DNA from: Sphingopyxis sp.
GTDB lineage: Bacteria > Pseudomonadota > Alphaproteobacteria > Sphingomonadales > Sphingomonadaceae
Direction of reading: 5' to 3'
NCBI RefSeq assembly: GCF_016463645.1
Contig: NZ_JAEMQX010000006.1
Location: forward strand, 1-64,000
Length of the DNA: 64,000 nt
In this document: piece by piece, positions 1 to 64,000 of the stretch
Position numbering within the stretch: the first letter of the stretch is position 1
How the letters are laid out: each line of letters opens with the position of its first letter
The notes under the pieces: generated by a model
What the model was told of the DNA's origin: nothing
What the model saw: only the letters and a program-made list of their open reading frames with translations
Databases searched by the model: none
Made by a program: the position numbers and the translations under genes

Positions 1-524
1 GCGTGCATGTCATAGAGGCAGGTGATGTAGGTGAATTCGAAAATCTGCTCGTCGTTCCAGAAGGTCTTGAGCTTGTCGAAGATTTCGAGCGGCACGCGTC
101 CGCCGGCCTGCGCGAGGCAGTCTGCATAGGCGAGCACGGCGCGCTCCTGCTCGTCATAGCAATCGGCAACCTGCCAGTGCGCGATGGCGGCGATCTTCTC
201 TTCGCTGACGCCGAGGCCGCGGAGCGACTTGCAATGCTGCGAGAAGACGAACTGACTGCTCTTCACCCAGCCCGCACGCGTCTGGCCGAGCTCGCGAAGA
301 ACGGGGTCGATCGTGCGCGCCGGGTTGCGGTACACGGCGAAACCCTTGACCGCATGTTCGAAGATGTCGGGCGACAGCGCGAACACCGTCCACCAATCGC
401 CGGGCGTGCCGGTTGCGGTGCCGGGCTCGGCGACGGGATCGCGATCGCCGAACAGACGGTTGTAATAGGCGAGGACGGTTTCGTCGGTGACTTCCGAGCG
501 GGGGACCTGGCGCAGGACGGGCAT
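1..524 (-). CDS. Carboxymuconolactone decarboxylase family protein (3' end missing, cut by window edge)
   Basis: I translated this by hand from an ATG at 524, because the frame runs off the left edge and is absent from the ORF track. The protein begins MPVLRQVPRSEVTDE and carries the helical CMD/AhpD-like core (RNPARTIDPVLRELGQ, then SSQFVFSQHCKSLRGLGVSEEKI, then DEQERAVLAYADCL). Only one cysteine sits at the usual CxxC place (SQHCK), so an AhpD-type thiol peroxidase role is unlikely and a small-molecule role is more likely. A strong GAGGAG ribosome site precedes the ATG. It is the fourth gene of a minus-strand operon (MFS, SDR, NTF2-like, this), 11 bp after its neighbour. The substrate is unknown. 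Confidence 0.8.
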   Translation of the reverse strand, partial: MPVLRQVPRSEVTDETVLAYYNRLFGDRDPVAEPGTATGTPGDWWTVFALSPDIFEHAVKGFAVYRNPARTIDPVLRELGQTRAGWVKSSQFVFSQHCKSLRGLGVSEEKIAAIAHWQVADCYDEQERAVLAYADCLAQAGGRVPLEIFDKLKTFWNDEQIFEFTYITCLYDMH

Positions 525-535
525 GGAGCTACTCC

Positions 536-931
536 TCAGGCGTTCGCAAATTTGCGGAATTCGGCGACATGCGCGCTGTCGAAATATTCGTCGAGCCGCG
601 TGATCTTGCCGTCGACAACCTTGCACACGATCGCGCAGGGGAGGCGGACGGGGCCGTCGTCGTGGACGCGAATGCCCTTCAGGACATGCTGCTGGACGAA
701 GCCGCCGGGGAAGGCAGTGAGCCGGCGCTCGGCATATTCGCGGTCCTTGATCCGCGCGACCATGCCGGTCAGCGTCTGCGCGGTCTGCGCGGGGGTGACG
801 ATCAGTTCGTCGGTGTTGTGCCAGATCTCGGCGTCGGGGGTGAAGCTGTTCACCATCGTCTCGATGTCGCCCGCCTCGATCGCGTCGAAGAAGCGCTGCG
901 CCATCGCGCGAATATCGTCCTGCTCTGCCAT
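536..931 (-). CDS. NTF2-like / SnoaL-like protein
   Basis: This is a small alpha+beta-barrel protein of about 131 residues. The start is set at MAEQDDIRAM (931) because a GGAGAG ribosome site lies just upstream; the longer ORF-track start adds 14 residues that overlap the SDR gene. The pattern RFFDAIEAGDIETMVNSF, then an aromatic-rich pocket region, then KITRLDEYFD is typical of the SnoaL/limonene-epoxide-hydrolase-like fold. Members of this fold act as isomerases, hydrolases or dehydratases on hydrophobic substrates, but the family alone does not identify the reaction. It sits between an SDR and a CMD-family gene in a catabolic operon. Confidence 0.8.
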   Translation of the reverse strand: MAEQDDIRAMAQRFFDAIEAGDIETMVNSFTPDAEIWHNTDELIVTPAQTAQTLTGMVARIKDREYAERRLTAFPGGFVQQHVLKGIRVHDDGPVRLPCAIVCKVVDGKITRLDEYFDSAHVAEFRKFANA

Positions 932-941
932 GTCTCTCTCC

Positions 942-1829
942 TTAAACCCTGGCGCCGAACATGCGGCCGCCATTCGCCGCGATCAGCCCGTCGATGTCGT
1001 CGCCCCTATAGGCGGGGTCGGCCGAAGGACCGAAGGACGCCAGCATGTCCTGCGTCACCAGTTCGGCCATTTTCTTCCATTCGGGGTGGGTGAAGATCCA
1101 ATATTCACCCGCCTCGATCGCCTCGACCACGCGCGCGCCGATCCTGTCGGGCGACATGCCGCCGGCGAGCACGCCCTGCATCGCCTGGCTCGTCGCCGCG
1201 GCCTTGCCGACCTCGACCTCCACCGGGCGCAGTTCGCGCGTCGTCTCGACGATCCGCGTCGCCGACATGCCGGGCATCAGCACCGAAATATCGACACAGC
1301 TATCTGCAAGCTCGTTGCGCAGCGCCATCGCGATGCCGAGCGTCGCATATTTGGAGCTGATATAGGCCACCGAGATCGGCGGTGGCACGATCGCGACCAT
1401 CGAGCTCGTGATGACGAGGTGCGATGCCTCGCCGCTCGCCTTCATGTCGCCGAGGAAGGTACGGCAGGCATAGAGATGCGCGTGCGCGTTGACGGCATAG
1501 TTCCAGCGCCAGACGTCGGTGTCATATTGCTCGAACGGCCCCGATCCGCCGCCGACCCCGGCGTTGCTGAACAGGATGCGCACCGGCCCGAAGTCGCGCG
1601 CCCTCGCGCCTGCCTCCGACCAGCTTTCTTCGCTAGTGACGTCGAGCCGGAGGCCGAGCGCCTTGCCGCCTGCGCTACGCAGTGAGGCGGCTGCCGCTTC
1701 GGCTCCGGCACCGTCGATGTCGGCGAGGATCACCGACGTGCCTTTCGCGGCGAGCGCCTTGGCAGTGGCGAGGCCGAGCCCGCTCGCGCCGCCGGTGATG
1801 AAGGCGGTCTTGCCCGCGACGTCGGTCAT
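942..1829 (-). CDS. SDR family NAD(P)-dependent oxidoreductase
   Basis: A classical short-chain dehydrogenase of 295 residues. The N-terminal cofactor motif TGGASGLG, the NAG motif (FSNAGVGGG), the catalytic Ser in ITSSMVAIV and the YxxxK motif (YISSK) are all present. The ORF track fuses it to upstream out-of-frame sequence; the true start is MTDVAGKTAFITGG at 1829, whose ATG overlaps the MFS stop codon (ATGA), so translation is probably coupled. It likely oxidises or reduces an alcohol/ketone intermediate of the same pathway as the neighbouring genes. The substrate cannot be read from the sequence. Confidence 0.88.
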   Translation of the reverse strand: MTDVAGKTAFITGGASGLGLATAKALAAKGTSVILADIDGAGAEAAAASLRSAGGKALGLRLDVTSEESWSEAGARARDFGPVRILFSNAGVGGGSGPFEQYDTDVWRWNYAVNAHAHLYACRTFLGDMKASGEASHLVITSSMVAIVPPPISVAYISSKYATLGIAMALRNELADSCVDISVLMPGMSATRIVETTRELRPVEVEVGKAAATSQAMQGVLAGGMSPDRIGARVVEAIEAGEYWIFTHPEWKKMAELVTQDMLASFGPSADPAYRGDDIDGLIAANGGRMFGARV

Positions 1830-3121
1830 TCGGCGAAGTCCTTTTCGAGGTGGCGGGTCATGCGATACTGCGCGATGCCGGCCGCGGCGGCGAAGGGCAT
1901 CAGCGCCATCAGCGCCCAGCGCAGGCTGTCGACGCCGTGGGCGTCCTTGAGCGCATCGCTGACGATCCCGGCGAACAGCGGGCCGAGCCCGAGACCGACG
2001 ATGTTGAACATCAGCATCAGCACGGCGGCGGCGGTCGCGCGGCTGCGCGGCGGGGTCAAATTCTGCACCAGCGCCAGCGCGGGGGCGACATAGGCGGTGC
2101 AGGCCGCCATCGGGATCAGCATCAGCGCGAGTGAGGCCTGCCAACTGTCGACCAGAAGGGCAGCGATGAAGGTCGGAATCAGCACGGCGGTCGCAAGCGC
2201 CGGGATCGAGCCATAGGCGCGCGCCGAACGTTTGGCGCGGTGACTGACGAGCCAGCCGCCGCCGAGAATGCCGATGCCGAAGGTGATGCCCGCCGCCGGG
2301 CCGAACCAGGTCGCCATCGCGTCGAGCGGCATCTTCTGCGTGCGCATCAGGAAGGCGGGAATCCAGTTGAGCATGCCATAGCTCACGAAGGCGGCGAGCC
2401 CGCTGCCGATCATCACCATGCGCAGTGACGGACGGCGCCAGAACATGGCGAGGCTCTGCGCAAAGGGCAGGGCTTCGTCGGCGGGCTTGTGGGTGTCCAT
2501 CGCGCCGCGTGCGGGTTCGCGGACGAGCCAGATCAAGAGCGGCGCGACGAGAATGCCGACGATCCCGATGACGATGAAGGCGTTTCGCCAGCCGATATGC
2601 GCGGCCGCCCACGCGCCGAAGGTTGCGCCGACGAAGACGCCGAACGGACCGTTGCAGGTGAAGAGGCCGATCGCAAGCGGGCGCTGCGCGGGCGGGTAAT
2701 AATCGGCGATGACCGACAGCGACGGCGCGGTGCCGCCGGCTTCGCCCGCGCCGACGCCGAAGCGCATCAACGCCAGTTGCCAGAAGTTCGAGACCATCCC
2801 GCACGCCGCGGTGAAGCCGCTCCACACGACGCAGGCGATGCCGATCAGCTTCACCCGGTTCCAGCGGTCGGCGACCATCGCCACCGGTACGCCGGCCGCG
2901 GCATAGAAGAGCGCGAAGGCGAAGCCGGTGAGCAGCCCGAATTGCGTGTCGCTGAAATCCATCTCGGCGCGGATCGGTTCGACGAGCACCGACAAGAGCT
3001 GGCGGTCGACGAAGTTGATCGTGCCGACGATGAACAGCATCGCGAGCGCGACATTGCGGCGCAGCGCAAGGCCGCTGTCGGACGCCAGGGCGCCTGCGTT
3101 AACGGCGGTGGCCTCGGTCAT
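1826..3121 (-). CDS. MFS transporter, spinster-like
   Basis: An integral membrane permease of 431 residues with about 12 hydrophobic segments. Signature pieces are NFVDRQLLSVLVEPI in helix 1, GLLTGFAFALFYAAAGVPVAMVADRWNR (the MFS loop 2-3 signature) and GAGEAGGTAPSLSVIADYYPP, as in the spinster/Spns-like branch common in sphingomonad catabolic clusters. It is the first gene of a four-gene minus-strand operon whose promoter region contains one copy of the ACTTAG-N4-CTAAGT repeat. It probably moves the pathway substrate, or an organic acid derived from it, across the inner membrane. Confidence 0.88.
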   Translation of the reverse strand: MTEATAVNAGALASDSGLALRRNVALAMLFIVGTINFVDRQLLSVLVEPIRAEMDFSDTQFGLLTGFAFALFYAAAGVPVAMVADRWNRVKLIGIACVVWSGFTAACGMVSNFWQLALMRFGVGAGEAGGTAPSLSVIADYYPPAQRPLAIGLFTCNGPFGVFVGATFGAWAAAHIGWRNAFIVIGIVGILVAPLLIWLVREPARGAMDTHKPADEALPFAQSLAMFWRRPSLRMVMIGSGLAAFVSYGMLNWIPAFLMRTQKMPLDAMATWFGPAAGITFGIGILGGGWLVSHRAKRSARAYGSIPALATAVLIPTFIAALLVDSWQASLALMLIPMAACTAYVAPALALVQNLTPPRSRATAAAVLMLMFNIVGLGLGPLFAGIVSDALKDAHGVDSLRWALMALMPFAAAAGIAQYRMTRHLEKDFAE

Positions 3122-3161
3122 AACTCTCCCCAGATCGCGCGAGTCTTCTCGGCGAAAAAAT

Positions 3162-3177
3162 ACTTAGGTATTTAAGT
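3162..3177. promoter_or_regulatory. Candidate operator, copy 1 of ACTTAG-N4-CTAAGT
   Basis: The sequence reads ACTTAG GTAT TTAAGT, a near-perfect 16-bp inverted repeat in an AT-rich stretch between the divergent MFS (start 3121) and SDR (start 3229) genes. It is 41 bp and 52 bp from the two starts. Three related copies lie at 7622, 10844 and 12780, each in a divergent promoter region. The size and symmetry fit a dimeric TetR-, MarR- or GntR-type repressor site; the regulator is not identified. Confidence 0.6.
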
Positions 3178-3228
3178 TTATCTGTCAATGTGCTTTACGG
3201 TAGCGACAGGATGACCGGGAGAGAAGAT

Positions 3229-3996
3229 ATGGATATCAAGGGCAAGCGCGCGATCGTCACGGGCTCGGCGGGCGGCATCGGCCGGGCGACGGCGGTGATG
3301 CTGGCGGCGCGCGGCGCGGCGGAAATCGCGCTCGTCGACGTGAAGGAAGAAGCGCTGGCCGAAACGGCGCGGCTCGTCGAGGCGGAGGGAACGAAGGCGA
3401 CAACGCACAGTCTCGACCTGTCGGACGTTCCCGCGGTCGAGACGTGGTTCCAAGCCCATGGCGACGTCGATATTCTCCACAACAATGCCGGCGTCGTGTC
3501 GGGCCTGCCGCAATTCCCCGACGTCGACGCGGCGCGCATCCGCTGGATCATCGACGTCAACATCACTTCGCTCGTCGCGGCGACGCAGATCGCGGTACAG
3601 GCGATGAGGAAGCGCGGGGGCGGGGTGATCGTCAACACCGTTTCGACCGTCGCGCTCGGCACCGGTTTTTACGACGCGATGTATGCAACCACCAAGGCGG
3701 CGGTGATGATGTTCACGCGCTGTTGCGCGCCCTTGAAGGAGGAATGCAACGTCCGCGTCGCGGGGATGCTGCCCGGGCTGGTCGACACGCCGATCCTCGA
3801 CACAACCGGGGCAGGGGGCAAATCCGAATGGATGAAGACCGTGCTCGCGAACAATGAGGCATGTCTGCCCGAGGATATCGCGGGCGGTGTGATCAAACTG
3901 GTCGAGGACGATAGTCTGGCGGGCGGCGACTGGGTCGCGGTGCGGCGGCTGGGCGGCAAGGTCGAATATCAGTGGGGGCATGCGGATACCATCTGA
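3229..3996 (+). CDS. SDR family oxidoreductase
   Basis: A classical SDR of 255 residues. TGSAGGIG forms the cofactor loop, HNNAGVVSG the NAG motif, VNTVSTVAL carries the catalytic Ser region and YATTK is the YxxxK motif. The start at MDIKGKRAIVTG (3229) is chosen because GGGAG lies 7 bp upstream; the ORF track starts 13 codons earlier at a spot without a ribosome site. The last 30 residues (DWVAVRRLGGKVEYQWG) are unusual for the family, which often ends in a glycine-rich dimer segment. It is divergent from the MFS operon and probably belongs to the same regulon. Confidence 0.87.
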   Translation: MDIKGKRAIVTGSAGGIGRATAVMLAARGAAEIALVDVKEEALAETARLVEAEGTKATTHSLDLSDVPAVETWFQAHGDVDILHNNAGVVSGLPQFPDVDAARIRWIIDVNITSLVAATQIAVQAMRKRGGGVIVNTVSTVALGTGFYDAMYATTKAAVMMFTRCCAPLKEECNVRVAGMLPGLVDTPILDTTGAGGKSEWMKTVLANNEACLPEDIAGGVIKLVEDDSLAGGDWVAVRRLGGKVEYQWGHADTI

Positions 3997-3998
3997 TA

Positions 3999-4018
3999 CC
4001 CTCCCGCAAGCGGGAGGG
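3999..4018. terminator. Hairpin between convergent genes
   Basis: CCCTCCCGC-AA-GCGGGAGGG is a perfect 9-bp GC-rich stem with a 2-base loop, directly after the SDR stop and before the stop of the convergent GST gene. On the minus strand it is preceded by a short T run. There is no clear downstream U tract on the plus strand, so termination efficiency is uncertain. Confidence 0.5.
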
Positions 4019-4027
4019 GAAAAGAGA

Positions 4028-4738
4028 TCAGCGCACCGGCGCTTCCAGCATGTTCCTGCCGAACAAATTCGACCATTGCTCGTCGGTCAGCACCGGGCGC
4101 GCGCTCGACAGGTTCGCGGCGTTCTTGACGTCGGTTCCCGCGACCACCGCGGGCCGCTCGCCGATGCGCGCGAACCAGTCGGCGACCGCGGGATAATCGT
4201 CGAGCGTCAGCCCGATCGCACGGATCGCGCGCGTCCACGGCCAGCAGGCAATGTCGGCGATCGAATATTCCCCGGCCAGATATTCGGCTTCGGTCAGGCG
4301 TCCATCGAGCACGTGGAGCAGCCGCAGAGTCTCGTTGCGATAGCGTTCGACCGGATAGGTCTGCCCCTCGGGCGCGTAGCGGATGAAATGATGCGCCTGC
4401 CCCTGCATCGGGCCGAAACTCGCCATCTGCCACATCAGCCATTGCTGCGCCTGGCTGCGGCGGCGCGGGTTTTCGGGCAGCAGCTGGCCGCTCTTCTCGG
4501 CAAGATAGAGCAGGATCGCGCCGCTTTCGAACACCGGGAGCGGCGCGCCGCCGCCGACGGGTTCATGATCGACGATCGCCGGAAGCCGCCCGTTCGGATT
4601 GATCCGCCGATATTCGGGAGTCAGATGGTCGCCCTCGAGCATATTCATCGCGATGAGCCGGTGCGCAAGCCCCACCTCCTCGAGCATGATCGAAACCTTG
4701 TGCCCATTCGGCGTTGGCGTGAAATAGACGTCGATCAT
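4028..4738 (-). CDS. Glutathione S-transferase family protein, nu-type (YfcG/YghU-like)
   Basis: A two-domain GST of 236 residues. The N-terminal thioredoxin fold starts YFTPTPNGHKVSIMLEE, with the TPN motif of nu-class enzymes instead of a catalytic Tyr/Cys; PAIVDHE and ESGAILLYLAE form the glutathione gamma-glutamyl site. The C-terminal helical domain includes MASFGPMQGQAHHF and YSIADIACWPW. The start (4738) overlaps the stop of the upstream NTF2-like gene (ATGA). Nu-class enzymes can act as disulfide reductases or cleave glutathione thioethers. It is one of three related GSTs within 5.6 kb, so a glutathione-conjugated intermediate is plausible. Confidence 0.88.
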   Translation of the reverse strand: MIDVYFTPTPNGHKVSIMLEEVGLAHRLIAMNMLEGDHLTPEYRRINPNGRLPAIVDHEPVGGGAPLPVFESGAILLYLAEKSGQLLPENPRRRSQAQQWLMWQMASFGPMQGQAHHFIRYAPEGQTYPVERYRNETLRLLHVLDGRLTEAEYLAGEYSIADIACWPWTRAIRAIGLTLDDYPAVADWFARIGERPAVVAGTDVKNAANLSSARPVLTDEQWSNLFGRNMLEAPVR

Positions 4739-5232
4739 GCGGGATTTCCTTCGGCGAAAATGGCGCGCGCGGCGGCGAAAGCGGCTTCGAACGCCTCTCT
4801 TCCCGCAGGGTAGGCGACGACGGTCAATGTCACGCCCGCGATCTTCCAGCCGTCCCGCCGCACCAGCCGATGCGTGTAGCGGCCGATGAGATCGCCGAGG
4901 AGCGCGCGGTTCTCGACGCCGACAACATGGACGGCATCGACGATGCTCGTCACCGTCGCGCGGTCGCCGCCGATGGTCGCGATGATGTTGTGCAATTGGT
5001 GCGCGGTCGCGTCGAAGCCTTCGAGCGTCCGGCAGCGGTATGTCCATTCGTCGGCGGACACCGTCGCGACGAGGGAACCGATCGAACCATAATCGATCGC
5101 GATCTCGTCGATGAAGAGTGCGCGATAAGCGCTCCAGTCGCGCGCATCGAGCGCGGTGGCATAACAGGTCACGACCGCGGCCGCCGCTTCCCTGTCGAGG
5201 AAAGCTTGAGCCGCGGCCGATCCCTGGGACAT
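4735..5232 (-). CDS. NTF2-like / SnoaL-like domain protein
   Basis: A 165-residue protein with the helix-rich N-terminus of the SnoaL_4 type (AAAAVVTCYATALDARDWSAYRALF, then DEIAIDYGS) and the later strands (GDRATVTSIVDAVHVV, DGWKIAGVTLTVVAYPAG). It lies between the TonB receptor (14 bp upstream) and a GST (4-bp overlap) in one minus-strand operon. The fold is often found in isomerases, dehydratases and ring-hydroxylating dioxygenase beta subunits. No partner dioxygenase alpha subunit is seen, so a stand-alone isomerase or dehydratase is the better guess. Confidence 0.78.
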   Translation of the reverse strand: MSQGSAAAQAFLDREAAAAVVTCYATALDARDWSAYRALFIDEIAIDYGSIGSLVATVSADEWTYRCRTLEGFDATAHQLHNIIATIGGDRATVTSIVDAVHVVGVENRALLGDLIGRYTHRLVRRDGWKIAGVTLTVVAYPAGREAFEAAFAAARAIFAEGNPA

Positions 5233-5246
5233 CGTCGAATCCGATC

Positions 5247-7553
5247 CTAGAATTTGATCCCGGCCTCGACCGAAATGTTGCGGGTGGGCTCAAGATAGAG
5301 AATCGCCCGCGGAACCGGGGTGATCGGCGAGGGCAGGTTGAACGCGCTGCCGATCGTCTTCTGGTTGGTCAGATTCTTGCCGACGAGGGCGAGGTGCCAA
5401 CGGTCGTCCTGATCGGCGAGTTGCACGCGCAGGTCGAGTTTCACATAGCCGTTCTGGACGCCGAAGATCGGGCTCTGATTGTCCGAGTTGAAATATTTCG
5501 ACCGGCCTGCCCCGACGCCGGTGATGTCGAGCTTCATATCGTCCGACAGGTCGAAGCGCGCGTGTGCCGTGACGCTTCCCGTCCATTTCGACGCATAGGC
5601 CACCGGATAGCCCGCAAGATTGTTCGTTGCCGGGGTACAGGTGACCGGTTGCGACGCGAGGCAGGCCGCACCCGGATAATCGTCATATTTGATGTCCGAA
5701 TAGGCCGCCGACGCGCTGATGTCGAAATTGGGGACGGGGAAGATGCTGAGCGATCCTTCGATCCCTTTCGACGTTGCGCTCGCCGCATTGCCGGTCAGAT
5801 AGCTCGAAGTCGCGGGCTGATAGACCGAAACCTGCAGATCCTTGAATTGCGTGTGATAGGCCGAGACGTTCGCGACGACCTTGCCGTCGAACAGCGTCGA
5901 CTTGATGCCCGCCTCGAAATTTTCCGACTGTTCGGGTTCGAAGGTGAAGGTGCTGTCGACCGTACCGAGCGTGTTCGAGACGAAGCCGCCCGACTTGGAC
6001 CCGCGGCCCCAGGTCGCATAGAGCATGACGCGCGGCGCGACGTCATATTGCACCGTGACCGAGGGATCGACGTTGCCTTCGCTGATCGAGCCATCGGCAT
6101 TGGTGATCGGACGCAACGCGAAGGGCTGTCCGTTCAGCCCGTCCGACGCATAGGGGAGTGTGGTGCGGAACGAACCGTCCTTCCTGGTGTGGGTATAGCG
6201 CAGGCTGCCGATGACGCGCAGCGCGTCGGTCGCGTTGAGCGTGCCCTGTCCGAACACCGACCAGCTTTCGGCCTTCTGCCGGAAAATGCTGTCGATGCGG
6301 GCAAGATAGGGCCCGTCATAGATCGGAATGCGCGGATCGGTCGGCGTGGCGCCGGGAATGGTCAGGAACAGGTCGGGGATGTTGAAGCCCTGATATTGTT
6401 CGAGCGTATAGTTCGATTTGTCGTAATAGGCGCCCGCTATGAACTCGAAGGTCTCGCCGACCGGCGACAGGATACGGATTTCCTGCGAGAACTGGTCGAA
6501 GCGTTCGGGGAAGGCATTATAGACCGAGTTGGCGGTAAAGGCGCCGCCGCTGTTCGGGATCGTCTGGTCGAAGCCGTTGACGATCTTCGACTTGAACCAG
6601 CTGTAGCCGGTGACCGAGGTCAGCGTGAAATCGCCGAGCGCGAGATTGCCGACGCCCGAGATCATCACCGACTTGTTGTCGTTACCCTCGTCGCCGAGCG
6701 CCGAGCGTTCGAGATAGCGGTCGGTCTGCGGGTCCTGGTCGCTGGTCAGCGGGCTCGACACGGTGATGCCGCCGATGACCTCGCGGTTTCCATATTCGAC
6801 CTTCGCGGTGTAATCGAAATTGGCCGACGGCTCCCACTTCAGCGTCAGGCGCAGCAGCTGCGACTTGATTTCAGGATCGTCGTGATCCTTGGCGCGGTTA
6901 TAGATATAGCCGTCCTGATTGACGATCTTGTACGCGAAGCGCGCGCCGAGCGTGTCGGTGATCGGTCCCGACAGATAGCCCGAAAAGTCGGTGCCCTTGT
7001 GATCGAAATTATAGAGGCCGGTGATCGCGCCCTCGAAATCCTTCGTCGGCCCCGCCGACACTACACTGACCGCGCCCGCCGCCGTGTTCTTGCCGAACAG
7101 GGCGCCCTGCGGACCACGCAACACCTCGACGCGTTCGAGGTCGAAGAAGGGGGCCTGTGCCTGGCGGTTGCGACCCGCGTAAATGCCGTCGACATAGAGC
7201 GAGACCGACTGGTCGAAGGCGAAATTCGCCGGCGGCGAACCGAAGCCGCGGATATAGATGACGTCGTTGCCCGCGGTCGACTGGACGAAGACGTTCGGCG
7301 TGTAGTTCATCACCGCCTTGATGTCGCTCGTGTTGAATTCGGCGAGTTTCGCGCCGCTCACCACTTCCATCGAAATCGGCACGTCCTGCAGGCTCTGCTC
7401 GCGCTTCTGCGCGGTGACGATGATTTCGTTGTTGCTGCTGTCGTCGATCCCCGCCGCGTCGGCGGGCGCCGACTGTGCCATCGCCGGTGCGGCATTGGCG
7501 AGCATCGCGATCACCGCGGCGCCGGACAGCAGAAACTGGTTGCGAGCCGTCAT
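5247..7553 (-). CDS. TonB-dependent receptor
   Basis: An outer-membrane receptor of 768 residues. The signal peptide (about residues 1-27, ending PAMAQS) is followed by a TonB-box-like EIIVTAQKREQSLQDVPIS, the plug domain (YIRGFG, LYVDGIYAGR, FDLERVEVLRGPQGALFGKN) and a beta-barrel ending in IKF, the usual C-terminal Phe for BAM insertion. The ATG at 7553 is preferred to the GTG two codons upstream because GGAGG is 7 bp away. As first gene of an operon with an NTF2-like protein and a GST, it probably imports the compound the island degrades. It faces a DUF3237 gene across operator copy 2. Confidence 0.92.
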   Translation of the reverse strand: MTARNQFLLSGAAVIAMLANAAPAMAQSAPADAAGIDDSSNNEIIVTAQKREQSLQDVPISMEVVSGAKLAEFNTSDIKAVMNYTPNVFVQSTAGNDVIYIRGFGSPPANFAFDQSVSLYVDGIYAGRNRQAQAPFFDLERVEVLRGPQGALFGKNTAAGAVSVVSAGPTKDFEGAITGLYNFDHKGTDFSGYLSGPITDTLGARFAYKIVNQDGYIYNRAKDHDDPEIKSQLLRLTLKWEPSANFDYTAKVEYGNREVIGGITVSSPLTSDQDPQTDRYLERSALGDEGNDNKSVMISGVGNLALGDFTLTSVTGYSWFKSKIVNGFDQTIPNSGGAFTANSVYNAFPERFDQFSQEIRILSPVGETFEFIAGAYYDKSNYTLEQYQGFNIPDLFLTIPGATPTDPRIPIYDGPYLARIDSIFRQKAESWSVFGQGTLNATDALRVIGSLRYTHTRKDGSFRTTLPYASDGLNGQPFALRPITNADGSISEGNVDPSVTVQYDVAPRVMLYATWGRGSKSGGFVSNTLGTVDSTFTFEPEQSENFEAGIKSTLFDGKVVANVSAYHTQFKDLQVSVYQPATSSYLTGNAASATSKGIEGSLSIFPVPNFDISASAAYSDIKYDDYPGAACLASQPVTCTPATNNLAGYPVAYASKWTGSVTAHARFDLSDDMKLDITGVGAGRSKYFNSDNQSPIFGVQNGYVKLDLRVQLADQDDRWHLALVGKNLTNQKTIGSAFNLPSPITPVPRAILYLEPTRNISVEAGIKF

Positions 7554-7621
7554 ATTCACCCTCCCATGGAGCCTATCGCTGCCGGTCCCGGAAAGTCTTC
7601 CGATCCGTCAATCTGATTGAC

Positions 7622-7637
7622 CCTTAGTATACTAATT
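7622..7637. promoter_or_regulatory. Candidate operator, copy 2 of ACTTAG-N4-CTAAGT
   Basis: CCTTAG TATA CTAATT; the central 12 bases TTAGTATACTAA are a perfect palindrome. It lies between the divergent TonB receptor (start 7553, 69 bp away) and DUF3237 gene (start 7677, 40 bp away). Confidence 0.6.
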
Positions 7638-7676
7638 GTTTTATGCTTGTCCATAGGCAGGAAGAGGATTCGCATC

Positions 7677-8183
7677 ATGAACGCAGAAAATTCACGCAGG
7701 GCCCCGGCCGCGCTGGCCACCCGTCATCTATGCACCGTCGAGTTCGAGGTGGGTGGTGGTATCATCGGGATCGGGGCCTCGCCCTTCGGCGATCAGCGGC
7801 TCGGCTATATCAGCGGCGGACGGTTTTTCGGTCCGCGGGTCAACGGCATAGTCCTGCCCGGCGGCGGCAACTGGTCGCGGAGCGGACGCCTCGGCGACGA
7901 TGCCTCGGTCGGCACCTTCGATGCCCGCGCGGTGTGGCAAACCGACGACGGCGACCTCATCTATCTGAGCTATACCGGGCGCAGCATCATTCCCGACGAT
8001 GTGCGTGCGACCTTCGCCGATCCGGGGGTGCCCGACGCCGATCCGTCGCGATATTATCTGCGAATCGCGCCGGTGTTCGAGACCGCGAGCGCGAAATATG
8101 CCTGGCTCAACGGCGTGCTCGCGGTGGGCGTCGGCGAACGCACCGATTTCGGCGTGCGGCATGTGATCCACGAGGTGTTGTGA
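7677..8183 (+). CDS. DUF3237 domain-containing protein
   Basis: A 168-residue protein. The start is MNAENSRRAP (7677), with AGAGGA upstream; the ORF track's longer start runs through the operator and is unlikely. It shows the DUF3237 beta-rich pattern: CTVEFEVGGG near the N-terminus, GGRFFGPRVNGIVLPGGGNW in the middle, TFDARAVWQTDDGDLIYLSYTG, and YLRIAPVFETASAKYAWLNGVLAVGVGER near the end. Proteins of this family often sit in aromatic or polyketide-like catabolic clusters and have no agreed activity. Its stop and the next GST start overlap (TGATG), which ties the two together functionally. Confidence 0.85.
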   Translation: MNAENSRRAPAALATRHLCTVEFEVGGGIIGIGASPFGDQRLGYISGGRFFGPRVNGIVLPGGGNWSRSGRLGDDASVGTFDARAVWQTDDGDLIYLSYTGRSIIPDDVRATFADPGVPDADPSRYYLRIAPVFETASAKYAWLNGVLAVGVGERTDFGVRHVIHEVL

Positions 8184-8908
8184 TGATCGACCTCCATTAT
8201 TCCGCGACGCCGAACGGCCAGAAGATCGCGATCATGCTCGAGGAGATCGGTGCGCCCTATCGTGTCATCCCCTATGATATCTTCGATGGCGACCAGCTGA
8301 CCGCTGAATTCGGGCGCATCAATCCAAACCACAAGCTGCCGGCGATCGTCGATCGGGATCCGGCAGGGGAGAGCGATCCGGTGACGGTGTTCGAATCGGG
8401 CGCAATCCTGCAATATCTCGCCGAGAAGAGCGGGCGCTTTCTGCCCGCCTCGGGTGCCGCGCGCGCGGCGACCCTGTCGTGGCTGACCTGGCAGGTCGCG
8501 GGGCTGGGGCCGATGGGCGGGCAGGCGAGCCATTTCCTGCGCTATGCCCCGGCTGGGCAGGATTACGCCGTCGAGCGTTATACGAAGGAACTGAACCGCC
8601 TGCTCACCGTGCTTGAAAAACGGCTCGAGAAAAGCGCCTATGTCGCGGGCGACGAATACAGCGTTGCCGATATGGCGATCTGGCCGGGTCGCGCGTCGGC
8701 GTTCGTGATGGGCATGGGACTCGACGAATGGCCGGCGATGCACGGCTGGTTCGAGCGCATTCGTGCGCGACCGGCGGTGATGCGAGCGATGGCGCGCGAG
8801 GATCTGAAAGCGCCGGCCAAATATGTCGGCCGGCACCAGACGCTCGACGAGAAGGAATGGTCGAACATGTTCGGCGCGGCGAACCACGCGGCGGTAGCGA
8901 AGGACTGA
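8183..8908 (+). CDS. Glutathione S-transferase family protein, nu-type
   Basis: A two-domain GST of 241 residues beginning MIDLHYSATPNGQKIAIMLEE; the TPN motif and ESGAILQYLAEKSGRF match the other two GSTs of this island. The C-terminal domain holds GLGPMGGQASHFLRYAP and YSVADMAIWPG. The ATG shares one base with the DUF3237 stop. The ORF track gives a longer frame starting at 7643 that overlaps DUF3237 and should be ignored. Its closest relative in the window appears to be the GST at 4028 (both end in a QTLDEKEWSNMFG / VLTDEQWSNLFG tail), which suggests duplication followed by specialisation. Confidence 0.88.
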   Translation: MIDLHYSATPNGQKIAIMLEEIGAPYRVIPYDIFDGDQLTAEFGRINPNHKLPAIVDRDPAGESDPVTVFESGAILQYLAEKSGRFLPASGAARAATLSWLTWQVAGLGPMGGQASHFLRYAPAGQDYAVERYTKELNRLLTVLEKRLEKSAYVAGDEYSVADMAIWPGRASAFVMGMGLDEWPAMHGWFERIRARPAVMRAMAREDLKAPAKYVGRHQTLDEKEWSNMFGAANHAAVAKD

Positions 8909-8911
8909 GGT

Positions 8912-9616
8912 TCAGCGCTTCGCGTGCTGGCGATCGCCCCACAGGATTGCGCGGTGCTCGTCGGTGAAGCCGGTGAGCCCGCCCTCGATCGTTTCGGCGC
9001 GGGCGACGCCGACAGTCATCCCTTCGGCAACGGCCGGGCGTTCGAGCATCGCGGCGCCCCAGCGGTCGACGTTCGGAAAACGCCCCGCCTTTTCGACCAG
9101 CTGGCGGCGCAGATAGGGCAACGTCGCCATGTCGGCGATCGTATAATCGTCGCCCCCGAGCCACTCGGCTTCGCCCAGCCTCCTGTCGAGCACCATCATC
9201 AGCCGGTCGACCTCGCGACTGTATCGCGCAATGGCATATTCATGCCGGTCCCTGGCATAGTGGGTGAAATGCGCCTCCTGCCCGAACATCGGGCCGACGC
9301 CCGACACCTGGAACATCAGCCATTGCCAGCAGATCGCGCGCTTCGCCGGATCGGCCGGCAGAAAGCGCCCGGTCTTTTCGGCGAGATAGAGCAGGATCGC
9401 TCCCGTCTCCCATAGGACGAAGCCCTGACCGTCCGGCCCCTCGTCGTCGACGATCACCGGCGTCTTGTTATTCGGGTTGAGCGCAAGGAATTCGGGGGTC
9501 AGTTGGTCGCCCGCAAGGATGTCGATATATTCGAGCCGCCAGTCGAGCCCCATCTCGAGGAGCGCGATCGCGATCTTGCGCGCGTTGGGAGTCGGGCCGC
9601 CGTAGAGGGTGATCAT
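8912..9616 (-). CDS. Glutathione S-transferase family protein
   Basis: A 234-residue GST with LYGGPTPNARKIAIALLEMGL at the N-terminus, KTPVIVDDEG, WETGAILLYLAEKTGRF and the helical domain FQVSGVGPMFGQEAHFTHYA, DYTIADMATLPYL. It carries the same TPN signature as the other two GSTs but is more diverged and lacks their conserved tail. It is the second gene after the CaiB-type CoA-transferase (4-bp gap, ribosome site inside the end of that gene) and converges on the GST at 8183 with only 3 bp between stops. Its role is probably thioether cleavage, isomerisation or detoxification of a pathway intermediate. Confidence 0.86.
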   Translation of the reverse strand: MITLYGGPTPNARKIAIALLEMGLDWRLEYIDILAGDQLTPEFLALNPNNKTPVIVDDEGPDGQGFVLWETGAILLYLAEKTGRFLPADPAKRAICWQWLMFQVSGVGPMFGQEAHFTHYARDRHEYAIARYSREVDRLMMVLDRRLGEAEWLGGDDYTIADMATLPYLRRQLVEKAGRFPNVDRWGAAMLERPAVAEGMTVGVARAETIEGGLTGFTDEHRAILWGDRQHAKR

Positions 9617-9620
9617 GGCG

Positions 9621-10784
9621 TCAAACCTCCCGTCCGAGCCAACGCGCGAGCACCTCGTCTGTGTCCTGTCCGACGCCGAGCGGGGCAGGTCGGCGGACGC
9701 TGCCGGGGGTGGCCGACAGCTTCGGGAAGACGCCCTGCATCGTGACCTCGCCGAACTCCGCGTCGGTGACCGTCACCAGCGCTTCGCGCGCCGCGAAATG
9801 CGGGTCGGCGAGCATGTCCTCGGCATCGTACACGCGGCCCGCGGGCACGCCGGCCTCGACCATCTTCGCCTCGAGTTCGTCGATCGTCAGCGTCGCGGTC
9901 CACTCCCCGATCAACGCGTCCAGCTCCTCCTGCCGCGCACCGCGCGCGCGGTGCGTCGCGTAGCGTTCATCGCCCGCGAGTTCAGGCCGGCCCATCGCGG
10001 CGGCGAGCCGTGCGAAGACCCCGTCCTGGTTGGCGCCGATCAGATATTCGCCGTCCTTGCACGGATAGACGTTCGAGGGCGCGATCGCGGGGAGAGTGGA
10101 GCCGGTTCGGCGGCGCTTGGTGCCGCTCGCCGAATAGTCCGACACGGTCGATTCCATTACCTGGAGCACCGCTTCATAGAGCGCGGAATCGACGATCTGG
10201 CCTTCGCCGGTCTTGCTGCGATGATGGAGCGCGGCGAGTGCGCCCATGCACCCGTATGTGGCGGCGAGCGTGTCGCCGATCGACACGCCCATGCGCGCGG
10301 GCGGCAGGTCGGGATAGCCGACGATGCCGCGCCAGCCGCCCATCGCTTCACCAATGCCGCCGAAACCGGCGCGCGCCGAATAGGGACCGGTCTGGCCGTA
10401 ACCCGACACACGCACGACGATCAGCCCGGGATTGGATTTGCGCAGCTCGGCGGGGTCGAGGTTCCATTTCTCGAGCGTCCCGGGGCGGAAATTCTCGATC
10501 AGTATGTCGGCCTTGGCGATCAGTTCGCGTGCGAGGGCTTGCCCCTCTTCGCTGCGCAGGTCGACCGCGACCGAATATTTGTTGCGCGCGATCACGCGCC
10601 ACCAGCTTGGGCGGTCGCCCTGACCCCAGTTGCGCATCTGGTCGCCGGTCACAGGCGGTTCGAGCTTGACGATCTCGGCGCCCATGTCGCCGAGGAGCTG
10701 GCCGCAGAAGGGGCCGGCGATGAGCTGCCCCATCTCGACCACCCGGATGCCTTCCAGCGCGCCCCCGCTGCCCGTCTCGCTCAT
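9621..10784 (-). CDS. CaiB/BaiF CoA-transferase family protein
   Basis: A class III CoA-transferase of 387 residues. Family hallmarks are GIRVVEMGQLIAGPFCGQLLGDMGAEIVKLE at the N-terminus, ENFRPGTLEKWNLD, VSGYGQTGPYSARAGF, the VDSALYEAVLQ segment around the catalytic acidic residue, and CKDGEYLIGANQD. The start at MSETGSGGA (10784) is taken because AAGGAA precedes it; the ORF-track start is 16 codons earlier. These enzymes move CoA between carboxylic acids, which would activate the island's acid substrate. It faces the HMG-CoA-lyase-like gene across operator copy 3, and the pair suggests activation followed by retro-aldol cleavage. Confidence 0.9.
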   Translation of the reverse strand: MSETGSGGALEGIRVVEMGQLIAGPFCGQLLGDMGAEIVKLEPPVTGDQMRNWGQGDRPSWWRVIARNKYSVAVDLRSEEGQALARELIAKADILIENFRPGTLEKWNLDPAELRKSNPGLIVVRVSGYGQTGPYSARAGFGGIGEAMGGWRGIVGYPDLPPARMGVSIGDTLAATYGCMGALAALHHRSKTGEGQIVDSALYEAVLQVMESTVSDYSASGTKRRRTGSTLPAIAPSNVYPCKDGEYLIGANQDGVFARLAAAMGRPELAGDERYATHRARGARQEELDALIGEWTATLTIDELEAKMVEAGVPAGRVYDAEDMLADPHFAAREALVTVTDAEFGEVTMQGVFPKLSATPGSVRRPAPLGVGQDTDEVLARWLGREV

Positions 10785-10843
10785 ATCGTTCCTTTCGCGG
10801 CCGACTCTGATAAGACGGCCTGCTACGCCCATGGCCTTTGTAT

Positions 10844-10859
10844 ACTTAGAATGCTATGT
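10844..10859. promoter_or_regulatory. Candidate operator, copy 3 of ACTTAG-N4-CTAAGT
   Basis: ACTTAG AATG CTATGT, with one arm mismatch, lies between the divergent CoA-transferase (start 10784) and HMG-CoA-lyase-like (start 10903) genes, 60 and 44 bp from their starts. Confidence 0.55.
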
Positions 10860-10902
10860 AATTTTCAACCTGCTAAATGACTCGGGATAATCGGGGCGCA
10901 AG

Positions 10903-11805
10903 ATGTTGAAAAACCATGCTGTGGAACTGGTCGAGGTCGGTCCGCGTGACGGGCTACAGAATGAGGTGGCGATCATATCGACCGCCGACAAGCTCGCGCT
11001 GGTCCGCCGCGCGATCGATTATGGCGTACGCCGGATCGAGGTGACGAGCTTCGTCAATCCGAAGAAGGTGCCGCAACTCGCCGACGCCGAAGAACTTGTC
11101 GCGATGCTGCCCGACCGCGACGATCTGACATATATCGGCCTCGTGCTCAACCGGCGCGGTGCCGAGCGCGCGCTTGCGACCGGACGCATCGACGAACTCG
11201 GCGCGGTGTGCGTAACGAGCGACGGTTTCGGCGTTCGCAATCAAGGCCAGAGCTCTGACGAATCGCTCGCCGCAGCGATGGAGATCGTCGGGCTGGCGAA
11301 GGAAGCGGGGCGCAGCGGACAGATCACCATCGCCACCGCTTTCGGCTGTCCGTTCGAGGGCCGGGTGGCGATCGAGCGCGTCGTCGAGATGGCGAAGCGT
11401 GCGGCCGAGGCGCGTCCGCGCGAGATTGCGCTTGCCGATACGATCGGCGTCGGCGTGCCGGCGCAGGTGTCGGAGATGGTCGGGCGGATACGCGAGGCGG
11501 TCGGCGATCTGCCCGTGCGTGTCCATTTCCACAATACGCGGGGCACCGGCATCGCCAATGTCTGGGCGGCGGTGGAGGAAGGCGCGGCGACGGTCGACGC
11601 ATCGCTCGGGGGGCTCGGCGGCTGCCCCTTCGCGCCCGGAGCGGCAGGCAATGTCGCGACTGAAGACGTCGTCTATATGCTCGAACGCAGCGGGGTCGTC
11701 ATGGATATGGACTTTCCGAAGATGGTCGAAGCAGCAGGCTGGCTGACGGGCGTGATGGGGCGTCCCTTGCCCGCGATGGTCAGCAAGGCGCCCGCCTTCC
11801 CCTAA
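10903..11805 (+). CDS. Hydroxymethylglutaryl-CoA lyase family protein
   Basis: A TIM-barrel lyase of 300 residues. It carries VEVGPRDGLQNE at the N-terminus (Arg and Asp of the active site), VRVHFHNTRGTGIAN (metal-binding HxH) and the signature loop GGLGGCPFAPGAAGNVATED with the reactive cysteine. These enzymes cleave HMG-CoA, or a longer 3-hydroxy-3-alkylglutaryl-CoA, to acetyl-CoA or acetoacetate products. In this setting it may serve leucine-type breakdown, or equally the terminal step for a branched or terpenoid-like substrate; the sequence does not decide. Its stop overlaps that of the convergent EamA transporter by 3 bases. Confidence 0.9.
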   Translation: MLKNHAVELVEVGPRDGLQNEVAIISTADKLALVRRAIDYGVRRIEVTSFVNPKKVPQLADAEELVAMLPDRDDLTYIGLVLNRRGAERALATGRIDELGAVCVTSDGFGVRNQGQSSDESLAAAMEIVGLAKEAGRSGQITIATAFGCPFEGRVAIERVVEMAKRAAEARPREIALADTIGVGVPAQVSEMVGRIREAVGDLPVRVHFHNTRGTGIANVWAAVEEGAATVDASLGGLGGCPFAPGAAGNVATEDVVYMLERSGVVMDMDFPKMVEAAGWLTGVMGRPLPAMVSKAPAFP

Positions 11806-12713
11806 AAGGTCGCGAGCAGCGCCATCACGACGCCCCCGACGACGAGCAACAGGCCGAAAATCTCGTGCCAGCGGACCGGTTCGCGCAGGTAGAAGTGGGC
11901 GAACCCGATCGTGAAGACGACCTCGACCTGCCCGACGATCCGCACCAGCGCCGCAGGCGCCGCGGCAAAGCCGATGTACCAGCAGGCCGAACCGAGCGCC
12001 GACAGCAAGCCGACCTGGCTCGAATTGCGCCACGTGCGGAACACCGCGCGCAGCGTGTCGCGGTCGCGCAGCGCGACCCATAGCATGTGCAGCCCGGTCT
12101 GGATCGCCATCACGACGACGAGCGTGACGAGCGCCGATCCGATCAGGTCGACATTTTCGAGCTCGGCGGTGGCGAGCTTCACCGCGATCGCCGCGAGCGC
12201 GAACATCGACCCCGCGCCGAGGCCGCAGAGCGCCGCGGGCTGGCCGAGCGCGCGCCAGATCTCGCGCTTCGAAACACCGCGTCCTGCAAGTGCGAGCACC
12301 AGCACCCCCGCGACGCCCGCGACGATCCCGATCCATGCGAGCAACGGCAGCCGCTCGCCGAGAAAAATCGCGGTGACGAGCGCCGCCTGCACCGCCTCGG
12401 TCTTCGAAAAGGCGGTGCCGACGACGAAACCGCGATGGCCGAACGCCATGATCAGCAGGATCGTGCCGGCCATCTGGGTGATCGCGCCCGCGAGGGCGAA
12501 GCCCGCGAAAGCGGCCCCGAACGCGGGGACCGCCTCGTGCCGGATCGCCAGCCAGATGGCAGCGAAGGCGAGGGCGAACGGAAGGCCGTAAAGATAACGG
12601 ACGAGACCCGCGCCGCTGACGCTGAGTTCGGCGCGCAGGCGCTGTTGCAGCGCGGTGCGCCACGCCTGGAACAGGCCGCCGAACAGCGATGCGGGAAGCC
12701 AGATCGGGTTCAT
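11802..12713 (-). CDS. EamA/DMT-superfamily transporter
   Basis: A membrane protein of 303 residues with about ten hydrophobic helices in two EamA-like halves (GALAGAITQMAGTILLIMAFGHRG, FVVGTAFSKTEAVQAALVTAIFLGERLP; second half LIGSALVTLVVVMAIQTGLHMLW and VEVVFTIGFAHFYLREPV). The start is MNPIWLPASLFGG (12713); the 40 extra residues in the ORF track cover the operator. Members export or import metabolites such as amino acids and nucleotides, and the cargo here is unknown. It shares operator copy 4 with the divergent acyl-CoA dehydrogenase. Confidence 0.84.
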   Translation of the reverse strand: MNPIWLPASLFGGLFQAWRTALQQRLRAELSVSGAGLVRYLYGLPFALAFAAIWLAIRHEAVPAFGAAFAGFALAGAITQMAGTILLIMAFGHRGFVVGTAFSKTEAVQAALVTAIFLGERLPLLAWIGIVAGVAGVLVLALAGRGVSKREIWRALGQPAALCGLGAGSMFALAAIAVKLATAELENVDLIGSALVTLVVVMAIQTGLHMLWVALRDRDTLRAVFRTWRNSSQVGLLSALGSACWYIGFAAAPAALVRIVGQVEVVFTIGFAHFYLREPVRWHEIFGLLLVVGGVVMALLATF

Positions 12714-12779
12714 GCCGCCGACCGGACCGGTGCTGCGATATCGACTCGTCTTCTCCCGTTCATTCTGCCCCCATGCAAT

Positions 12780-12795
12780 ACTTTGATTACTAAGT
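12780..12795. promoter_or_regulatory. Candidate operator, copy 4 of ACTTAG-N4-CTAAGT
   Basis: ACTTTG ATTA CTAAGT, with one arm mismatch, lies between the divergent EamA transporter (start 12713) and acyl-CoA dehydrogenase (start 12938) genes. The rest of this 224-bp gap shows no gene. Confidence 0.55.
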
Positions 12796-12937
12796 ATATG
12801 GGCGTTGCACCGGCGCCGCGCCCCACCTGCCACGCCAATCAGCTAGACCCGCGACGCGGCAGGTTGCAGGAAGGGCGCGGGAGAGCAAATGACGCAAATA
12901 TACGCAAAGTCGCGGCCTGCCGGGCGGGGGATCTGAC

Positions 12938-13951
12938 ATGGCCGAACTTGACCTGCCGCTGGGCGAAGCACAACAGATGCTGCAGGACAGCGTCCAGCGT
13001 TTCCTTGCCGATAACGAGCGCCCCGGCTGGCGCGACCTGTGCGAAACGCTTGGCCTCGCCGGCATCGCGCTGCCCGAAAGCGTCGGCGGTTTCGGCGGCG
13101 GCATGATCGACATTGCGGTGGTGATGGCCGAGCTGGGCCCGGCGCTCGCGGGTGCCGACTGGCTTTCGCATGTCGCGGCGACGGCACTCCTTGCGCGCGT
13201 TGCACCCGATCATCCCGCGCTCGCCGATCTGGCAGCAGGCAGCCGGCGGATCGCGATCGTCTGTAGGGCTTCGACGGCGGCGATGCCGGCCGTCGACGAT
13301 GGGCTGGTTCGCGGCAGTGCGGCGCTGGTCGCGGGCGCGGCGGAGGCCGACCTGCTCCTGATCGCGAGCGACGAGGCGTTGCTGTTCGTCGCCGCCGACG
13401 GCGACAAGATCGAACAGCGGCATCGGATCATGCATGACGGCAGCGTTTCGGCCGACCTTGCCTTCACGCTCAAGCCCGGCGATGCCGCGATGCTCGCGAA
13501 CGGCGATGACGCGCGCGCATGGGCCGAGCAGGCGAACGACCTGATCCTTGCCGGACGCTGCGCCGAGGCGGTGGGGTTGATGCAGCGGATGATCGCGGAC
13601 AGCATCGACTATCTCGGTCAGCGCACGCAGTTCGGCAGCCCGATCGGGCGCTTCCAGTCGTTGCGCCACCGCGCGGCCGACATGAAGCTTGCGGCGATGA
13701 AGGCGGCGGCGCTCACCGAGGTGGCAATCCTCGCGGTCGATCAGGGGCGCGCCGACCGCGCGCAGGCGGTCAGCGCGGCGTGTATCGAGGTCGGCGACGC
13801 GGTGCGCACGGTCGGCGAAAGCGCGGTGCAGATCCACGGCGCGATGGGATTGACCGAGGAGCTCAGCCTTGGCGGTCATTTCAAGCGCGCGCTCGCGATC
13901 GCCGCGGCGTTCGGGCCGCGCGCCGGTCATCTCGCGCGGTTTGCGGTCTGA
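12938..13951 (+). CDS. Acyl-CoA dehydrogenase family protein, short subunit type
   Basis: A flavoprotein-family protein of 337 residues, shorter than the usual 380-400. It keeps the N-terminal helical domain (LGLAGIALPESVGGFGGGMIDIAVVMAELG) and the C-terminal FAD domain (LGQRTQFGSPIGRFQSLRHRAADM, ESAVQIHGAMGLTEE), but the middle beta-domain is short and the YEG(T/S)-type catalytic segment is absent. This is the pattern of one half of the heteromeric enzymes known from steroid side-chain degradation (FadE/ChsE type). The likely partner is the convergent full-length homologue at 14087. It probably introduces an alpha,beta double bond in a bulky acyl-CoA. Confidence 0.84.
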   Translation: MAELDLPLGEAQQMLQDSVQRFLADNERPGWRDLCETLGLAGIALPESVGGFGGGMIDIAVVMAELGPALAGADWLSHVAATALLARVAPDHPALADLAAGSRRIAIVCRASTAAMPAVDDGLVRGSAALVAGAAEADLLLIASDEALLFVAADGDKIEQRHRIMHDGSVSADLAFTLKPGDAAMLANGDDARAWAEQANDLILAGRCAEAVGLMQRMIADSIDYLGQRTQFGSPIGRFQSLRHRAADMKLAAMKAAALTEVAILAVDQGRADRAQAVSAACIEVGDAVRTVGESAVQIHGAMGLTEELSLGGHFKRALAIAAAFGPRAGHLARFAV

Positions 13952-13971
13952 CGTCCGGCCAACCATGAATG

Positions 13972-14047
13972 GTCATCCCGGCGAAGGTCGGGATCTCATC
14001 CTTGCGTCGGGCCGCCACGGTGAGATCCCGGCCTCCGCCGGGATGAC
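13972..14047. repeat. REP-like palindromic repeat between convergent genes
   Basis: A 76-bp imperfect palindrome with two 27-base arms, starting GTCATCCCGGCGAAGG and ending CCTCCGCCGGGATGAC. The arms match at 25 of 27 positions around a 22-base loop. It sits between two convergent acyl-CoA dehydrogenase genes. Similar CATCCCGGC-type intergenic palindromes are common in sphingomonad and other alphaproteobacterial genomes; it may help terminate or stabilise transcripts. Only one copy is seen in this window. Confidence 0.75.
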
Positions 14048-14086
14048 GATCCGGATAGGGGGCGTTTCAGCCAACCCCCATCAGCC

Positions 14087-15217
14087 CTATCCCAGCATCG
14101 TCCGCGCGATCAGGTCGCGCTGGATCTCGTTCGACCCGGCATAGATCGTCGCCGCGCGGTCGTTAAGGTAGCGGGGCACCGCGACGGCGAGGTCGGCGGG
14201 GGTCTGGCCGTCGGCGTCGGCCCAGGCGGCATGGCCCGCGGCCTCGCACGCCAGCGTGTCGATGCGCTGCGCGGCCTCGGTCCCGAGAATCTTGAGCGCC
14301 GAGGCGTAAAGCGCCGGGCTGTCGCCGACGCCGCGCATCGCCTTCAGCTCGAGCGCCTGCAGCGCCTTCAGCGTCACCGCCTCGCGGTCGAGCTGCGCGC
14401 GCAGGACCGGATCGACGTCACCCCGGGCGCGCAGCCGCTCCAGCCGCCCAATCAGTCCCGGCGCATATTTGCCGCCGCGCTCGAAGGTCAGAAGATGCTT
14501 TGCGACCGACCAGCCTTCATTCTCGCCGCCGAGCCGGTTCGCCCGCGGCACGCGGACGTCGTCGAAGAAGACCTGGTTGAACTCATGATCGCCCGCAAGT
14601 GTGCGGATTGGCTCTATCGTGATGCCCGGCGTAGCCATGTCGAGCAGCAGAAAGCTGATCCCTGCCTGCGGCTTGCCTTCGTTCGACGTGCGCACCAGCG
14701 CGAACATGCGGTTCGCGAAATGCGCGTGCGTCGTCCAGATCTTCGACCCGTTCAGGACATAGTCCGCACCGTCGGGCACCGCGCGCAATTGCAGCGCCGC
14801 GAGATCCGAGCCCGCGCCGGGCTCCGAAAAGCCCTGACACCAGTAATCCTCGCCCGACAGGATGCGCGGCAGATAATAAGCGCGCTGTTCGGGGCTGCCA
14901 TAATGCATGATCACCGGCGCGACCATCTTCAGCCCCATCGGCGCGAGATTCGGTGCCCCGGCCGCGGCGCATTCGGCGGCGAAGATATAGCGCTCGATCT
15001 CGCTCCAGCCCGGGCCGCCATATTCGGCAGGCCAGTCGGGCGCCGCCCAGCCTTTGGCATGGAGGATGTGCTGCCACGGCAACGAAATGGCGGGGTCGAT
15101 GAAGACGCTCGTCGCGCGCGCTGCGCCGCGACGGATGTCGCCCGGCAGATGCGCGGCGAGAAAGGCGCGAACCTCTTCGCGAAAGGCCGCAAGGGCCGGG
15201 TCGTTCAGCATGTCCAT
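14087..15217 (-). CDS. Acyl-CoA dehydrogenase family protein
   Basis: A full-length acyl-CoA dehydrogenase of 376 residues. It shows PDWPAEYGGPGWSEIE, the substrate/FAD signature WCQGFSEPGAGSDLA, the KIWTTHAHFANRM strand, and IYAGSNEIQRDLIARTMLG at the C-terminus. The MCAD-type catalytic Glu (YEG) is Ala here (YAGSN), while a Glu in LTFERGG may fill the IVD/ChsE-type position. The start at MDMLNDPALAAF (15217) drops 63 shadow residues of the track ORF. It lies downstream of the LuxR regulator on the same strand and converges on its probable partner at 12938. Confidence 0.88.
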   Translation of the reverse strand: MDMLNDPALAAFREEVRAFLAAHLPGDIRRGAARATSVFIDPAISLPWQHILHAKGWAAPDWPAEYGGPGWSEIERYIFAAECAAAGAPNLAPMGLKMVAPVIMHYGSPEQRAYYLPRILSGEDYWCQGFSEPGAGSDLAALQLRAVPDGADYVLNGSKIWTTHAHFANRMFALVRTSNEGKPQAGISFLLLDMATPGITIEPIRTLAGDHEFNQVFFDDVRVPRANRLGGENEGWSVAKHLLTFERGGKYAPGLIGRLERLRARGDVDPVLRAQLDREAVTLKALQALELKAMRGVGDSPALYASALKILGTEAAQRIDTLACEAAGHAAWADADGQTPADLAVAVPRYLNDRAATIYAGSNEIQRDLIARTMLG

Positions 15218-15266
15218 GACGCCGGTTTGTAGGTCGCGGCGGGGCCGGGCCAAGCTGGCACCTGCA

Positions 15267-16016
15267 TCAGGCGGCGCGCGCACCGACGAAGCCGAGCCCT
15301 GCGGCGATCTGGATCGACTGCGCGCGCCCCGTCGCGCCGAGCTTCGCCGCGGCGTTGCGGAGGTGGAAGCGCACCGTCGATACCGACAGCGACAGGATGA
15401 TGCCAATCTCGCCGTCGGTCTTTCCCGCCGCCGCCCAGCGCAGGCACTGGACCTCGCGCCGCGTCAGCGTTTGCGGCACCGTGGCGTTGCGCGGGCGCCC
15501 GCGCGCCTCGTTGTGCGTCGCGATCAGCTTGACCGCGAGATTGTGGAGGTTGCCGGCGTGTTCGGCGAAGATGGCCTCGACCCCCACCGGCTCGCGCGAA
15601 CACCAGAAGACCGCGCCGACGAGCCCGCGCGGGAGGTGCACCGGCGCGATGATCGCCTCGCCGAAATTGGGCGTGTTCTTCGCCTGCGAGCAGTCGACCT
15701 CGTCGAGCAGGTGCGTCGAGCGCCACATGCCGAGATGCCCATCGCTGTAATAGAAGGGTTCGGCGACAAGCCGCGCGGCAGTCAGGAAGGTGAGCTGCAG
15801 CGCCAGCTTGCGGTCGCGCCAATAGGCATAGCTCGGATCGACCCAGTGAAAGCTGGTTTCGGCATAGGGGCGGCCTTCCTCGTCGCTCATCGGTTCGGGG
15901 TCGCCAAGGTCGGCCTGCGCTGCGACATAGGGCAGGCCGATCGCGTCGCCGGCGGCCTGCACCGCTGCGATCAGCGCGGGCATTTCTGCCCAGCATTCGG
16001 CCCTCTGATCGGTCAC
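15267..16016 (-). CDS. LuxR-family regulator with autoinducer-binding-like domain (LuxR solo)
   Basis: A 249-residue regulator with a GTG start at 16016, supported by GGAGGG 8 bp upstream. Residues 1-170 resemble the autoinducer-binding fold (HWVDPSYAYWRDRK contains the conserved Asp-Pro; VHLPRGLVGAVFW the later Gly). Residues 183-245 form a LuxR helix-turn-helix (LTRREVQCLRWAAAGKTDGEIG, then STVRFHLRNAAAKLG). No LuxI synthase gene is present in the window, so it may respond to a foreign or non-AHL ligand. It is divergent from a TonB receptor across a perfect palindrome, and lies 49 bp upstream of the acyl-CoA dehydrogenase on its own strand. Confidence 0.86.
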   Translation of the reverse strand: MTDQRAECWAEMPALIAAVQAAGDAIGLPYVAAQADLGDPEPMSDEEGRPYAETSFHWVDPSYAYWRDRKLALQLTFLTAARLVAEPFYYSDGHLGMWRSTHLLDEVDCSQAKNTPNFGEAIIAPVHLPRGLVGAVFWCSREPVGVEAIFAEHAGNLHNLAVKLIATHNEARGRPRNATVPQTLTRREVQCLRWAAAGKTDGEIGIILSLSVSTVRFHLRNAAAKLGATGRAQSIQIAAGLGFVGARAA

Positions 16017-16036
16017 GCGCTCTTCCCTCCGCTATC

Positions 16037-16052
16037 CTGACACAGGTGTCAG
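16037..16052. promoter_or_regulatory. Perfect palindrome, candidate LuxR-regulator operator
   Basis: CTGACACAGGTGTCAG consists of two perfect 7-base arms (CTGACAC/GTGTCAG) around AG, starting 21 bp from the LuxR start codon and about 104 bp before the TonB receptor start. The length and symmetry resemble lux-box-type sites. Position points to autoregulation plus control of the receptor-MpaB operon. Confidence 0.5.
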
Positions 16053-16155
16053 CTTGTTCGTCCGGCCGCAATCCTTTGTTCTGTCACGGTCCGGTTTCGC
16101 ACGACGCTCGCACAAAGACGAGCCCGGCGACAAGCCGTTTGAGGGAGGATGAGTG

Positions 16156-18627
16156 ATGAAGGCAATGCGTATTTTCCTGGGAGCGGGTTCCGCAATGGGT
16201 CTCGCTCTGGCGGCGCCGGCGTTCGCCGCCGAGGAAGCGCCGGCCGACACCGCCGCATCGGAAGGCGACATCATCGTCACTGCGCAGCGCCGCGCGGAGT
16301 CAATGAACGACGTCGGCATGGCAATCCAGGCGGTCGACGGCGCAACGCTCGAAAATCTGCGCGTTACCGACATGCGCGACCTGACTGCGGTCGCGCCGAG
16401 CTTCACCGTCTCGCAAAGCTATCAGGGCGTGCCGACCTATACGCTGCGCGGGATCGGCTTCAACACGATCAACCTCTCGGCGACCTCCACCGTCGGCACC
16501 TATGTCGACGAGGTCGCCTATGCCTATCCGATCATGAACACCGGCCCCGTCATGGATCTCGAGCGCGTCGAGGTTCTCAAGGGGCCGCAGGGCACGCTCT
16601 ATGGCCGCAACACGACCGCGGGTCTGATCAACTTCATCACCGCCAAGCCGACCGACAGCTTCGAGGGCAGCATCAAGGCCGATCTCGGCAATTATCAGAC
16701 CTACAACATCGGCGGCCATATCTCGGGCCCGCTCGGCGAAGGCGTCGCCGCGCGCATCGCCTTCCGCAGCGAAAATAGCGACAAGGGCTGGCAGATCAGC
16801 AATTCGCGTCCCGACGAGCGGCTCGGCGAGGTCGACAAGCTCGGCATCCGCGGCTCGCTGGCGATCGACCCCGGCGCCGGCACCAGCATCGACCTGTCGG
16901 TGACCTGGTGGCAGAACAAATCGGACACCGTGGCGGGGCAGGGGATCGGCTTCACGCCTGCGACCGATCCGGTCAGCGGCACCAGCAATTCGCGCTTCTT
17001 CAACGCGCCGGGCCTTGCCGACTATCTCGCCGCCAATTTCCCGACCAGGGCGAGCCAGGCAGACTGGGCGCCCGAAGCCGGCCGTTCGGCCGACGTCGGG
17101 CGCGGCGCCGGTCTGCCAGGCGGCCTTGCGGAGAATAATCGCTTCTGGGGCCTGAAGGCGCGGCTCGATCAGGACATCACCGACACGGTGAAATTCGTCA
17201 GCCTGACCAGCTATAATGATTTCCGGCGCAAGGCGCTATCCGACTGGAGCGGCGCCCCCTATGAAATCCTGCTGCAAAAGGCGGACGGCCGCATCAAGAG
17301 CTTTGCCCAGGAGATCCATTTCGAGGGCGAGACCGGCGCGGTGAACTGGCTCGTCGGCGGCTATTACGGCCACGACAAGATCGTCGACAGCAACCGCACG
17401 CTGCTCGGCGACAACGCCAACTCGCGCTTCATTCGCGCGGCGCCCTATCTCATCGTGCCGGGTATCAGCCTGCTGGACACGCCGTTCAACTCGGACGGCT
17501 ATACCGACGCCGATATGGCCACGGCGTTCCGCACCTATGAAGATATCGGCACGATGAACACGAAGACGTGGAGCATTTTCGGCAACGCCGATGCCGAACT
17601 GACGGAGCAACTGAAACTGACCGTCGGTCTGCGCTATACCGAGGACAAGCAGGACTATGTCGGCTGCTCGCGCGACTATAAGGGCAGCATGTTGCCCAAC
17701 GTCAACGTCGTGAACCGCTTCCTCTTTTCCGCGGGCGGTACGCTGCCGATCCCGGCGCCGATCACCGAGGGACAGTGCAATACATATGACGATGTCACCA
17801 ACAGCTTCGGTCCCGTCGTTTCGACGCTCGACGAGAATAATCTCGCGTGGCGCATCGCGCTCGACTGGTCGCCGAACGATGACACGCTCGTCTATGCGTC
17901 GGTGTCGCGCGGCTACAAATCGGGCACGTCGCCGGTCAACGCGGCCAGCAAGGCGCGCCAGAACGCGCCGGTGGTCCAGGAGAAGCTGACCGCCTATGAA
18001 CTGGGCGTAAAGGCGACGCTCGCCGATCGTCTGCTGCAGGCCAATTTCGCGGCCTTCTATTACGACTACAAGGACAAGCAGATCAGCACCTATTTCGCCG
18101 ATCCGATCTACACCGCGCTGTCGCGGCTCGACAATGTACCGAAGTCGAAGGCTTACGGGTTGGAAGGCGAGTTGACGCTGCGTCCGGTCCAGGGCGTCAC
18201 GATCGCGGCCAACGGTCTGTGGCTGAAGACGCGGGTGATCGACTATCTCGGCACCAATGCGGCCGGCCAGCCCGAGAATTTCGACGGCGCCGAATTCATC
18301 TATAGCCCGCGTTTCCAGGGCAGCGTCGTCGCCGCATATGATACGCCGGTCAGCGACACCCTCGATTTCAACGGTGCGCTCAGCCTGCGCTATCAGGGCA
18401 AGGCGAACACGATCTTCGAGGATGATCCGCTCTACAAGGTCGACTCCTACGTCGTCGTGAACGCCAGCCTGGGTCTGAAGTCGGAGGCCGGCTGGTCGGT
18501 ATCGCTCTGGGCGAAGAATCTCTTCGACAAATATTACTGGTCGGCGGTCGCCAGCAACGCGAATGTCGTCGTGCGCTTCGCCAACCAGCCGCGAACCTGG
18601 GGGCTCACGCTGGGTTACGACTTCTAG
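16156..18627 (+). CDS. TonB-dependent receptor
   Basis: An outer-membrane receptor of 823 residues. It has a signal peptide ending near PAFAAEE, then DIIVTAQRRAESMNDVGMAIQ, the plug motifs YTLRGIGFNT, TYVDEVAYAYP and LERVEVLKGPQGTLYGRNTT, and a barrel closing with LTLGYDF. The ATG at 16156 is 7 bp after GGAGG; the GTG one codon earlier is less well placed. An MpaB-family oxygenase follows after 15 bp, so receptor and enzyme form an operon. The divergent LuxR-type protein is the likely regulator. The ligand is unknown; the oxygenase hints at a hydrophobic isoprenoid or similar molecule. Confidence 0.92.
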   Translation: MKAMRIFLGAGSAMGLALAAPAFAAEEAPADTAASEGDIIVTAQRRAESMNDVGMAIQAVDGATLENLRVTDMRDLTAVAPSFTVSQSYQGVPTYTLRGIGFNTINLSATSTVGTYVDEVAYAYPIMNTGPVMDLERVEVLKGPQGTLYGRNTTAGLINFITAKPTDSFEGSIKADLGNYQTYNIGGHISGPLGEGVAARIAFRSENSDKGWQISNSRPDERLGEVDKLGIRGSLAIDPGAGTSIDLSVTWWQNKSDTVAGQGIGFTPATDPVSGTSNSRFFNAPGLADYLAANFPTRASQADWAPEAGRSADVGRGAGLPGGLAENNRFWGLKARLDQDITDTVKFVSLTSYNDFRRKALSDWSGAPYEILLQKADGRIKSFAQEIHFEGETGAVNWLVGGYYGHDKIVDSNRTLLGDNANSRFIRAAPYLIVPGISLLDTPFNSDGYTDADMATAFRTYEDIGTMNTKTWSIFGNADAELTEQLKLTVGLRYTEDKQDYVGCSRDYKGSMLPNVNVVNRFLFSAGGTLPIPAPITEGQCNTYDDVTNSFGPVVSTLDENNLAWRIALDWSPNDDTLVYASVSRGYKSGTSPVNAASKARQNAPVVQEKLTAYELGVKATLADRLLQANFAAFYYDYKDKQISTYFADPIYTALSRLDNVPKSKAYGLEGELTLRPVQGVTIAANGLWLKTRVIDYLGTNAAGQPENFDGAEFIYSPRFQGSVVAAYDTPVSDTLDFNGALSLRYQGKANTIFEDDPLYKVDSYVVVNASLGLKSEAGWSVSLWAKNLFDKYYWSAVASNANVVVRFANQPRTWGLTLGYDF

Positions 18628-18642
18628 CAGGAGCGGATTACG

Positions 18643-19554
18643 GTGGTGCGTGCGCCGATGCAGGCCGACTATCTGGGGACGGAGATCGATTTCGCCGCTC
18701 CCCTCGGCGAGCCCGCGCTGCTGCCGCCGGACAGCGTCCAGTGGCGCGTCTACAAGAACCCGATCGCGCTTGGCATCGGCGGTATCGCCGCGGTGCTGCT
18801 CGAATTCGCCGAGCCGCGCATCCGGTCGGGCGTGTGGGATCATTCGACCTACAAGGTCGACCCGATCGGCCGCTCGCGCCGCACCGGCCTCGTCGCGATG
18901 CTCGCCTGCTACGGCCCGGCGAGCACCGCGAAAGAGGTGATCGGACAGGTCAACCGGATGCACGGCAAGGTGAAGGGCGAGACCCCGGCGGGGGACAGAT
19001 ATCGCGCGATGGACCCGGCGCTGCTCGACTGGGTCGCAGCGACCGCTTCCTATGGTTTTCTCATGGCCTACGACCGTTTCGTCCGCCCCGTCAGCGACGC
19101 CGACAAGGACCGCTTCATGGCCGACGGTGATGCGATCGGGCGCGAATTCGGCGCGCGGCGCACGCCGCCGACGGTGGCCGCCTTCATGGAGATGATGGCC
19201 GAACTCGAACCGCGCTTCGAGCCGCATCCGATCATCTTCGAATTCCTCGATATCATCCAGTCGGGCCGCGCCGCGCCCGGCGTGCCGCGTTTCCTGCACC
19301 GCGCGATCGCGCGCGCGTCGGTGTCGTTGCTTCCCGACCATATCCGACGGAAGCTCGATCTGGGGCGGCGCTTCGATCTGACGCTGCTCGACCGCACCGC
19401 GCTGCGCATCGCGGGCTGGCTCGCCGATCGTCACGTCGACCGCGCCGCGCCGCATTGTCAGGCGAGCGTCCGGCTCGGCCTGCCGCACGATTTCCTGTTC
19501 AAATCGCCCGCCGAGCAGCGGCGTTTGCTTGGCAGGCCCGCGATCGCGGCCTAG
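18643..19554 (+). CDS. Oxygenase MpaB family protein (DUF2236)
   Basis: A 303-residue protein with a GTG start at 18643, 9 bp after AGGAG. It carries the ER/MpaB/latex-clearing-protein domain: NPIALGIGGIAAVLLEFAEPRIRSGVWDHS, DPIGRSRRTGLVAMLACYGP and RYRAMDPALLDWVAATASYGFLMAYDRFV, the last two being typical heme-pocket regions with candidate axial His residues. Characterised relatives cleave polyisoprene (Lcp) or meroterpenoid chains (MpaB), or act in gamma-glutamyl-type peptide catabolism (EGF-like ergothionase neighbours). Its place directly after a TonB receptor suggests it acts on the imported compound. Its stop overlaps the convergent amidohydrolase stop. Confidence 0.85.
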   Translation: MVRAPMQADYLGTEIDFAAPLGEPALLPPDSVQWRVYKNPIALGIGGIAAVLLEFAEPRIRSGVWDHSTYKVDPIGRSRRTGLVAMLACYGPASTAKEVIGQVNRMHGKVKGETPAGDRYRAMDPALLDWVAATASYGFLMAYDRFVRPVSDADKDRFMADGDAIGREFGARRTPPTVAAFMEMMAELEPRFEPHPIIFEFLDIIQSGRAAPGVPRFLHRAIARASVSLLPDHIRRKLDLGRRFDLTLLDRTALRIAGWLADRHVDRAAPHCQASVRLGLPHDFLFKSPAEQRRLLGRPAIAA

Positions 19555-21248
19555 GAGCAGCGCCCGAAGCCGGGGCCGCGCACCGCGCGCCCGGGGGTCG
19601 CGCCGCTGTGCTCGCCGTCCCGCAGCACGCCAACGCCGTTGACGAACACATCGCGCACGCCGACCGAATATTGGTGCGGCTGCTCGAAAGTCGAGCGATC
19701 GCCGATCGTCGCGGGATCGAAGACGACGACATCGGCATAATAGCCGGGCTTCAGTGCGCCGCGATCCTTGATGCCGAGATTGGTCGCGGGCAGGGTGGTG
19801 AGCCGGTACACCGCCTGTTCGAGCGGGATCAGTTTCTCGTCGCGGACATAGCGGCCGAGCAGCCGCGCGACATTGCCATAGGTGCGCGGATGCGCGCCCG
19901 ATTTCAGGAACACGCCTTCGGGCGCCTGCGACGCGGCGTCGGAGCCGAAGCTCATCCACGGCAGCTGGATCTGCTTGCGGACATTGTCCTCGGACATCAG
20001 GAAATAGACGGTCCCGACGCGCGAGCCATCCTCGACGACGAGGTCCATCGCGGTCTCTTCGGGTGACTTGCCGCGCATCGCCGCGACCTCGGCCAGCGTC
20101 TTGCCGGTCAGCGGCTTGAGCGCATCATTCTTGAACCCCGACAGGATCATCTTGTCGGCCCCCGCGCCGAAATAGAGATTCTCCCAGTCGCTGCCGGGCT
20201 TCTTCATTTCCTCGGCGACGCGGGCGCGGGTTGCAGGGTCCTTCAGCCGCTCGATCCATTGCTCGAGCCCCCCTGCCTGCACCCAGGTCGGCATCGCGGC
20301 GTCGAGTCCGGTTGCGCCCGCGGTATAGGTATACATGTCGGTCGTGATGCGCAGCCCCGCGGCCCGCGCGTCCTCGATCTTCTTCACGATCGTGTCGAGC
20401 TTGCCCCAGTTGCCGCGTCCCGCCATTTTCAGGTGATAGATTTCGGCGGGCGCGCCCGAGCGGCGCGAAATCTCGACCAGCTCGTCGACCGCCTCCTCGA
20501 TCCGGTCGCCTTCGGATCGCATATGGCTGATATACATGCCGCCGCATTTCGCGGCCTCGCTGGTCAGCGCGACGAGTTCGTCGGTCTCGGCGTAGGAACC
20601 GGGCGCGTAGATGATCGAACTCCCGACCCCCATCGCGCCTTCGTTCATCGCCTGCTTCACCAGCGCGCGCATCCGGCCGAGCTGTTCGGGGGTCGGGTCG
20701 ACGTCCCCTTCGCCCAGTTCATGGACGCGCACCGTCGCGGCGCCGACGAAGCTCGCGACATTGGTCGAGATGCCGCGCTTTTCCAGATAACCCAGATAAT
20801 CGCCGAGGCTCGTCCACTCGATCGGAAATTTGATGTCGCCCTGTCGCTCGGTTTCGAGGGCCTTCATCGTTGCGTTCATCGGCCCCATCGACCAGCCTTC
20901 GCCCATCACTTCGAGCGTTACGCCCTGCCTGATGTCGCTCTGGCTTTTCGGGTCGGCGATCAAGGATTCGGTCGCCCAGCTCAGCATGTTGATGAAGCCC
21001 GGCGCGACCGCCATACCCTTTGCCGCGACCTCGCGCTCCGCCTTGCCCGCAACCTTGCCCACCGCGACGATGCGGTCGTCCCTGATCGCGACATCGCCGA
21101 CGACAGGCGGCTTGCCCGACCCGTCATAGATCGTGCCGCCGCGGATGATCAGATCGTAGGTCGGCGTTTCTGCGGCAAGCGGCGCCGAAACCAGCATCGA
21201 GCTGCACAGCAGCAAAAGCGAAGGTGTCAAGCGCCGGGGCCGTGTCAT
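19551..21248 (-). CDS. D-aminoacylase-like amidohydrolase with altered metal site
   Basis: A secreted amidohydrolase of 565 residues with a signal peptide (about 1-26, ending PLAAETP). The family frame is clear: DLIIRGGTIYDGSGKPPVVGDVAIRDDRIVAVG, VAPGFIN, ISHMRSEGD (His), EIYHLKMAGR (His), FGSDAAS (Asp), HPRTYGNVARLLGRYVRDEKLI, and LKPGYYADVVVFDP. However, the HxH after PGFID, expected as HTH, is replaced by NMLSW (residues 87-91), and the GNCG cysteine is replaced by GEGW. One metal may still bind through the two His. Family members release acyl groups from N-acyl-D-amino acids. It lies 23 bp after the XRE-cupin regulator in the same operon. Confidence 0.85.
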   Translation of the reverse strand: MTRPRRLTPSLLLLCSSMLVSAPLAAETPTYDLIIRGGTIYDGSGKPPVVGDVAIRDDRIVAVGKVAGKAEREVAAKGMAVAPGFINMLSWATESLIADPKSQSDIRQGVTLEVMGEGWSMGPMNATMKALETERQGDIKFPIEWTSLGDYLGYLEKRGISTNVASFVGAATVRVHELGEGDVDPTPEQLGRMRALVKQAMNEGAMGVGSSIIYAPGSYAETDELVALTSEAAKCGGMYISHMRSEGDRIEEAVDELVEISRRSGAPAEIYHLKMAGRGNWGKLDTIVKKIEDARAAGLRITTDMYTYTAGATGLDAAMPTWVQAGGLEQWIERLKDPATRARVAEEMKKPGSDWENLYFGAGADKMILSGFKNDALKPLTGKTLAEVAAMRGKSPEETAMDLVVEDGSRVGTVYFLMSEDNVRKQIQLPWMSFGSDAASQAPEGVFLKSGAHPRTYGNVARLLGRYVRDEKLIPLEQAVYRLTTLPATNLGIKDRGALKPGYYADVVVFDPATIGDRSTFEQPHQYSVGVRDVFVNGVGVLRDGEHSGATPGRAVRGPGFGRCS

Positions 21249-21271
21249 TTTTCTCTCCGTTTTTCGGGTGG

Positions 21272-21907
21272 TTATCCGTGAAGGCTCATCAGCGAATCCA
21301 TCAGCCCGTCGTCGGCGCTCGAACAGACGCCGAGCACCAGTGCCTCCTCAAAGCCGTCGGCGACGACATAGGCGTGGCCCATCGACGAATCGATGTAGAT
21401 GCCCTGACCGACGTCGAGCGTGACGGGATCGTAGAATTCGCTGTGCACCTCGATCCGGCCTTCGAGGACATAGATGAACTCCTCGCCCTGATGATGGACG
21501 AGTTCGCCGAATTCGCGCGCGCTGTGCGCGCGGATGCGCGTCAGGATCGGGATCATCCGTTTCTGGCGCAAATCGGTGCAGAGATAATGATAATCGTAAT
21601 TGTCGGTTGTGACGCGCGCCGCGCGCTCGATCGTCCCGATGCTGCGGCGCCCGGTCACACGCGGCGCCATCTCTTCCTCATCCTCGGCGAACAGGTCCGA
21701 CATGCGAATCTTGAGTCGCTGGCTCAATTGCTGGAGCTTGTCGTAGCTGAGCGTCAGCCGGTCATGTTCGACCTTGGACAATGTCGATACGGGAATGCCC
21801 GACTTCGCGCTCATTTCCTTGAGCGTCCAGCCGTTTCGCGCGCGAATCCCCTTCATCACCGCGCCGAGCGTCGGCGGGGTTGCACGGTCCGCCATCAGTT
21901 TTTCCAT
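21272..21907 (-). CDS. XRE-family transcriptional regulator with cupin sensor domain
   Basis: A 211-residue regulator. Residues 14-72 form an XRE helix-turn-helix (VMKGIRARNGWTLKEMSAKSGIPVSTLSKVEHDR), and residues 125-200 a small cupin barrel (GELVHHQGEEFIYVLEGRIEVHSEFY, VTLDVGQGIYIDSSMGHAYVV). This architecture is used by regulators of amino acid, polyamine and aldehyde metabolism. It is the first gene of a two-gene operon with the D-aminoacylase-like enzyme and is divergent from the beta-lactamase/DgcA operon. It is the best candidate to bind the matched promoter sequences at 21915 and 25035. Confidence 0.9.
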   Translation of the reverse strand: MEKLMADRATPPTLGAVMKGIRARNGWTLKEMSAKSGIPVSTLSKVEHDRLTLSYDKLQQLSQRLKIRMSDLFAEDEEEMAPRVTGRRSIGTIERAARVTTDNYDYHYLCTDLRQKRMIPILTRIRAHSAREFGELVHHQGEEFIYVLEGRIEVHSEFYDPVTLDVGQGIYIDSSMGHAYVVADGFEEALVLGVCSSADDGLMDSLMSLHG

Positions 21908-21914
21908 TCCATAT

Positions 21915-21954
21915 TTGACAATTTTCCAATCAGGATCATTATGTCCCTATCGGG
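21915..21954 (+). promoter_or_regulatory. Promoter/operator upstream of the beta-lactamase-DgcA operon
   Basis: TTGACA at 21915 is a perfect -35 box, with CATTAT as a possible -10 after 16 bases. The stretch TTGACAATTTTC continues into a segment that matches the dipeptidase promoter at 25049 in 18 of 22 positions. A second shared block, ATGTCCCTATCGGG (21941), matches ATGTCCTAAACGGG at 25035. AGGATCA and TGTCCCT around the -10 form a loose inverted pair. Likely bound by the adjacent XRE-cupin protein. Confidence 0.6.
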
Positions 21955-22037
21955 CTAACAGATGTTGGTCCCTTGGTAAGGGGTCGCGCGGCTTGCCGCA
22001 AGGTGTGACAGGGCGCGCCGGATAAAAGGGGAAAGCG

Positions 22038-24020
22038 ATGCGTTTCATCCGCAAGGCGATGATCGGGCTGGCGGCTTTTGCCGCGCTGCCACTGGCCGCG
22101 CAGGGGCCGGTGCCGGCCCCCGCCGCGAAGAAAGTCGAAGCCGCTGCCGTTCCGGCCGCAAAGTCCACCGCGACGCCCGTCGCGCTCGATCCCAAGGATC
22201 TCGAAGCCTGGATGGACGGCTATCTGCCCTATGCGCTCGAACGTGCGCGCATTCCGGGAGCGGTCGTGGTCGTCGTGCGCGGCGGGCAGGTGGTGCTCGA
22301 AAAGGGCTATGGCTTCTCCGACGTCGCGAAAGGTGCGCCGGTCCTTCCCGAGACGACACTTTTCCGCCCGGGGTCGGTGTCGAAGCTTTTCACCTGGACG
22401 GCGGTGATGCAGCAGGTCGAGGGGGGCAGGATCGACCTCGACAAGGACATCAACACCTATCTCGATTTCAAGATTCCGCCCTATGAGGGCAAGCCCGTGA
22501 CGATGCGCAACATCATGACGCACACGGCAGGTTTTCAGGAATCGGTGCGCTATCTGATCAGCAGCGATCCCAAGGCGGTCATGGCGCTCAAGAAGCAGAT
22601 GCCGCTCGCGCTGCCCGACCGCGTCTTCGCGCCGGGTACGACGCCGGCATACTCGAACTATGCCACGGCGCTCGCGGGGTATATCGTCGAGCGCGTCAGC
22701 GGCGAGCCGTTCGACGATTATGTCGAAAACCATATCTTCAAGCCGTTGGGTATGACGCACTCGTCGTTCCGTCAGCCGCTTCCGGCCGGTCTCGTGCCGC
22801 ATATGTCAAAGGGCTATCCCGACGTCACAGGCAAGGCGCAGCCTTTCGAAATGGTCATTCCGGCACCCGCGGGCAGCCTGTCGGCGAGCGGTTCCGACAT
22901 GGCGAAGTTCATGATCGCGCACCTCAACGACGGCGCGGGGTTGATGAAGCCCGAAACCGCGAAGATGATGCACGATTTCAAGGCGCCCGGCGTCGGACCG
23001 CTCAACAGCATGGCGCTCGGCTTCTACGAGCAGTGGGTCAACGGCCATCGCGCGATCGCGCACGGGGGCGACACCGTCTGGTTCCACTCCTATCTATGGC
23101 TGTTCCCGGATGCCGACACCGGCGTCTTCATCTCGATGAACAGCGCGGGCAAGGAAGGCGCGGCGGGGGCGGTGCGCAGCGCATTGTTCCACAAATTCGC
23201 CGACCGCTACCTGCCTGGCCCGGCCGAAAAGGCGGCCGAAGTCGATGCCAAGACCGCTGCGCAGCACGCGCAGATGATGGCCGGCCATTACATCAGCAGC
23301 CGGGGTTCCTTCACCAACTTCATGAGCCTGTTCGGCCTGTTGGGGCAGGCGACGATCGGCCTGACCGAGGATGGCAAGATCACGCTGCCCGCGCTCGACG
23401 GTCTGGGAGCCGGCGCGCGCGACTGGGTCGAAGTCGAACCCTTTGTGTGGCGAGACACAGGTACGGGTGAACGCCTCGCGGCCGAGGTCAAGGACGGCCG
23501 CGTCGTACGCTGGAGCCTCGATGCCGGATCGCCCTTCATGGTCTTCGAACCCGCGCCCGCCGGCGTCAACGCAGGCTGGCTCAATCCGGCGCTGATCCTT
23601 GCCTTCGGCATCATCCTGCTCGCGGCGCTGGCGTGGCCGGTACGCGCGCTGGTGCGCCGCAATTTCAAGGCCGAGTTCGCACTTCAGGGCCCATCGCTTC
23701 GCGCGTATCGCCTGTCGCGCATCTTCGCCTGGCTCGCGATCGGCGCGCTCGCGGGCTGGATCGGGCTGATCGCGGCCTTCTCTGCCGATATCGGCAGCAT
23801 CGGCGGTCCGCTCGACTGGCTCATTCATCTGCTGCGCATCCTGACGCCGCTCGCCGCCTTCGGCCTGTTCGCCACCGCGGCGTGGCATCTGTGGCTCAGC
23901 ATCAAGGACAAGCGCCGCTGGACGATGAAACTCGGCGCGGTGCTGCTGATCCTTGCGGCTCTGGTACTCGTCTGGGTGACGCTGGCCTTCCATCTCTATG
24001 GCTTCGGGATGGTCTATTGA
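22038..24020 (+). CDS. Beta-lactamase-fold serine hydrolase with C-terminal membrane domain
   Basis: A 660-residue exported protein with a signal peptide (about 1-21, ending PLAAQ). The class C/DD-peptidase-like catalytic domain shows SxxK (SVSK, 113-116), YxN (YSN, 205-207) and HGG (342-344). After about residue 520 there is a C-terminal part with roughly four hydrophobic helices (ALILAFGIILLAALAWPVRALV, AWLAIGALAGWIGLIAAF, LTPLAAFGLFATAAWHLWL, LGAVLLILAALVLVWVTLAF), so the enzyme is probably anchored in the inner membrane facing the periplasm. It likely hydrolyses peptides, perhaps with D-residues, rather than being a resistance enzyme. The next gene (DgcA-like) overlaps by one base. Confidence 0.87.
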   Translation: MRFIRKAMIGLAAFAALPLAAQGPVPAPAAKKVEAAAVPAAKSTATPVALDPKDLEAWMDGYLPYALERARIPGAVVVVVRGGQVVLEKGYGFSDVAKGAPVLPETTLFRPGSVSKLFTWTAVMQQVEGGRIDLDKDINTYLDFKIPPYEGKPVTMRNIMTHTAGFQESVRYLISSDPKAVMALKKQMPLALPDRVFAPGTTPAYSNYATALAGYIVERVSGEPFDDYVENHIFKPLGMTHSSFRQPLPAGLVPHMSKGYPDVTGKAQPFEMVIPAPAGSLSASGSDMAKFMIAHLNDGAGLMKPETAKMMHDFKAPGVGPLNSMALGFYEQWVNGHRAIAHGGDTVWFHSYLWLFPDADTGVFISMNSAGKEGAAGAVRSALFHKFADRYLPGPAEKAAEVDAKTAAQHAQMMAGHYISSRGSFTNFMSLFGLLGQATIGLTEDGKITLPALDGLGAGARDWVEVEPFVWRDTGTGERLAAEVKDGRVVRWSLDAGSPFMVFEPAPAGVNAGWLNPALILAFGIILLAALAWPVRALVRRNFKAEFALQGPSLRAYRLSRIFAWLAIGALAGWIGLIAAFSADIGSIGGPLDWLIHLLRILTPLAAFGLFATAAWHLWLSIKDKRRWTMKLGAVLLILAALVLVWVTLAFHLYGFGMVY

Positions 24021-25027
24021 TGGCGACGCAAAGCACGCGGGGATTGACGCTCGACCTTCGGGTCGAGCGCTTTCCCTATCACCAGCCTTTTCGCATTTCG
24101 GGTCATGTCTTCACCGAGACCGCTCTGCTCGTTGCCGAATTGTCCGACGGCGGGCATGTCGGTCGCGGCGAGGGGGCGGGGGTCTATTATCTCGGCGACG
24201 ACATCGACCATATGCTGTCCGAGGCGACGCGGGTGCGCGGCGCGATCGAAAGCGGTGCGACGCGCGAAGAATTGCAGCATCTCCTGCCTCCGGGCGGCGC
24301 GCGCAACGCGCTGGACTGCGCCTTCTGGGACCTCGAGGCGAAACAGACGGGGCGGCCGGTATGGAGTCTTGCGGGTCTCGATCCGCCCAAGGCGTTGCGT
24401 TCGACGCTGACGCTCGGTGCCGACAGCCCGGAGAATATGGCCAAGGCCGCGCTTGCCATCGATCCCGAGGCGCCGATCAAGGTCAAGCTGACGGGGGATC
24501 TCGCCGACGATATCGCGCGCGTCGTTGCGATCCGAACCGCGCGGCCTGACGCGTGGATCGGCGTCGACGCCAATCAGGGTTATGACGTCGACACGCTCGC
24601 CGAATTGTTGCCCGTGCTGGTTTCGACCCGCATTTCGCAACTCGAACAACCGCTGAAGCGCGGGCGTGAGGCCGATCTCGACGGATTGAAGCGGCCCTTG
24701 CCCTTCGCCGCCGATGAAAGCGCGCTGTCGCTGGCGGATACCGCATCGCTCGTCGGACGCTTCGATATCGTGAATATCAAGCTCGATAAATGCGGCGGGC
24801 TGACCGAAGGCCTCGCGATCGCGCGGCAGGCGAAGAAGCTCGGGCTCGACGTCATGGTCGGCAATATGATGGGCACCAGCCTGTCGATGGCGCCCTCGTG
24901 GCTGGTCGGGCAGCTCTGCGACATCGTTGATCTGGACGGACCGACCTTCCTCGCGCGCGATCGCGTGCCCGGGGTGGCATATCGGAATGGAATGATCGAC
25001 TGTCCGGCAGGAATTTGGGGTTCATGA
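24020..25027 (+). CDS. dgcA: Enolase-superfamily racemase/epimerase, DgcA-like
   Basis: A 335-residue protein of the muconate-lactonising subgroup. The active-site set is complete: K154-V-K156 and K254 (NIKLDKCGG) as acid/base pair, and D183 (VDANQGYD), E209 (LEQP) and D232 (ADES) as Mg ligands. A DxD near the end (D304-L-D306) is found in enzymes that bind the amino group of Ala-Glu dipeptides. It could be an L-Ala-D/L-Glu epimerase or an N-acetyl-D-glutamate racemase (DgcA). The presence of a DgcN-like gene 3.4 kb downstream favours DgcA. The start ATG shares a base with the beta-lactamase stop; the ORF track start at 23633 is a read-through of the wrong frame. Confidence 0.8.
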   Translation: MATQSTRGLTLDLRVERFPYHQPFRISGHVFTETALLVAELSDGGHVGRGEGAGVYYLGDDIDHMLSEATRVRGAIESGATREELQHLLPPGGARNALDCAFWDLEAKQTGRPVWSLAGLDPPKALRSTLTLGADSPENMAKAALAIDPEAPIKVKLTGDLADDIARVVAIRTARPDAWIGVDANQGYDVDTLAELLPVLVSTRISQLEQPLKRGREADLDGLKRPLPFAADESALSLADTASLVGRFDIVNIKLDKCGGLTEGLAIARQAKKLGLDVMVGNMMGTSLSMAPSWLVGQLCDIVDLDGPTFLARDRVPGVAYRNGMIDCPAGIWGS

Positions 25028-25034
25028 CAATTTC

Positions 25035-25076
25035 ATGTCCTAAACGGGTTGACAATTTTCTGATTAGGACAATAGT
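25035..25076 (+). promoter_or_regulatory. Promoter/operator upstream of the dipeptidase-TonB-DgcN operon
   Basis: TTGACA (25049) with AATAGT 16 bases downstream gives a plausible sigma-70 promoter. The region repeats the two sequence blocks seen at 21915, in the opposite order. It also contains a perfect 8-base inverted repeat, TGTCCTAA (25036-25043) and TTAGGACA (25064-25071), flanking the -35 box. This is a good candidate for a dimeric repressor site of the XRE-cupin regulator. Confidence 0.62.
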
Positions 25077-25111
25077 CGTTGAATTGAGATTTTCATAAGA
25101 GGGAGGCTGGA

Positions 25112-26254
25112 ATGACGTCGTCATTCCCGATGACGCGCCGCGCGGCACTCGCGGGTGCGGTCGGGGTCGCTTTGTCTGCGCCCATGATCAATCGCGGTGC
25201 CTACGCTTTCGCGGCGGCGCCCGCGAAGATCTACTCGCGCCGCGCAGTCGACCTTGTCGCCTCGTCGCTCGTCATCGACATGCTCGCGCCGCTCAAGATC
25301 ACCATGTCGCCGGACTATGTCGCGCATCGGCTGACCGACGCCGAGACGGCTGAATTCAGGGCTTCCGGCATCACCGGTTTCCACAACGCCTACGGCCTCG
25401 GCGGTCCCGGTGCGAAGGGGCAGGCGCTCGAGTTTCTTGCCGGTTGGCAGGGCTTTGCCGGGCGCAACAGCCACGTCTTCACGCTCGTCGATAGCGTTGC
25501 CGATCTCGATCGCGCCAAGGCGGACAAAAAATGCGCGGTCATCATGGGAATCCAGAACGCCGAGCAATTCGAGAAGATCGAGGACGTCGCGCTGTTCCGC
25601 CGCCTCGGGCTTCGCTGTGCCCAGCTTACCTACAATACACAGAATATGATCGGCTCGGGTAGTACCGAACGCGTCGACGGCGGCGTCAGCGACTATGGCG
25701 CGGCGATTGTCGCCGAGATGGAGAAGCAGAAGATGCTGATCGACGTCTCGCATTGCGGTGACAGGACGACGCTCGACGCCATCGCAATCGCCAAGGGGCC
25801 GATCGCGATCACCCACAGCAACGCCCGCGCGCTCGTCGACCATCCGCGCGTCAAGACCGACGCGGCGATCAAGGCGCTCGCGGCGAAGGGCGGGGTGATG
25901 GGCATCACCGGGGTGCGCATGTTCGTGCGCACGAGCGACCCGACCAACGTCGGGCATATGGCCGATCATATCGATCATGTCGCGAAGCTCGTGGGTGTCG
26001 ACCATGTCGGCATCGGTTCCGACGCCGACCTCAACGGCTACGATGACATGCCACCGCAAGAATATGCCGCGCTCAAGGGCAGTTACAAGGGCAGTTACGC
26101 CTTTCGCGACAAGATCGACATCGATGGCTTCGACCATCCGCTCAAGACCTTCGACCTCGTCGAGGAACTCATTCGCCGCGATTATTCGAACGATAACATC
26201 CGGGCCGTGCTCGGTGGCAATTTCCGCCGCCTGCTCGCCCAAGTCTGGGGGTAA
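25112..26254 (+). CDS. M19-like membrane dipeptidase homologue, Tat-exported, with altered metal site
   Basis: A 380-residue protein with a twin-arginine-type leader (TRRAALAGAVGVALSAP). The M19 renal-dipeptidase barrel is recognisable from GIQNAEQFEKIEDVALFRRLGLRCAQLTYN, DVSHCGDRT (H214), AITHSNARALVDHPRV (H235), and GVDHVGIGSDADLNGY. The first metal motif, normally D(G/T)H(N/x)D, is VIDML (54-58), and the bridging Glu of the IEGG segment is Gln148. Only the second-site histidines remain, so it may use one metal ion, have changed chemistry, or bind rather than cleave peptides. It is the first gene of a six-gene operon. Confidence 0.83.
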   Translation: MTSSFPMTRRAALAGAVGVALSAPMINRGAYAFAAAPAKIYSRRAVDLVASSLVIDMLAPLKITMSPDYVAHRLTDAETAEFRASGITGFHNAYGLGGPGAKGQALEFLAGWQGFAGRNSHVFTLVDSVADLDRAKADKKCAVIMGIQNAEQFEKIEDVALFRRLGLRCAQLTYNTQNMIGSGSTERVDGGVSDYGAAIVAEMEKQKMLIDVSHCGDRTTLDAIAIAKGPIAITHSNARALVDHPRVKTDAAIKALAAKGGVMGITGVRMFVRTSDPTNVGHMADHIDHVAKLVGVDHVGIGSDADLNGYDDMPPQEYAALKGSYKGSYAFRDKIDIDGFDHPLKTFDLVEELIRRDYSNDNIRAVLGGNFRRLLAQVWG

Positions 26255-26258
26255 GACG

Positions 26259-28445
26259 ATGAACAAGGGACTTTTTATTGCGGCAAGCGTCGTCGCGGTC
26301 GCCGCAGCGACACCGGCCCACGCGCAGGAAGCGGGCGCAATCGAAGCTGCCGGCGAAATCGTCGTGACCGCGCAAAAGCGTGTGCAGAATGTGCAGGACG
26401 TGCCGATCTCGATTGCGGTCGTCAGCGGCGAGGAACTGCAGGAGCAGGGCTCGGCATCGCTGGTCGACTATGCGGGCTATGTCCCCGGCATGAACGTCAG
26501 CAATGGCGGCACGCCGGGACAGACGACGATCACGCTGCGCGGCGTCGCGCCGCTCAACGCCAGCCAGACCGTCGGCATCTATCTCGACGATGCGCCGGTC
26601 GGGTCGAGCGCGCTCTACAACCGCGCCGGGCAATTCACCATCGACCTGATGCCCTATGACCTCGAACGCATCGAGGTGCTCAAGGGGCCGCAGGGCACCC
26701 TCTACGGCGCGAGCTCGATCGGCGGGCTCGTCAAATATGTGACCGTCCAGCCCGACACGCGCGAATTCAAGGTGCGCGCGGGCGTCGAAGGCTTTACGAT
26801 CAAGAATGCCGGCAGCCTCGGCTGGGGCGGGCAGGTCTATGCCAACGCGCCGATCGTCACCGACACGCTCGCGATTTCGGGCAGCTTCGCGTGGCGCAAG
26901 ACGCCGGGCTGGGTCGACAGCGTCAACAATGCGACGCTCAAGGACCAGAATGATTATGAACAGCGCGGCGGCCGCGCGGCGCTGCTGTGGCAGCCGACGC
27001 CCGAACTAAGCGTCAAGCTCGCGGGCATCTGGCAGTCGCTCGATTCCGATGGCAACGGTCTTTATGCGGCTGATCTCGACGGCAACCGGCTCGGCAACGG
27101 CCATTCGTTCAACAATTATGTCCCCGAATCCTACGACGTCGATCTCGACTATTATTCGGCGACGATCGATTATGATTTCGGCGCTGCGACGCTGACTTCG
27201 GCGACCACCTACAGCAAGACGCAGAGCCGCCAGTTGCAGGATGCGAGCTATGCGTTCGGCGTGCTCTTCCCGTTTCTCACCGATGGTGAGATCCCGCCGG
27301 GTATCACACCTTTCTCGCTCGACCTGGGGCTCAAGAAATGGACGCAGGAGTTGCGGCTCGCCTCGCCGAGCGGCGGTCGCTTCGAATGGATGATCGGCGG
27401 CTTTTTCACCGACGAGGAAACGAGCAATTCCCAACTCGTCCGCTCGTTCGACATGGACGGCAACGTCATCGACGGCCTCGATCCGCTCGCAATCGTCGGC
27501 CTGCCCGCGACCTACAAGGAATATGCGATCTTCGGCAACGCGACCTTCAAGCTGAGCGAGCAGTTCGAGGTCACCGGCGGCCTGCGCTGGGCGCGCAACG
27601 AGCAGACCTTCACGCAGATCAGCGAGGGCGCGATCGTTCCCAGCGCCAACGATCCGGGCGAGTCCGCCGAAAGCGTCTGGACCTTCTCGGTCAGCCCGCA
27701 GTTCCATATCAATGAAGACGCGATGCTCTATGCGCGCGTCGCGACGGGCTATCGACCCGGCGGCCCGAACGTCATCGTTCCCAATGTCCCGCCGAGCGTC
27801 GATGCCGACCGCATGACCAATTACGAGGTCGGGCTGAAGGCCGATTTCGCCGACCGCATGGTGTCGGTCGACGCCGCCTTCTTCTGGATGGACTGGACCG
27901 ACATTCAGGTCACGCGCGCCTTCGGCGGCGTGTCGGGCGGCGCCAACGGCGGCAAGGCAACGAGCAAGGGCTTCGAAGGTAGCCTGGCGCTGCGCCCGGC
28001 ACCGGGCCTGACCATCAGCGCGACCGGCAGCTATACCGATGCGGCGCTCAGCGAAGACGTGCCCGAGATCAGCGGCGTCGACGGCGACCGCTTGCCCGCG
28101 GTACCGAAGTTCAGTGGCGCGCTGCGCGCCGATTACGCGTTCGAACTGGGCGGCGGCAACAAGGGCAGCTTCGGCGCCGGTATCCGCCACGCGAGCAACC
28201 GGCTGTCGCTGGTCGAGAGCGATCCGCTCGTCGCGCGCGCCAAGGCTTATACCTCGGTCGATATCAATGCGTCGGTGACCTTCGACGACCACTGGACGCT
28301 ACGCGCCTATGCGCGCAATCTCCTCGACAACAAGGGCGAAATGGCGCGGTCGACGCTGGCCGACGGGCTCAACCAGCCAAGTTTCCTCGCGATCTCGCCG
28401 TTGCAGCCGCGCACGATCGGCGTGGCGCTCGACATGGCTTTCTGA
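26259..28445 (+). CDS. TonB-dependent receptor
   Basis: An outer-membrane receptor of 728 residues, starting MNKGLFIAASVVAVAAATPAHAQEA (signal peptide), then EIVVTAQKRVQNVQDVPISI, plug motifs TLRGVAPLNAS, IYLDDAPVGSS and LERIEVLKGPQGTLYGASS, and a barrel ending in ALDMAF. The start at 26259 follows the dipeptidase stop by 4 bases; the track ORF from 25977 overlaps the dipeptidase in another frame. In the context of dipeptidases, DgcN and beta-lactamase-fold hydrolases, the ligand is probably a peptide or peptidoglycan fragment. Confidence 0.92.
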   Translation: MNKGLFIAASVVAVAAATPAHAQEAGAIEAAGEIVVTAQKRVQNVQDVPISIAVVSGEELQEQGSASLVDYAGYVPGMNVSNGGTPGQTTITLRGVAPLNASQTVGIYLDDAPVGSSALYNRAGQFTIDLMPYDLERIEVLKGPQGTLYGASSIGGLVKYVTVQPDTREFKVRAGVEGFTIKNAGSLGWGGQVYANAPIVTDTLAISGSFAWRKTPGWVDSVNNATLKDQNDYEQRGGRAALLWQPTPELSVKLAGIWQSLDSDGNGLYAADLDGNRLGNGHSFNNYVPESYDVDLDYYSATIDYDFGAATLTSATTYSKTQSRQLQDASYAFGVLFPFLTDGEIPPGITPFSLDLGLKKWTQELRLASPSGGRFEWMIGGFFTDEETSNSQLVRSFDMDGNVIDGLDPLAIVGLPATYKEYAIFGNATFKLSEQFEVTGGLRWARNEQTFTQISEGAIVPSANDPGESAESVWTFSVSPQFHINEDAMLYARVATGYRPGGPNVIVPNVPPSVDADRMTNYEVGLKADFADRMVSVDAAFFWMDWTDIQVTRAFGGVSGGANGGKATSKGFEGSLALRPAPGLTISATGSYTDAALSEDVPEISGVDGDRLPAVPKFSGALRADYAFELGGGNKGSFGAGIRHASNRLSLVESDPLVARAKAYTSVDINASVTFDDHWTLRAYARNLLDNKGEMARSTLADGLNQPSFLAISPLQPRTIGVALDMAF

Positions 28446-28465
28446 GCGAATTGGAGTTGGACAAG

Positions 28466-29506
28466 ATGAACGCGCCCACCGGCAGACTGGCCGAAAGCCT
28501 GACCCTGCCGCAACCCTATCTGCTGTTCCTCGGCGACACGACCGAGGCGGGCTATGCCAAGACCGCCTTTGGCTTGGCTGACTGGGCCGCCGACCGCTGT
28601 GTCGGCGAGTACGGGATCGGTGCCTGCTCGGTCAGCGCCGGCCTGCCGCGGCTGTCGCCCGCCGAGGCGCGCGGGGCGGGGGCACGGTCGCTGGTGATCG
28701 GCGTCGCAAACCAGGGCGGCGTCATCGGCGACGCGTGGGTCGCCGTGCTCGTCGAGGCGATGGAGGCCGGGCTCGACATCGTCAGCGGCCTCCACACCCG
28801 GCTGACGAGCATCCCCGCGCTCGTCGAGGCGGCGCGGCGCACCGGTCAACGGTTGATCGACGTCCGAACACCGCCCCCATCGATCCCGATCGCCAACGGC
28901 CGCAAGCGGAGCGGCAAAAGGTTGCTGACGGTCGGCACCGATTGTGCGCTCGGCAAGAAATACACCGCGCTTGCGCTGCACCGCGCCTTTGTCGCGCGCG
29001 GGATCGACGCTGATTTTCGCGCGACCGGCCAGACCGGCATCATGATCGCGGGCGGCGGGATACCGATGGATGCCGTCGTATCGGATTTCGAGGCTGGGGC
29101 GGCGGAAATATTGAGCCCGGACGCGCCCGGCAATCACTGGGATCTGATCGAGGGGCAGGGGTCGATCTTCAACCCCGCCTATGCGGCGGTCTCGCTGGGG
29201 CTGTTGCACGGCAGCCAGCCCGACGTGTTCGTCGTCTGCCACGATCCGGCGCGCAAGGTGATCCTCGGCATGGAAAGCTTCGCGCTGCCCGGCATCGAGG
29301 AGGTGATCGACCTGACGATCCGCCTCGGCAGCCGCACCAATCCGGCGATCCGCTGCGGCGGGGTGAGCCTCAACACCTCGGCCTATGACGCTGCCGCCGC
29401 CGAGGCGCTGATGGCGGCCGAACAGCAGCGGCTAGGACTGCCGGTCGCCGATCCGATCCGCGGCGGCGCATCGTTCGACGCGCTCGTGGACAATATTCTC
29501 GCATGA
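28466..29506 (+). CDS. dgcN: DUF1611 family protein, DgcN-like N-acetyltransferase
   Basis: A 346-residue DUF1611 protein. It has a Rossmann-like N-terminal part (YLLFLGDTTEAGYAKTAFGLADW) and a P-loop-like C-terminal part (VGTDCALGKKYTALALHRAF, residues 156-175), with GQGSIFNPAY, the VVCHDPAR segment and GGVSLNTSAY. The name rests on the reported DgcN, which acetylates D-glutamate so that DgcA can racemise it. The start at 28466 is 9 bp after TTGGAG. It is the third gene of the dipeptidase operon, and its stop overlaps the transporter start (ATGA). An older view of DUF1611 as a plain ATP-binding protein of unknown role cannot be excluded. Confidence 0.75.
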   Translation: MNAPTGRLAESLTLPQPYLLFLGDTTEAGYAKTAFGLADWAADRCVGEYGIGACSVSAGLPRLSPAEARGAGARSLVIGVANQGGVIGDAWVAVLVEAMEAGLDIVSGLHTRLTSIPALVEAARRTGQRLIDVRTPPPSIPIANGRKRSGKRLLTVGTDCALGKKYTALALHRAFVARGIDADFRATGQTGIMIAGGGIPMDAVVSDFEAGAAEILSPDAPGNHWDLIEGQGSIFNPAYAAVSLGLLHGSQPDVFVVCHDPARKVILGMESFALPGIEEVIDLTIRLGSRTNPAIRCGGVSLNTSAYDAAAAEALMAAEQQRLGLPVADPIRGGASFDALVDNILA

Positions 29507-30642
29507 GTGTGGGCGAGACGGGTGGCAGGTCGAGCTGGTTTCAGCGCTTCCTGCTGCCCGGCTTTGCACTGAAGGCCGTGATCATCGGCGGCGGCTATGC
29601 CACGGGGCGCGAATTGGCCGAATATTTCGTGCCGTCGGGGCCATGGGGCGGACTTTCCGCGATGCTGCTCGCGACGCTGGTCTGGAGCGTGGTCGCGGCG
29701 CTGACCTTCGCGCTGGCACGCAAGCTGGGCGCCTATGATTATCGCGCCTTTTTCAAAGGGCTTCTCGGCCCCGCCTGGGTCGCGTTCGAGGCTGCATATC
29801 TGATCTTCGTCGTCCTGATCCTCGCGGTGTTCGGCGCCGCGGCGGGCGCGATCGGCGCCGCGACCTTCGGCTGGCCCGAGCTTGCGGGGACGGCGCTGCT
29901 CGCGGTGTCGATCGTCGCGGTGACTGCGTGGGGCACCGGCGTCGTCGAGCAGATGTTCAAATATGTCTCTATCCTGCTCTACACCGTCTATGGCCTGTTT
30001 CTGGTCCTTGCGCTCGCCAGCTTCGGCGGACTGATCGGGCAGGGGTTCGCCAATGCCCCGCCGCCGTCGGGCAACTGGATGGCGGGCGGGCTGACCTATG
30101 CGACGTACAATATCGTCGGCGCGGTGGTGATCCTGCCCGTGCTGCGCCATCTGACCAGCCAGCGCGACGCGGTTGTCGCGGGGCTGATCGCCGGGCCGCT
30201 GTCGATGCTGCCCGCGATCCTCTTTTTCGTCGCGATGATGGCCTTCTATCCCGCGATCGGCGCCGAGACGCTGCCATCCGATTTCCTGCTGCGCCAGATG
30301 ACCGTGCCCGGATTTCATGTGCTGTTTCAGGTGATGATCTTCGCCGCCCTGCTCGAAAGCGGCGCGGGCGCGGTGCACGCGATCAACGAGCGCATTTCGG
30401 GTGCTGTCGAGGGCCGCGGGCGGCCGCCGCTGACGGCCGGCGCGCGCGCGATCATCGGTGCGGTGATCCTGACCGGTTGCATGTTCGTCGCGGGCGAGGT
30501 CGGCCTCGTCGACCTGATCGCCAGCGGATACCGCTTCCTCGCGTGGCTGTTCCTCGCCGTTTTCGTCCTGCCGCTCGTCACCATCGGCATCTGGCGCCTG
30601 CTGCGCCCGTCGACCGCTCCCCATATGGAGGCCCTGCCATGA
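29503..30642 (+). CDS. YkvI-like membrane transporter
   Basis: A 379-residue integral membrane protein with about 10-11 hydrophobic helices. Near the N-terminus LPGFALKAVIIGGGYATGRELAEYF resembles the first helix of the YkvI/LeuT-fold group; later pieces are TYATYNIVGAVVILPVLRHL and HVLFQVMIFAALLESGAGAVHAINER. Relatives are poorly characterised but fall near amino acid-polyamine-cation permeases, which would fit uptake of an amino acid or short peptide released in the periplasm. Both ends overlap neighbouring genes by 4 bases, so it is firmly part of the DgcN operon. Confidence 0.78.
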   Translation: MSVGETGGRSSWFQRFLLPGFALKAVIIGGGYATGRELAEYFVPSGPWGGLSAMLLATLVWSVVAALTFALARKLGAYDYRAFFKGLLGPAWVAFEAAYLIFVVLILAVFGAAAGAIGAATFGWPELAGTALLAVSIVAVTAWGTGVVEQMFKYVSILLYTVYGLFLVLALASFGGLIGQGFANAPPPSGNWMAGGLTYATYNIVGAVVILPVLRHLTSQRDAVVAGLIAGPLSMLPAILFFVAMMAFYPAIGAETLPSDFLLRQMTVPGFHVLFQVMIFAALLESGAGAVHAINERISGAVEGRGRPPLTAGARAIIGAVILTGCMFVAGEVGLVDLIASGYRFLAWLFLAVFVLPLVTIGIWRLLRPSTAPHMEALP

Positions 30643-32210
30643 AACGCCTGCTTGCCCTGTCGCTGATGCTGTCAGTCGCCGTGCCCGCATGGGCCGAACC
30701 GCCCGCCGACATCGGCGAAAGCGTCGAGGCGCTGCGCAAGAAGGTCGGCGCGGCGGGCGTGTCGATCGCGATCGTCGAGGACGGCAAGACGACGCTGTCG
30801 CGCGGCTGGGGCGTGCGCAAGATCGGGGAGAGCGCATCGGTCGACGCGCAGACGATCTTCCAGACCGGCTCGACCGGCAAGGCGATGACCGCCGCCGCGC
30901 TCGCGATCCTCGTCGACGAGGGCCGCATCGCGTGGGACGATCCGGTGATCAAGCATATGCCGTGGTTCCGCATGTACGACGCATGGGTGACGCGCGAGAT
31001 CACGATCCGCGATCTGCTCGTGCACCGCAGCGGGCTCGGGCTCGGGCAGGGTGACCTGATGTTCGTGCCGCGCACCCACCTGACGCGCAAGCAGACGGTC
31101 GAGCGCGTCGCTTACCTGAAGCCGCAGACGAGCTTTCGTTCGGCCTATGCCTATGACAATATCCTCTATGCTGTCGCCGGCCAGCTGATCGAGGAAGTCA
31201 CCGGCCAGACGTGGGAGGATTTCATCCGTTCGCGCGTGCTGCGCGCGGGGGGCATGAAGAATGCGACGAGCGACAGCGAGGATCGCTTCCGTATCCCCAA
31301 CCGCAGCTGGCCGCATGCGCGCCTGTCGGGACCGCTGCGCGGCCTTGGTCCGCAGGAAGCGCTTGATGAACGCGACGAACTCGGCCGCAACGGCGCGCCG
31401 GCGGGCGGTCTTGCTCTCAGCGCCGACGACATGGCGGCATGGCTCAAGATTCAGCTTGCGCACGGCGCGCTGCCGGACGGGAAGCGGCTGTTCAGCGAGC
31501 AGCAGGCCGCCGAAATGTGGGCTCCGGTCACCCCGATGCCGATCACGCCGCTGCCCGACGCGCTCAAGCCCGCGCAGCCGACGCAACAGGCCTATGCGCT
31601 CGGGTGGCAGGTGCAGGATTATCGCGGCCACCGCATCATCCAGCACGGCGGCGGCGTCTTCGGCTCGATCACGCGCGTCGTCATGATCCCCGACAAGAAT
31701 GTCGGCTTCGCGATCATGATGAACAGCGAGGACAGCGGGATGCTCCTCGGCCTCACCTATGATCTGCTCGACCATTATCTCGATCAGCCCGACTATGGCT
31801 GGATCGCGAAATGGGAGGACTGGTATCAGTCGCGGCTCGCGGGCGGAGTCGAGTTTCTGAAGCAGTCCGGGGCGTCGCCGGCGAAGTCGGGGCCGTCGCT
31901 CGCGCTCGCGGGCTATGCCGGCCGCTACCGCGATCCCTGGTATGGCGACATCGTCGTCGGATCGGGCGCGAAAGGCCTGACGATCGACTTCACCTCGACG
32001 CCGCGGATGGCGGGACGACTCAAGCATTGGCAATATGACAGCTTCGTTACCGAGTTCGACGATCCGGCGATCGAGCCCGCCTATGTGACCTTCGCGCTCG
32101 ATGCCGAGGGCAAGGTGGCGGGCGTGACGATGAAGGCGGTGAGCAAGATCGCCGACTTCAGCTGGGATTATCACGATCTCGACCTGAAGCCGGTGGAGGA
32201 CAAGAAGTGA
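30639..32210 (+). CDS. Beta-lactamase-fold serine hydrolase, exported
   Basis: A 523-residue exported enzyme with a signal peptide of about 19 residues (SVAVPAWAEPP). The catalytic motifs are SxxK (STGK, 78-81), YxN (YDN, 172-174) and HGGG later in the chain. A C-terminal domain after about residue 400 (LALAGYAGRYRDPWYGDIVV, GLTIDFTSTPRMAGRLKHWQYDSF) resembles the lipocalin-like DUF3471 tail of D-aminopeptidase-type hydrolases. It likely cleaves peptides or esters in the periplasm. The ATG overlaps the transporter stop and its own stop overlaps the next gene's GTG. Confidence 0.87.
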   Translation: MKRLLALSLMLSVAVPAWAEPPADIGESVEALRKKVGAAGVSIAIVEDGKTTLSRGWGVRKIGESASVDAQTIFQTGSTGKAMTAAALAILVDEGRIAWDDPVIKHMPWFRMYDAWVTREITIRDLLVHRSGLGLGQGDLMFVPRTHLTRKQTVERVAYLKPQTSFRSAYAYDNILYAVAGQLIEEVTGQTWEDFIRSRVLRAGGMKNATSDSEDRFRIPNRSWPHARLSGPLRGLGPQEALDERDELGRNGAPAGGLALSADDMAAWLKIQLAHGALPDGKRLFSEQQAAEMWAPVTPMPITPLPDALKPAQPTQQAYALGWQVQDYRGHRIIQHGGGVFGSITRVVMIPDKNVGFAIMMNSEDSGMLLGLTYDLLDHYLDQPDYGWIAKWEDWYQSRLAGGVEFLKQSGASPAKSGPSLALAGYAGRYRDPWYGDIVVGSGAKGLTIDFTSTPRMAGRLKHWQYDSFVTEFDDPAIEPAYVTFALDAEGKVAGVTMKAVSKIADFSWDYHDLDLKPVEDKK

Positions 32211-33397
32211 AGCGTCTTGCGACCCTGTTGGCGGCAACGGCCCTGTCGGCCTGCTCGGCCGCCGAGGACAAGCCGAAGGCACCCGAGGCCCCGCCGCACA
32301 GCCGGATGCTCGTGCTCGACACCCATCTCGACACGCCGCTGCATTTCGAGCGCGCGGGCTGGAGCTTTGCCGACCGCCACGGCCAGGCCAACGACATGGC
32401 GCAGCTCGATATCCCGCGAATGAAGGACGGCAATCTCGATGGCGGTTTCTTCGCCATCTATACCGAACAGGGGCCGCTGACGCCGAAAGGCTATGCCGAT
32501 GCGCTGGCCTTTGCGCGGGGGCGGTCGGAGCTGATCGACAAGACCATCGCCGCCAATTCGGCCACGATCGCCCCGGCGCTGACCTCGGCTGACGCGCTGC
32601 GGCTGAACAGGGAAGGCAAGCTCATCGCCTTCAAGTCGATGGAGAACAGCTATCCGCTCGGCGAGGACCTGTCGCTGCTCAAGGAATTCCACGACAAGGG
32701 GCTGCGTCTTGCCGGGCCGGTGCATTCGAAGGACAACCAGTTCGCCGACAGCGCGACGGGCGAGGGGCGCTGGAAAGGGCTGAGCCCGCTCGGCAAGCAA
32801 TGGGTCGCCGAAATGAACCGCCTCGGCATCGTGATCGATGCGAGCCATTCGTCCGACGCCGCGTTCGACCAGATTCTCGCGCTGTCGAAATATCCGATCC
32901 TGCTCTCGCACTCGAGCCTGCGCTCGGCCTATGATCATCCCCGCAATCTCGACGAAGGGCGGCTGAAAGCTCTCGCGGCAAAGGGCGGGGCGATGTGTAT
33001 CTCGACGATCTTCATGTCGGAGATGAATATGTCTCCCGCGCGGGGCGCGCTGTTCGGCAAATATGAGCGGATCGGCACATTGTCGTCCGCCGAGCAAGCC
33101 GACCTCAACCGCCAGTGGCGCGAACTCGACAAGACGGAAAAGCTGTGGGCGGCCGATTTCGACGATTATATGAATATGGTGCTGCGCGCGATCGAGGTCG
33201 GCGGCGTCGATCATATCTGCTTCGGTGCCGACTGGGACGGCGGCGGCGGCCTGCCGGGCTTCGAGGATATCTCGGCGCTGCCCAAGGTCACCGAGCGGCT
33301 GAAGGCCGCCGGTTATTCGGATGCCGATATCGAGAAGATGTGGAGCGGCAATATCCTGCGTGTGCTCGCGGCGCAGGGAAAGCCGGCGGCGCGTTAG
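32207..33397 (+). CDS. M19 membrane dipeptidase, lipoprotein
   Basis: A 396-residue zinc dipeptidase. It has a lipobox (LSAC, Cys16) after a short leader. The binuclear metal set looks complete: H40 and D42 in LDTHLD, E146 in KSMENS, H214 in DASHSS and H235 in LLSHSS; GADWDGGGGLPGFEDI gives the late Asp. The GTG start at 32207 overlaps the previous stop and is supported by GGAGG 8 bp upstream. It is the last gene of the six-gene operon, and unlike the homologue at 25112 it appears fully catalytic. It should hydrolyse dipeptides at the outer face of the inner membrane or in the periplasm. Confidence 0.88.
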   Translation: MKRLATLLAATALSACSAAEDKPKAPEAPPHSRMLVLDTHLDTPLHFERAGWSFADRHGQANDMAQLDIPRMKDGNLDGGFFAIYTEQGPLTPKGYADALAFARGRSELIDKTIAANSATIAPALTSADALRLNREGKLIAFKSMENSYPLGEDLSLLKEFHDKGLRLAGPVHSKDNQFADSATGEGRWKGLSPLGKQWVAEMNRLGIVIDASHSSDAAFDQILALSKYPILLSHSSLRSAYDHPRNLDEGRLKALAAKGGAMCISTIFMSEMNMSPARGALFGKYERIGTLSSAEQADLNRQWRELDKTEKLWAADFDDYMNMVLRAIEVGGVDHICFGADWDGGGGLPGFEDISALPKVTERLKAAGYSDADIEKMWSGNILRVLAAQGKPAAR

Positions 33398-34731
33398 GCG
33401 CGGAAGCTTTTGGGGTCGATCCCGAGCTTCTGCATCTTGTCGTAGAGCGTCTTTCTCGGGAGCCCCAGCCGCGCCATCGTTTCGGCGATATTGCCGCGCG
33501 TCTGCGCCATCGTGTCGTGGATGATCGTCGCCTCGAACCGGCGCACGCGTTCGGCGAGCGGCGCGTCGGCCGGCATCGCCGACAGGCCGGGATCCGAGGG
33601 CAGGTCGAGCACGACGCTATAGGCGAAATTCTTGAGCTCGCGGACATTGCCGGGCCAGTCGTGCTCTACGAGGTGGCGGCGGATGCCGTCGTCGATCCGG
33701 AAGTCCGTCACCCCCATCTTCGCCGCGGCTTCGTCGAGGAAGAAGGCGAAGGTCTGCGGAATGTCCGATCGCCGTTCGCGCAGTGGCGGAATGCGAAGCT
33801 TCACGACGTGCAGGCGATAATAGAGGTCTTCGCGGAACGCACCGCTTCGCACGGCATCCATCAGGTCGGTCTTGGTCGCCGCGACGACGCGAAGGTCGAC
33901 GGGCTCGGGCGTGCTGGCGCCGATCGGTTGCACCTCGCGCTCCTCGATCACGCGCAGCAGCTTCGCCTGCACCGCCGGGTGCATCGTGTCGATCTCGTCG
34001 AGGAACAGTGTCCCGCGATGCGCAGCGCGGACGCGCCCCGCCTGACCGAGCTTGCCGGTCGTCCGGTCGATGAGGTCGCTGCCGAACAGTTCGGCTTCGG
34101 CCAGTTCCTGCGGCAGCGCCGCGCAATTGACCGCGACGAGCGAAGCGGCGCTGCGCCGGCTCTGGCGGTGGAGCATATGCGCAACGAGTTCCTTGCCGGT
34201 TCCGGTCTCGCCCTCGATCAGCACGTCGATATCGGCCTGTGCGAGTTGCGCGATCGTGTCGCGGAGCCGGACCATCGCGGCGCTTTCGCCGATCAGCGGG
34301 CTGTCGATCGCCGCCGCCGCCGCGGTCAGCCGGCGGTTGTCGAGGATCAGCGCGCGATGCGCGAGCGCGCGGCGCGCGATGCCGACGAGATGGTCCGCCG
34401 CAAAGGGTTTGGCGAGGAAGTCGAAAGCGCCGTCGTGCAGCGCGCGTACCGCCATCGCGACATCGGCATGGCCGGTAATCAGGATGACGGGGATATCGGG
34501 ATCGATCGCATGGGTCGCCGCGCGTAGTTCGAGCCCGTCCATTCCCGGCATCCGGATGTCGGTGACGATGATTCCCGGGAAATCCCTGTCGATGCGGGGC
34601 AAGACGCTCCGCGCATCGGGAAAGGCCTCGATGGCGAGCCCCGCGAGGTCGAGCGTCTGGGCGTTCGCGGCGCGCAACGCCGCATCGTCGTCGACGAAGA
34701 AAATCGTCTGTTCGTCGGTGAAGAAGCTCAT
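33394..34731 (-). CDS. dctD: NtrC-family response regulator, DctD-like, without a canonical GAFTGA loop
   Basis: A 445-residue regulator. The receiver domain has D58 as phosphoacceptor (IIVTDIRMPGMDG) and K108 (FLAKPF). The AAA+ domain has Walker A GETGTGK (174-180) and Walker B TLFLDEID (241-248). A Fis-type helix-turn-helix ends the protein (TRGNIAETMARLGLPRKTLYDKMQKLGI). The loop that normally reads GAFTGA is IDRTTG (221-226) in an alignment of equal length, so classic sigma-54 contact is doubtful. It overlaps the upstream kinase by 4 bases and faces the dctA-like gene further up. Its stop overlaps the convergent dipeptidase stop. Confidence 0.85.
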   Translation of the reverse strand: MSFFTDEQTIFFVDDDAALRAANAQTLDLAGLAIEAFPDARSVLPRIDRDFPGIIVTDIRMPGMDGLELRAATHAIDPDIPVILITGHADVAMAVRALHDGAFDFLAKPFAADHLVGIARRALAHRALILDNRRLTAAAAAIDSPLIGESAAMVRLRDTIAQLAQADIDVLIEGETGTGKELVAHMLHRQSRRSAASLVAVNCAALPQELAEAELFGSDLIDRTTGKLGQAGRVRAAHRGTLFLDEIDTMHPAVQAKLLRVIEEREVQPIGASTPEPVDLRVVAATKTDLMDAVRSGAFREDLYYRLHVVKLRIPPLRERRSDIPQTFAFFLDEAAAKMGVTDFRIDDGIRRHLVEHDWPGNVRELKNFAYSVVLDLPSDPGLSAMPADAPLAERVRRFEATIIHDTMAQTRGNIAETMARLGLPRKTLYDKMQKLGIDPKSFRA

Positions 34732-36524
34732 GCCGGCCTCAGCGTCAGGCGGAACCCCGCGCCGCCGAGCGGCGAGGGGATGAGCGTCAGCGTGCCGCCG
34801 AACTCGGTCATGATATCGCTCGCGATGGCGAGCCCCAGCCCGAGCCCGTCCGGGCGACCGGTCACGAAGGGAGTGAAGAGCTGTGGCAGCAGGTCGGCCG
34901 GGACGCCGGGGCCGTCATCGCAGATATCGATGTGAACCGGGTCGGCGCCGTGCGCGTGGAGCGAAATATGGGGATCCTTCATATCATGGACTGCCTCGGC
35001 GGCGTTCTGCAGCAGGTTGACGAGCACCTGTTCGAGCCGGACCCGGTCGGCGTGAACGCGCTCCGCCGGGTCATCCACCGCGATATCGAGTGCGATGCCC
35101 TGCGCGCGCAGCCGGTCGCCGATCAGCAGGCTGGTGCCGTCGATCGCCGATTGCAGGTCCACCGGGCCGAGCGGCGTCGGCTTGCGGCGCGCGAAATTGC
35201 GCAGTTCGTTGGTGATCGCGCCGACACGTGCGGTCAGCTCGACGATGGCGCCGAGGTTGCCGCGCGCCTTGTCGGGCTCTGCACGCTCGAGATAGCGCAG
35301 GCTGTTCTCCGCAAAGGTGCGGATCGCGGCGATCGGCTGGTTGATCTCGTGCGCGACGCCCGCGGTAATCTGGCCGATGGAGCCGAGGCGGCTTGCCTGC
35401 GCCAGTTCTTCGCGCGCGGCGCGGTAGCGGCGATCGGTTTCGCGCTGCCGCTCGGAGGCGAGCCGCAGTTCGTCGTTCGCGGCGCGCAGGTCGCGCGTGC
35501 GCGCCGCGACTTCGCGTTCGAGCGCTTCGTGCGCCGCCTGTCGCAGCGACTGCCGCTCGACGATACGGAGCAAGGTCATGATTGCCGTGCCGACGAGGAT
35601 CAGGAGGATGAGGAAAGCAACGCGCGCGGTCGCATTGGCGCTGGCACGCGCGGGCCCGGCGGGCTGGAGCAGGCGGAGCGTGCCCCCGGGAAAGGATACG
35701 CGCTCGTCGGCCTCGCGAAACAGATCGGTGCCGACGCGGATCGCATCGCCGTCGCGGCTGACCGGTAATGGATCGAGCCGCGCATCGCCATAGCTGCGCG
35801 TCGCGCGCAGCCGCTGCTGTTCCTCGGCTAGGATCGGGGCGAAGGAGCGGAAGCGCCAGCGCGGCTCGCTGCTCATCACGACGATCCCCGCGGCATCGGT
35901 GACGAGCGTCGCTGCAGCCGAGTCCGCCCAGCGCGCTTCCAGCTTGTCGAACTCGACCTTGAGCACGATCACCCCGAGCTGCCGTCCGTCGAGGTCGACA
36001 CGGCGCGCGAGATAGAGGCCCGGGCGTCCGCTGACGGTGCCCAGCGCGAACAGCTCGGCTTCGCCCTTGCGCATCGCGCCCTGGAAATAGGGCCGGAACC
36101 GGTAGTTCTCGCCGACGAAGCTCGTCGGCGCGCGCCAGTTGCTCGCGGCGATCGTCGTGCCGCTGGCGTCGATCACATAGATCACCGTGGCGTCGGTGCG
36201 CGCCGCGAGCTGTTCGAGTTCGCGATCAAGCCGGCGCGACGCGGCGTCGCTCTTGTCGGCCAGCGCGGCGCGGACGTCGGGAAATTCGGTGAGTACGCGC
36301 GGCAACAGGCGGAATTTCTGCAGTTCGCTTTCGAGCAGGCTCGCGTGCGCGCGTGCATTCTGCCGCGCCTCGACGTCGGCCTGCGCCCCGGCGCGCCCTG
36401 CGGCCCATTGCGCGAGGCCGAGCCCCGCAACGAGCAGGATCACCAGCCCCGCCGTAACCGCAACGATCAGGCGCCGGCGGTTGGTGGGGGGACCGATAAG
36501 GGACGAATCGCCTTTGAAGAGCAT
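34728..36524 (-). CDS. dctB: DctB-like membrane sensor histidine kinase
   Basis: A 598-residue kinase. One transmembrane helix near residues 18-40 (LIVAVTAGLVILLVAGLGLAQW) is followed by a double-PAS periplasmic sensor of the DctB type (TVIYVIDASGTTIAASNW, VGENYRFRPYFQGAM, GTVSGRPGLYLARRV), then a second helix (VAFLILLILVGTAIMTLL), a coiled coil, the H-box GVAHEINQPIAAIRTF, the N-box LVNLLQNAAEAV and G-boxes (DDGPGVP, GLGLGLAI). The start at MLFKGDSS (36524) is preferred, although no good ribosome site precedes it; a GTG 16 codons upstream is an alternative. It should sense a C4-dicarboxylate or similar acid. Confidence 0.87.
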   Translation of the reverse strand: MLFKGDSSLIGPPTNRRRLIVAVTAGLVILLVAGLGLAQWAAGRAGAQADVEARQNARAHASLLESELQKFRLLPRVLTEFPDVRAALADKSDAASRRLDRELEQLAARTDATVIYVIDASGTTIAASNWRAPTSFVGENYRFRPYFQGAMRKGEAELFALGTVSGRPGLYLARRVDLDGRQLGVIVLKVEFDKLEARWADSAAATLVTDAAGIVVMSSEPRWRFRSFAPILAEEQQRLRATRSYGDARLDPLPVSRDGDAIRVGTDLFREADERVSFPGGTLRLLQPAGPARASANATARVAFLILLILVGTAIMTLLRIVERQSLRQAAHEALEREVAARTRDLRAANDELRLASERQRETDRRYRAAREELAQASRLGSIGQITAGVAHEINQPIAAIRTFAENSLRYLERAEPDKARGNLGAIVELTARVGAITNELRNFARRKPTPLGPVDLQSAIDGTSLLIGDRLRAQGIALDIAVDDPAERVHADRVRLEQVLVNLLQNAAEAVHDMKDPHISLHAHGADPVHIDICDDGPGVPADLLPQLFTPFVTGRPDGLGLGLAIASDIMTEFGGTLTLIPSPLGGAGFRLTLRPA

Positions 36525-36533
36525 GTGCGGATT

Positions 36534-36576
36534 ATTGCACAAATGTTTATGTTCGTATGTGGAATTTTGCACAAAT
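36534..36576. promoter_or_regulatory. Direct repeats TTGCACAAAT upstream of the dctBD operon
   Basis: TTGCACAAAT occurs at 36535-36544 and again at 36567-36576, with starts 32 bp apart, i.e. about three helical turns on one DNA face. They lie immediately upstream of, or overlap the extreme 5' end of, the dctB-like gene. They may bind an activator or the DctD protein; no sigma-54 -24/-12 pair is evident beside them. Confidence 0.45.
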
Positions 36577-36611
36577 TATGATGGCCAGCCGCTTCTCTGG
36601 CGACTAAACGC

Positions 36612-36679
36612 TATATCTTACAGATATATAGATGATAATCTTCGGCTGTTTGACCCCCCGTCTGTGCGCTCCCTAAAAT
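36612..36679 (+). promoter_or_regulatory. dctA promoter with upstream palindrome
   Basis: TATATCT-TAC-AGATATA (36612-36628) is a perfect 7-base inverted repeat. Some 21 bp further on, TTGACC (36650) and TAAAAT (36674), 18 bases apart, form a good sigma-70-type promoter reading toward the dctA-like gene. I did not find a GG-N10-GC sigma-54 element in the 215-bp gap. The palindrome lies near -66 relative to the expected start, a normal activator position. Confidence 0.55.
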
Positions 36680-36739
36680 CGCGCAAAGGCCGCCGAACGG
36701 CTCGAAGGCGTCGATGGGCGCAAATATGGGGAGAGGCTG

Positions 36740-38086
36740 GTGGCAGCCACGATCGACATGAATGCGATGCACGAGGCTGCGAAGAGCCGACCTTGGTGGT
36801 CGCATCTGTATGTGCAGGTGCTGGCGGCGATCGCCGGCGGCGTGCTGCTCGGCCATTTCCGGCCCGAAATCGGCGTCCAGTTCCAGCCGCTCGGCAAGGG
36901 CTTCATCGACCTCGTCAAGATGATCATCGCGCCGGTGATCTTCCTGACCGTTTCGACCGGTATCGCATCGGTGGGGAGCGGCAAGACGCTCGGCCGCCTC
37001 ACGGCAAAGACCTTCGCCTATTTCCTCTTCTTCTCGACCCTCGCGCTGATCATCGGCCTGATCGTCGCCAATGTGGTCCAACCGGGGGCGGGGATGAATA
37101 TCGATCCCCGGACGCTCGATCCGAACGCCGTCGCCAAGATCGCCGAATATGACGCGAAGGCGCACGACACTTCGCTCGTCGGCTTTGTCCTTGCGATCAT
37201 TCCGACGACCTTCGTTTCGGCGCTGACGTCGGGGTCGATCCTGCAGGCCTTGTTCGCCGCGATCCTGTTCGGGATTGCGCTGTCGCACACGGGTGCCGCC
37301 GGAGCGCAGGTGCTCGGCATGCTCGAAAAGCTCTCGACCGTTTTCTTCCACCTCGTCGGCATGCTGATGCGCTTCGCGCCGATCGGCGCGTTCGGTGCAA
37401 TGGCGTTCACGATCGGCGAATATGGTGTCGAATCGCTCGTCAATCTCGGCGCACTGATAGCGACCTTCTACCTCACGTCGATCCTGTTCGTGGTCGTCGT
37501 CCTCGGCACGATGGCGCGGATTTGCGGCTTTTCGATCTTCCGGTTGATCGCCTATCTTAAGGCCGAACTGCTGCTCGTGCTCGGAACCTCGTCGTCCGAA
37601 GCGGCGCTGCCCAGCCTGATGGAAAAGCTGGAGAAGGCGGGCTGCGCCAAGCCGGTGGTCGGCATGGTCGTGCCGACGGGATATAGCTTCAACCTCGACG
37701 GCACGAACATCTATATGACGCTCGCGGCGTTGTTCGTCGCGCAGGCGACGGGCGTCGACCTCAGCCTTGGCGACCAGGTCGCGCTGCTGCTCGTCGCGAT
37801 GGTGAGCTCGAAAGGCGCGGCGGGGGTGACCGGCGCGGGGTTCATCACGCTCGCCGCGACGCTGACGGCGGTACCCACGGTGCCGGTCGCGGGGCTCGCG
37901 CTGATCCTCGGCATCGACCGCTTCATGAGCGAGTGTCGCGCGCTGACCAACTTCATCGGCAATGCGCTCGCCGCGATCGTCGTCGCGAAGTGGGAAAAGG
38001 CGCTCGATCGCGACGCACTCGACCGCGCGCTGGGCGGCCAGCCTGCACCCATCGCAGCGGCTCCGATCGAAACCGACGCAGATTGA
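36740..38086 (+). CDS. dctA: Dicarboxylate/amino acid:cation symporter, DctA-like
   Basis: A 448-residue member of the DAACS family. The serine-rich hairpin [18 protein letters not shown], the NMDGT-like segment [19 protein letters not shown] and the DctA-type [33 protein letters not shown] are all present, with about eight helices plus two re-entrant loops. The GTG start at 36740 is supported by GGGGAG 6 bp upstream. It takes up C4-dicarboxylates, or possibly glutamate/aspartate, with H+ or Na+. The divergent DctB/DctD pair is its likely regulator, and a TonB receptor follows 49 bp downstream. Confidence 0.9.
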
Positions 38087-38135
38087 GGCCGGCAGGCCGG
38101 CCGACCGGACAACGATAAACAAGGGGAGTGAGATC

Positions 38136-41100
38136 ATGATTTCGACCAAAGCCCGCTGGGCACGTCACAGCAGCCGCGCCGTATTGGTCCTTGCCGGTAT
38201 CGGTGCGCTGGCCGCGCCGCTTGCTGCGCAGGAAACCCCGGCGGAGGGCACCGCCGCCGCGGCGGGCGAAGACGCGATCATCGTTACCGGCAGCCGTATC
38301 GCGCGCGAAACCTATGACACGCCCGCGCCCGTAATCGGGGTGTCGGCCGAGGATCTGGTCGAGGCGGGCGACAGCGAGCTCAGCGAGACGCTCGCCGACC
38401 TGCCGCAACTATCGTCGACCACCAATGATTCGACCGTCACCGGCAACACCCAGAATTCGGGCCTCAGCTCGATCGAGCTGCGCAACCTCGGCGCGAACCG
38501 TACGCTCGTCCTCATCGACGGTCGCCGCACCGTGTCGAACTCGGGGATCATCAACCTGGTCAGCCTGTCGACGATCCCCACCGACTTCGTCGACCGGGTC
38601 GAGATCGTTACCGGTGGCACCTCGTCGGTCTATGGTTCGGATGCGGTGGCGGGCGTCGTCAACATCATCACCAAGAAGAACGAACGCGGGCTGACCTTGC
38701 GCGCACGCACCGGCATCACCTCGCGGGGCGACGGACAGGAACTCACGCTCGGCGCGACCTGGGGCACGCGCTTCGCCGACGGGCGCGGCTATTTCCTCGT
38801 GAGCGGCACCTACGACCGCGACTGGGGCATCCGCGCGACCGACCGCGAATGGGCGGTGCGGCCGGTTTCCTACGAATATGATTTCGACACCGGCCGCAAC
38901 ATGTTCGAAGGCGTCTATCTGAACGCCAGCGGCGTCCCGACGAGCGGATCGCAGCCCGCCTCCTCCTTCCCGCCGCTGAGCATGAGCGATCTCAGCAGCT
39001 TCATCCCCGGCGGCGTCTTTTCGGGCGGCAACTCGTCGCGCGACCGTTTCTATCGGAACGGCCAACTGGTCCCCCTCGGCCCCGACGTGCAGACCGGCGA
39101 GCCGATCGACGTGGGGACGACCGACAATGGCAACACCGGCTATTTCCTCCCGAACCGCGACGGTTACAACCAGCGCACCGGCCGCTCACTGATCCTTGCG
39201 CGCAAGCGCTATCTCGGCGCCGCCAAGCTCGATTTCGAATTTTCCGATAATCTCGAAGGCTTCGCGCAGGTTCAATATTCGCGGATCGATTCGGGCGAGA
39301 CGCGCGAATCCTACGGTATCGGCTGGGATTCGACGTTCCCGATCACCGATCCCGTCACCGGGATCACGACCGAAATCGAATATGGCAAGATTCCCTGCCG
39401 CCGCGCACCCGGCCCCTGCAACCCGTTCGTCCCGCCTGAGCTGCGCGGTTCGGAAACGCCGTCGACCGGCGCCGGCATCGCCTGGGATCGCCGCTTCGAC
39501 GAGGTTGGCGGCCAGATCACCGAGAACAAGCGCGAGACGATCCGCAGCTGGGCGGGGTTGCGCGGCAAGATTTCGGACAGCTGGAACTGGGAGGCCAGCG
39601 TCGGTTTCGGCCAGTATAAGCAGGACCAGTGGCGCCGCAATGAGATCAACGGGCTCAACCTGATCCAGGCGCTCAATGCCGAAACGGGGCCGAGCGGCCC
39701 GCAGTGCGTCGACGCCGATGCGCGCGCCGCGGGCTGCGTCGCGATCGACCTGTTCGGCGAGGGATCGATCACCCCCGAGATGGCAAACTGGATTCGCGCC
39801 GACCTGCATCAGGACCTGACGATCCGCCAATATACCGGACAGGCGTTCGTGACCGGCGAACTGCTCCAGCTCCCCGCGGGGCCGGTCGCCGCTGCCTTTG
39901 GCGTCGATTTCCGCAAGGACAGCCAGCAATTGCGCGGCGACCTTCTGGCGCAGACCGGCGGGACCACCGGCAATGCGATCCCCGACTTCGGCGGGTCGAT
40001 CAGCGCCTATGAAGGCTATGGCGAAGTCAGCGTGCCGCTGCTCAAGGATGCGCCGGGCGCCTATCTGCTCAGCGTCGATGCCTCGGCGCGTGTCGCGCAC
40101 TATGACATCGACAATGTCGGTACGGTGCTGAGCTACCGCGGCGGCATTCAATATGCGCCGATTCCCGATATCCGCTTCCGCGCCCAGTTCGCCCGCGCCC
40201 AGCGTGCGCCCGACATCGCGGAGCTCTATTCGCCGCCGCGCGGCAATTTCGAGGCCGCCGACGATCTGTGCGACGGGATAACGCCGACGACCGCCGGCCG
40301 CCTGGCCGCCAATTGCCGGCTCGATCCGGGCATTCAGGCGCTTTTCGCGCGGCAAGCCAGTCAAAATCAGGAGCAGCTCTACGAGCAGGCGGGCAACAAC
40401 ATCTACAGCCCCAACGGCGGCAACCTCGATCTCAAGGAGGAAACCGCCGATACGCTGACGCTCGGGGCGGTTTTCGCGCCGCGCTTCATCCCCGGGCTGT
40501 CGCTCGCGGTCGATTATTACGACATCAGCATCAAGGATGCGATCGACGCCTATTCGAACCGCGACACACAACTGCAATGCTATGACGTCGACGTTCCGGC
40601 GGCGGAGAATCCGTTCTGCGCCGATATCACCCGCAATCCCGTGAACGGCCAGATCGTCTCGCTCGTCCAGCGGCAGGCGAACCTCGCGAGCTTCGATACG
40701 ACGGGGATCGACGTCGCGTTCAACTACCGCTTCCGCCTCGACGACGCGCTCGGCATCCCCGGCCGGTTCGACCTGCGCTATGACGGGACGCACGTGTTGA
40801 AGCAGAAACAGCGCTTCCAGGGTCTCGACGGCGTCGTCACCAATGATTTCGCCGGCGATCTTCAGAACGGCAGCTTCAAATATCGCGCGCGGGGTTCGCT
40901 CGCCTGGACGGTCGACAAGTTCCGCATTCGCTGGACGACGACCTATTACGGCAAGATCAACGACAGCAATCATCTGCGCGACGATTATCTCGCGCTGCTC
41001 GAAACCAATCCGAATGCCGAGGTGCCGATCTTCCTCAACATCGGCGACGTGTGGGAGCACGACCTGTTCCTGTCGTTCGACCTCGATACCGGCGGCAAGG

Positions 41101-41252
41101 AATTCCGTCTTTATGGCGGGGTGAACAATCTGTTCGATTCGACCAGCCCCTTCCTGCCGAGCGGGACCGAAAGCGGCCGATTGACCAACCAGAACGGCGT
41201 CTATGATATTGCCGGCCGTCGCTTCTATGTCGGCGCAACGGTGAAATTCTGA
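38136..41252 (+). CDS. TonB-dependent receptor, large
   Basis: A 1038-residue outer-membrane receptor. It starts at MISTKARWARHSSRAVLVL (38136) after AAGGGGAG; the track ORF from 37962 overlaps dctA. After the signal peptide (ending APLAAQE) come DAIIVTGSRIARETYDTPAPV and plug motifs IELRNLGANRTLVLIDGRRTV and DRVEIVTGGTSSVYGSDAVAGVVNIITKK, the pattern of the large peptide/polymer-type receptors of sphingomonads. The barrel ends with GATVKF. It lies in one run with the dctA-like symporter and an SGNH lipoprotein (1-base overlap), suggesting joint uptake and processing of an esterified or oligomeric substrate. Confidence 0.92.
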   Translation: MISTKARWARHSSRAVLVLAGIGALAAPLAAQETPAEGTAAAAGEDAIIVTGSRIARETYDTPAPVIGVSAEDLVEAGDSELSETLADLPQLSSTTNDSTVTGNTQNSGLSSIELRNLGANRTLVLIDGRRTVSNSGIINLVSLSTIPTDFVDRVEIVTGGTSSVYGSDAVAGVVNIITKKNERGLTLRARTGITSRGDGQELTLGATWGTRFADGRGYFLVSGTYDRDWGIRATDREWAVRPVSYEYDFDTGRNMFEGVYLNASGVPTSGSQPASSFPPLSMSDLSSFIPGGVFSGGNSSRDRFYRNGQLVPLGPDVQTGEPIDVGTTDNGNTGYFLPNRDGYNQRTGRSLILARKRYLGAAKLDFEFSDNLEGFAQVQYSRIDSGETRESYGIGWDSTFPITDPVTGITTEIEYGKIPCRRAPGPCNPFVPPELRGSETPSTGAGIAWDRRFDEVGGQITENKRETIRSWAGLRGKISDSWNWEASVGFGQYKQDQWRRNEINGLNLIQALNAETGPSGPQCVDADARAAGCVAIDLFGEGSITPEMANWIRADLHQDLTIRQYTGQAFVTGELLQLPAGPVAAAFGVDFRKDSQQLRGDLLAQTGGTTGNAIPDFGGSISAYEGYGEVSVPLLKDAPGAYLLSVDASARVAHYDIDNVGTVLSYRGGIQYAPIPDIRFRAQFARAQRAPDIAELYSPPRGNFEAADDLCDGITPTTAGRLAANCRLDPGIQALFARQASQNQEQLYEQAGNNIYSPNGGNLDLKEETADTLTLGAVFAPRFIPGLSLAVDYYDISIKDAIDAYSNRDTQLQCYDVDVPAAENPFCADITRNPVNGQIVSLVQRQANLASFDTTGIDVAFNYRFRLDDALGIPGRFDLRYDGTHVLKQKQRFQGLDGVVTNDFAGDLQNGSFKYRARGSLAWTVDKFRIRWTTTYYGKINDSNHLRDDYLALLETNPNAEVPIFLNIGDVWEHDLFLSFDLDTGGKEFRLYGGVNNLFDSTSPFLPSGTESGRLTNQNGVYDIAGRRFYVGATVKF

Positions 41253-42241
41253 TGCGAAACGCAAAACATCGAGCTTCGGGGCGTCTATCCACTGGATCCC
41301 TGAGGGCCATGTCGGGAGCGGTGCTGCTGGCGCTGGCAGGGTGCGCGCCCGGCCAGGCGGTCGCCAGTACCGCCCCGCATGGTGAGGCGGCGGCAAGCGC
41401 GCCCGCGCCGACCGCATCGTCGACCCCGCCCGCAAAGACGGCGCCGAAGACGATCCTGTTCATCGGCAACAGTTTCACGCAGGGGGCCCATTCGGCCGCC
41501 CGCAACTGGCGCGCGGGGTCGGTCACCGATCTCAACAACGCGGGCTATGGCGGCGTGCCCGCGCTGTTCAAGCTGTTCGCCGAGCAGGCGGGGCTCGACT
41601 ATGACGTCAGCCTCGAAACGCAGGGCGGAAAGTCGCTGGGCTTCCACTATGACGAACGGCGCCAGCTGTTCGACCGGTCGTGGGACATCGTCGTGCTGCA
41701 GGAATTCAGCACGCTCGACCGCGCGAAGCCCGGCGACCCCACCGATTATATGCGCAACATTGACCGGCTCGCAGCGCTGTTCAAGGCGCGCAATCCTGCG
41801 GTCGATATTCGTCTTGCGGCGACATGGACGCGCGCCGACCAGACCTACAAGTCCGGGGGGCATTGGTATGGGAAACCGGTGACGGCGATGGCCGATGACC
41901 TCCGCGCCGCAGCCGACCGTGCACGATCCGCCAATCCGTCCGTGGCGGGTATCGTGCCGGTCGGCCAGGCCTGGAACCGTGCGATGACGTCGGGTGTCGC
42001 CGACCCCAATCCCTATGACGGGATCGGCTATGGTCAGCTCGATCTCTGGGCGTACGACCATTATCACGCCAGCGTCGCGGGCTATTATCTCTCGGCGCTC
42101 GTCACTTTCGGCGCGATTACCGGAATCGACCCGACGACGCTCGGAGCGAAGGAAAAGGGTGCCGACGAACTGGGATTGTCGGACGCGCAGGCGGCCGCCT
42201 TGCAGCGCGTCGCTCGGGATACGCTCGCGAACGGATCATAG
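41252..42241 (+). CDS. SGNH-hydrolase-like lipoprotein
   Basis: A 329-residue protein. A lipobox (LAGC, Cys31) follows a hydrophobic leader and is followed by an Ala/Pro/Thr-rich linker. The block I motif IGNSFTQGAH places the likely nucleophile at S74, and DHYHAS near the C-terminus looks like the block V Asp/His pair. The middle holds VVLQEFSTLDRAKPG, where the block II/III Gly and Asn are not obvious. It may be an esterase or carbohydrate deacylase anchored to a membrane. Its ATG shares a base with the TonB receptor stop. Confidence 0.75.
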   Translation: MRNAKHRASGRLSTGSLRAMSGAVLLALAGCAPGQAVASTAPHGEAAASAPAPTASSTPPAKTAPKTILFIGNSFTQGAHSAARNWRAGSVTDLNNAGYGGVPALFKLFAEQAGLDYDVSLETQGGKSLGFHYDERRQLFDRSWDIVVLQEFSTLDRAKPGDPTDYMRNIDRLAALFKARNPAVDIRLAATWTRADQTYKSGGHWYGKPVTAMADDLRAAADRARSANPSVAGIVPVGQAWNRAMTSGVADPNPYDGIGYGQLDLWAYDHYHASVAGYYLSALVTFGAITGIDPTTLGAKEKGADELGLSDAQAAALQRVARDTLANGS

Positions 42242-42629
42242 GCCCTTGTCGAAATGGGGAGCCGGACAGGTAGGATGCTCGCCTGCCAATTCGTTGGCCG
42301 CAGGGAGAAACCGGAAAAACCCCTGCGTTCATCATCTCTGTCGCGTCCGATTAACACGGCTCCGCAAGTTCGCGCATTGTCCGATGCGGTCGGGACGAAC
42401 CGCGCGAGGAGGGGGAAGAGTGCGCGATCCATCTCGACAGGCAGGTTAGAGCAGCGTGCATCGATCCCGGTAAGGTTCGAGATTTGACCGGCCGATTGTA
42501 CCAACGGCATCGGAAGGCCGGATGGTACAGTGGCTTTCGCACCTCTCAGGTCTGCAGTCATCCGGGCCGCCCGGCTACTCCCGAGGCAACGGACGCATTC
42601 GGCGTCGTCGCAGGGAAAGGGCAAAAGCC
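42242..42629. promoter_or_regulatory. 388-bp intergenic region with TGTACCA/TGGTACA inverted repeat
   Basis: I see no gene here. The notable feature is TTGTACCAA (42496-42504) and TGGTACAG (42533-42540), two inverted copies of a TTGGTACA-like half-site 29 bp apart, about 90 bp before the NmrA-like gene. The same half-site occurs at 50102 and 50258 beside the MocR regulator gene, so this may be a distant MocR target. Short GC-rich stems are present but none is a convincing terminator. Confidence 0.45.
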
Positions 42630-43388
42630 ATGAAGATCGTCGTGATCGGCGGAACCGGGCTCATTGGTTCAAAGGTCGTCAGCAAACTCAACGCACTGGG
42701 GCATCAGACGATCGCCGCCGCTCCCAATACCGGCGTCAACACGCTGACCGGCGAAGGTCTGGCCGAGGCGCTTGCCGGCGCTGACGTGGTCGTCGATCTC
42801 GCCAACTCGCCGACCTTCGACGAGGCCGCGATCGATTTCTTCAAGACGGCGGGCCGGAATGTCGCCGAGGCCGAAAAGGCCGCAGGCGTCGGCCATCATA
42901 TCGCGCTGTCGGTCGTCGGCACCGAAAAAATGGGGGTCAGCCCCTATTTTCTCGCCAAGCAGGCGCAGGAAAAGCTGATCCGTGAAAGCGGAATTCCCTA
43001 CACGATCATCCACGCGACGCAGTTCATGGAATTCCTCCGCGGCATCGGTCAGTCGGCGGTGGTCGGCGACGAGGTCCGCCTCTCGCATGCTTACATTCAG
43101 CCGATGGCGGCCGAGGATGTCGCCGACGCGGTGACCGCGGTTGCGGTCGCCGAACCCGCGAACCGGATCGTCGAGATCGGCGGGCCCGAGAAGTTCCACC
43201 TCGACGAAATCATCGGCAAGGTGATGGCATTCGATGGTGACAAGCGCCCGATCGTGGTCGACCCCGAGGCGCGTTATTTCGGCCTGCGGCTCGAGGATGA
43301 CTCGTTGACTCCGGGCCCCGGCGCGAAGCTCGGTTCGACGCGCTTCGACTGGTGGCTCGAAAACGTCCCGCCGCCGCCGAGGAAGTAG
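42630..43388 (+). CDS. NmrA-like NAD(P)-binding oxidoreductase
   Basis: A 252-residue atypical SDR. MKIVVIGGTGLIGSKVVSKL gives the GxxGxxG cofactor loop; GVNTLTGEGLAEALAGADVVVDLAN and LSVVGTEKMGVSPYFLAKQAQEKLIRESGIPYTIIHATQFMEF follow the NmrA/extended SDR pattern. No Tyr-x3-Lys catalytic pair of the classical type is required in this group; members often act as redox sensors or quinone reductases. The start at 42630 drops 36 unlikely residues of the track ORF. It has a clear paralogue at 46399. Confidence 0.86.
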   Translation: MKIVVIGGTGLIGSKVVSKLNALGHQTIAAAPNTGVNTLTGEGLAEALAGADVVVDLANSPTFDEAAIDFFKTAGRNVAEAEKAAGVGHHIALSVVGTEKMGVSPYFLAKQAQEKLIRESGIPYTIIHATQFMEFLRGIGQSAVVGDEVRLSHAYIQPMAAEDVADAVTAVAVAEPANRIVEIGGPEKFHLDEIIGKVMAFDGDKRPIVVDPEARYFGLRLEDDSLTPGPGAKLGSTRFDWWLENVPPPPRK

Positions 43389-43417
43389 AGGCATCAGCGA
43401 TTGAAGGGGAAAGCAAT

Positions 43418-43843
43418 ATGCTCAGGACCATCTGTATCTGGACCGCCGTCATTCTGGGGATCGGCGCCGAAGCGAACGGGCTCTTCATGCTCTGGTCGCC
43501 CGGCGACTGGTATCTCGCAGTGCCGGGCGTCACCACAACGGGCCCGTTCAATCAGCATTTCATTCGCGATATCGGGCTGATCTTCCTGTTTGTGGGAACA
43601 TCGCTGCTCGTCGGCGCCTTCCGCCCGCAACATCGCGTGCTGCTGTGGACGACCGCGACGTTGTGGCTATGGGGCCATGCGTTCTTCCACTTCTGGGAAG
43701 TCACGGTCGGTATCTGCGGTCCCGATGCGATCGCCCGTGATTTTCCGGCCGTCACCTTGCCCGCGATTCTCACGGGATTGTTGAGCTTCTGGGCCATCGC
43801 CGATGCGCGGCAGGAGCATTCACGCACTCTTGCCGCCCTCTAA
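43418..43843 (+). CDS. Small four-helix membrane protein
   Basis: A 141-residue protein with four hydrophobic segments (TICIWTAVILGIGAEANGLFMLW, IGLIFLFVGTSLLVGAF, LLWTTATLWLWGHAFFHFWEV, LPAILTGLLSFWAIADA). The start is MLRTICIW (43418), after a GGGGAAAG stretch. The family is not known to me; the layout resembles DoxX/DUF4345-like proteins found in redox-related operons. It lies between an NmrA-like oxidoreductase and an AhpD-like protein, all on the plus strand with 26-29 bp gaps. Confidence 0.75.
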   Translation: MLRTICIWTAVILGIGAEANGLFMLWSPGDWYLAVPGVTTTGPFNQHFIRDIGLIFLFVGTSLLVGAFRPQHRVLLWTTATLWLWGHAFFHFWEVTVGICGPDAIARDFPAVTLPAILTGLLSFWAIADARQEHSRTLAAL

Positions 43844-43869
43844 TCCCCATGAAGAACAAGGAGAAAACA

Positions 43870-44328
43870 ATGACTCCCCGTATGAATATCTTCCAGGCCG
43901 CACCCGATGCGATGAAGGCCATGCTCGCCCTCGAGGCCACGTTCGAAAATTCGGGCCTCGACCATGGCCTCCTCGAACTGGTGAAGCTGCGCGCATCGCA
44001 GATCAACGGCTGCGCTTTCTGCATCCATATGCACGTCACCGACGCTGTGAAACATGGCGAAAGCAATATGCGGATCCACCTGCTCGACGCCTGGCGCGAA
44101 TCGCCGCTCTATACCGACCGTGAACGCGCGGCGCTGAACTGGACCGAGAAGCTGACCCGGATTGGCAAGACACACGGGCCGGATGCCGATTACGAGATGC
44201 TGAAGGCGCATTTCGACGACAAGCAGGTCGCCTACCTCACCGTCGCGATCGCCGCGATCAACTTCTGGAACACCGTCCAGATCAGCCTGCGTGCCGTTCA
44301 TCCCGTCGAGCAGGCAGCCGCGGCGTAA
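43870..44328 (+). CDS. AhpD-like carboxymuconolactone decarboxylase family protein
   Basis: A 152-residue protein with the AhpD-type redox motif GCAFCIHMH (C48-x2-C51, H55). The start MTPRMNIFQAAP (43870) follows AAGGAG directly. LLELVKLRASQINGC and DAWRESPLYTDRERAALNWTEKLT are typical of the alkylhydroperoxidase D-like core domain. It probably works as a thiol-dependent peroxide or electrophile reductase in the cytoplasm, in line with the GST, OsmC and azoreductase genes that follow. Confidence 0.88.
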   Translation: MTPRMNIFQAAPDAMKAMLALEATFENSGLDHGLLELVKLRASQINGCAFCIHMHVTDAVKHGESNMRIHLLDAWRESPLYTDRERAALNWTEKLTRIGKTHGPDADYEMLKAHFDDKQVAYLTVAIAAINFWNTVQISLRAVHPVEQAAAA

Positions 44329-44377
44329 CGAGCCCCCGGGTGCCGGACACCTGACCCTGCCGTCCGGCATCGACCCG

Positions 44378-44410
44378 CCGCCGGGACACCGCCCTCCGGT
44401 GTCCCGGCGG
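44378..44410 (+). terminator. Strong hairpin after the AhpD-like gene
   Basis: CCGCCGGGACACC and GGTGTCCCGGCGG form a perfect 13-bp stem around a 7-base loop, 49 bp after the AhpD-like stop and 21 bp before the GST start. There is no U tract, so it may be an attenuating or mRNA-stabilising structure rather than a full terminator. Confidence 0.5.
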
Positions 44411-44431
44411 CCCCCAGTCAGGAGATGATCG

Positions 44432-45016
44432 ATGAAGCTCTATTATTGTCCCTGGGCCTGCAGCCTTGCCGCCCATATCGTGCTGCACGAGGTCGGCGTC
44501 CCGTTCGGGAATGAGAGCGTCGACATCCGCACCAAGGTCACGGCGGACGGCACCGATTTCAACAAGGTCACGCCCAAGGGCTATGTCCCCGCGCTCCAGC
44601 TCGACAATGGCGAGATCGTCACCGAGAATATCGCCGTGCTCGACTATCTCGCGGGCGTCTATCCGCAGTTCGGGGTCGATGGCGCGCTTGGCCGGACCCG
44701 GCTGGTCGAGGCGCTCGCCTATATCTCGACCGAACTCCACAAGAGCTTCAAGCCCTTCTGGCATAATGGTACCGACGAGCAGAAGGCGGCCGCGAGCGCC
44801 TATATCACCGCGCGGATGCGCTATCTCGGAGACACGATCAAGGGCGACTATCTTTTCGGTGACCAGCCGACCGTCGCCGACTTCTATCTGTTCGTGAACA
44901 CGCGCTGGGCCGAACGTTTCGGCGTTGAAATCCCGCCCGCGATCGCCGCGATCCACGAACGGCTGAACGCGCGTCCGGCGGTGCAGGCGACGCTGAAGGC
45001 CGAAGGTCTCGCCTGA
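44432..45016 (+). CDS. Beta-class glutathione S-transferase
   Basis: A 194-residue GST with the bacterial beta-class signature MKLYYCPWACSLAAHIVLHEVGVPF, where Cys10 is the mixed-disulfide cysteine of the class. GYVPALQLDNGEIVTENIAVLDYLA gives the glutathione site, and YLFGDQPTVADFYLFVNTRWA the helical-domain signature. A GGAGATG ribosome site precedes the ATG. It likely reduces or conjugates electrophiles in the cytoplasm. It is clearly distinct from the three nu-type GSTs of region A. Confidence 0.9.
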   Translation: MKLYYCPWACSLAAHIVLHEVGVPFGNESVDIRTKVTADGTDFNKVTPKGYVPALQLDNGEIVTENIAVLDYLAGVYPQFGVDGALGRTRLVEALAYISTELHKSFKPFWHNGTDEQKAAASAYITARMRYLGDTIKGDYLFGDQPTVADFYLFVNTRWAERFGVEIPPAIAAIHERLNARPAVQATLKAEGLA

Positions 45017-45097
45017 CGGCGGCGCTTCGCTTCCTCTCGTCCTCTGGTATTTTGTGCTACCGATCACCGATCAGACTGGCAACGACCGGAGATTGTG

Positions 45098-46300
45098 ATG
45101 CCGACGCGTCCGTTCGACTTTCCCAACGCCAACGGCGATCTCCTGTCGGGGCGCCTCGAATTGCCCGTCGGATCGACGAAGGCGTGGGCACTCTTCGCGC
45201 ATTGCTTCACTTGCGGAAAGGATAACAAGGCCGCGGTACGGATTTCGCGCCGCCTCGCCGGTGCGGGCATCGGCGTGCTGCGGTTCGATTTTACCGGCCT
45301 TGGCGCTAGCGAGGGCGATTTCGGGTCGTCGGGTTTCAGTCACAATGTGAAGGATCTGGTGGCCGCTGCCGATGCGATGACCGCCGCGGGCATGCCGCCG
45401 ATGCTGCTCGTCGGGCACAGTCTGGGTGGCGCGGCCGTCCTCGCCGCGGCCGGGTCGCTGCCCGGCATCCACGCGGTCGCGACCATCGCCGCGCCTTTCG
45501 ACGTCGAACATGTTCTGACCCAGTTCGATCCCGAAGCGCTGGCGAAGGTCGAAACCGAGGGGCGCGGGATGGTGTCGATCGGTAGCCGTCCCTTCCTCGT
45601 AGGCCGCGAGCTTGTCGTCAACCTCCGCGAGCAGGATCAGGGTGCGCGCGTCGCTGGTCTGAAACGCCCGCTGCTGTTGCTCCATTCGCCGATCGATCAG
45701 GTGGTCGGCATCGAGAATGTGACGAGCCTCTATCTTGCGGCCAGGCATCCCAAGAGCTTCGTGTCGCTCGACGGCGCTGACCATCTGCTGAGCAATGCGC
45801 GCGACGCGGACTTCGCGGCCGACATGATTTCGGCCTGGGCCGGTCGCTATTTGCCCGCGATGCCGCCGACGGCGGAAAGCCGCTTCGATGCCGAGGCGGA
45901 AGAGACACGGCTCGGCAAGTTCCAGCTGGCGATGCGCGCGGGCAAAGCCGCCTTTATCGCCGACGAACCCGAAAGCGTCGGTGGCCTGGGGTCGGGACCG
46001 ACCCCCTTCAACCTCCTTTCGTCCGCGCTCGCCGCGTGCACGACGATGACGCTGCGTCTCTATGCCGACCGCAAGGGCTGGCCCGTCGATCGCATCCGTA
46101 CCGGCGTGACGCACCGGAAGGAGAAGGATCAGGAAAAACCGGACATTTTCAGCCGCCGCGTCGAGATCGAGGGCGATCTGGATGAGGCGCAGCACGCCGA
46201 ACTGATCGGCGTTGCGGATCGTTGCCCGGTGCATCGTACGCTCGAAACCGGCTCACGCTTCGAGCCCACCGAGGCCGGGTGGACGACGGGAGAAGAATAA
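45098..46300 (+). CDS. Bifunctional alpha/beta hydrolase - OsmC family protein
   Basis: A 400-residue natural fusion. Residues 1-245 form an alpha/beta hydrolase with GHSLGG (Ser108), a candidate acid in HSPIDQVVG and His in GADHLL. Residues 265-400 form an OsmC/Ohr-like domain with the two redox cysteines in ALAACTTMTL and DRCPVHRTLE. The start at 45098 follows CGGAGA; a GTG one codon earlier is equivalent. OsmC domains reduce organic hydroperoxides; the esterase half may release fatty hydroperoxides for the other half. This fusion is known from many proteobacteria. Confidence 0.88.
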   Translation: MPTRPFDFPNANGDLLSGRLELPVGSTKAWALFAHCFTCGKDNKAAVRISRRLAGAGIGVLRFDFTGLGASEGDFGSSGFSHNVKDLVAAADAMTAAGMPPMLLVGHSLGGAAVLAAAGSLPGIHAVATIAAPFDVEHVLTQFDPEALAKVETEGRGMVSIGSRPFLVGRELVVNLREQDQGARVAGLKRPLLLLHSPIDQVVGIENVTSLYLAARHPKSFVSLDGADHLLSNARDADFAADMISAWAGRYLPAMPPTAESRFDAEAEETRLGKFQLAMRAGKAAFIADEPESVGGLGSGPTPFNLLSSALAACTTMTLRLYADRKGWPVDRIRTGVTHRKEKDQEKPDIFSRRVEIEGDLDEAQHAELIGVADRCPVHRTLETGSRFEPTEAGWTTGEE

Positions 46301-46398
46301 CTCCGCTTAGTGCAGGGCGATTGTCGCTTCTCGGTCCTGCCGCTCCTTTTCGGGGCGGGATAGGACAGGTCAACAGTCGAATTGCAGAGAGGAGCGCC

Positions 46399-47148
46399 AT
46401 GAAGATCACCGTCATCGGGGGCACCGGACTCATCGGGCGCCGGCTCGCCGCGCATCTGCGCGATGCGGGGCACGAGGTCTTCGCGGCGGCGCGCTCGACC
46501 GGTGTGAACACGATCAGCGGCGAAGGGCTGGCGGCGGCGCTGGAGGGGGTGGAGGTGGTCGTCGATGCCTCCAATTCGGGCTATGGCGATGCTGCCGATA
46601 TGCAACGCTTCTTCGCCATGTCGACCGCAAATCTCCTTACTGCGGCGCGTGCGGCGTCGGTCGGTCATTTCATTGCCCTGTCGGCGGTCGGCGCCGATAC
46701 GCTGAAGGACGGCTATTTCCGGGCCAAGCGCGGCCAGGAAGAACGGATATGCGATGCGGGTATACCCTTCACCATCGTCCGCTCGACCCCCTTTTTCGAG
46801 TTCATCTACAAGATCGTCGATGCCGGCGGCGATGGCGACCGGATGCGGCTGGCACCCGTCACCATGCAGCCGATCGCGGCGGACGATGTGGTCAAGACGC
46901 TGGCCGGTTTCGTGACCCGCGAACCGGCGAACGACATCGTCGAGATTGCCGGACCCGATATATTCGGACTTGCGGACCTCGCGCTCGAAATCCTGACCGC
47001 GAACGAGGATCCGCGCTGGATATCGGTCGATCCCGACGCGCACTATTTCGGGGCGAGTTTCGACGGCGAGCCGCTTACCTGTAGCCGTCCGCAAGCCGCA
47101 CCGACGCGGTTCGAGGACTGGCTGCGTGACTGGATCGCGTTCGCCTGA
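46399..47148 (+). CDS. NmrA-like NAD(P)-binding oxidoreductase, paralogue
   Basis: A 249-residue atypical SDR that parallels the protein at 42630: MKITVIGGTGLIGRRLAAHL, GVNTISGEGLAAALEGVEVVVDASN, HFIALSAVGADTLKDGYFRAKRGQEERICDAGIPFTIVRSTPFFEF. The ribosome site is GGAG just before the ATG. The pair share length and most motifs and probably arose by duplication. Its function is likely a small-molecule or redox-linked NAD(P)H oxidoreductase. Its stop is 4 bp from that of the convergent DUF1810 gene. Confidence 0.85.
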   Translation: MKITVIGGTGLIGRRLAAHLRDAGHEVFAAARSTGVNTISGEGLAAALEGVEVVVDASNSGYGDAADMQRFFAMSTANLLTAARAASVGHFIALSAVGADTLKDGYFRAKRGQEERICDAGIPFTIVRSTPFFEFIYKIVDAGGDGDRMRLAPVTMQPIAADDVVKTLAGFVTREPANDIVEIAGPDIFGLADLALEILTANEDPRWISVDPDAHYFGASFDGEPLTCSRPQAAPTRFEDWLRDWIAFA

Positions 47149-47152
47149 CCGA

Positions 47153-47575
47153 TCAGCCGACGCGGTTGATTCGCACAATCGTGTTCTCGTCGACCATATT
47201 GTCGAACCAGGTGATCAGGACCGAACGCAGCAGCACCTCGTTCGATGCCTCCGCGAACAGCGTGAGGGATGCGTGGAGTTTGGCCGCATCGACATCGCCG
47301 AACATCTCGCGCGCGGTCGTCCGGACGAGGCGGAAGAGCGTTTCCACGCATTCGCGGTACCGGTTTCCGAGAAGCGGAAAATCCAGATAGGCGCGGGCCT
47401 CGTCCAGCGAGGACAGGGCGTAGATGCTGCCATCGCCTGCATCCGCTCCCAGACGCGGAAAGATGAAATCCATATAGGGCGTGCACATCGCGCCGCGGCG
47501 GAGGATGTCGATCGCGTCGTCATAGGCATCGGCCTGCGCGGCGATGAAACGCTCGAGATTATATTCGTCAACCAT
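47153..47575 (-). CDS. DUF1810 domain-containing protein
   Basis: A 140-residue protein recognisable as DUF1810 from EYNLERFIAAQADAYDDAIDILRRG, MDFIFPRLGA, YALSSLDEARAYLDFPLLGNRYRECVETLF and DAAKLHASLTLFAEAS. The start MVDEYN (47575) drops four residues of the track ORF. The family is small, alpha-helical, cytoplasmic and of unknown function, sometimes linked with calpastatin-like annotation of little meaning. It lies 8 bp downstream of the GNAT gene on the minus strand. Confidence 0.85.
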   Translation of the reverse strand: MVDEYNLERFIAAQADAYDDAIDILRRGAMCTPYMDFIFPRLGADAGDGSIYALSSLDEARAYLDFPLLGNRYRECVETLFRLVRTTAREMFGDVDAAKLHASLTLFAEASNEVLLRSVLITWFDNMVDENTIVRINRVG

Positions 47576-47583
47576 GGCGGCGA

Positions 47584-47868
47584 TCAACCGGCGACGACGT
47601 CGGAAAATTCGGGATGCCGACCGAAAAAATTGACCATGAACTGGCAGCGCAGCACGGCCTTGCGTCCCGCCTGCCGCATCAGATGGACGGCGCCTTCGGC
47701 GAGCTGCGAGGCGATGCCCATGCCCCAGAATTCGGACGGTACCTCTGTGTGGATCAATACCAGCCGGCCTTCGTCATCGATCCTGTAAAAGGCCGACGCG
47801 GTCGAGCCATCGGGCAGATCGAGCTCGAAACAGCGCTTTTCGACATTGTCGACGACTTCGGCGTCCAT
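47584..47868 (-). CDS. GNAT family N-acetyltransferase, short (YjdJ-type)
   Basis: A 94-residue one-domain GNAT of the small group. RCFELDLPDGSTASAFYRIDDEGRLVLIHTEVPSEFWGMGIASQLAEGAVHLMRQAG carries the acetyl-CoA loop (WGMGIAS), and the end PEFSDVVAG is typical for this family. The substrate is unknown. It precedes DUF1810 in a two-gene minus-strand unit; the 95-bp gap to the azoreductase stop shows nothing else. Confidence 0.85.
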   Translation of the reverse strand: MDAEVVDNVEKRCFELDLPDGSTASAFYRIDDEGRLVLIHTEVPSEFWGMGIASQLAEGAVHLMRQAGRKAVLRCQFMVNFFGRHPEFSDVVAG

Positions 47869-47963
47869 GGCAGCTTGCCCTTGCTTGAGGAAGACATGGA
47901 CAGCCTAGGCCTGCCGCAGCACCGCGACAGACCCAAGGGCTGGCGATATGATTGTACTATCGC

Positions 47964-48626
47964 CTATCCCGTCTGCGACAAGATGGCGGCGGATCCGGTA
48001 CAGCCCCAATATTTGGCGAGGGCTGCAAGCTCTTCCCTGGCACGCCGCATGGCAGCCGCCCGTTCGACCTCATGCGCGAATTGCAGTGGTTGCGCATCGA
48101 CGAAGGCCGGGTCGGCCACTCCGATGAAGCCGAACGCAGCGCGCAGGGCGGGCGTCAGCGCGTCCATCGCCGAAAACGGCGTTCCGGCCCTGAGGTCGAC
48201 GCCGCGCGTGGTGATGAAAAGCACCCTCTTGTCACCGAGCCTGCCGACATATCGCCCGTCATCGGTCGCGACATAGGTGAGTCCGCCGCGAACGATAGTA
48301 TCGACGAACAGCTTGAAGGCCGCCGGCATCGTCCAGTTATGCATGGGCATGGCAAACAGCAGCGCGTCGGCACCCAGCAGCCGCGCGCACAGCGCGTCGG
48401 ACACTGCGAGAGTCTCCCGCATTTCGCGGGTGCGATCGTCGGTAGGCGTATAGGTTGCGCTGGCGAACAGTCCGGTAATCGGCGGCAGCGCTTCGGCTGC
48501 AAGATCGAGATAGTCGACCGACAGCGACGGATCATGCGTGCGTAGCTGGTCGACGAAAAAGCGCGACAAGGCGCGCGAGCCGGAGTGGGCGCTCTTGGGG
48601 CTGGAATCGACGTGCAACAGTTTCAT
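47964..48626 (-). CDS. azoR: FMN-dependent NADH:quinone oxidoreductase / azoreductase
   Basis: A flavodoxin-fold protein of 220 residues. MKLLHVDSSPKSAHSGSRALSRFFVD binds the FMN phosphate, and ALLFAMPMHNWTMPAAFKLFVDTIVRGGLTY is the AzoR/acyl-carrier phosphodiesterase-like signature. ITTRGVDL and GFIGVADPAFVDAQPLQF follow in the expected order. The start is at 48626, removing 39 shadow residues. Such enzymes reduce quinones and azo compounds by two electrons. It is directly downstream of the MocR regulator (11 bp), which may control it. Confidence 0.88.
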   Translation of the reverse strand: MKLLHVDSSPKSAHSGSRALSRFFVDQLRTHDPSLSVDYLDLAAEALPPITGLFASATYTPTDDRTREMRETLAVSDALCARLLGADALLFAMPMHNWTMPAAFKLFVDTIVRGGLTYVATDDGRYVGRLGDKRVLFITTRGVDLRAGTPFSAMDALTPALRAAFGFIGVADPAFVDAQPLQFAHEVERAAAMRRAREELAALAKYWGCTGSAAILSQTG

Positions 48627-48637
48627 CCGGGTCTTCC

Positions 48638-50089
48638 CTAGGCTGCCTGCGCCGGCAGCGGGCGGACCGCACCCTCGTCGATCAGCGCGGCCAGCGCATC
48701 GCAGGCCTTGTCGAGTATCGGCGCACGCAAATTCGTGACGCACAGCACCAGACCGGGTTGCGCATCCTCGGGCTTGGCGTACCAGATCGAGAGCGGCGCC
48801 GGTGCGATGCCGAGTTCGGGCGCCCGGCGCACCAGCGCGATATCGTCATATCCGCGCGGCAGGTGTGCGATCACGGCGAGCCCCGCGAAGGCATCGACCG
48901 CGATCCTGCGATCGAGCCGCGCGTGCAGCGCATCGCGGCGTTCGCGGTAAAGGCTCTTCATGTGGCGCAGGTGCCGCAGGAAATGGCCGTCGGCGAGGAA
49001 GCCTGTCAGTGCGAGCTGCGTGGTCACATTCGGCGCGGGATTGAGATAGCCCGCGACCTCGCCGAAGCGCGCGGCGATCTCGACCGGCGCAACGACGAAG
49101 CCGAGGCCGAGCGAGGGGCTGATCGTCTTGCCGAAGGTGCCGATATGGATCACGCGGCCCGCAGGATCCTGCGCAGCCAAGGCCGGTGCGGCGCGGCCAC
49201 CCAGCTGCAATTCGCTGAGATAGTCATCCTCGACGATCCACGCGCCTTCGCGTTTCGCCCAAGCGAGCAGCGCCGCGCGGCGTTCGGCCGAAAGGGTGAC
49301 GCCGGTCGGCGCCTGCTGGCCGGGTGTGACGATGGCGAGCGCGGCATCGGGCGCGGCGCGCACGCCCATGTCGACGCGTATGCCCTTGGCGTCCACGGGA
49401 ACCGGCACCGCCTTCACGCCGCCGATCGCCAATCCCATACGGTTGACGGGGTAACAGGGATCCTCGACCCATGCGGTGCGGCCCTGCACGCCGAGGGCCA
49501 GCAGCGTGAGACACAGTCCGTTCTTGTACCCGCTCGTCAGGATGATCTGATCGGGATGGCAGCAGATGCCGCGGGTGATAGCGAGCTGCGCGGCGATCTG
49601 CCCGCGCAATTCGGGCTCGCCGCGCGGATCGGGCGGACCGACGGGGGCCATCGCATTGGCGCGCACGGCGCGGGTGCGAAGCCGCGCCCACAGCTTGGCG
49701 GGGAAGGCGTCCTGCGCCGGAACGCCCATCTGGAAGGGCAGTGGGCGAAGCGAAAAACCGCGCTCCATATCCTGCAGCGGTCGCGGGATATCGACCTGCT
49801 GCGCTTCGACCGGGCGGGGGGCGCGACGTTCGGCGACCCGGGTTCCCGCAGCGCCGGCCGAAAAGACAAGGAACTCGTCGGCCAGCGCCTCATATGCGGC
49901 CTTCACGGTTCCGCGCGCCACGCCGAGCTGCGCCGCTAGGTCGAGCCACGATGGCAATCGCGTGCCCGGCCGGAGCCGGCCCTCGACGATCGCCGCGCGC
50001 AGCGTCGCGGTGATCTGGGCGGTAATCGGTGTCGCATGCGAACGATCGATCGCAAAGGTGACACATCCGGGGTCCCATGGTGCAGTCAT
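48638..50089 (-). CDS. MocR-type regulator (GntR helix-turn-helix plus aminotransferase domain)
   Basis: A 483-residue regulator. Residues 16-80 are a GntR winged helix (PITAQITATLRAAIVEGRLRPGTRLPSWLDLAAQLGVARGTVKAAYEAL). Residues 115-475 are a fold-type I aminotransferase domain with LTSGYKNGLCLTLLAL, EDPCYPVNRMGL, VTPGQQAPTGVTLS and the PLP lysine K321 in HIGTFGKTISPSLGLGF. MocR proteins bind direct or inverted half-sites and sense PLP or amino-compounds. It is divergent from the CDGSH fusion gene and precedes azoR. TGGTAC-type half-sites lie in the gap. Confidence 0.9.
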   Translation of the reverse strand: MTAPWDPGCVTFAIDRSHATPITAQITATLRAAIVEGRLRPGTRLPSWLDLAAQLGVARGTVKAAYEALADEFLVFSAGAAGTRVAERRAPRPVEAQQVDIPRPLQDMERGFSLRPLPFQMGVPAQDAFPAKLWARLRTRAVRANAMAPVGPPDPRGEPELRGQIAAQLAITRGICCHPDQIILTSGYKNGLCLTLLALGVQGRTAWVEDPCYPVNRMGLAIGGVKAVPVPVDAKGIRVDMGVRAAPDAALAIVTPGQQAPTGVTLSAERRAALLAWAKREGAWIVEDDYLSELQLGGRAAPALAAQDPAGRVIHIGTFGKTISPSLGLGFVVAPVEIAARFGEVAGYLNPAPNVTTQLALTGFLADGHFLRHLRHMKSLYRERRDALHARLDRRIAVDAFAGLAVIAHLPRGYDDIALVRRAPELGIAPAPLSIWYAKPEDAQPGLVLCVTNLRAPILDKACDALAALIDEGAVRPLPAQAA

Positions 50090-50101
50090 CTCGTCACCTC
50101 A

Positions 50102-50266
50102 TGGTACTGTAAAAGCATTTCCGATGACGCCGAGGCTATGCCGCACGCGCCGCTTCTGTCGAGACGGGGGCGACCTATGCCAAGGTTCAGGATGCTTTGC
50201 CTCGTCGGGTAGGTCGGGCGCCCTCCACCGCGGCGCCCCGGCTGGTGGACCGGCGATTTGGTACAG
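50102..50266. promoter_or_regulatory. Candidate MocR half-sites in the divergent gap
   Basis: The 273-bp gap between the MocR gene and the CDGSH fusion gene holds TGGTACTG (50102-50109) and TTGGTACAG (50258-50266). Similar half-sites at 42496 and 42533 lie upstream of the NmrA-like gene. No gene or terminator is seen in the gap. Confidence 0.42.
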
Positions 50267-50362
50267 GCGGCTTGTCAGCTCTCGCGCCTGACCCCTGACA
50301 GCAGGCGCCCTTATCCTGAGCAGACTGTCGGGCCGTCCATGGCCCATGAGGAGGGTTTGAAC

Positions 50363-52306
50363 ATGGACGGCCAGACTGCCGTAAGCCGCGAGAAGATTCT
50401 GCACGCACTGTACGAAGCGGCCGAACTCGAACAAAATCTGATGTGCGCCTATCTGTACGCCGCCTTCAGCCTGAAGGACGGCGAAGCCGAAGGGCTGGGT
50501 GCGGCCGAAGCAGAAGCTGTCGCGCGCTGGCGCCGTACAATCCTCGACGTCGCGATCGGCGAGATGAGCCATCTCGTCGCGGTATGGAACATCACTGCGG
50601 CGCTCGGCGGCGCCCCGCGCTTCGGACGCGCCAATTTTCCACTCGATCCGGGCTACCTGCCGGCTAACATCAACGTGAAGCTCGCGCCCTTCGGCCCGGA
50701 CGTTATCCAGCATTTCATCTATCTCGAACGTCCGGAGGATTCGGGCGAGCCCGACGGTGCGGCGTTTCTGGTCACGAACGGCGCAACCCGCACGGTCGTT
50801 TCGCCGCAGCTCACGCCGGCGAGCGGCGACTATGCCACGATCGGAATCTTCTATCAGCGGATCGAAGCGGAACTGCGCGCACTTGTCGACGCGATCGGCG
50901 AGGTGGCGGTGTTTTGCGGCGATCCGGCGCTGCAATTGTCGAGCGCCGAGGTGGATTTCGAGGGCGCCAGGCCCGTCGCGGACCTGGATAGCGCGCTCGC
51001 GGCGCTTGCCGAGATCATCGAAGAGGGCGAGGGTGCGCCGAAGCACCGCGACGGATCGCATTTCCAGCGTTTCGTAACGATACGTTCGGAACTGGAGGGG
51101 CTTGGCTCGGCCAATCCCGATTTCATTCCGGCGCATCCCGCCGCGACCAATCCCGTTCTGCGCAAGCCCCCGCGACCCGAAGGTCACGTCTGGATAGGGC
51201 ATGTCGATGCGGTTGCGACGGTCGATCTTGCGAATGCCATCTATGCGCTGGCGCTGCGATTGCTGGCCGGCGCCTATGCCGTGCCCCGACCGGATCCCGA
51301 CAAGAGCCTCTATGTCGGCTGCGCGATCGGGCTCATGCACGCCTTGACGGCGGTCGCCGAACGGGCGGCGCGCCTGCCCGCCGGACTTTCGAATCCGGGG
51401 TGCAATGCCGGGATATCCTTCACTGCGCTGCGCGACGCCGCGGCGCTCCCGCCGGGAGAAAGCGCCCGGCATGTCTATGTGGAACGCGCGGAAGAACTGG
51501 CGGCGGTCGCCCGGGATATGGATGCCTCCGATCCCCGCTGTGCCCGCGCTGCCCGGATTCTGGAAAAGCAGGTCGCGCGGTTGCGCGATGCGCCGATCGG
51601 TCCGGCCGCCCCGGTGGCCGCGTCCGCCGTCGTTGTGCAACCGTCCGCGGGCCTGCCGCAGACGACAACCGTCGACGGCGTCGACCGCATCGAGGGCAGG
51701 GACATCATCGTGATGTTCGACGGCAAACGCTGTATCCACGCGCGGTTCTGCGTGACGCAGGATCCCGCCACCTTCCTTGCCGATGTCGACGGCCCGTGGA
51801 TCATCCCCGACGCGACCGGGATCGATTATCTTTGCGGGACGATCCGCCAATGCCCTTCCGGCGCGCTGACCTATCAACGCCGTGATGGAGAGCCCGAGCC
51901 GGTGCCGCCGGTCAATCTGATCACGCTGCGCGAAAACGGTCCCTATGCGGTCCGTGCCGATCTGTCGCTCGATGGTAAAAAGGCCGGTTTCCGTGCGACG
52001 CTCTGTCGCTGCGGCGCATCGAGACGAAAGCCCTTCTGCGACAAATCGCACAAATATATCGGTTTCGAAGCAACGGGCGAACCCGAGAGCCGCAAGACAG
52101 CGAGGCTGGCCGTGCGCGATGGCCCTCTTGCCGTCGAACCAGAACTCGACGGGCCGCTTGAGGTCCGCGGGAACCTGGAAATCCTCAGCGGAACGGGCCG
52201 GACGATCGCCTGCGCGGAGACCGCGCGTCTTTGCCGCTGCGGCGCGTCGAAGACCAAGCCTTTCTGCGATAATTCGCATCGCAGGATCGGTTTCCGTAGC
52301 GCATGA
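50363..52306 (+). CDS. Ferritin-like (VioB-type) / [4Fe-4S] mono-cluster / double CDGSH fusion protein
   Basis: A 647-residue protein starting at MDGQTAVSREKI (50363) after GGAGGG. Residues 10-300 resemble the ferritin-like iminophenylpyruvate-dimer-synthase domain, with candidate metal ligands in EAAELEQNLMCAY and VAIGEMSHLVAVW. Residues 445-510 are a [4Fe-4S] mono-cluster domain (KRCIHARFC, C457; later RQCPSGAL). Two CDGSH iron-sulfur motifs follow (CRCGASRRKPFCDKSH from about 548; CRCGASKTKPFCDNSH from about 624). It has no signal peptide. It looks like a cytoplasmic multi-cluster iron protein for redox or nitrosative stress, or for an unknown oxidation. It is divergent from the MocR regulator. 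Confidence 0.83.
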   Translation: MDGQTAVSREKILHALYEAAELEQNLMCAYLYAAFSLKDGEAEGLGAAEAEAVARWRRTILDVAIGEMSHLVAVWNITAALGGAPRFGRANFPLDPGYLPANINVKLAPFGPDVIQHFIYLERPEDSGEPDGAAFLVTNGATRTVVSPQLTPASGDYATIGIFYQRIEAELRALVDAIGEVAVFCGDPALQLSSAEVDFEGARPVADLDSALAALAEIIEEGEGAPKHRDGSHFQRFVTIRSELEGLGSANPDFIPAHPAATNPVLRKPPRPEGHVWIGHVDAVATVDLANAIYALALRLLAGAYAVPRPDPDKSLYVGCAIGLMHALTAVAERAARLPAGLSNPGCNAGISFTALRDAAALPPGESARHVYVERAEELAAVARDMDASDPRCARAARILEKQVARLRDAPIGPAAPVAASAVVVQPSAGLPQTTTVDGVDRIEGRDIIVMFDGKRCIHARFCVTQDPATFLADVDGPWIIPDATGIDYLCGTIRQCPSGALTYQRRDGEPEPVPPVNLITLRENGPYAVRADLSLDGKKAGFRATLCRCGASRRKPFCDKSHKYIGFEATGEPESRKTARLAVRDGPLAVEPELDGPLEVRGNLEILSGTGRTIACAETARLCRCGASKTKPFCDNSHRRIGFRSA

Positions 52307-52311
52307 CCGCG

Positions 52312-53211
52312 TCAGTCCTTCACGACATGTGCCGACAGTGCCGCGGCAACGAAATCGATGAAGAGGCGAACGCGCAGCGGCGGAAAACGCCCGAAGGCGT
52401 GCAATGCCAGCGCGGGAACGCGCGACAGCGGGTGCTGCGGCAGCACCTCGACGAGACGACCGGATTCCAGGTCACCCGCGACCGCGACGCGCAACAATTG
52501 GGCAATGCCCAAGCCGTTGAGCGCCGCGATGCGCATCGCCTGTCCCGAATCGGAATCGAAGACGCCCGGCGGCGACAGGCTTTCTCCGTCCGCGAAACCG
52601 ATGGGGTAGACCCGGGCGCCGAGAAGGTAACGGACATGTGCCGCCTGCATCAGCGCATCGACCGACTGCGGATGGCCAGCCTGCTCGAGATAGGCGGGCG
52701 AAGCAACGAGTGCGAGCGGCAGTTTGCCGAGCGGGCGCATGATCCAGTCGCCATCGACCACGCTGCCTATACGCAGCGCGACGTCGAAGCCTTCCCGAAC
52801 CAGATCGACGTGGCGGTCCGAAACGCTGATCCCGAGCCGGATATCGGGATAGTGCGATACGAAATCGCTGGTCAGTGCGTCGACCAACACCGGTGCGAGA
52901 ATGTCCGGAATGCTGACACGCAGCACACCGCTCGCGCGGCCCGCCCCGTCGAGCACCTCGTCGGCATCGTCGAGCGCACGAAGCAGCGGCGCGACCCGCT
53001 CGTAATAGGCGGTTCCGTCAACGGTAAGCGACAACGAGCGCGTTGTCCGCAAGAACAGTTTGACGCCGAGCCGCCGTTCGAGCCGCTCGACGTTCTTCGA
53101 TACCGCGGAAGGGGTCGTTCCGGCCAGCCGCGCGGCGGCGCTGAACGAGCCCGCCTCGACGGTCCGGACAAAGGCGAGCAGGCCGGTGGTTCGTTCGTAT
53201 CCTGTCCTCAT
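52312..53211 (-). CDS. LysR-family transcriptional regulator
   Basis: A 299-residue LysR regulator. The N-terminal helix-turn-helix (LLAFVRTVEAGSFSAAARLAGTTPSAVSKNVERLERRLGVKLFLRTTRSL) is typical, and the effector domain covers about residues 90-295 (VLRVSIPDILAPVLVDALTSDF, YPDIRLGISVSDRHVDLVREGFDVALRIG). It is divergent from an SDR gene with a 98-bp gap, the usual layout for control of the neighbour. Its stop is 5 bp from that of the convergent CDGSH fusion gene. Confidence 0.9.
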   Translation of the reverse strand: MRTGYERTTGLLAFVRTVEAGSFSAAARLAGTTPSAVSKNVERLERRLGVKLFLRTTRSLSLTVDGTAYYERVAPLLRALDDADEVLDGAGRASGVLRVSIPDILAPVLVDALTSDFVSHYPDIRLGISVSDRHVDLVREGFDVALRIGSVVDGDWIMRPLGKLPLALVASPAYLEQAGHPQSVDALMQAAHVRYLLGARVYPIGFADGESLSPPGVFDSDSGQAMRIAALNGLGIAQLLRVAVAGDLESGRLVEVLPQHPLSRVPALALHAFGRFPPLRVRLFIDFVAAALSAHVVKD

Positions 53212-53309
53212 TCGATAGTTTTTGGCAAAGATGATGTGACAAAGTCCAGTCTTATAAGATCATTGGGAACATCCATATCGATCCTTCCACTGAATAAGGA
53301 AGGTGATTT

Positions 53310-54059
53310 ATGAAGAATCTCAAAGGAAAGGTCGCCGTGATCACCGGCGGCAACAGCGGTATCGGCCTCGCCGCCGCGAAACTTTTTGCCGCCGAGGGCG
53401 CGCAGGTGGTGATCACCGGCCGCCGCCAGCAGGTTGTCGACGACGCGGTGCGCGAAATCGGCCCTGCGGCATTTGGCGTCCGGGGCGACGTCGCCGATCC
53501 CGATCACCATAGTCATGTCGCCGAAATCGTCCGCGACCGCTTTGGCCACGCTGACATCTATATGGCGAACGCCGGCGTCAATACGATCACGCCGTCGCAG
53601 GACGTTTCCGAGGACGAATATGACGCGCAGTTTGCGATCAATGCGCGCGGCACCTTTTTCGGGGTGCAGAAGATCGCGCCGTTACTGCGCGACGGTGGCT
53701 CGATCATCCTCGTCGGTTCGCTGGCGAGCGACAAGGTGCTCGACGGCCATGCGGTCTATGCGGGCACGAAAGCCGCAATCAACGCCTTTGCGCGTAGCTG
53801 GGCGCTCGAATTCAAGGCGCGCGGCATCCGGGTCAACATGCTGAGCCCCGGGCCCACCGAAACTGCGATCCTCGAAAAACTCGGCGTGGCGCCCGAAGAT
53901 CGCGGCGCATTCATCGACATGATGTCGGGCGCAATCCCCCTCGGACGTCTCGGGCGACCCGACGAACTGGCCAGCGCCGCGCTGTTCCTCGCATCGGACG
54001 CCAGCAGCTTCATCACCGGCATCAACCTGCGTGTCGATGGCGGCATGGCGCTGCTTTGA
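53310..54059 (+). CDS. SDR family oxidoreductase
   Basis: A classical SDR of 249 residues: TGGNSGIG cofactor loop, NAGVNTITPSQD, a Ser in ILVGSLASDKV, the YAGTK catalytic motif, RVNMLSPGPTETAI, and the C-terminal SSFITGINLRVDGGMALL. The start follows AAGGAAGG. The divergent LysR protein probably regulates it. An NTF2-like gene follows after 33 bp. It most likely reduces a reactive carbonyl or quinone-type compound; the exact substrate is not readable. Confidence 0.9.
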   Translation: MKNLKGKVAVITGGNSGIGLAAAKLFAAEGAQVVITGRRQQVVDDAVREIGPAAFGVRGDVADPDHHSHVAEIVRDRFGHADIYMANAGVNTITPSQDVSEDEYDAQFAINARGTFFGVQKIAPLLRDGGSIILVGSLASDKVLDGHAVYAGTKAAINAFARSWALEFKARGIRVNMLSPGPTETAILEKLGVAPEDRGAFIDMMSGAIPLGRLGRPDELASAALFLASDASSFITGINLRVDGGMALL

Positions 54060-54092
54060 AAGCGAAAAATTCCACAGCAAAGGACCATACGA

Positions 54093-54518
54093 ATGACCAG
54101 ACAATCCATTGATCCCGCAATCGGCCAGCTGATTTCAGACGTCGTGAACAAGGGCAGTGCCTATGACCTCGACGCCATGGACAAGCTCTATACCTCCGAT
54201 GAATCCTACCTGATCCTTGGCGGCGACGGGCAGGTTACGCGTGTCGGCCGCGGCGAGATGATGGCCGAATTCCGGGCCCGCCGTGACGAAGGTGACGCGC
54301 CGCTTTCGACCGAGCATCGAATTCTCCACGTCGAACAACAGGGCAATCACGCCACCGCCATCCTGTATCGCCGCATGAGCCCCGAACATCCGGCGGCCAT
54401 GTACGAACTCCGGCTTCGCAACGAGACGGGACGCTGGCAGGTTGCGGGCGAAACCGTGACGCCATGGCCCGGCGGCATCGACGGCTCGGTCCTGCCACCG
54501 CGCCGCCGTGCCGCTTGA
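54093..54518 (+). CDS. NTF2-like / DUF4440-type protein
   Basis: A 141-residue protein with the NTF2-like pattern: IGQLISDVVNKGSAYDLDAMDKLYTSDESYLILGGDGQVTRVGRGEMMAEFRARRD, HRILHVEQQGNHATAILYRRM and RWQVAGETVTPWPGG. It carries no signal peptide. The likely operon partner is the SDR upstream (33-bp gap), and two hairpins lie downstream. Its role is unknown; such proteins often accompany SDRs in detoxification or catabolic units. Confidence 0.8.
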   Translation: MTRQSIDPAIGQLISDVVNKGSAYDLDAMDKLYTSDESYLILGGDGQVTRVGRGEMMAEFRARRDEGDAPLSTEHRILHVEQQGNHATAILYRRMSPEHPAAMYELRLRNETGRWQVAGETVTPWPGGIDGSVLPPRRRAA

Positions 54519-54551
54519 CCGGACGCGGAGAGAGCCGGGATCGACCATAAC

Positions 54552-54590
54552 GGGGAGCGGGACGTTCGTTACCGCTCCCCCAAATGGGGG
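54552..54590 (+). terminator. Two consecutive hairpins after the SDR-NTF2 operon
   Basis: GGGGAGCGG and CCGCTCCCC form a perfect 9-bp stem (54552-54580). A second, overlapping stem, CCCCC-AAAT-GGGGG, ends at 54590. They are mutually exclusive and lie in the 212-bp gap before the response regulator. No U tract is present. Confidence 0.5.
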
Positions 54591-54730
54591 TGGTGAAGTA
54601 TCGTCGCCGCGCCCTAGTGGCGAGCAGATGCAATATGGCATCGAAATCGACCGCGCCTGGCCGTCCGATCGGGGAAGCGGTGGCATCTGCGATGCCGATG
54701 GGATAATATCGTGCGCAAGGGGCGATGATC

Positions 54731-55372
54731 ATGGCCAATGATTATGAACCGCCGCTGGTCCTCGTCGTTGACGACGATGACGAGGTGCGCACAGCGATCA
54801 GCGAATTGATGCTGTCGGTCGGCATCGAGGCGACCTGCTTCGGTTCGACGCGCGAATTGCTTGAATCTCCGCTGCTGGAACGTGCGAACTGCCTCGTTCT
54901 CGATGTGCGTATGCCCGGATCGAGCGGGCTCGATCTGCAACAGCATCTGGCGGCTGCCGGTGTCGTGACTCCCGTCGTTTTCCTGACCGGTCATGGCGAC
55001 ATTCCGATGTCGGTCCAGGCAATGAAGGCCGGAGCGGTCGATTTCCTGACCAAGCCGGTTCGCGACCAGACGTTGCTCGATGCCGTCGTCGCGGGAATCG
55101 AGCGCGACGTTGCCGAGCGTGCAAATGCCAAGGTCGTTCAACAACATGTCGAACGTTTCGGGACGCTTACGCCGCGAGAAAGTCAGGTCATGCGGGAAGT
55201 CGCGCGCGGGCGGCTCAACAAGCAGATCGCCTACGACCTTGGTATTTCCGAAATTACGGTGAAGTTGCATCGCAGCAACGTGATGAGGAAAATGCAGGCG
55301 GCAACGGTGGGAGAACTGATCCGGGCATGGGAAAAACTGCCGGTTTCGATCCGCGAAACCGAGAGGTCCTAG
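54731..55372 (+). CDS. FixJ/NarL-type response regulator
   Basis: A 213-residue response regulator. The receiver domain shows the acidic pair in VVDDDDEVR, the phosphoacceptor Asp in LVLDVRMPGSSG and Lys in FLTKPV. The LuxR-type helix-turn-helix covers about residues 140-205 (LTPRESQVMREVARGRLNKQIAYDLGISEITVKLHRSNVMRKM). ATG 54731 is chosen over 54725 because AAGGGG is then 8 bp away. It is the first of three two-component genes and probably the output of the soluble kinase at 55850. Confidence 0.88.
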   Translation: MANDYEPPLVLVVDDDDEVRTAISELMLSVGIEATCFGSTRELLESPLLERANCLVLDVRMPGSSGLDLQQHLAAAGVVTPVVFLTGHGDIPMSVQAMKAGAVDFLTKPVRDQTLLDAVVAGIERDVAERANAKVVQQHVERFGTLTPRESQVMREVARGRLNKQIAYDLGISEITVKLHRSNVMRKMQAATVGELIRAWEKLPVSIRETERS

Positions 55373-55457
55373 ACTTTGGTATGGTTACAAAGCCTTACAA
55401 GCTGCGCAACTATGAGGTCGTTGGCCGCTCCGGTCGTGTTGAAAAGGGCCAAATCGT

Positions 55458-55853
55458 TTGCCCAGGACGCCTCTTGTCGCAGTCGTCGATGATGATGAAG
55501 CCATCCGTGAAGCCCTGTGCGATCTGCTGATGGTCACGGGGCTTTCCTGTAGCACCTTCGACAGTGCGTCGGCGTTCCTCAATGATGACGCTTCGCCCGA
55601 TATCGACTGCCTGATCACCGATGTGCGGATGCCCGGCATGAGCGGGCTCGATATGCTCGAACATATGCGGGCCACGGGGTCGGACCTGCCGGTGATAGTC
55701 CTGACATCGGTTCTGGACGCCAGCGCTCGCGCGCGGGCGCTCGAACTGGGCGCCCAGGCCTGGTTGACAAAACCTGTCGCCGACGACGCGTTGCTCGACG
55801 AACTCCGGTCAGCGATTGGCGAGGATCAGTGGCCCGACGGGCCGGAACGGTGA
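55458..55853 (+). CDS. Single-domain response regulator (receiver only)
   Basis: A 131-residue receiver without an output domain: VVDDDEAIREALCDLL, the phosphoacceptor in CLITDVRMPGMSG, Thr in VLTSVLD and Lys in WLTKPVADD. The start appears to be TTG at 55458, supported by AAGGG 9 bp upstream; no ATG is available near the domain start. Its stop overlaps the GTG start of the kinase, so the two are made together. It may act as a phosphate sink or intermediate for the kinase. Confidence 0.82.
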   Translation: MPRTPLVAVVDDDEAIREALCDLLMVTGLSCSTFDSASAFLNDDASPDIDCLITDVRMPGMSGLDMLEHMRATGSDLPVIVLTSVLDASARARALELGAQAWLTKPVADDALLDELRSAIGEDQWPDGPER

Positions 55854-57922
55854 ACCCGGCACCGCCCGGCGAGCCGGCTCCGTCGGTGCAGAAGGATCCG
55901 CTTTACGTCGCGGCGCGGGCATCCGAACCAGAAATCGCGGATTTCGCTTCGGAAAGCGTCATCATTTTCGATATCGAGGGTGCGGTCCACTACTGGAACC
56001 CCGCCTCGGAAGCGCTATACGGATGGCCCGCACTGACGATTGTCGGCCGCGGCATCGGCCATCTGACGACGCGCAGCGAAAATGAGCGCGAGCACTGGCG
56101 CATGCTGCTTCAGGAAGGAACCTGGCAGGGGGTGGTCAGCCGGCGCACGCCATCAGGCATCCACATTGCGGTCGATATTCGCCAGTATGTCCGTTTCGCG
56201 CAGGACGGGACCCCGCGCGACGTGATCGAATATGGCCGACAGTCGCTGAATGAAGGTGCGGTGGCGGGGGCGGACTGGCATATTCCCGACCGGCTGATGG
56301 CGGCGAGTTGGGAAATCGACGTTTCGGATGCCGTGCCGTTGATCGCGAGGATCGCGCAGCAGCGCAAGCTGGCCGATGCGATCGACGAACGCGATCTCAA
56401 CGCGCTCTATCTCCAGCTGGTGAAGGCCGCACGCATCGTCAATGTGAACGAACGGACGATGCGGCTGGTCGGAGGCAATCGTGGCCGCGACCTGATGATC
56501 GGACAGTCTGTCTCGGGATTCTGGCCGCTCGAAAGCCGGGTCGCGGTCGGTGGCCTAATCGCCGATGCGATGACCGGCGAGGTCGACGGGGCGACCTGCC
56601 GGCGCCAGATGCCTTCGGACGGCATCTTGCGCGACCCGCTCGTGACGGTTTGGCGCGCCGAGACGCCCGGGCGGATCTATGTCGCCGTCAACGGGACGGT
56701 CGATGACGACCGCTCCTATGTCTATCTGCGCGCAAGCGAGGCGCGCTACCGCAAGCTCGTCCATCATATGCCGGTGGCTTTGTGGCAGGTCGATGCCAGC
56801 CATATGGGGCGGATATATGCCGACATCCGCGCGGCGGGCGTCACCGATTTCGCCGCCTATCTCGACGCGCATCCCGAACTGGTCGATCTTGCCGCGACCA
56901 CGGTGCAGGTGACTGACGTCAATCGCGCCGCGGTCGCGATGTTCGGGGGAGGAAGCGCGCTCGATCTGATGCGGCCGGTGGGCTATCTGTTCACGGCCAG
57001 CCGCCGCTCGCTCCGCAATGTGATGATCGGACGCTTCAATGGGCAAGCGGGCCACGACGAGATTACGAAAGTCCAGACCCTCGATGGCCGCGTGCTCGAC
57101 GTACGCATGTCGGTCACCTATCCCAAGGCGCTTGCCGAACTCGACGTAACGATCTTCAGCTTCGAGGATGTGACCGAACGACTGAGCATCGAAGCGGAGT
57201 TGCGCCAGCTCCAGGCTGACTTTACCCACGCTGCGCGGATATCGATGCTGGGTGAATTGACGACATCGATCGCGCACGAAATCAATCAGCCGCTTGCTGC
57301 CATCGTCACCAACGCCGAAACGAGCCTGCGCTGGCTGTCGCGCGACGATCCCAATGTCGAGAAGGTCAAGGCGCTGACGGCGCGTATTGCGGCGAGCGGA
57401 CGGCGCGCCAGCGATATCGTCCAGCATGTTCGCGGAATGGCGGCGAAACGCCGACCCGAACGATCGGCCATCGACCTCAACGAGATCGTGCAGGAATCGC
57501 TGACCTTCATCCGTCATGAAATCGAATCGCATTCGATCGGCATCGCCACGAATCTTGCGCGGGGCCTTCCTCGCACGATGGGCGACCGGATCCAGTTGCA
57601 GCAGGTCATCGTCAATCTGCTGATCAACAGCGTTCAGGCGGTCGAGACGCAGGGAAGGGACGGGCGCGCGATTTGCATCGGTACGCATTTGACCGACCGT
57701 GGCGCGCTTGCCTTCACCCTTCGCGATACCGGCCCCGGTATTCCGCCCGACGACATCGATCGCATCTTCGAAGGCTTCTTTACGACGAAGGAGGCGGGAA
57801 TGGGGATCGGGCTTGCTATCTGCCAGTCTATCATTTCCGAGCATGGCGGATCGATCACCGCTGCGAATCACCCCGACGGCGGCGCGCAGTTCCGTTTTGA
57901 AATACCCGTCGAAACTGTCTGA
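55850..57922 (+). CDS. Soluble PAS-domain sensor histidine kinase
   Basis: A kinase of about 690 residues without transmembrane segments. It carries an N-terminal PAS domain (SVIIFDIEGAVHYWNPASEALYGWP), a long middle region with at least one more PAS-like stretch (SEARYRKLVHHMPVALWQVDASHM, VTDVNRAAVAMFGGGS), the H-box SIAHEINQPLAAIVTNAETSLRWL, the N-box VIVNLLINSVQAVE and G-boxes DTGPGIPPDD and GMGIGLAICQ. The GTG start (55850) overlaps the preceding TGA; a GTG 7 codons upstream is possible. It probably senses a cytoplasmic signal such as redox state or a small ligand. Confidence 0.87.
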   Translation: MNPAPPGEPAPSVQKDPLYVAARASEPEIADFASESVIIFDIEGAVHYWNPASEALYGWPALTIVGRGIGHLTTRSENEREHWRMLLQEGTWQGVVSRRTPSGIHIAVDIRQYVRFAQDGTPRDVIEYGRQSLNEGAVAGADWHIPDRLMAASWEIDVSDAVPLIARIAQQRKLADAIDERDLNALYLQLVKAARIVNVNERTMRLVGGNRGRDLMIGQSVSGFWPLESRVAVGGLIADAMTGEVDGATCRRQMPSDGILRDPLVTVWRAETPGRIYVAVNGTVDDDRSYVYLRASEARYRKLVHHMPVALWQVDASHMGRIYADIRAAGVTDFAAYLDAHPELVDLAATTVQVTDVNRAAVAMFGGGSALDLMRPVGYLFTASRRSLRNVMIGRFNGQAGHDEITKVQTLDGRVLDVRMSVTYPKALAELDVTIFSFEDVTERLSIEAELRQLQADFTHAARISMLGELTTSIAHEINQPLAAIVTNAETSLRWLSRDDPNVEKVKALTARIAASGRRASDIVQHVRGMAAKRRPERSAIDLNEIVQESLTFIRHEIESHSIGIATNLARGLPRTMGDRIQLQQVIVNLLINSVQAVETQGRDGRAICIGTHLTDRGALAFTLRDTGPGIPPDDIDRIFEGFFTTKEAGMGIGLAICQSIISEHGGSITAANHPDGGAQFRFEIPVETV

Positions 57923-57957
57923 CGGCAGGAGGCGGCGCCGGGCCGGCTCCTGCCGTC
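57921..57957. terminator. Bidirectional hairpin between convergent genes
   Basis: GACGGCAGGAG and CTCCTGCCGTC form a perfect 11-bp stem with a 15-base GC-rich loop, overlapping the kinase stop and ending 4 bp before the stop of the convergent hydrolase. Confidence 0.6.
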
Positions 57958-57961
57958 GCGA

Positions 57962-58933
57962 TCAGGCGCTGGCCGCGAAGACGGCGCGCATATAGTCGAC
58001 CGCCTGTGCCACGGCGCCGCGTGCGGCGGGCGTGCCGGTGATCGGGTTCAGCATCATGAAATCGTGAATGGTCGCGTTGTAGCGAACCGCGGTAACCGGC
58101 ACGCCGGCCTCCGCGAGCTTGCGGGCATAGGTTTCGCCTTCGTCGCGCAGCACATCATTTTCGTCGACGATCAACAGGGCCTGGGGGAGGCCGGCAAGCT
58201 GCACCGTCGCCGCGTTGACGGGCGATGCGAGGATTTCGGCACGGCGCGCGGTATCGGGCAGATACTGGTCCCAATACCAGGCCATCGCCCTGGCGGTGAG
58301 CCACGGACCGTCGGCGAACTCCCTGTAGGAGGCGCTGGACATCGATGCGTCGGTGACGGGGTAAAAGAGCAGTTGGGCGACGAAATCGGGCCCGCCGCGC
58401 TCCTTGGCCATCAGCGTCACCGCCGCGGCCATATTGCCGCCCACGCTGTCGCCCGCGACGGCGATACGCCCGGCGTCGGCGCCGAACGCATCCGCGTTCT
58501 CGGCGACATGACGCGCGACGGCATAGGCCTGTTCGATCGCGTTCGGATACTGGCTTTCCGGCGAGCGGTCATAATCGACGAAGACGAGAACCGCATTCGC
58601 CCCGATCGCGAGTTCGCGAACGAGCCGGTCGTGCGTCTGCTTGTCGCCGAGAACCCAGCCGCCGCCGTGGATATAGATGATCGCGGGAAGCGTGCCGGTC
58701 ACGCCGGCAGGGCGGACGACGCGGATGTTCGTCTTGCCGGCCGGCCCCACGGGCAGCGCGCAGTCCTCGCTGTCGACCGCGAGCAGCGGAACGGTGGCCG
58801 ATTGTTGCACCGACGACAGGACCGCGCGCGCATCGGTCGGCGTCAGCGTGTAGATCGCCGGCCCGTCGGGCAAGCCTTCGACAAAGGCCTTGGTGTCGGG
58901 CTCGAGTGGGGAGGGTGCCTTGTTCTTCGTCAT
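57962..58933 (-). CDS. Alpha/beta hydrolase, hormone-sensitive-lipase type
   Basis: A 323-residue esterase of the HSL family. The oxyanion-hole motif HGGGW (IIYIHGGGWVLGD) and the nucleophile elbow GDSVGG are present, with a candidate acid in IVDENDVLRDEG and His in ATIHDFMML. No signal peptide is visible, so it acts in the cytoplasm. Family members cleave short-chain or bulky carboxylic esters. It is divergent from the exported hydrolase at 59170; the 236-bp gap holds no other gene. Confidence 0.9.
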   Translation of the reverse strand: MTKNKAPSPLEPDTKAFVEGLPDGPAIYTLTPTDARAVLSSVQQSATVPLLAVDSEDCALPVGPAGKTNIRVVRPAGVTGTLPAIIYIHGGGWVLGDKQTHDRLVRELAIGANAVLVFVDYDRSPESQYPNAIEQAYAVARHVAENADAFGADAGRIAVAGDSVGGNMAAAVTLMAKERGGPDFVAQLLFYPVTDASMSSASYREFADGPWLTARAMAWYWDQYLPDTARRAEILASPVNAATVQLAGLPQALLIVDENDVLRDEGETYARKLAEAGVPVTAVRYNATIHDFMMLNPITGTPAARGAVAQAVDYMRAVFAASA

Positions 58934-59169
58934 GTCGGTCCTTTCGATCCGGGCGGGAACGCCCCGCCTCGGTCACCGGTCTGCCATCCGCCGGAGGCGC
59001 CCGGCTATCGTCCCGAAGCAGGTCGGCGACTGGCGAAGCCTTGCATGCCGCCTAACCTTTGGTTTGGGGGCTGCAACGTTCGCAGAGGGGTGGATCATAC
59101 TTTGAACCGATAGGCGGCGGGGCGCGAAGACCGCATATCGGGCCATCCAATCAGAGGAAGGATGACCCC

Positions 59170-59952
59170 ATGTATCGCTCCATTCGTTCGGCGGCGCTGG
59201 CCGCATTGCTCTTTTCCGGGACTGCCAATGCGCAGGCGGCAGATGACGCAGCCAAGCCGACGGTCGTGCTCGTGCATGGCGCATTCGCCGACTCCTCGGG
59301 CTGGAACGGCGTGATCGAACGTCTCGAAAAGGACGGCTATCCGGTGATCGCGGCGGCGAACCCGCTGCGCAGCGTCGCGGGCGACGCCGAAAGCGTCGCC
59401 GCCGTCGTCCGTTCGATCCCGGGGCAGGTGATTCTCGTCGGTCACAGCTATGGCGGCGTGGTCATTACCGAAGCCGCCAAAGGCAACGCCAATGTGAAGG
59501 CGCTCGTCTATGTTGCGGGCTTCCTGCCGGACACCGGGGAATCTGCGCTCACGCTGTCGGCAAAATTCCCCGGCAGCACACTCGGCGGCGCTCTTGCTCC
59601 GGTCGGCCTGCCGAACGGCGGGACCGATCTCTATATCCAGCCTGCCAAGTTTCATGAGCAGTTTGCCGCCGACGTTTCCGCCGAACAGGCGACATTGATG
59701 GCTGCGACGCAGCGCCCGGTAACGCAGGATGCGCTCAGCCAGCCGTCGAAGGCGGCGACGTGGAAGAGCCTGCCGAGCTATGTCATCTATGGCGCGGAGG
59801 ATCAGAACATTCCGGCGGCAGCGATGAAATATATGGCCGATCGCGCTCACGCGCGCAAAACCGTCGCGGTCGCAAACGGCTCGCATGCGCTGATGGTATC
59901 GCACCCCCTCGAGGTTGCCGAACTGATCGAAAACGCCGCGACCGACCGGTAA
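59170..59952 (+). CDS. Exported alpha/beta hydrolase
   Basis: A 260-residue protein with a signal peptide (about 1-20, ending ANAQAAD). VVLVHGAFADSSGWNGVIERL, the nucleophile elbow GHSYGG, and candidate Asp in YGAEDQNIP and His in NGSHALMVSHP define the salicylate-esterase-like/YcjY-type group common in proteobacteria. The start MYRSIRSAAL (59170) follows GGAAGG; the track adds 37 shadow residues. It is probably periplasmic. Its stop is 22 bp from that of the convergent patatin. Confidence 0.88.
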   Translation: MYRSIRSAALAALLFSGTANAQAADDAAKPTVVLVHGAFADSSGWNGVIERLEKDGYPVIAAANPLRSVAGDAESVAAVVRSIPGQVILVGHSYGGVVITEAAKGNANVKALVYVAGFLPDTGESALTLSAKFPGSTLGGALAPVGLPNGGTDLYIQPAKFHEQFAADVSAEQATLMAATQRPVTQDALSQPSKAATWKSLPSYVIYGAEDQNIPAAAMKYMADRAHARKTVAVANGSHALMVSHPLEVAELIENAATDR

Positions 59953-59974
59953 CCGGCCGGCGCGCCGCCCCCGA

Positions 59975-61906
59975 TCAGTAGATCGGTGTAATCTGCATCT
60001 GCGGAAGCGGGCGCGGCGTTCCGTCGCTGAGATCGGGGCCCAAGTCGGCCCATTCGTTACCCTGTGCAACCAGATCGGCGAACAGCTTTTGCGAAGCGGC
60101 TTCGGCTGCGGCGGATCGGAACTTGTATGAAACCGGCGGCGGCGCGCCTGCTCGCACCGCTTCGAACGCCGGCGCATAGGCGGGGATCGGCGGCGCGAGC
60201 TTCGTGCTCGCAGCGATCCGGATCGAATAGCGTTGCAGTCCGGATGCAACATTGCGCCAGCGCACCCAATGATGATTGGCGAAAGAAAACTGGTACAGGC
60301 GTTCGCCCGCCGCGGTGCCCTTCCGCGATATGCTGTCGAGTATTTCCTGCGACATGTCGAGGTTCATGCCGCCCTCGGTCCGGTCGAGCGAGATGTGAAC
60401 GATCCGGTCGCGCTGTCCCGGCGCGCGCGACTGGAGCAGGTCGCGCCAGTTCTGCATGGTGCTGATGATGCCGAACAGGAAGCTCGACATTTCGGCCAGC
60501 GCAAGGCGGCGGGCGATCGAACTATAGCTGCGTTGCCAGCCGCGATTGTTGTGGAGTGGGAGCCACACGGCCGCCTCGGCCCGGTCGCGCGGAAGCGGGA
60601 GTTCGGGGTTCTCCGTCGCGGAGGCGCCATCATTGCCTTGCGGATAGACGAGGTTGATCGCGAAAGTCGGCCAGCGGGGTAGCGGTGCGTCGAACAGGTG
60701 AAGCGGGAAATTGCTCGACACACCACCGTCCGAGAACCAGCAGATGCGGAAACGCTCGATCGACGAAACTGGGGCGTCGCCCCCCGTCGCCAGACTGTCG
60801 GTACTCTGACCAAGCGAGTTTTCATTTGTCTCTTCGCTATCATCGGACGTTTCGCCTTCCATGCCGCCCAGCGGCGTTCGCCGCGCGGCCGGTTCGTGGA
60901 GCGGCACCGCGCTGATGAGCAGCGGAAAGCTCAAACTCATCCGCATCGCGACAAGAACCGGCATCCGGCCCTCGACCGGCAGGCGGTAATAATCCCGCCC
61001 GTCAACGCGATCGGGCGGACCCGCCATCACGACCATCGCATCGACGACGGCGTTGGGAAACAGAAGGTCGAATTCCTCGCGCAGGAACCAGAAGGTGGCG
61101 TCGGTGAAGGGCAGGGTGCGCGGTTCGTGATGCGACACGCCGGTCGTGATCATCTGGAGCGAGATCGCTCTGTCAGTTTCGGGCTCGCCCGGATACCGGG
61201 GGGCGGTCCAAAGGTCGCCGAACAGCAACGGCTCCGACACGGGCTTGCCCGACAGTGACTGCAGGATTCCGTGGAGCCATTCGGTCAGCGCCGGCTTTTC
61301 ACTGCCTTCGCGCGGAGCAAGACCTGAACAGAGGCCAAGCAAATTCCGCCGCGCCGTGCGCGCTACGCGCAGCACCGCACAAACCGCCGCGCCGAGATAG
61401 GCGCAGACCACCGACGGCAGCGCGGCCGCGGCGAGGCCGGGAGACCCTGCAAGCCAGAAACCGAAGCCGAGGAAGAGGCCGAGCAGAAGCAGCGTTTCGA
61501 GCGGCGCGATGGCCACCACCGCCACGGCGGCGGCAAGGCCTTTGCGGAGCGGACCCGCATTGCCCGCGAGCATCACGATCAGGCGATAGGCACTTCGTGC
61601 GCCGCGTGCGGGTTGAAAGAGGTTGAAGATGAAGCCTTGCGACGAAAGCTGCGCTGCAACGCGCCCAAGGCCCGCGAAGCCGAGCGTCGGCGGGCAGGGC
61701 GCGTCGGAGCCTGACGCGGCATGCTTGCGGTCGCCGAGCGCTGCCGCCGCGGTCGCCGCAGCGGCGATTGCGCCCGCCGAGGTTCCTCCGATATTCTTGA
61801 ACCGGAAATCGCGCGAAAGTGCGAGTACGGCATTGGGATAAACGACGCCGCTCGTGATGCCGCCCTTCATCACCAGGTCGCAATAGCGGGTGGGAGTCTG
61901 GCTCAT
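59975..61906 (-). CDS. Patatin-like phospholipase with an internal hydrophobic block
   Basis: A 643-residue protein. MKGGITSG gives the oxyanion-hole region, GGTSAGAIAAA the GxSxG nucleophile, and SDGGVSSNFPLHLFD the catalytic Asp of the Ser-Asp dyad. Between these, residues of about 110-190 hold two to three strongly hydrophobic segments (GLAAAVAVVAIAPLETLLLLGLFLGFGFWL, AALPSVVCAYLGAAVCAVL), so the catalytic halves are split by a membrane-active insertion. The start MSQTPTRYC (61906) follows GGAGAGGAAG; the track ORF start is far upstream and unsupported. It may remodel membrane lipids or act in defence or lipid storage. Confidence 0.86.
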   Translation of the reverse strand: MSQTPTRYCDLVMKGGITSGVVYPNAVLALSRDFRFKNIGGTSAGAIAAAATAAAALGDRKHAASGSDAPCPPTLGFAGLGRVAAQLSSQGFIFNLFQPARGARSAYRLIVMLAGNAGPLRKGLAAAVAVVAIAPLETLLLLGLFLGFGFWLAGSPGLAAAALPSVVCAYLGAAVCAVLRVARTARRNLLGLCSGLAPREGSEKPALTEWLHGILQSLSGKPVSEPLLFGDLWTAPRYPGEPETDRAISLQMITTGVSHHEPRTLPFTDATFWFLREEFDLLFPNAVVDAMVVMAGPPDRVDGRDYYRLPVEGRMPVLVAMRMSLSFPLLISAVPLHEPAARRTPLGGMEGETSDDSEETNENSLGQSTDSLATGGDAPVSSIERFRICWFSDGGVSSNFPLHLFDAPLPRWPTFAINLVYPQGNDGASATENPELPLPRDRAEAAVWLPLHNNRGWQRSYSSIARRLALAEMSSFLFGIISTMQNWRDLLQSRAPGQRDRIVHISLDRTEGGMNLDMSQEILDSISRKGTAAGERLYQFSFANHHWVRWRNVASGLQRYSIRIAASTKLAPPIPAYAPAFEAVRAGAPPPVSYKFRSAAAEAASQKLFADLVAQGNEWADLGPDLSDGTPRPLPQMQITPIY

Positions 61907-62033
61907 GTCTTCCTCTCCGGGACGTAGGGGCCTCGAATGTCTCGCCGATTCCGGCGCATGGGGCAAGTCGGCGCCGGGCAATCCACAAGCCATTTGCTTC
62001 TGCTGTGTTGGGATTGTAATACGGGCGCCGCGC

Positions 62034-64000
62034 ATGAAATGGTTCCGTAAACCCGCAGGCCCCGACCCGACCCTCGCCATGACGCCGGGCGGCCCGTTCG
62101 CCGATATCCCCCCGGCGCCCTCGCCACCCGTTCCCGAGACGCGGCGGCGTAAATGGATGCGCCGCATCTCGCGCGGCTTTGCGATCTTCAGCATCGCTTT
62201 CCTGCTGCTCGTCGGCTGGCTTGCGCTCACGGCCCCTCTGTCGAAATCGCTCGAACCGATCGCGCCGCCCCAGATCACCCTTCTGGCGTCCGATGGCACG
62301 CCGATTGCGCGTACCGGTGCGATCGTCGATACGCCGGTAAAGGCAAGGGACCTGCCGAGACATGTGACCGGCGCCTTTCTCGCGATCGAGGACCGGCGCT
62401 TCTACACCCATTGGGGCGTCGATCCGCGCAGTATCGCGCGCGCGGTCTGGAGCAATGTTACGGGCGGCCGGACGCAGGGCGGCAGCACGATTACCCAGCA
62501 GCTCGCCAAATTCACCTTCCTGACGCCGAAGCGCACACTCGGTCGCAAGGCGCGTGAGGCGCTGATCGCCTTCTGGCTGGAAGCCTGGTTGACGAAGGAC
62601 GAGATCCTAGAACGCTATCTTTCGAACGCCTATTTCGGCGACAATACCTATGGCCTGCGGGCCGCCTCGCTCCACTATTTCTATCGCCAGCCCGAAAAGC
62701 TGACCCCGGCGCAGGCGGCGATGCTCGCGGGACTGGTGCAGGCGCCATCGCGCCTCGCGCCGACGCGCAACCCTGACCTCGCTGAAAAGCGCATGAAGCT
62801 CGTGCTCGCGGCAATGGTCGACACCGGCTATATGACCGAGGCGGAAGCGAAAGCCCTCCGCACCCCGCGTATCGATGTACGTACGCGCAACACGCTGCCG
62901 ACCGGTACCTATTTTGCCGACTGGGCGCTGCCCGAGGCACGCAAGCTCAGCGATGTCGGCTATTCGCGCCAGACGATCACGACGACGCTCGATGCCCGAC
63001 TGCAATCGGTCGCGCGCCGCGTGACGAGCCGCGCGGGTCTCGGCAAGGCGCAGGTTGCGCTTGTCGCGATGCGCCCGAACGGCGAGGTCGTCGCGATGAT
63101 CGGCGGCAAGGACTATGCGGCCTCACCCTTCAACCGCGCGACGCAGGCACGGCGCCAGCCGGGCTCGACCTTCAAGCTCTTCGTCTATCTCGCCGCGCTG
63201 CGTGCGGGCTGGGATCCCGAAGACATGATCGACAATAGCGCGATCGAGACCGGGGCCTATCGTCCCAAAAATTCGGGCGGCGCCTATTCGAAGGAAATCA
63301 GCCTCGAAGATGCCTTCGCTTCGTCGAGCAACGTCGCCGCGGTGCGCTTGCTCCGCGAGATCGGCGACGACAAGGTGATCGACATGGCGCGCGACCTGGG
63401 CGTCACCGCGCCGATGACGCAAGGCGACCCCAGCCTTGCGCTCGGCACATCGAGCATGACCCTGCTCGAACTCACTGCCGCCTATGCCGCCGTCGCGGCG
63501 AACCGCTATCCGGTCGAGCCCCACGCGTTCGAGGCCGAGGAAAAGGGCTGGTTCGAAAATCTGATCTGGGGTCCGTCGAGCTTCGGGTCGCGCGAGCATG
63601 AGGATATCGAAAAAATGCTGCGCGCCGCGGTCAATCGCGGCACCGGTCGCGCGGCTAGGCTGCCGCAGGCGAATTTCGGCAAGACGGGGACAAGCCAGGA
63701 CAATCGCGACGCGCTCTTTGTCGGCTATGCCAACGGCCTCGTCGTCGGGGTATGGATCGGCAACGACGACAATACACCGCTGCAGGGCATCTCGGGCGGC
63801 GGCCTGCCGGCGCGCATCTGGCGCGATTTCATGACTCAGGCATCGGGAAGGCCTGCCGCGCCGCGGCCCAGGCCCGCCGATCCCGCCGGGCCCATCGAAC
63901 CGCTCGACATTCCGGACATCGGCGACATCCCTGTCGGGGATCGCACGCGCGTCGGCATCGAAGGCGGCGATGCGGTGATTTCGACCGAGATCAACGGCAG
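62034..64000 (+). CDS. Class A penicillin-binding protein (PBP1-type), 3' end missing
   Basis: Translated by hand from ATG 62034 (MKWFRKPAGPDPT) to the window edge, about 655 residues; the ORF track misses it because no stop is present. A cytoplasmic Pro-rich tail is followed by one transmembrane helix (FAIFSIAFLLLVGWLAL). The glycosyltransferase 51 domain has EDRRFYTHWGVDP, QGGSTITQQLAKF and LSNAYFG. The transpeptidase domain has SxxK at S378 (STFK), SSN at 431-433 and KTGTS near 549-553. It polymerises and cross-links peptidoglycan at the inner membrane. The start leaves 127 bp to the divergent patatin gene. Confidence 0.92.
   Translation, partial: MKWFRKPAGPDPTLAMTPGGPFADIPPAPSPPVPETRRRKWMRRISRGFAIFSIAFLLLVGWLALTAPLSKSLEPIAPPQITLLASDGTPIARTGAIVDTPVKARDLPRHVTGAFLAIEDRRFYTHWGVDPRSIARAVWSNVTGGRTQGGSTITQQLAKFTFLTPKRTLGRKAREALIAFWLEAWLTKDEILERYLSNAYFGDNTYGLRAASLHYFYRQPEKLTPAQAAMLAGLVQAPSRLAPTRNPDLAEKRMKLVLAAMVDTGYMTEAEAKALRTPRIDVRTRNTLPTGTYFADWALPEARKLSDVGYSRQTITTTLDARLQSVARRVTSRAGLGKAQVALVAMRPNGEVVAMIGGKDYAASPFNRATQARRQPGSTFKLFVYLAALRAGWDPEDMIDNSAIETGAYRPKNSGGAYSKEISLEDAFASSSNVAAVRLLREIGDDKVIDMARDLGVTAPMTQGDPSLALGTSSMTLLELTAAYAAVAANRYPVEPHAFEAEEKGWFENLIWGPSSFGSREHEDIEKMLRAAVNRGTGRAARLPQANFGKTGTSQDNRDALFVGYANGLVVGVWIGNDDNTPLQGISGGGLPARIWRDFMTQASGRPAAPRPRPADPAGPIEPLDIPDIGDIPVGDRTRVGIEGGDAVISTEING

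Follow-up and report, generated by a model that had tools for sequence, protein, structure and literature searches.

The locus described here raises the question of which factor controls two operons of Sphingopyxis sp. that lie beside an XRE-cupin gene, and through which DNA sites. In the analyzed stretch of 64,000 nucleotides (the window), taken from a genome of about 4.55 Mb, a gene on the reverse strand (21272..21907) encodes a regulator of 211 aa with an N-terminal XRE domain (HTH_3, PF01381) and a C-terminal cupin domain (Cupin_2, PF07883), both above cut-off. Its nearest named relatives belong to Sphingopyxis (98% identity to Sphingopyxis sp. JAI108). A second ATG in the same frame, at 21895, shows better conservation and may be the true start codon. 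Directly behind the regulator, also on the reverse strand, lies a gene for a D-aminoacylase-like amidohydrolase (19551..21248; Pfam Amidohydro_3). This gene order is maintained in many relatives, and both genes are probably part of one transcript. Operon A (22038-25027, forward strand) is divergent from the regulator and encodes an S12-type serine hydrolase with beta-lactamase fold and a C-terminal membrane part (22038..24020; PF00144, every NCBIfam match below cut-off), followed by a DgcA-like racemase or L-Ala-D/L-Glu epimerase-type enolase (24020..25027). After a gap of 84 bp, operon B (25112-33397, forward strand) starts with a member of the M19 membrane-dipeptidase family (25112..26254; PF01244) and continues with a TonB-dependent outer-membrane receptor recognized by domain search (26259..28445), a DgcN-like protein (DUF1611; 28451..29506), a putative transporter without Pfam match (29503..30642), a second S12-type hydrolase whose matches to models of AmpH and class C beta-lactamases stay below cut-off (30651..32210), and a second dipeptidase-like protein (32207..33397), which has no NCBIfam match, was assigned by reading its translation and keeps its position in relatives.

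The DgcN-DgcA pathway converts D-glutamate to L-glutamate (PMC10845958). The two corresponding proteins encoded here match the respective equivalogs over their full length with scores just under the cut-offs (DgcA, NF042940, 361.2 bits, cut-off 400; DgcN, NF041892, 446.1 bits, cut-off 480), and are thus designated DgcA-like and DgcN-like. Judging by these family matches, they may act on D-glutamate. Unlike the described pathway, however, they are placed in a dipeptide-uptake cluster with predicted control by an XRE-cupin protein. Taken together, the cluster probably serves the import and degradation of small peptides containing D-amino acids.

Gap A, the stretch preceding operon A, and gap B, its counterpart before operon B, share the sequence TTGACAATTTTC (21915-21926 and 25049-25060, respectively), and these two copies are the only exact ones in the whole genome. 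The first-pass annotation had described a match in 18 of 22 positions, which was borne out by our analysis, as the 10 bases after TTGACAATTTTC differ at 4 positions. When up to 3 mismatches are allowed, a degenerate pattern of these 22 bases matches the window at exactly two positions, versus 0.00 expected from shuffled sequences. A second shared block (ATGTCCCTATCGGG at 21941-21954; ATGTCCTAAACGGG at 25035-25048) is not rare by itself, occurring 5 times, versus 1.46 expected, if up to 2 mismatches are tolerated. Both gaps contain a sigma-70-like promoter on the forward strand that agrees with the consensus in 10/12 positions, has a 16-nt spacer and carries TTGACAATTTTC at its -35 end. Its elements are TTGACA (21915..21920) and the -10-like box CATTAT (21937..21942) in gap A, and TTGACA (25049..25054) and the -10-like box AATAGT (25071..25076) in gap B; such promoter-like sites occur once per gap versus 0.1 times in shuffles. 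The -35 box of gap A is present in 48/48 loci of the same genus and, in the form TTGACA or TTGACG, is conserved into the Gammaproteobacteria. A riboswitch or other structured leader was also considered for operon A and rejected, since its conserved 5' leader has no Rfam match except a chance hit to mir-598 (E 0.44) and folds no better than shuffled sequences.

By conservation, matrix and pattern searches, the shared blocks resolve into two predicted operators per gap, each a palindrome-like unit of 16 bp with the symmetrized consensus TGTCCTAATTAGGACA. Gap A reads TTTTCCAATCAGGATC-atta-TGTCCCTATCGGGCTA, with O1 at 21922..21937 and O2 at 21942..21957, and gap B reads TGTCCTAAACGGGTTG-acaa-TTTTCTGATTAGGACA, with O2 at 25036..25051 and O1, the strongest site of the window, at 25056..25071 (all given on the forward strand). 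The start-to-start distance is exactly 20 bp in both gaps, and O1 fills the spacer between the -35 and -10 boxes of both promoters. O2 lies 20 bp downstream of O1 in gap A and 20 bp upstream of it in gap B, where only one of its arms is strong. The opposite order in which the second block had initially been noticed is thus present, but it is better read as O1-O2 in gap A and O2-O1 in gap B; since the units are palindrome-like, it merely means which side of the promoter unit O2 occupies. Within the whole genome, the tandem pattern searched with up to 3 mismatches matches gaps A and B only. Single matches elsewhere (C47:8456, and one in the regulator-less genome G066) lack a partner at a distance of 20 bp and were regarded as chance.

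Where the axis of symmetry lies is less obvious. An inverted repeat, TGTCCTAA/TTAGGACA (25036-25043/25064-25071, arms separated by 20 nt), had been proposed to flank the -35 box of gap B. It is indeed perfect there and is made up of the outer arms of O2 and O1 in this gap, but as an operator it was rejected in favor of two adjacent palindromes, because it is absent from gap A and from several relatives (TGTCCTATTT). Alternatively, the protein might recognize a differently centered site, formed either by the inner arms (AGGAYM-N4-TGTCCY) or by the wide repeat TGTCCTAA-N20-TTAGGACA. Besides the perfect wide repeat in gap B, the symmetry of the inner arms speaks for this possibility, as it reaches 0.60 in A-type gaps versus 0.45 and 0.57 for the compact units; in B-type gaps, however, it is only 0.30 versus 0.38 and 0.58. 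Moreover, compact palindromes are also found alone, for example TATCCTGATTAGGATA, and near-perfect ones exist in Niveispirillum and in locus L114. A symmetry test anchored on TTGAC and free of any motif model placed its top axis inside the anchor, a result partly forced by the anchor, and gave no clean peak at O1 in gap A. Due to this missing peak and the slightly higher inner-arm symmetry in A-type gaps, an axis at the compact units is likely rather than settled. Still, two palindromes of about 16 bp with centers 20 bp apart appear to be a better reading of these sequences than one wide inverted repeat, and we regard a differently centered site as unlikely.

The comparison covered about 100 genome loci, 48 of them from the same genus, and the gene order is maintained in about 30. 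Within the genus, the blocks are preserved to a degree well above chance: gap A matches TTGACAATTTTC[CT]AATCAGGATCATTATGT[CT]C in 48/48 loci and gap B matches its own consensus in 47/48. The only exception (L068) has lost the dipeptidase, the TonB receptor and DgcN along with block B, whereas block B persists before the next gene in loci that lack the dipeptidase gene (L043, L047) or the DgcA gene (L048, L059). Close relatives with preserved gene order were checked for a loss of these blocks, which had been named as an observation that would speak against the operator model; no such loss was seen. Among 60 Sphingopyxis genomes, the co-occurrence of regulator and sites looked perfect. However, joint loss is common for linked genes, which makes plain co-occurrence of little informative value, and since the genomes without the regulator also lack the whole cluster, presence and absence across the genus are not independent evidence.

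As an independent test, a matrix trained on Sphingopyxis sites only was applied to 13 loci from other genera of the same family, whose regulators are 63-85% identical, allowing spacings of 12-35 and using 200 dinucleotide shuffles per locus. The best pair in gap A scored above all 200 shuffles in 13/13 loci, with a spacing of 20 in 12 and of 19 in the remaining one; eight loci (L111, L113, L114, L116, L117, L119, L122, and L123) have a pair in the second gap as well. In 80 named relatives, above-threshold pairs, which mostly precede the same two operons, were tallied for spacings of 17-24, and spacings of 20 (73 pairs), 19 (8), 17 (3), and 18 (2) were found. Pairs occur in Sphingomonas, Erythrobacteraceae, Pacificimonas, Sphingosinicella, and Niveispirillum (TTTTCTAATCAGGATC-atat-TGTCCTAATCAGGACA in the latter). 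In the gammaproteobacterial Lysobacter and Steroidobacteraceae, TTGAC and O1 are preserved and the other unit is weaker. Upstream of more distant XRE-cupin proteins in other families (37-42% identity; L089, L091), pairs of the TTTTC..GAAAA type are found with a spacing of about 19 bp. The sites, their spacing, the promoter match, their conservation and their companionship with the regulator are results of computation.

Palindrome pairs established by comparison overlie both promoters in the gaps beside the regulator gene. The blocks could be bound by another transcription factor encoded elsewhere, with the XRE-cupin gene being a neighbor without a role there; several XRE-cupin paralogs in related genomes would be compatible with this. 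In two genomes (G019 and G060), moreover, the regulator is absent beside the operon (efflux-type genes occupy its place in G019), while both operator pairs persist ahead of the S12-hydrolase and dipeptidase genes. The only close XRE-cupin ortholog (67% identity) of these genomes is found 160-290 kb away; in the tree, it forms a long branch that does not fall within the Sphingopyxis group. Upstream of this unlinked ortholog, however, lies a single near-perfect palindrome of the same type, TATCCTGATTAGGATA, and the helix IPVSTLSKVEHDRLTL hardly varies among the orthologs, the unlinked one included, but differs in paralogs. These two genomes are more informative on the link to the regulator than co-occurrence. 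Furthermore, the operator pair goes along with the orthologs beyond the genus, the family and even the class, and a more distant paralog group next to S12-hydrolase/DgcN-like genes appears by eye to carry a different upstream box, GCAAATATRTGC, as would be expected if the sites follow the protein. A different factor is hence improbable. That the neighboring XRE-cupin protein controls both operons and itself, as suggested in the first-pass annotation, appears to be the best reading of the comparative evidence, as the pairs track the orthologs, persist with an unlinked regulator, and have O1 in a place that fits repression.

We thus propose, with a probability of about 0.8, that the XRE-cupin protein (21272-21907) is a local repressor of a cluster for uptake and catabolism of D-amino-acid dipeptides and acts via paired palindromes. 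Binding, repression, cooperativity and the ligand are predictions of this model from sequence. A dimer of the protein would bind compact palindromes of about 16 bp of the type TGTCCTRATYAGGACA. Since O1 fills the 16-nt spacer between the -35 and -10 boxes, a dimer bound there would block access of RNA polymerase. A second dimer, about two helical turns away, would cover the start region (gap A) or the -35 box at its upstream edge (gap B) and would probably help by cooperative binding. The start codon of the regulator is at most 10 bp from the gap A promoter, and binding should therefore also limit its own transcription, so that operon A, operon B and the regulator with the D-aminoacylase gene would be held down together. 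The pockets of cupin domains are presumed to detect metabolites of the respective pathway, and the structure of an XRE-cupin protein from Vibrio cholerae contains D-methionine (PMC7901475). In the present case, a small molecule of the pathway might release repression by occupying the cupin pocket; from the gene content, we would guess at a D-amino acid or D-Xaa dipeptide, perhaps a D-Glu-like compound.

The sign of this control is not certain, as the related XRE-family regulator NceR is reported to activate its target (PMC10470515). The XRE-cupin protein might accordingly bind here but activate, or switch between activation and repression, which would also suit the one gap B site upstream of the -35 box. 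Yet O1 occupies a repressor position between the -35 and -10 boxes in both gaps, both promoters are already near consensus, and those XRE-cupin proteins that have been characterized in P. aeruginosa are inhibitory (PMC7901475); an activating or switching role is therefore unlikely. Finally, TTGACA with a 16-nt spacing in both blocks could simply reflect a shared strong sigma-70 promoter or a recently duplicated promoter segment without any operator, but this is hardly credible, as the spacer, which is unconserved in sigma-70 promoters, is among the best-conserved parts in the 48 loci, O2 has the opposite order in the two gaps and so was not copied with the segment, and the spacing of 20 is maintained across genera.

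Repression by the XRE-cupin protein would have close parallels in known systems. In Pseudomonas aeruginosa, the XRE-cupin protein PsdR uses two sites adjacent to its gene to repress mdpA and dppA3, which code for a dipeptidase and a peptide-binding protein (PMC7901475, PMC10965056). It resembles the regulator studied here, a predicted local repressor of the same type, in its dipeptidase and peptide-uptake neighbors, the two target promoters and the compact palindromes. Its recognition sequence TTAAGN5CTTAA, however, is absent from gaps A and B as read directly, and the Sphingopyxis locus differs by uptake via a TonB receptor, the DgcA/DgcN-like genes and the pairing of sites 20 bp apart. DbuR of Pseudomonas putida, an XRE-cupin repressor of an operon for D-branched-chain amino acids, uses a 20-bp palindrome over the promoter with a 44-bp footprint (PMC12724383). 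It likewise represses D-amino-acid catabolism beside its target operon, an arrangement predicted here as well, but its palindrome (AATTCTCATATATTAGAATT) and the enzymes differ. The best NCBIfam match of the regulator is PuuR (NF007408), a repressor of putrescine genes with the same domain architecture; with 44.7 bits versus a cut-off of 211 it is not PuuR, and putrescine genes are missing from the locus.

The literature searched did not yield a description of this regulon. The predicted control is of an ordinary kind, that of local repressors of the PsdR/DbuR type, and is unusually well resolved at this locus, where a regulator can now be named together with a DNA code (approximately TGTCCTAATTAGGACA, in pairs 20 bp apart) and a set of about ten genes. 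The motif is a ready tool for locating further targets, and the unlinked regulator with its retained sites provides a natural case that makes the model easy to test. More speculatively, the system might represent an XRE-cupin regulon for D-Xaa dipeptides in Alphaproteobacteria and some Gammaproteobacteria with lambda-like tandem operators 20 bp apart, in which differences in site order and strength would let the enzyme and uptake operons open at different inducer levels. For the organisms that carry it, this widespread cluster probably allows feeding on peptides containing D-amino acids, such as cell-wall fragments.

The gene for the XRE-cupin regulator, a putative repressor of the S12-hydrolase/DgcA-like operon (operon A) and of the dipeptidase-TonB receptor-DgcN operon (operon B), contains two in-frame ATG codons, at 21907 and 21895 on the reverse strand of the window. 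Conservation is better at the inner one (21895), and a start at 21907 would leave hardly any room to the promoter in gap A, the region preceding operon A. The 5' leader of this operon carries the sequence CCCTTGGTAAGGGGTCGCGCGGCTTGCCGCAAGG (window 21970–22003), which is strongly conserved across the genus and altered in G019 and G060, the two Sphingopyxis genomes that keep both operator pairs with an unlinked regulator gene. The leader folds no better than shuffled sequences and had no match in an Rfam search; CCCTTGGTAAGGGGTCGCGCGGCTTGCCGCAAGG is perhaps another protein-binding site.

At one locus (L047, genome G004), a small piece from the beginning of the dipeptidase gene survives between DgcA and TonB2, behind block B, the conserved sequence of the gap before operon B; this shows that the dipeptidase gene was lost while the operator was kept. 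In G032 the cluster occurs twice, in opposite directions at both ends of contig C45 (L064, L065). The copies are apparently identical in the parts seen; this doubling is perhaps an assembly artefact.

A paralogous XRE-cupin group (41% identity; L074–L082) also adjoins S12-hydrolase and DgcN-like genes. Judged by eye, its upstream box, GCAAATATRTGC, seems to differ, and immediately ahead of the DgcN-like gene there is a related pair of sites spaced 19 apart, TATCAAAATTTGAAAA-taa-TGTCCYAAACAGGTCA (L078, 5724; L081, 5576; L082, 5604).

Several Sphingopyxis genomes encode a second, unlinked dipeptidase'-DgcN'-hydrolase' operon (L098–L103, L110; for example G005:C1:2954127 and G014:C3:223372), with identities of about 62–66% for dipeptidase', 70% for DgcN' and 48% for hydrolase'. 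The genome of the window itself has no second dipeptidase of the dipeptidase' group. No close XRE-cupin gene was found adjoining the operon, and upstream of it lies a palindrome pair of the same kind as in gaps A and B (for example TTTTCTAATCAGGACG-atat-TGTCCCAATTGGGTAT). This operon may be a further target of the regulator, or it may belong to a paralogue.
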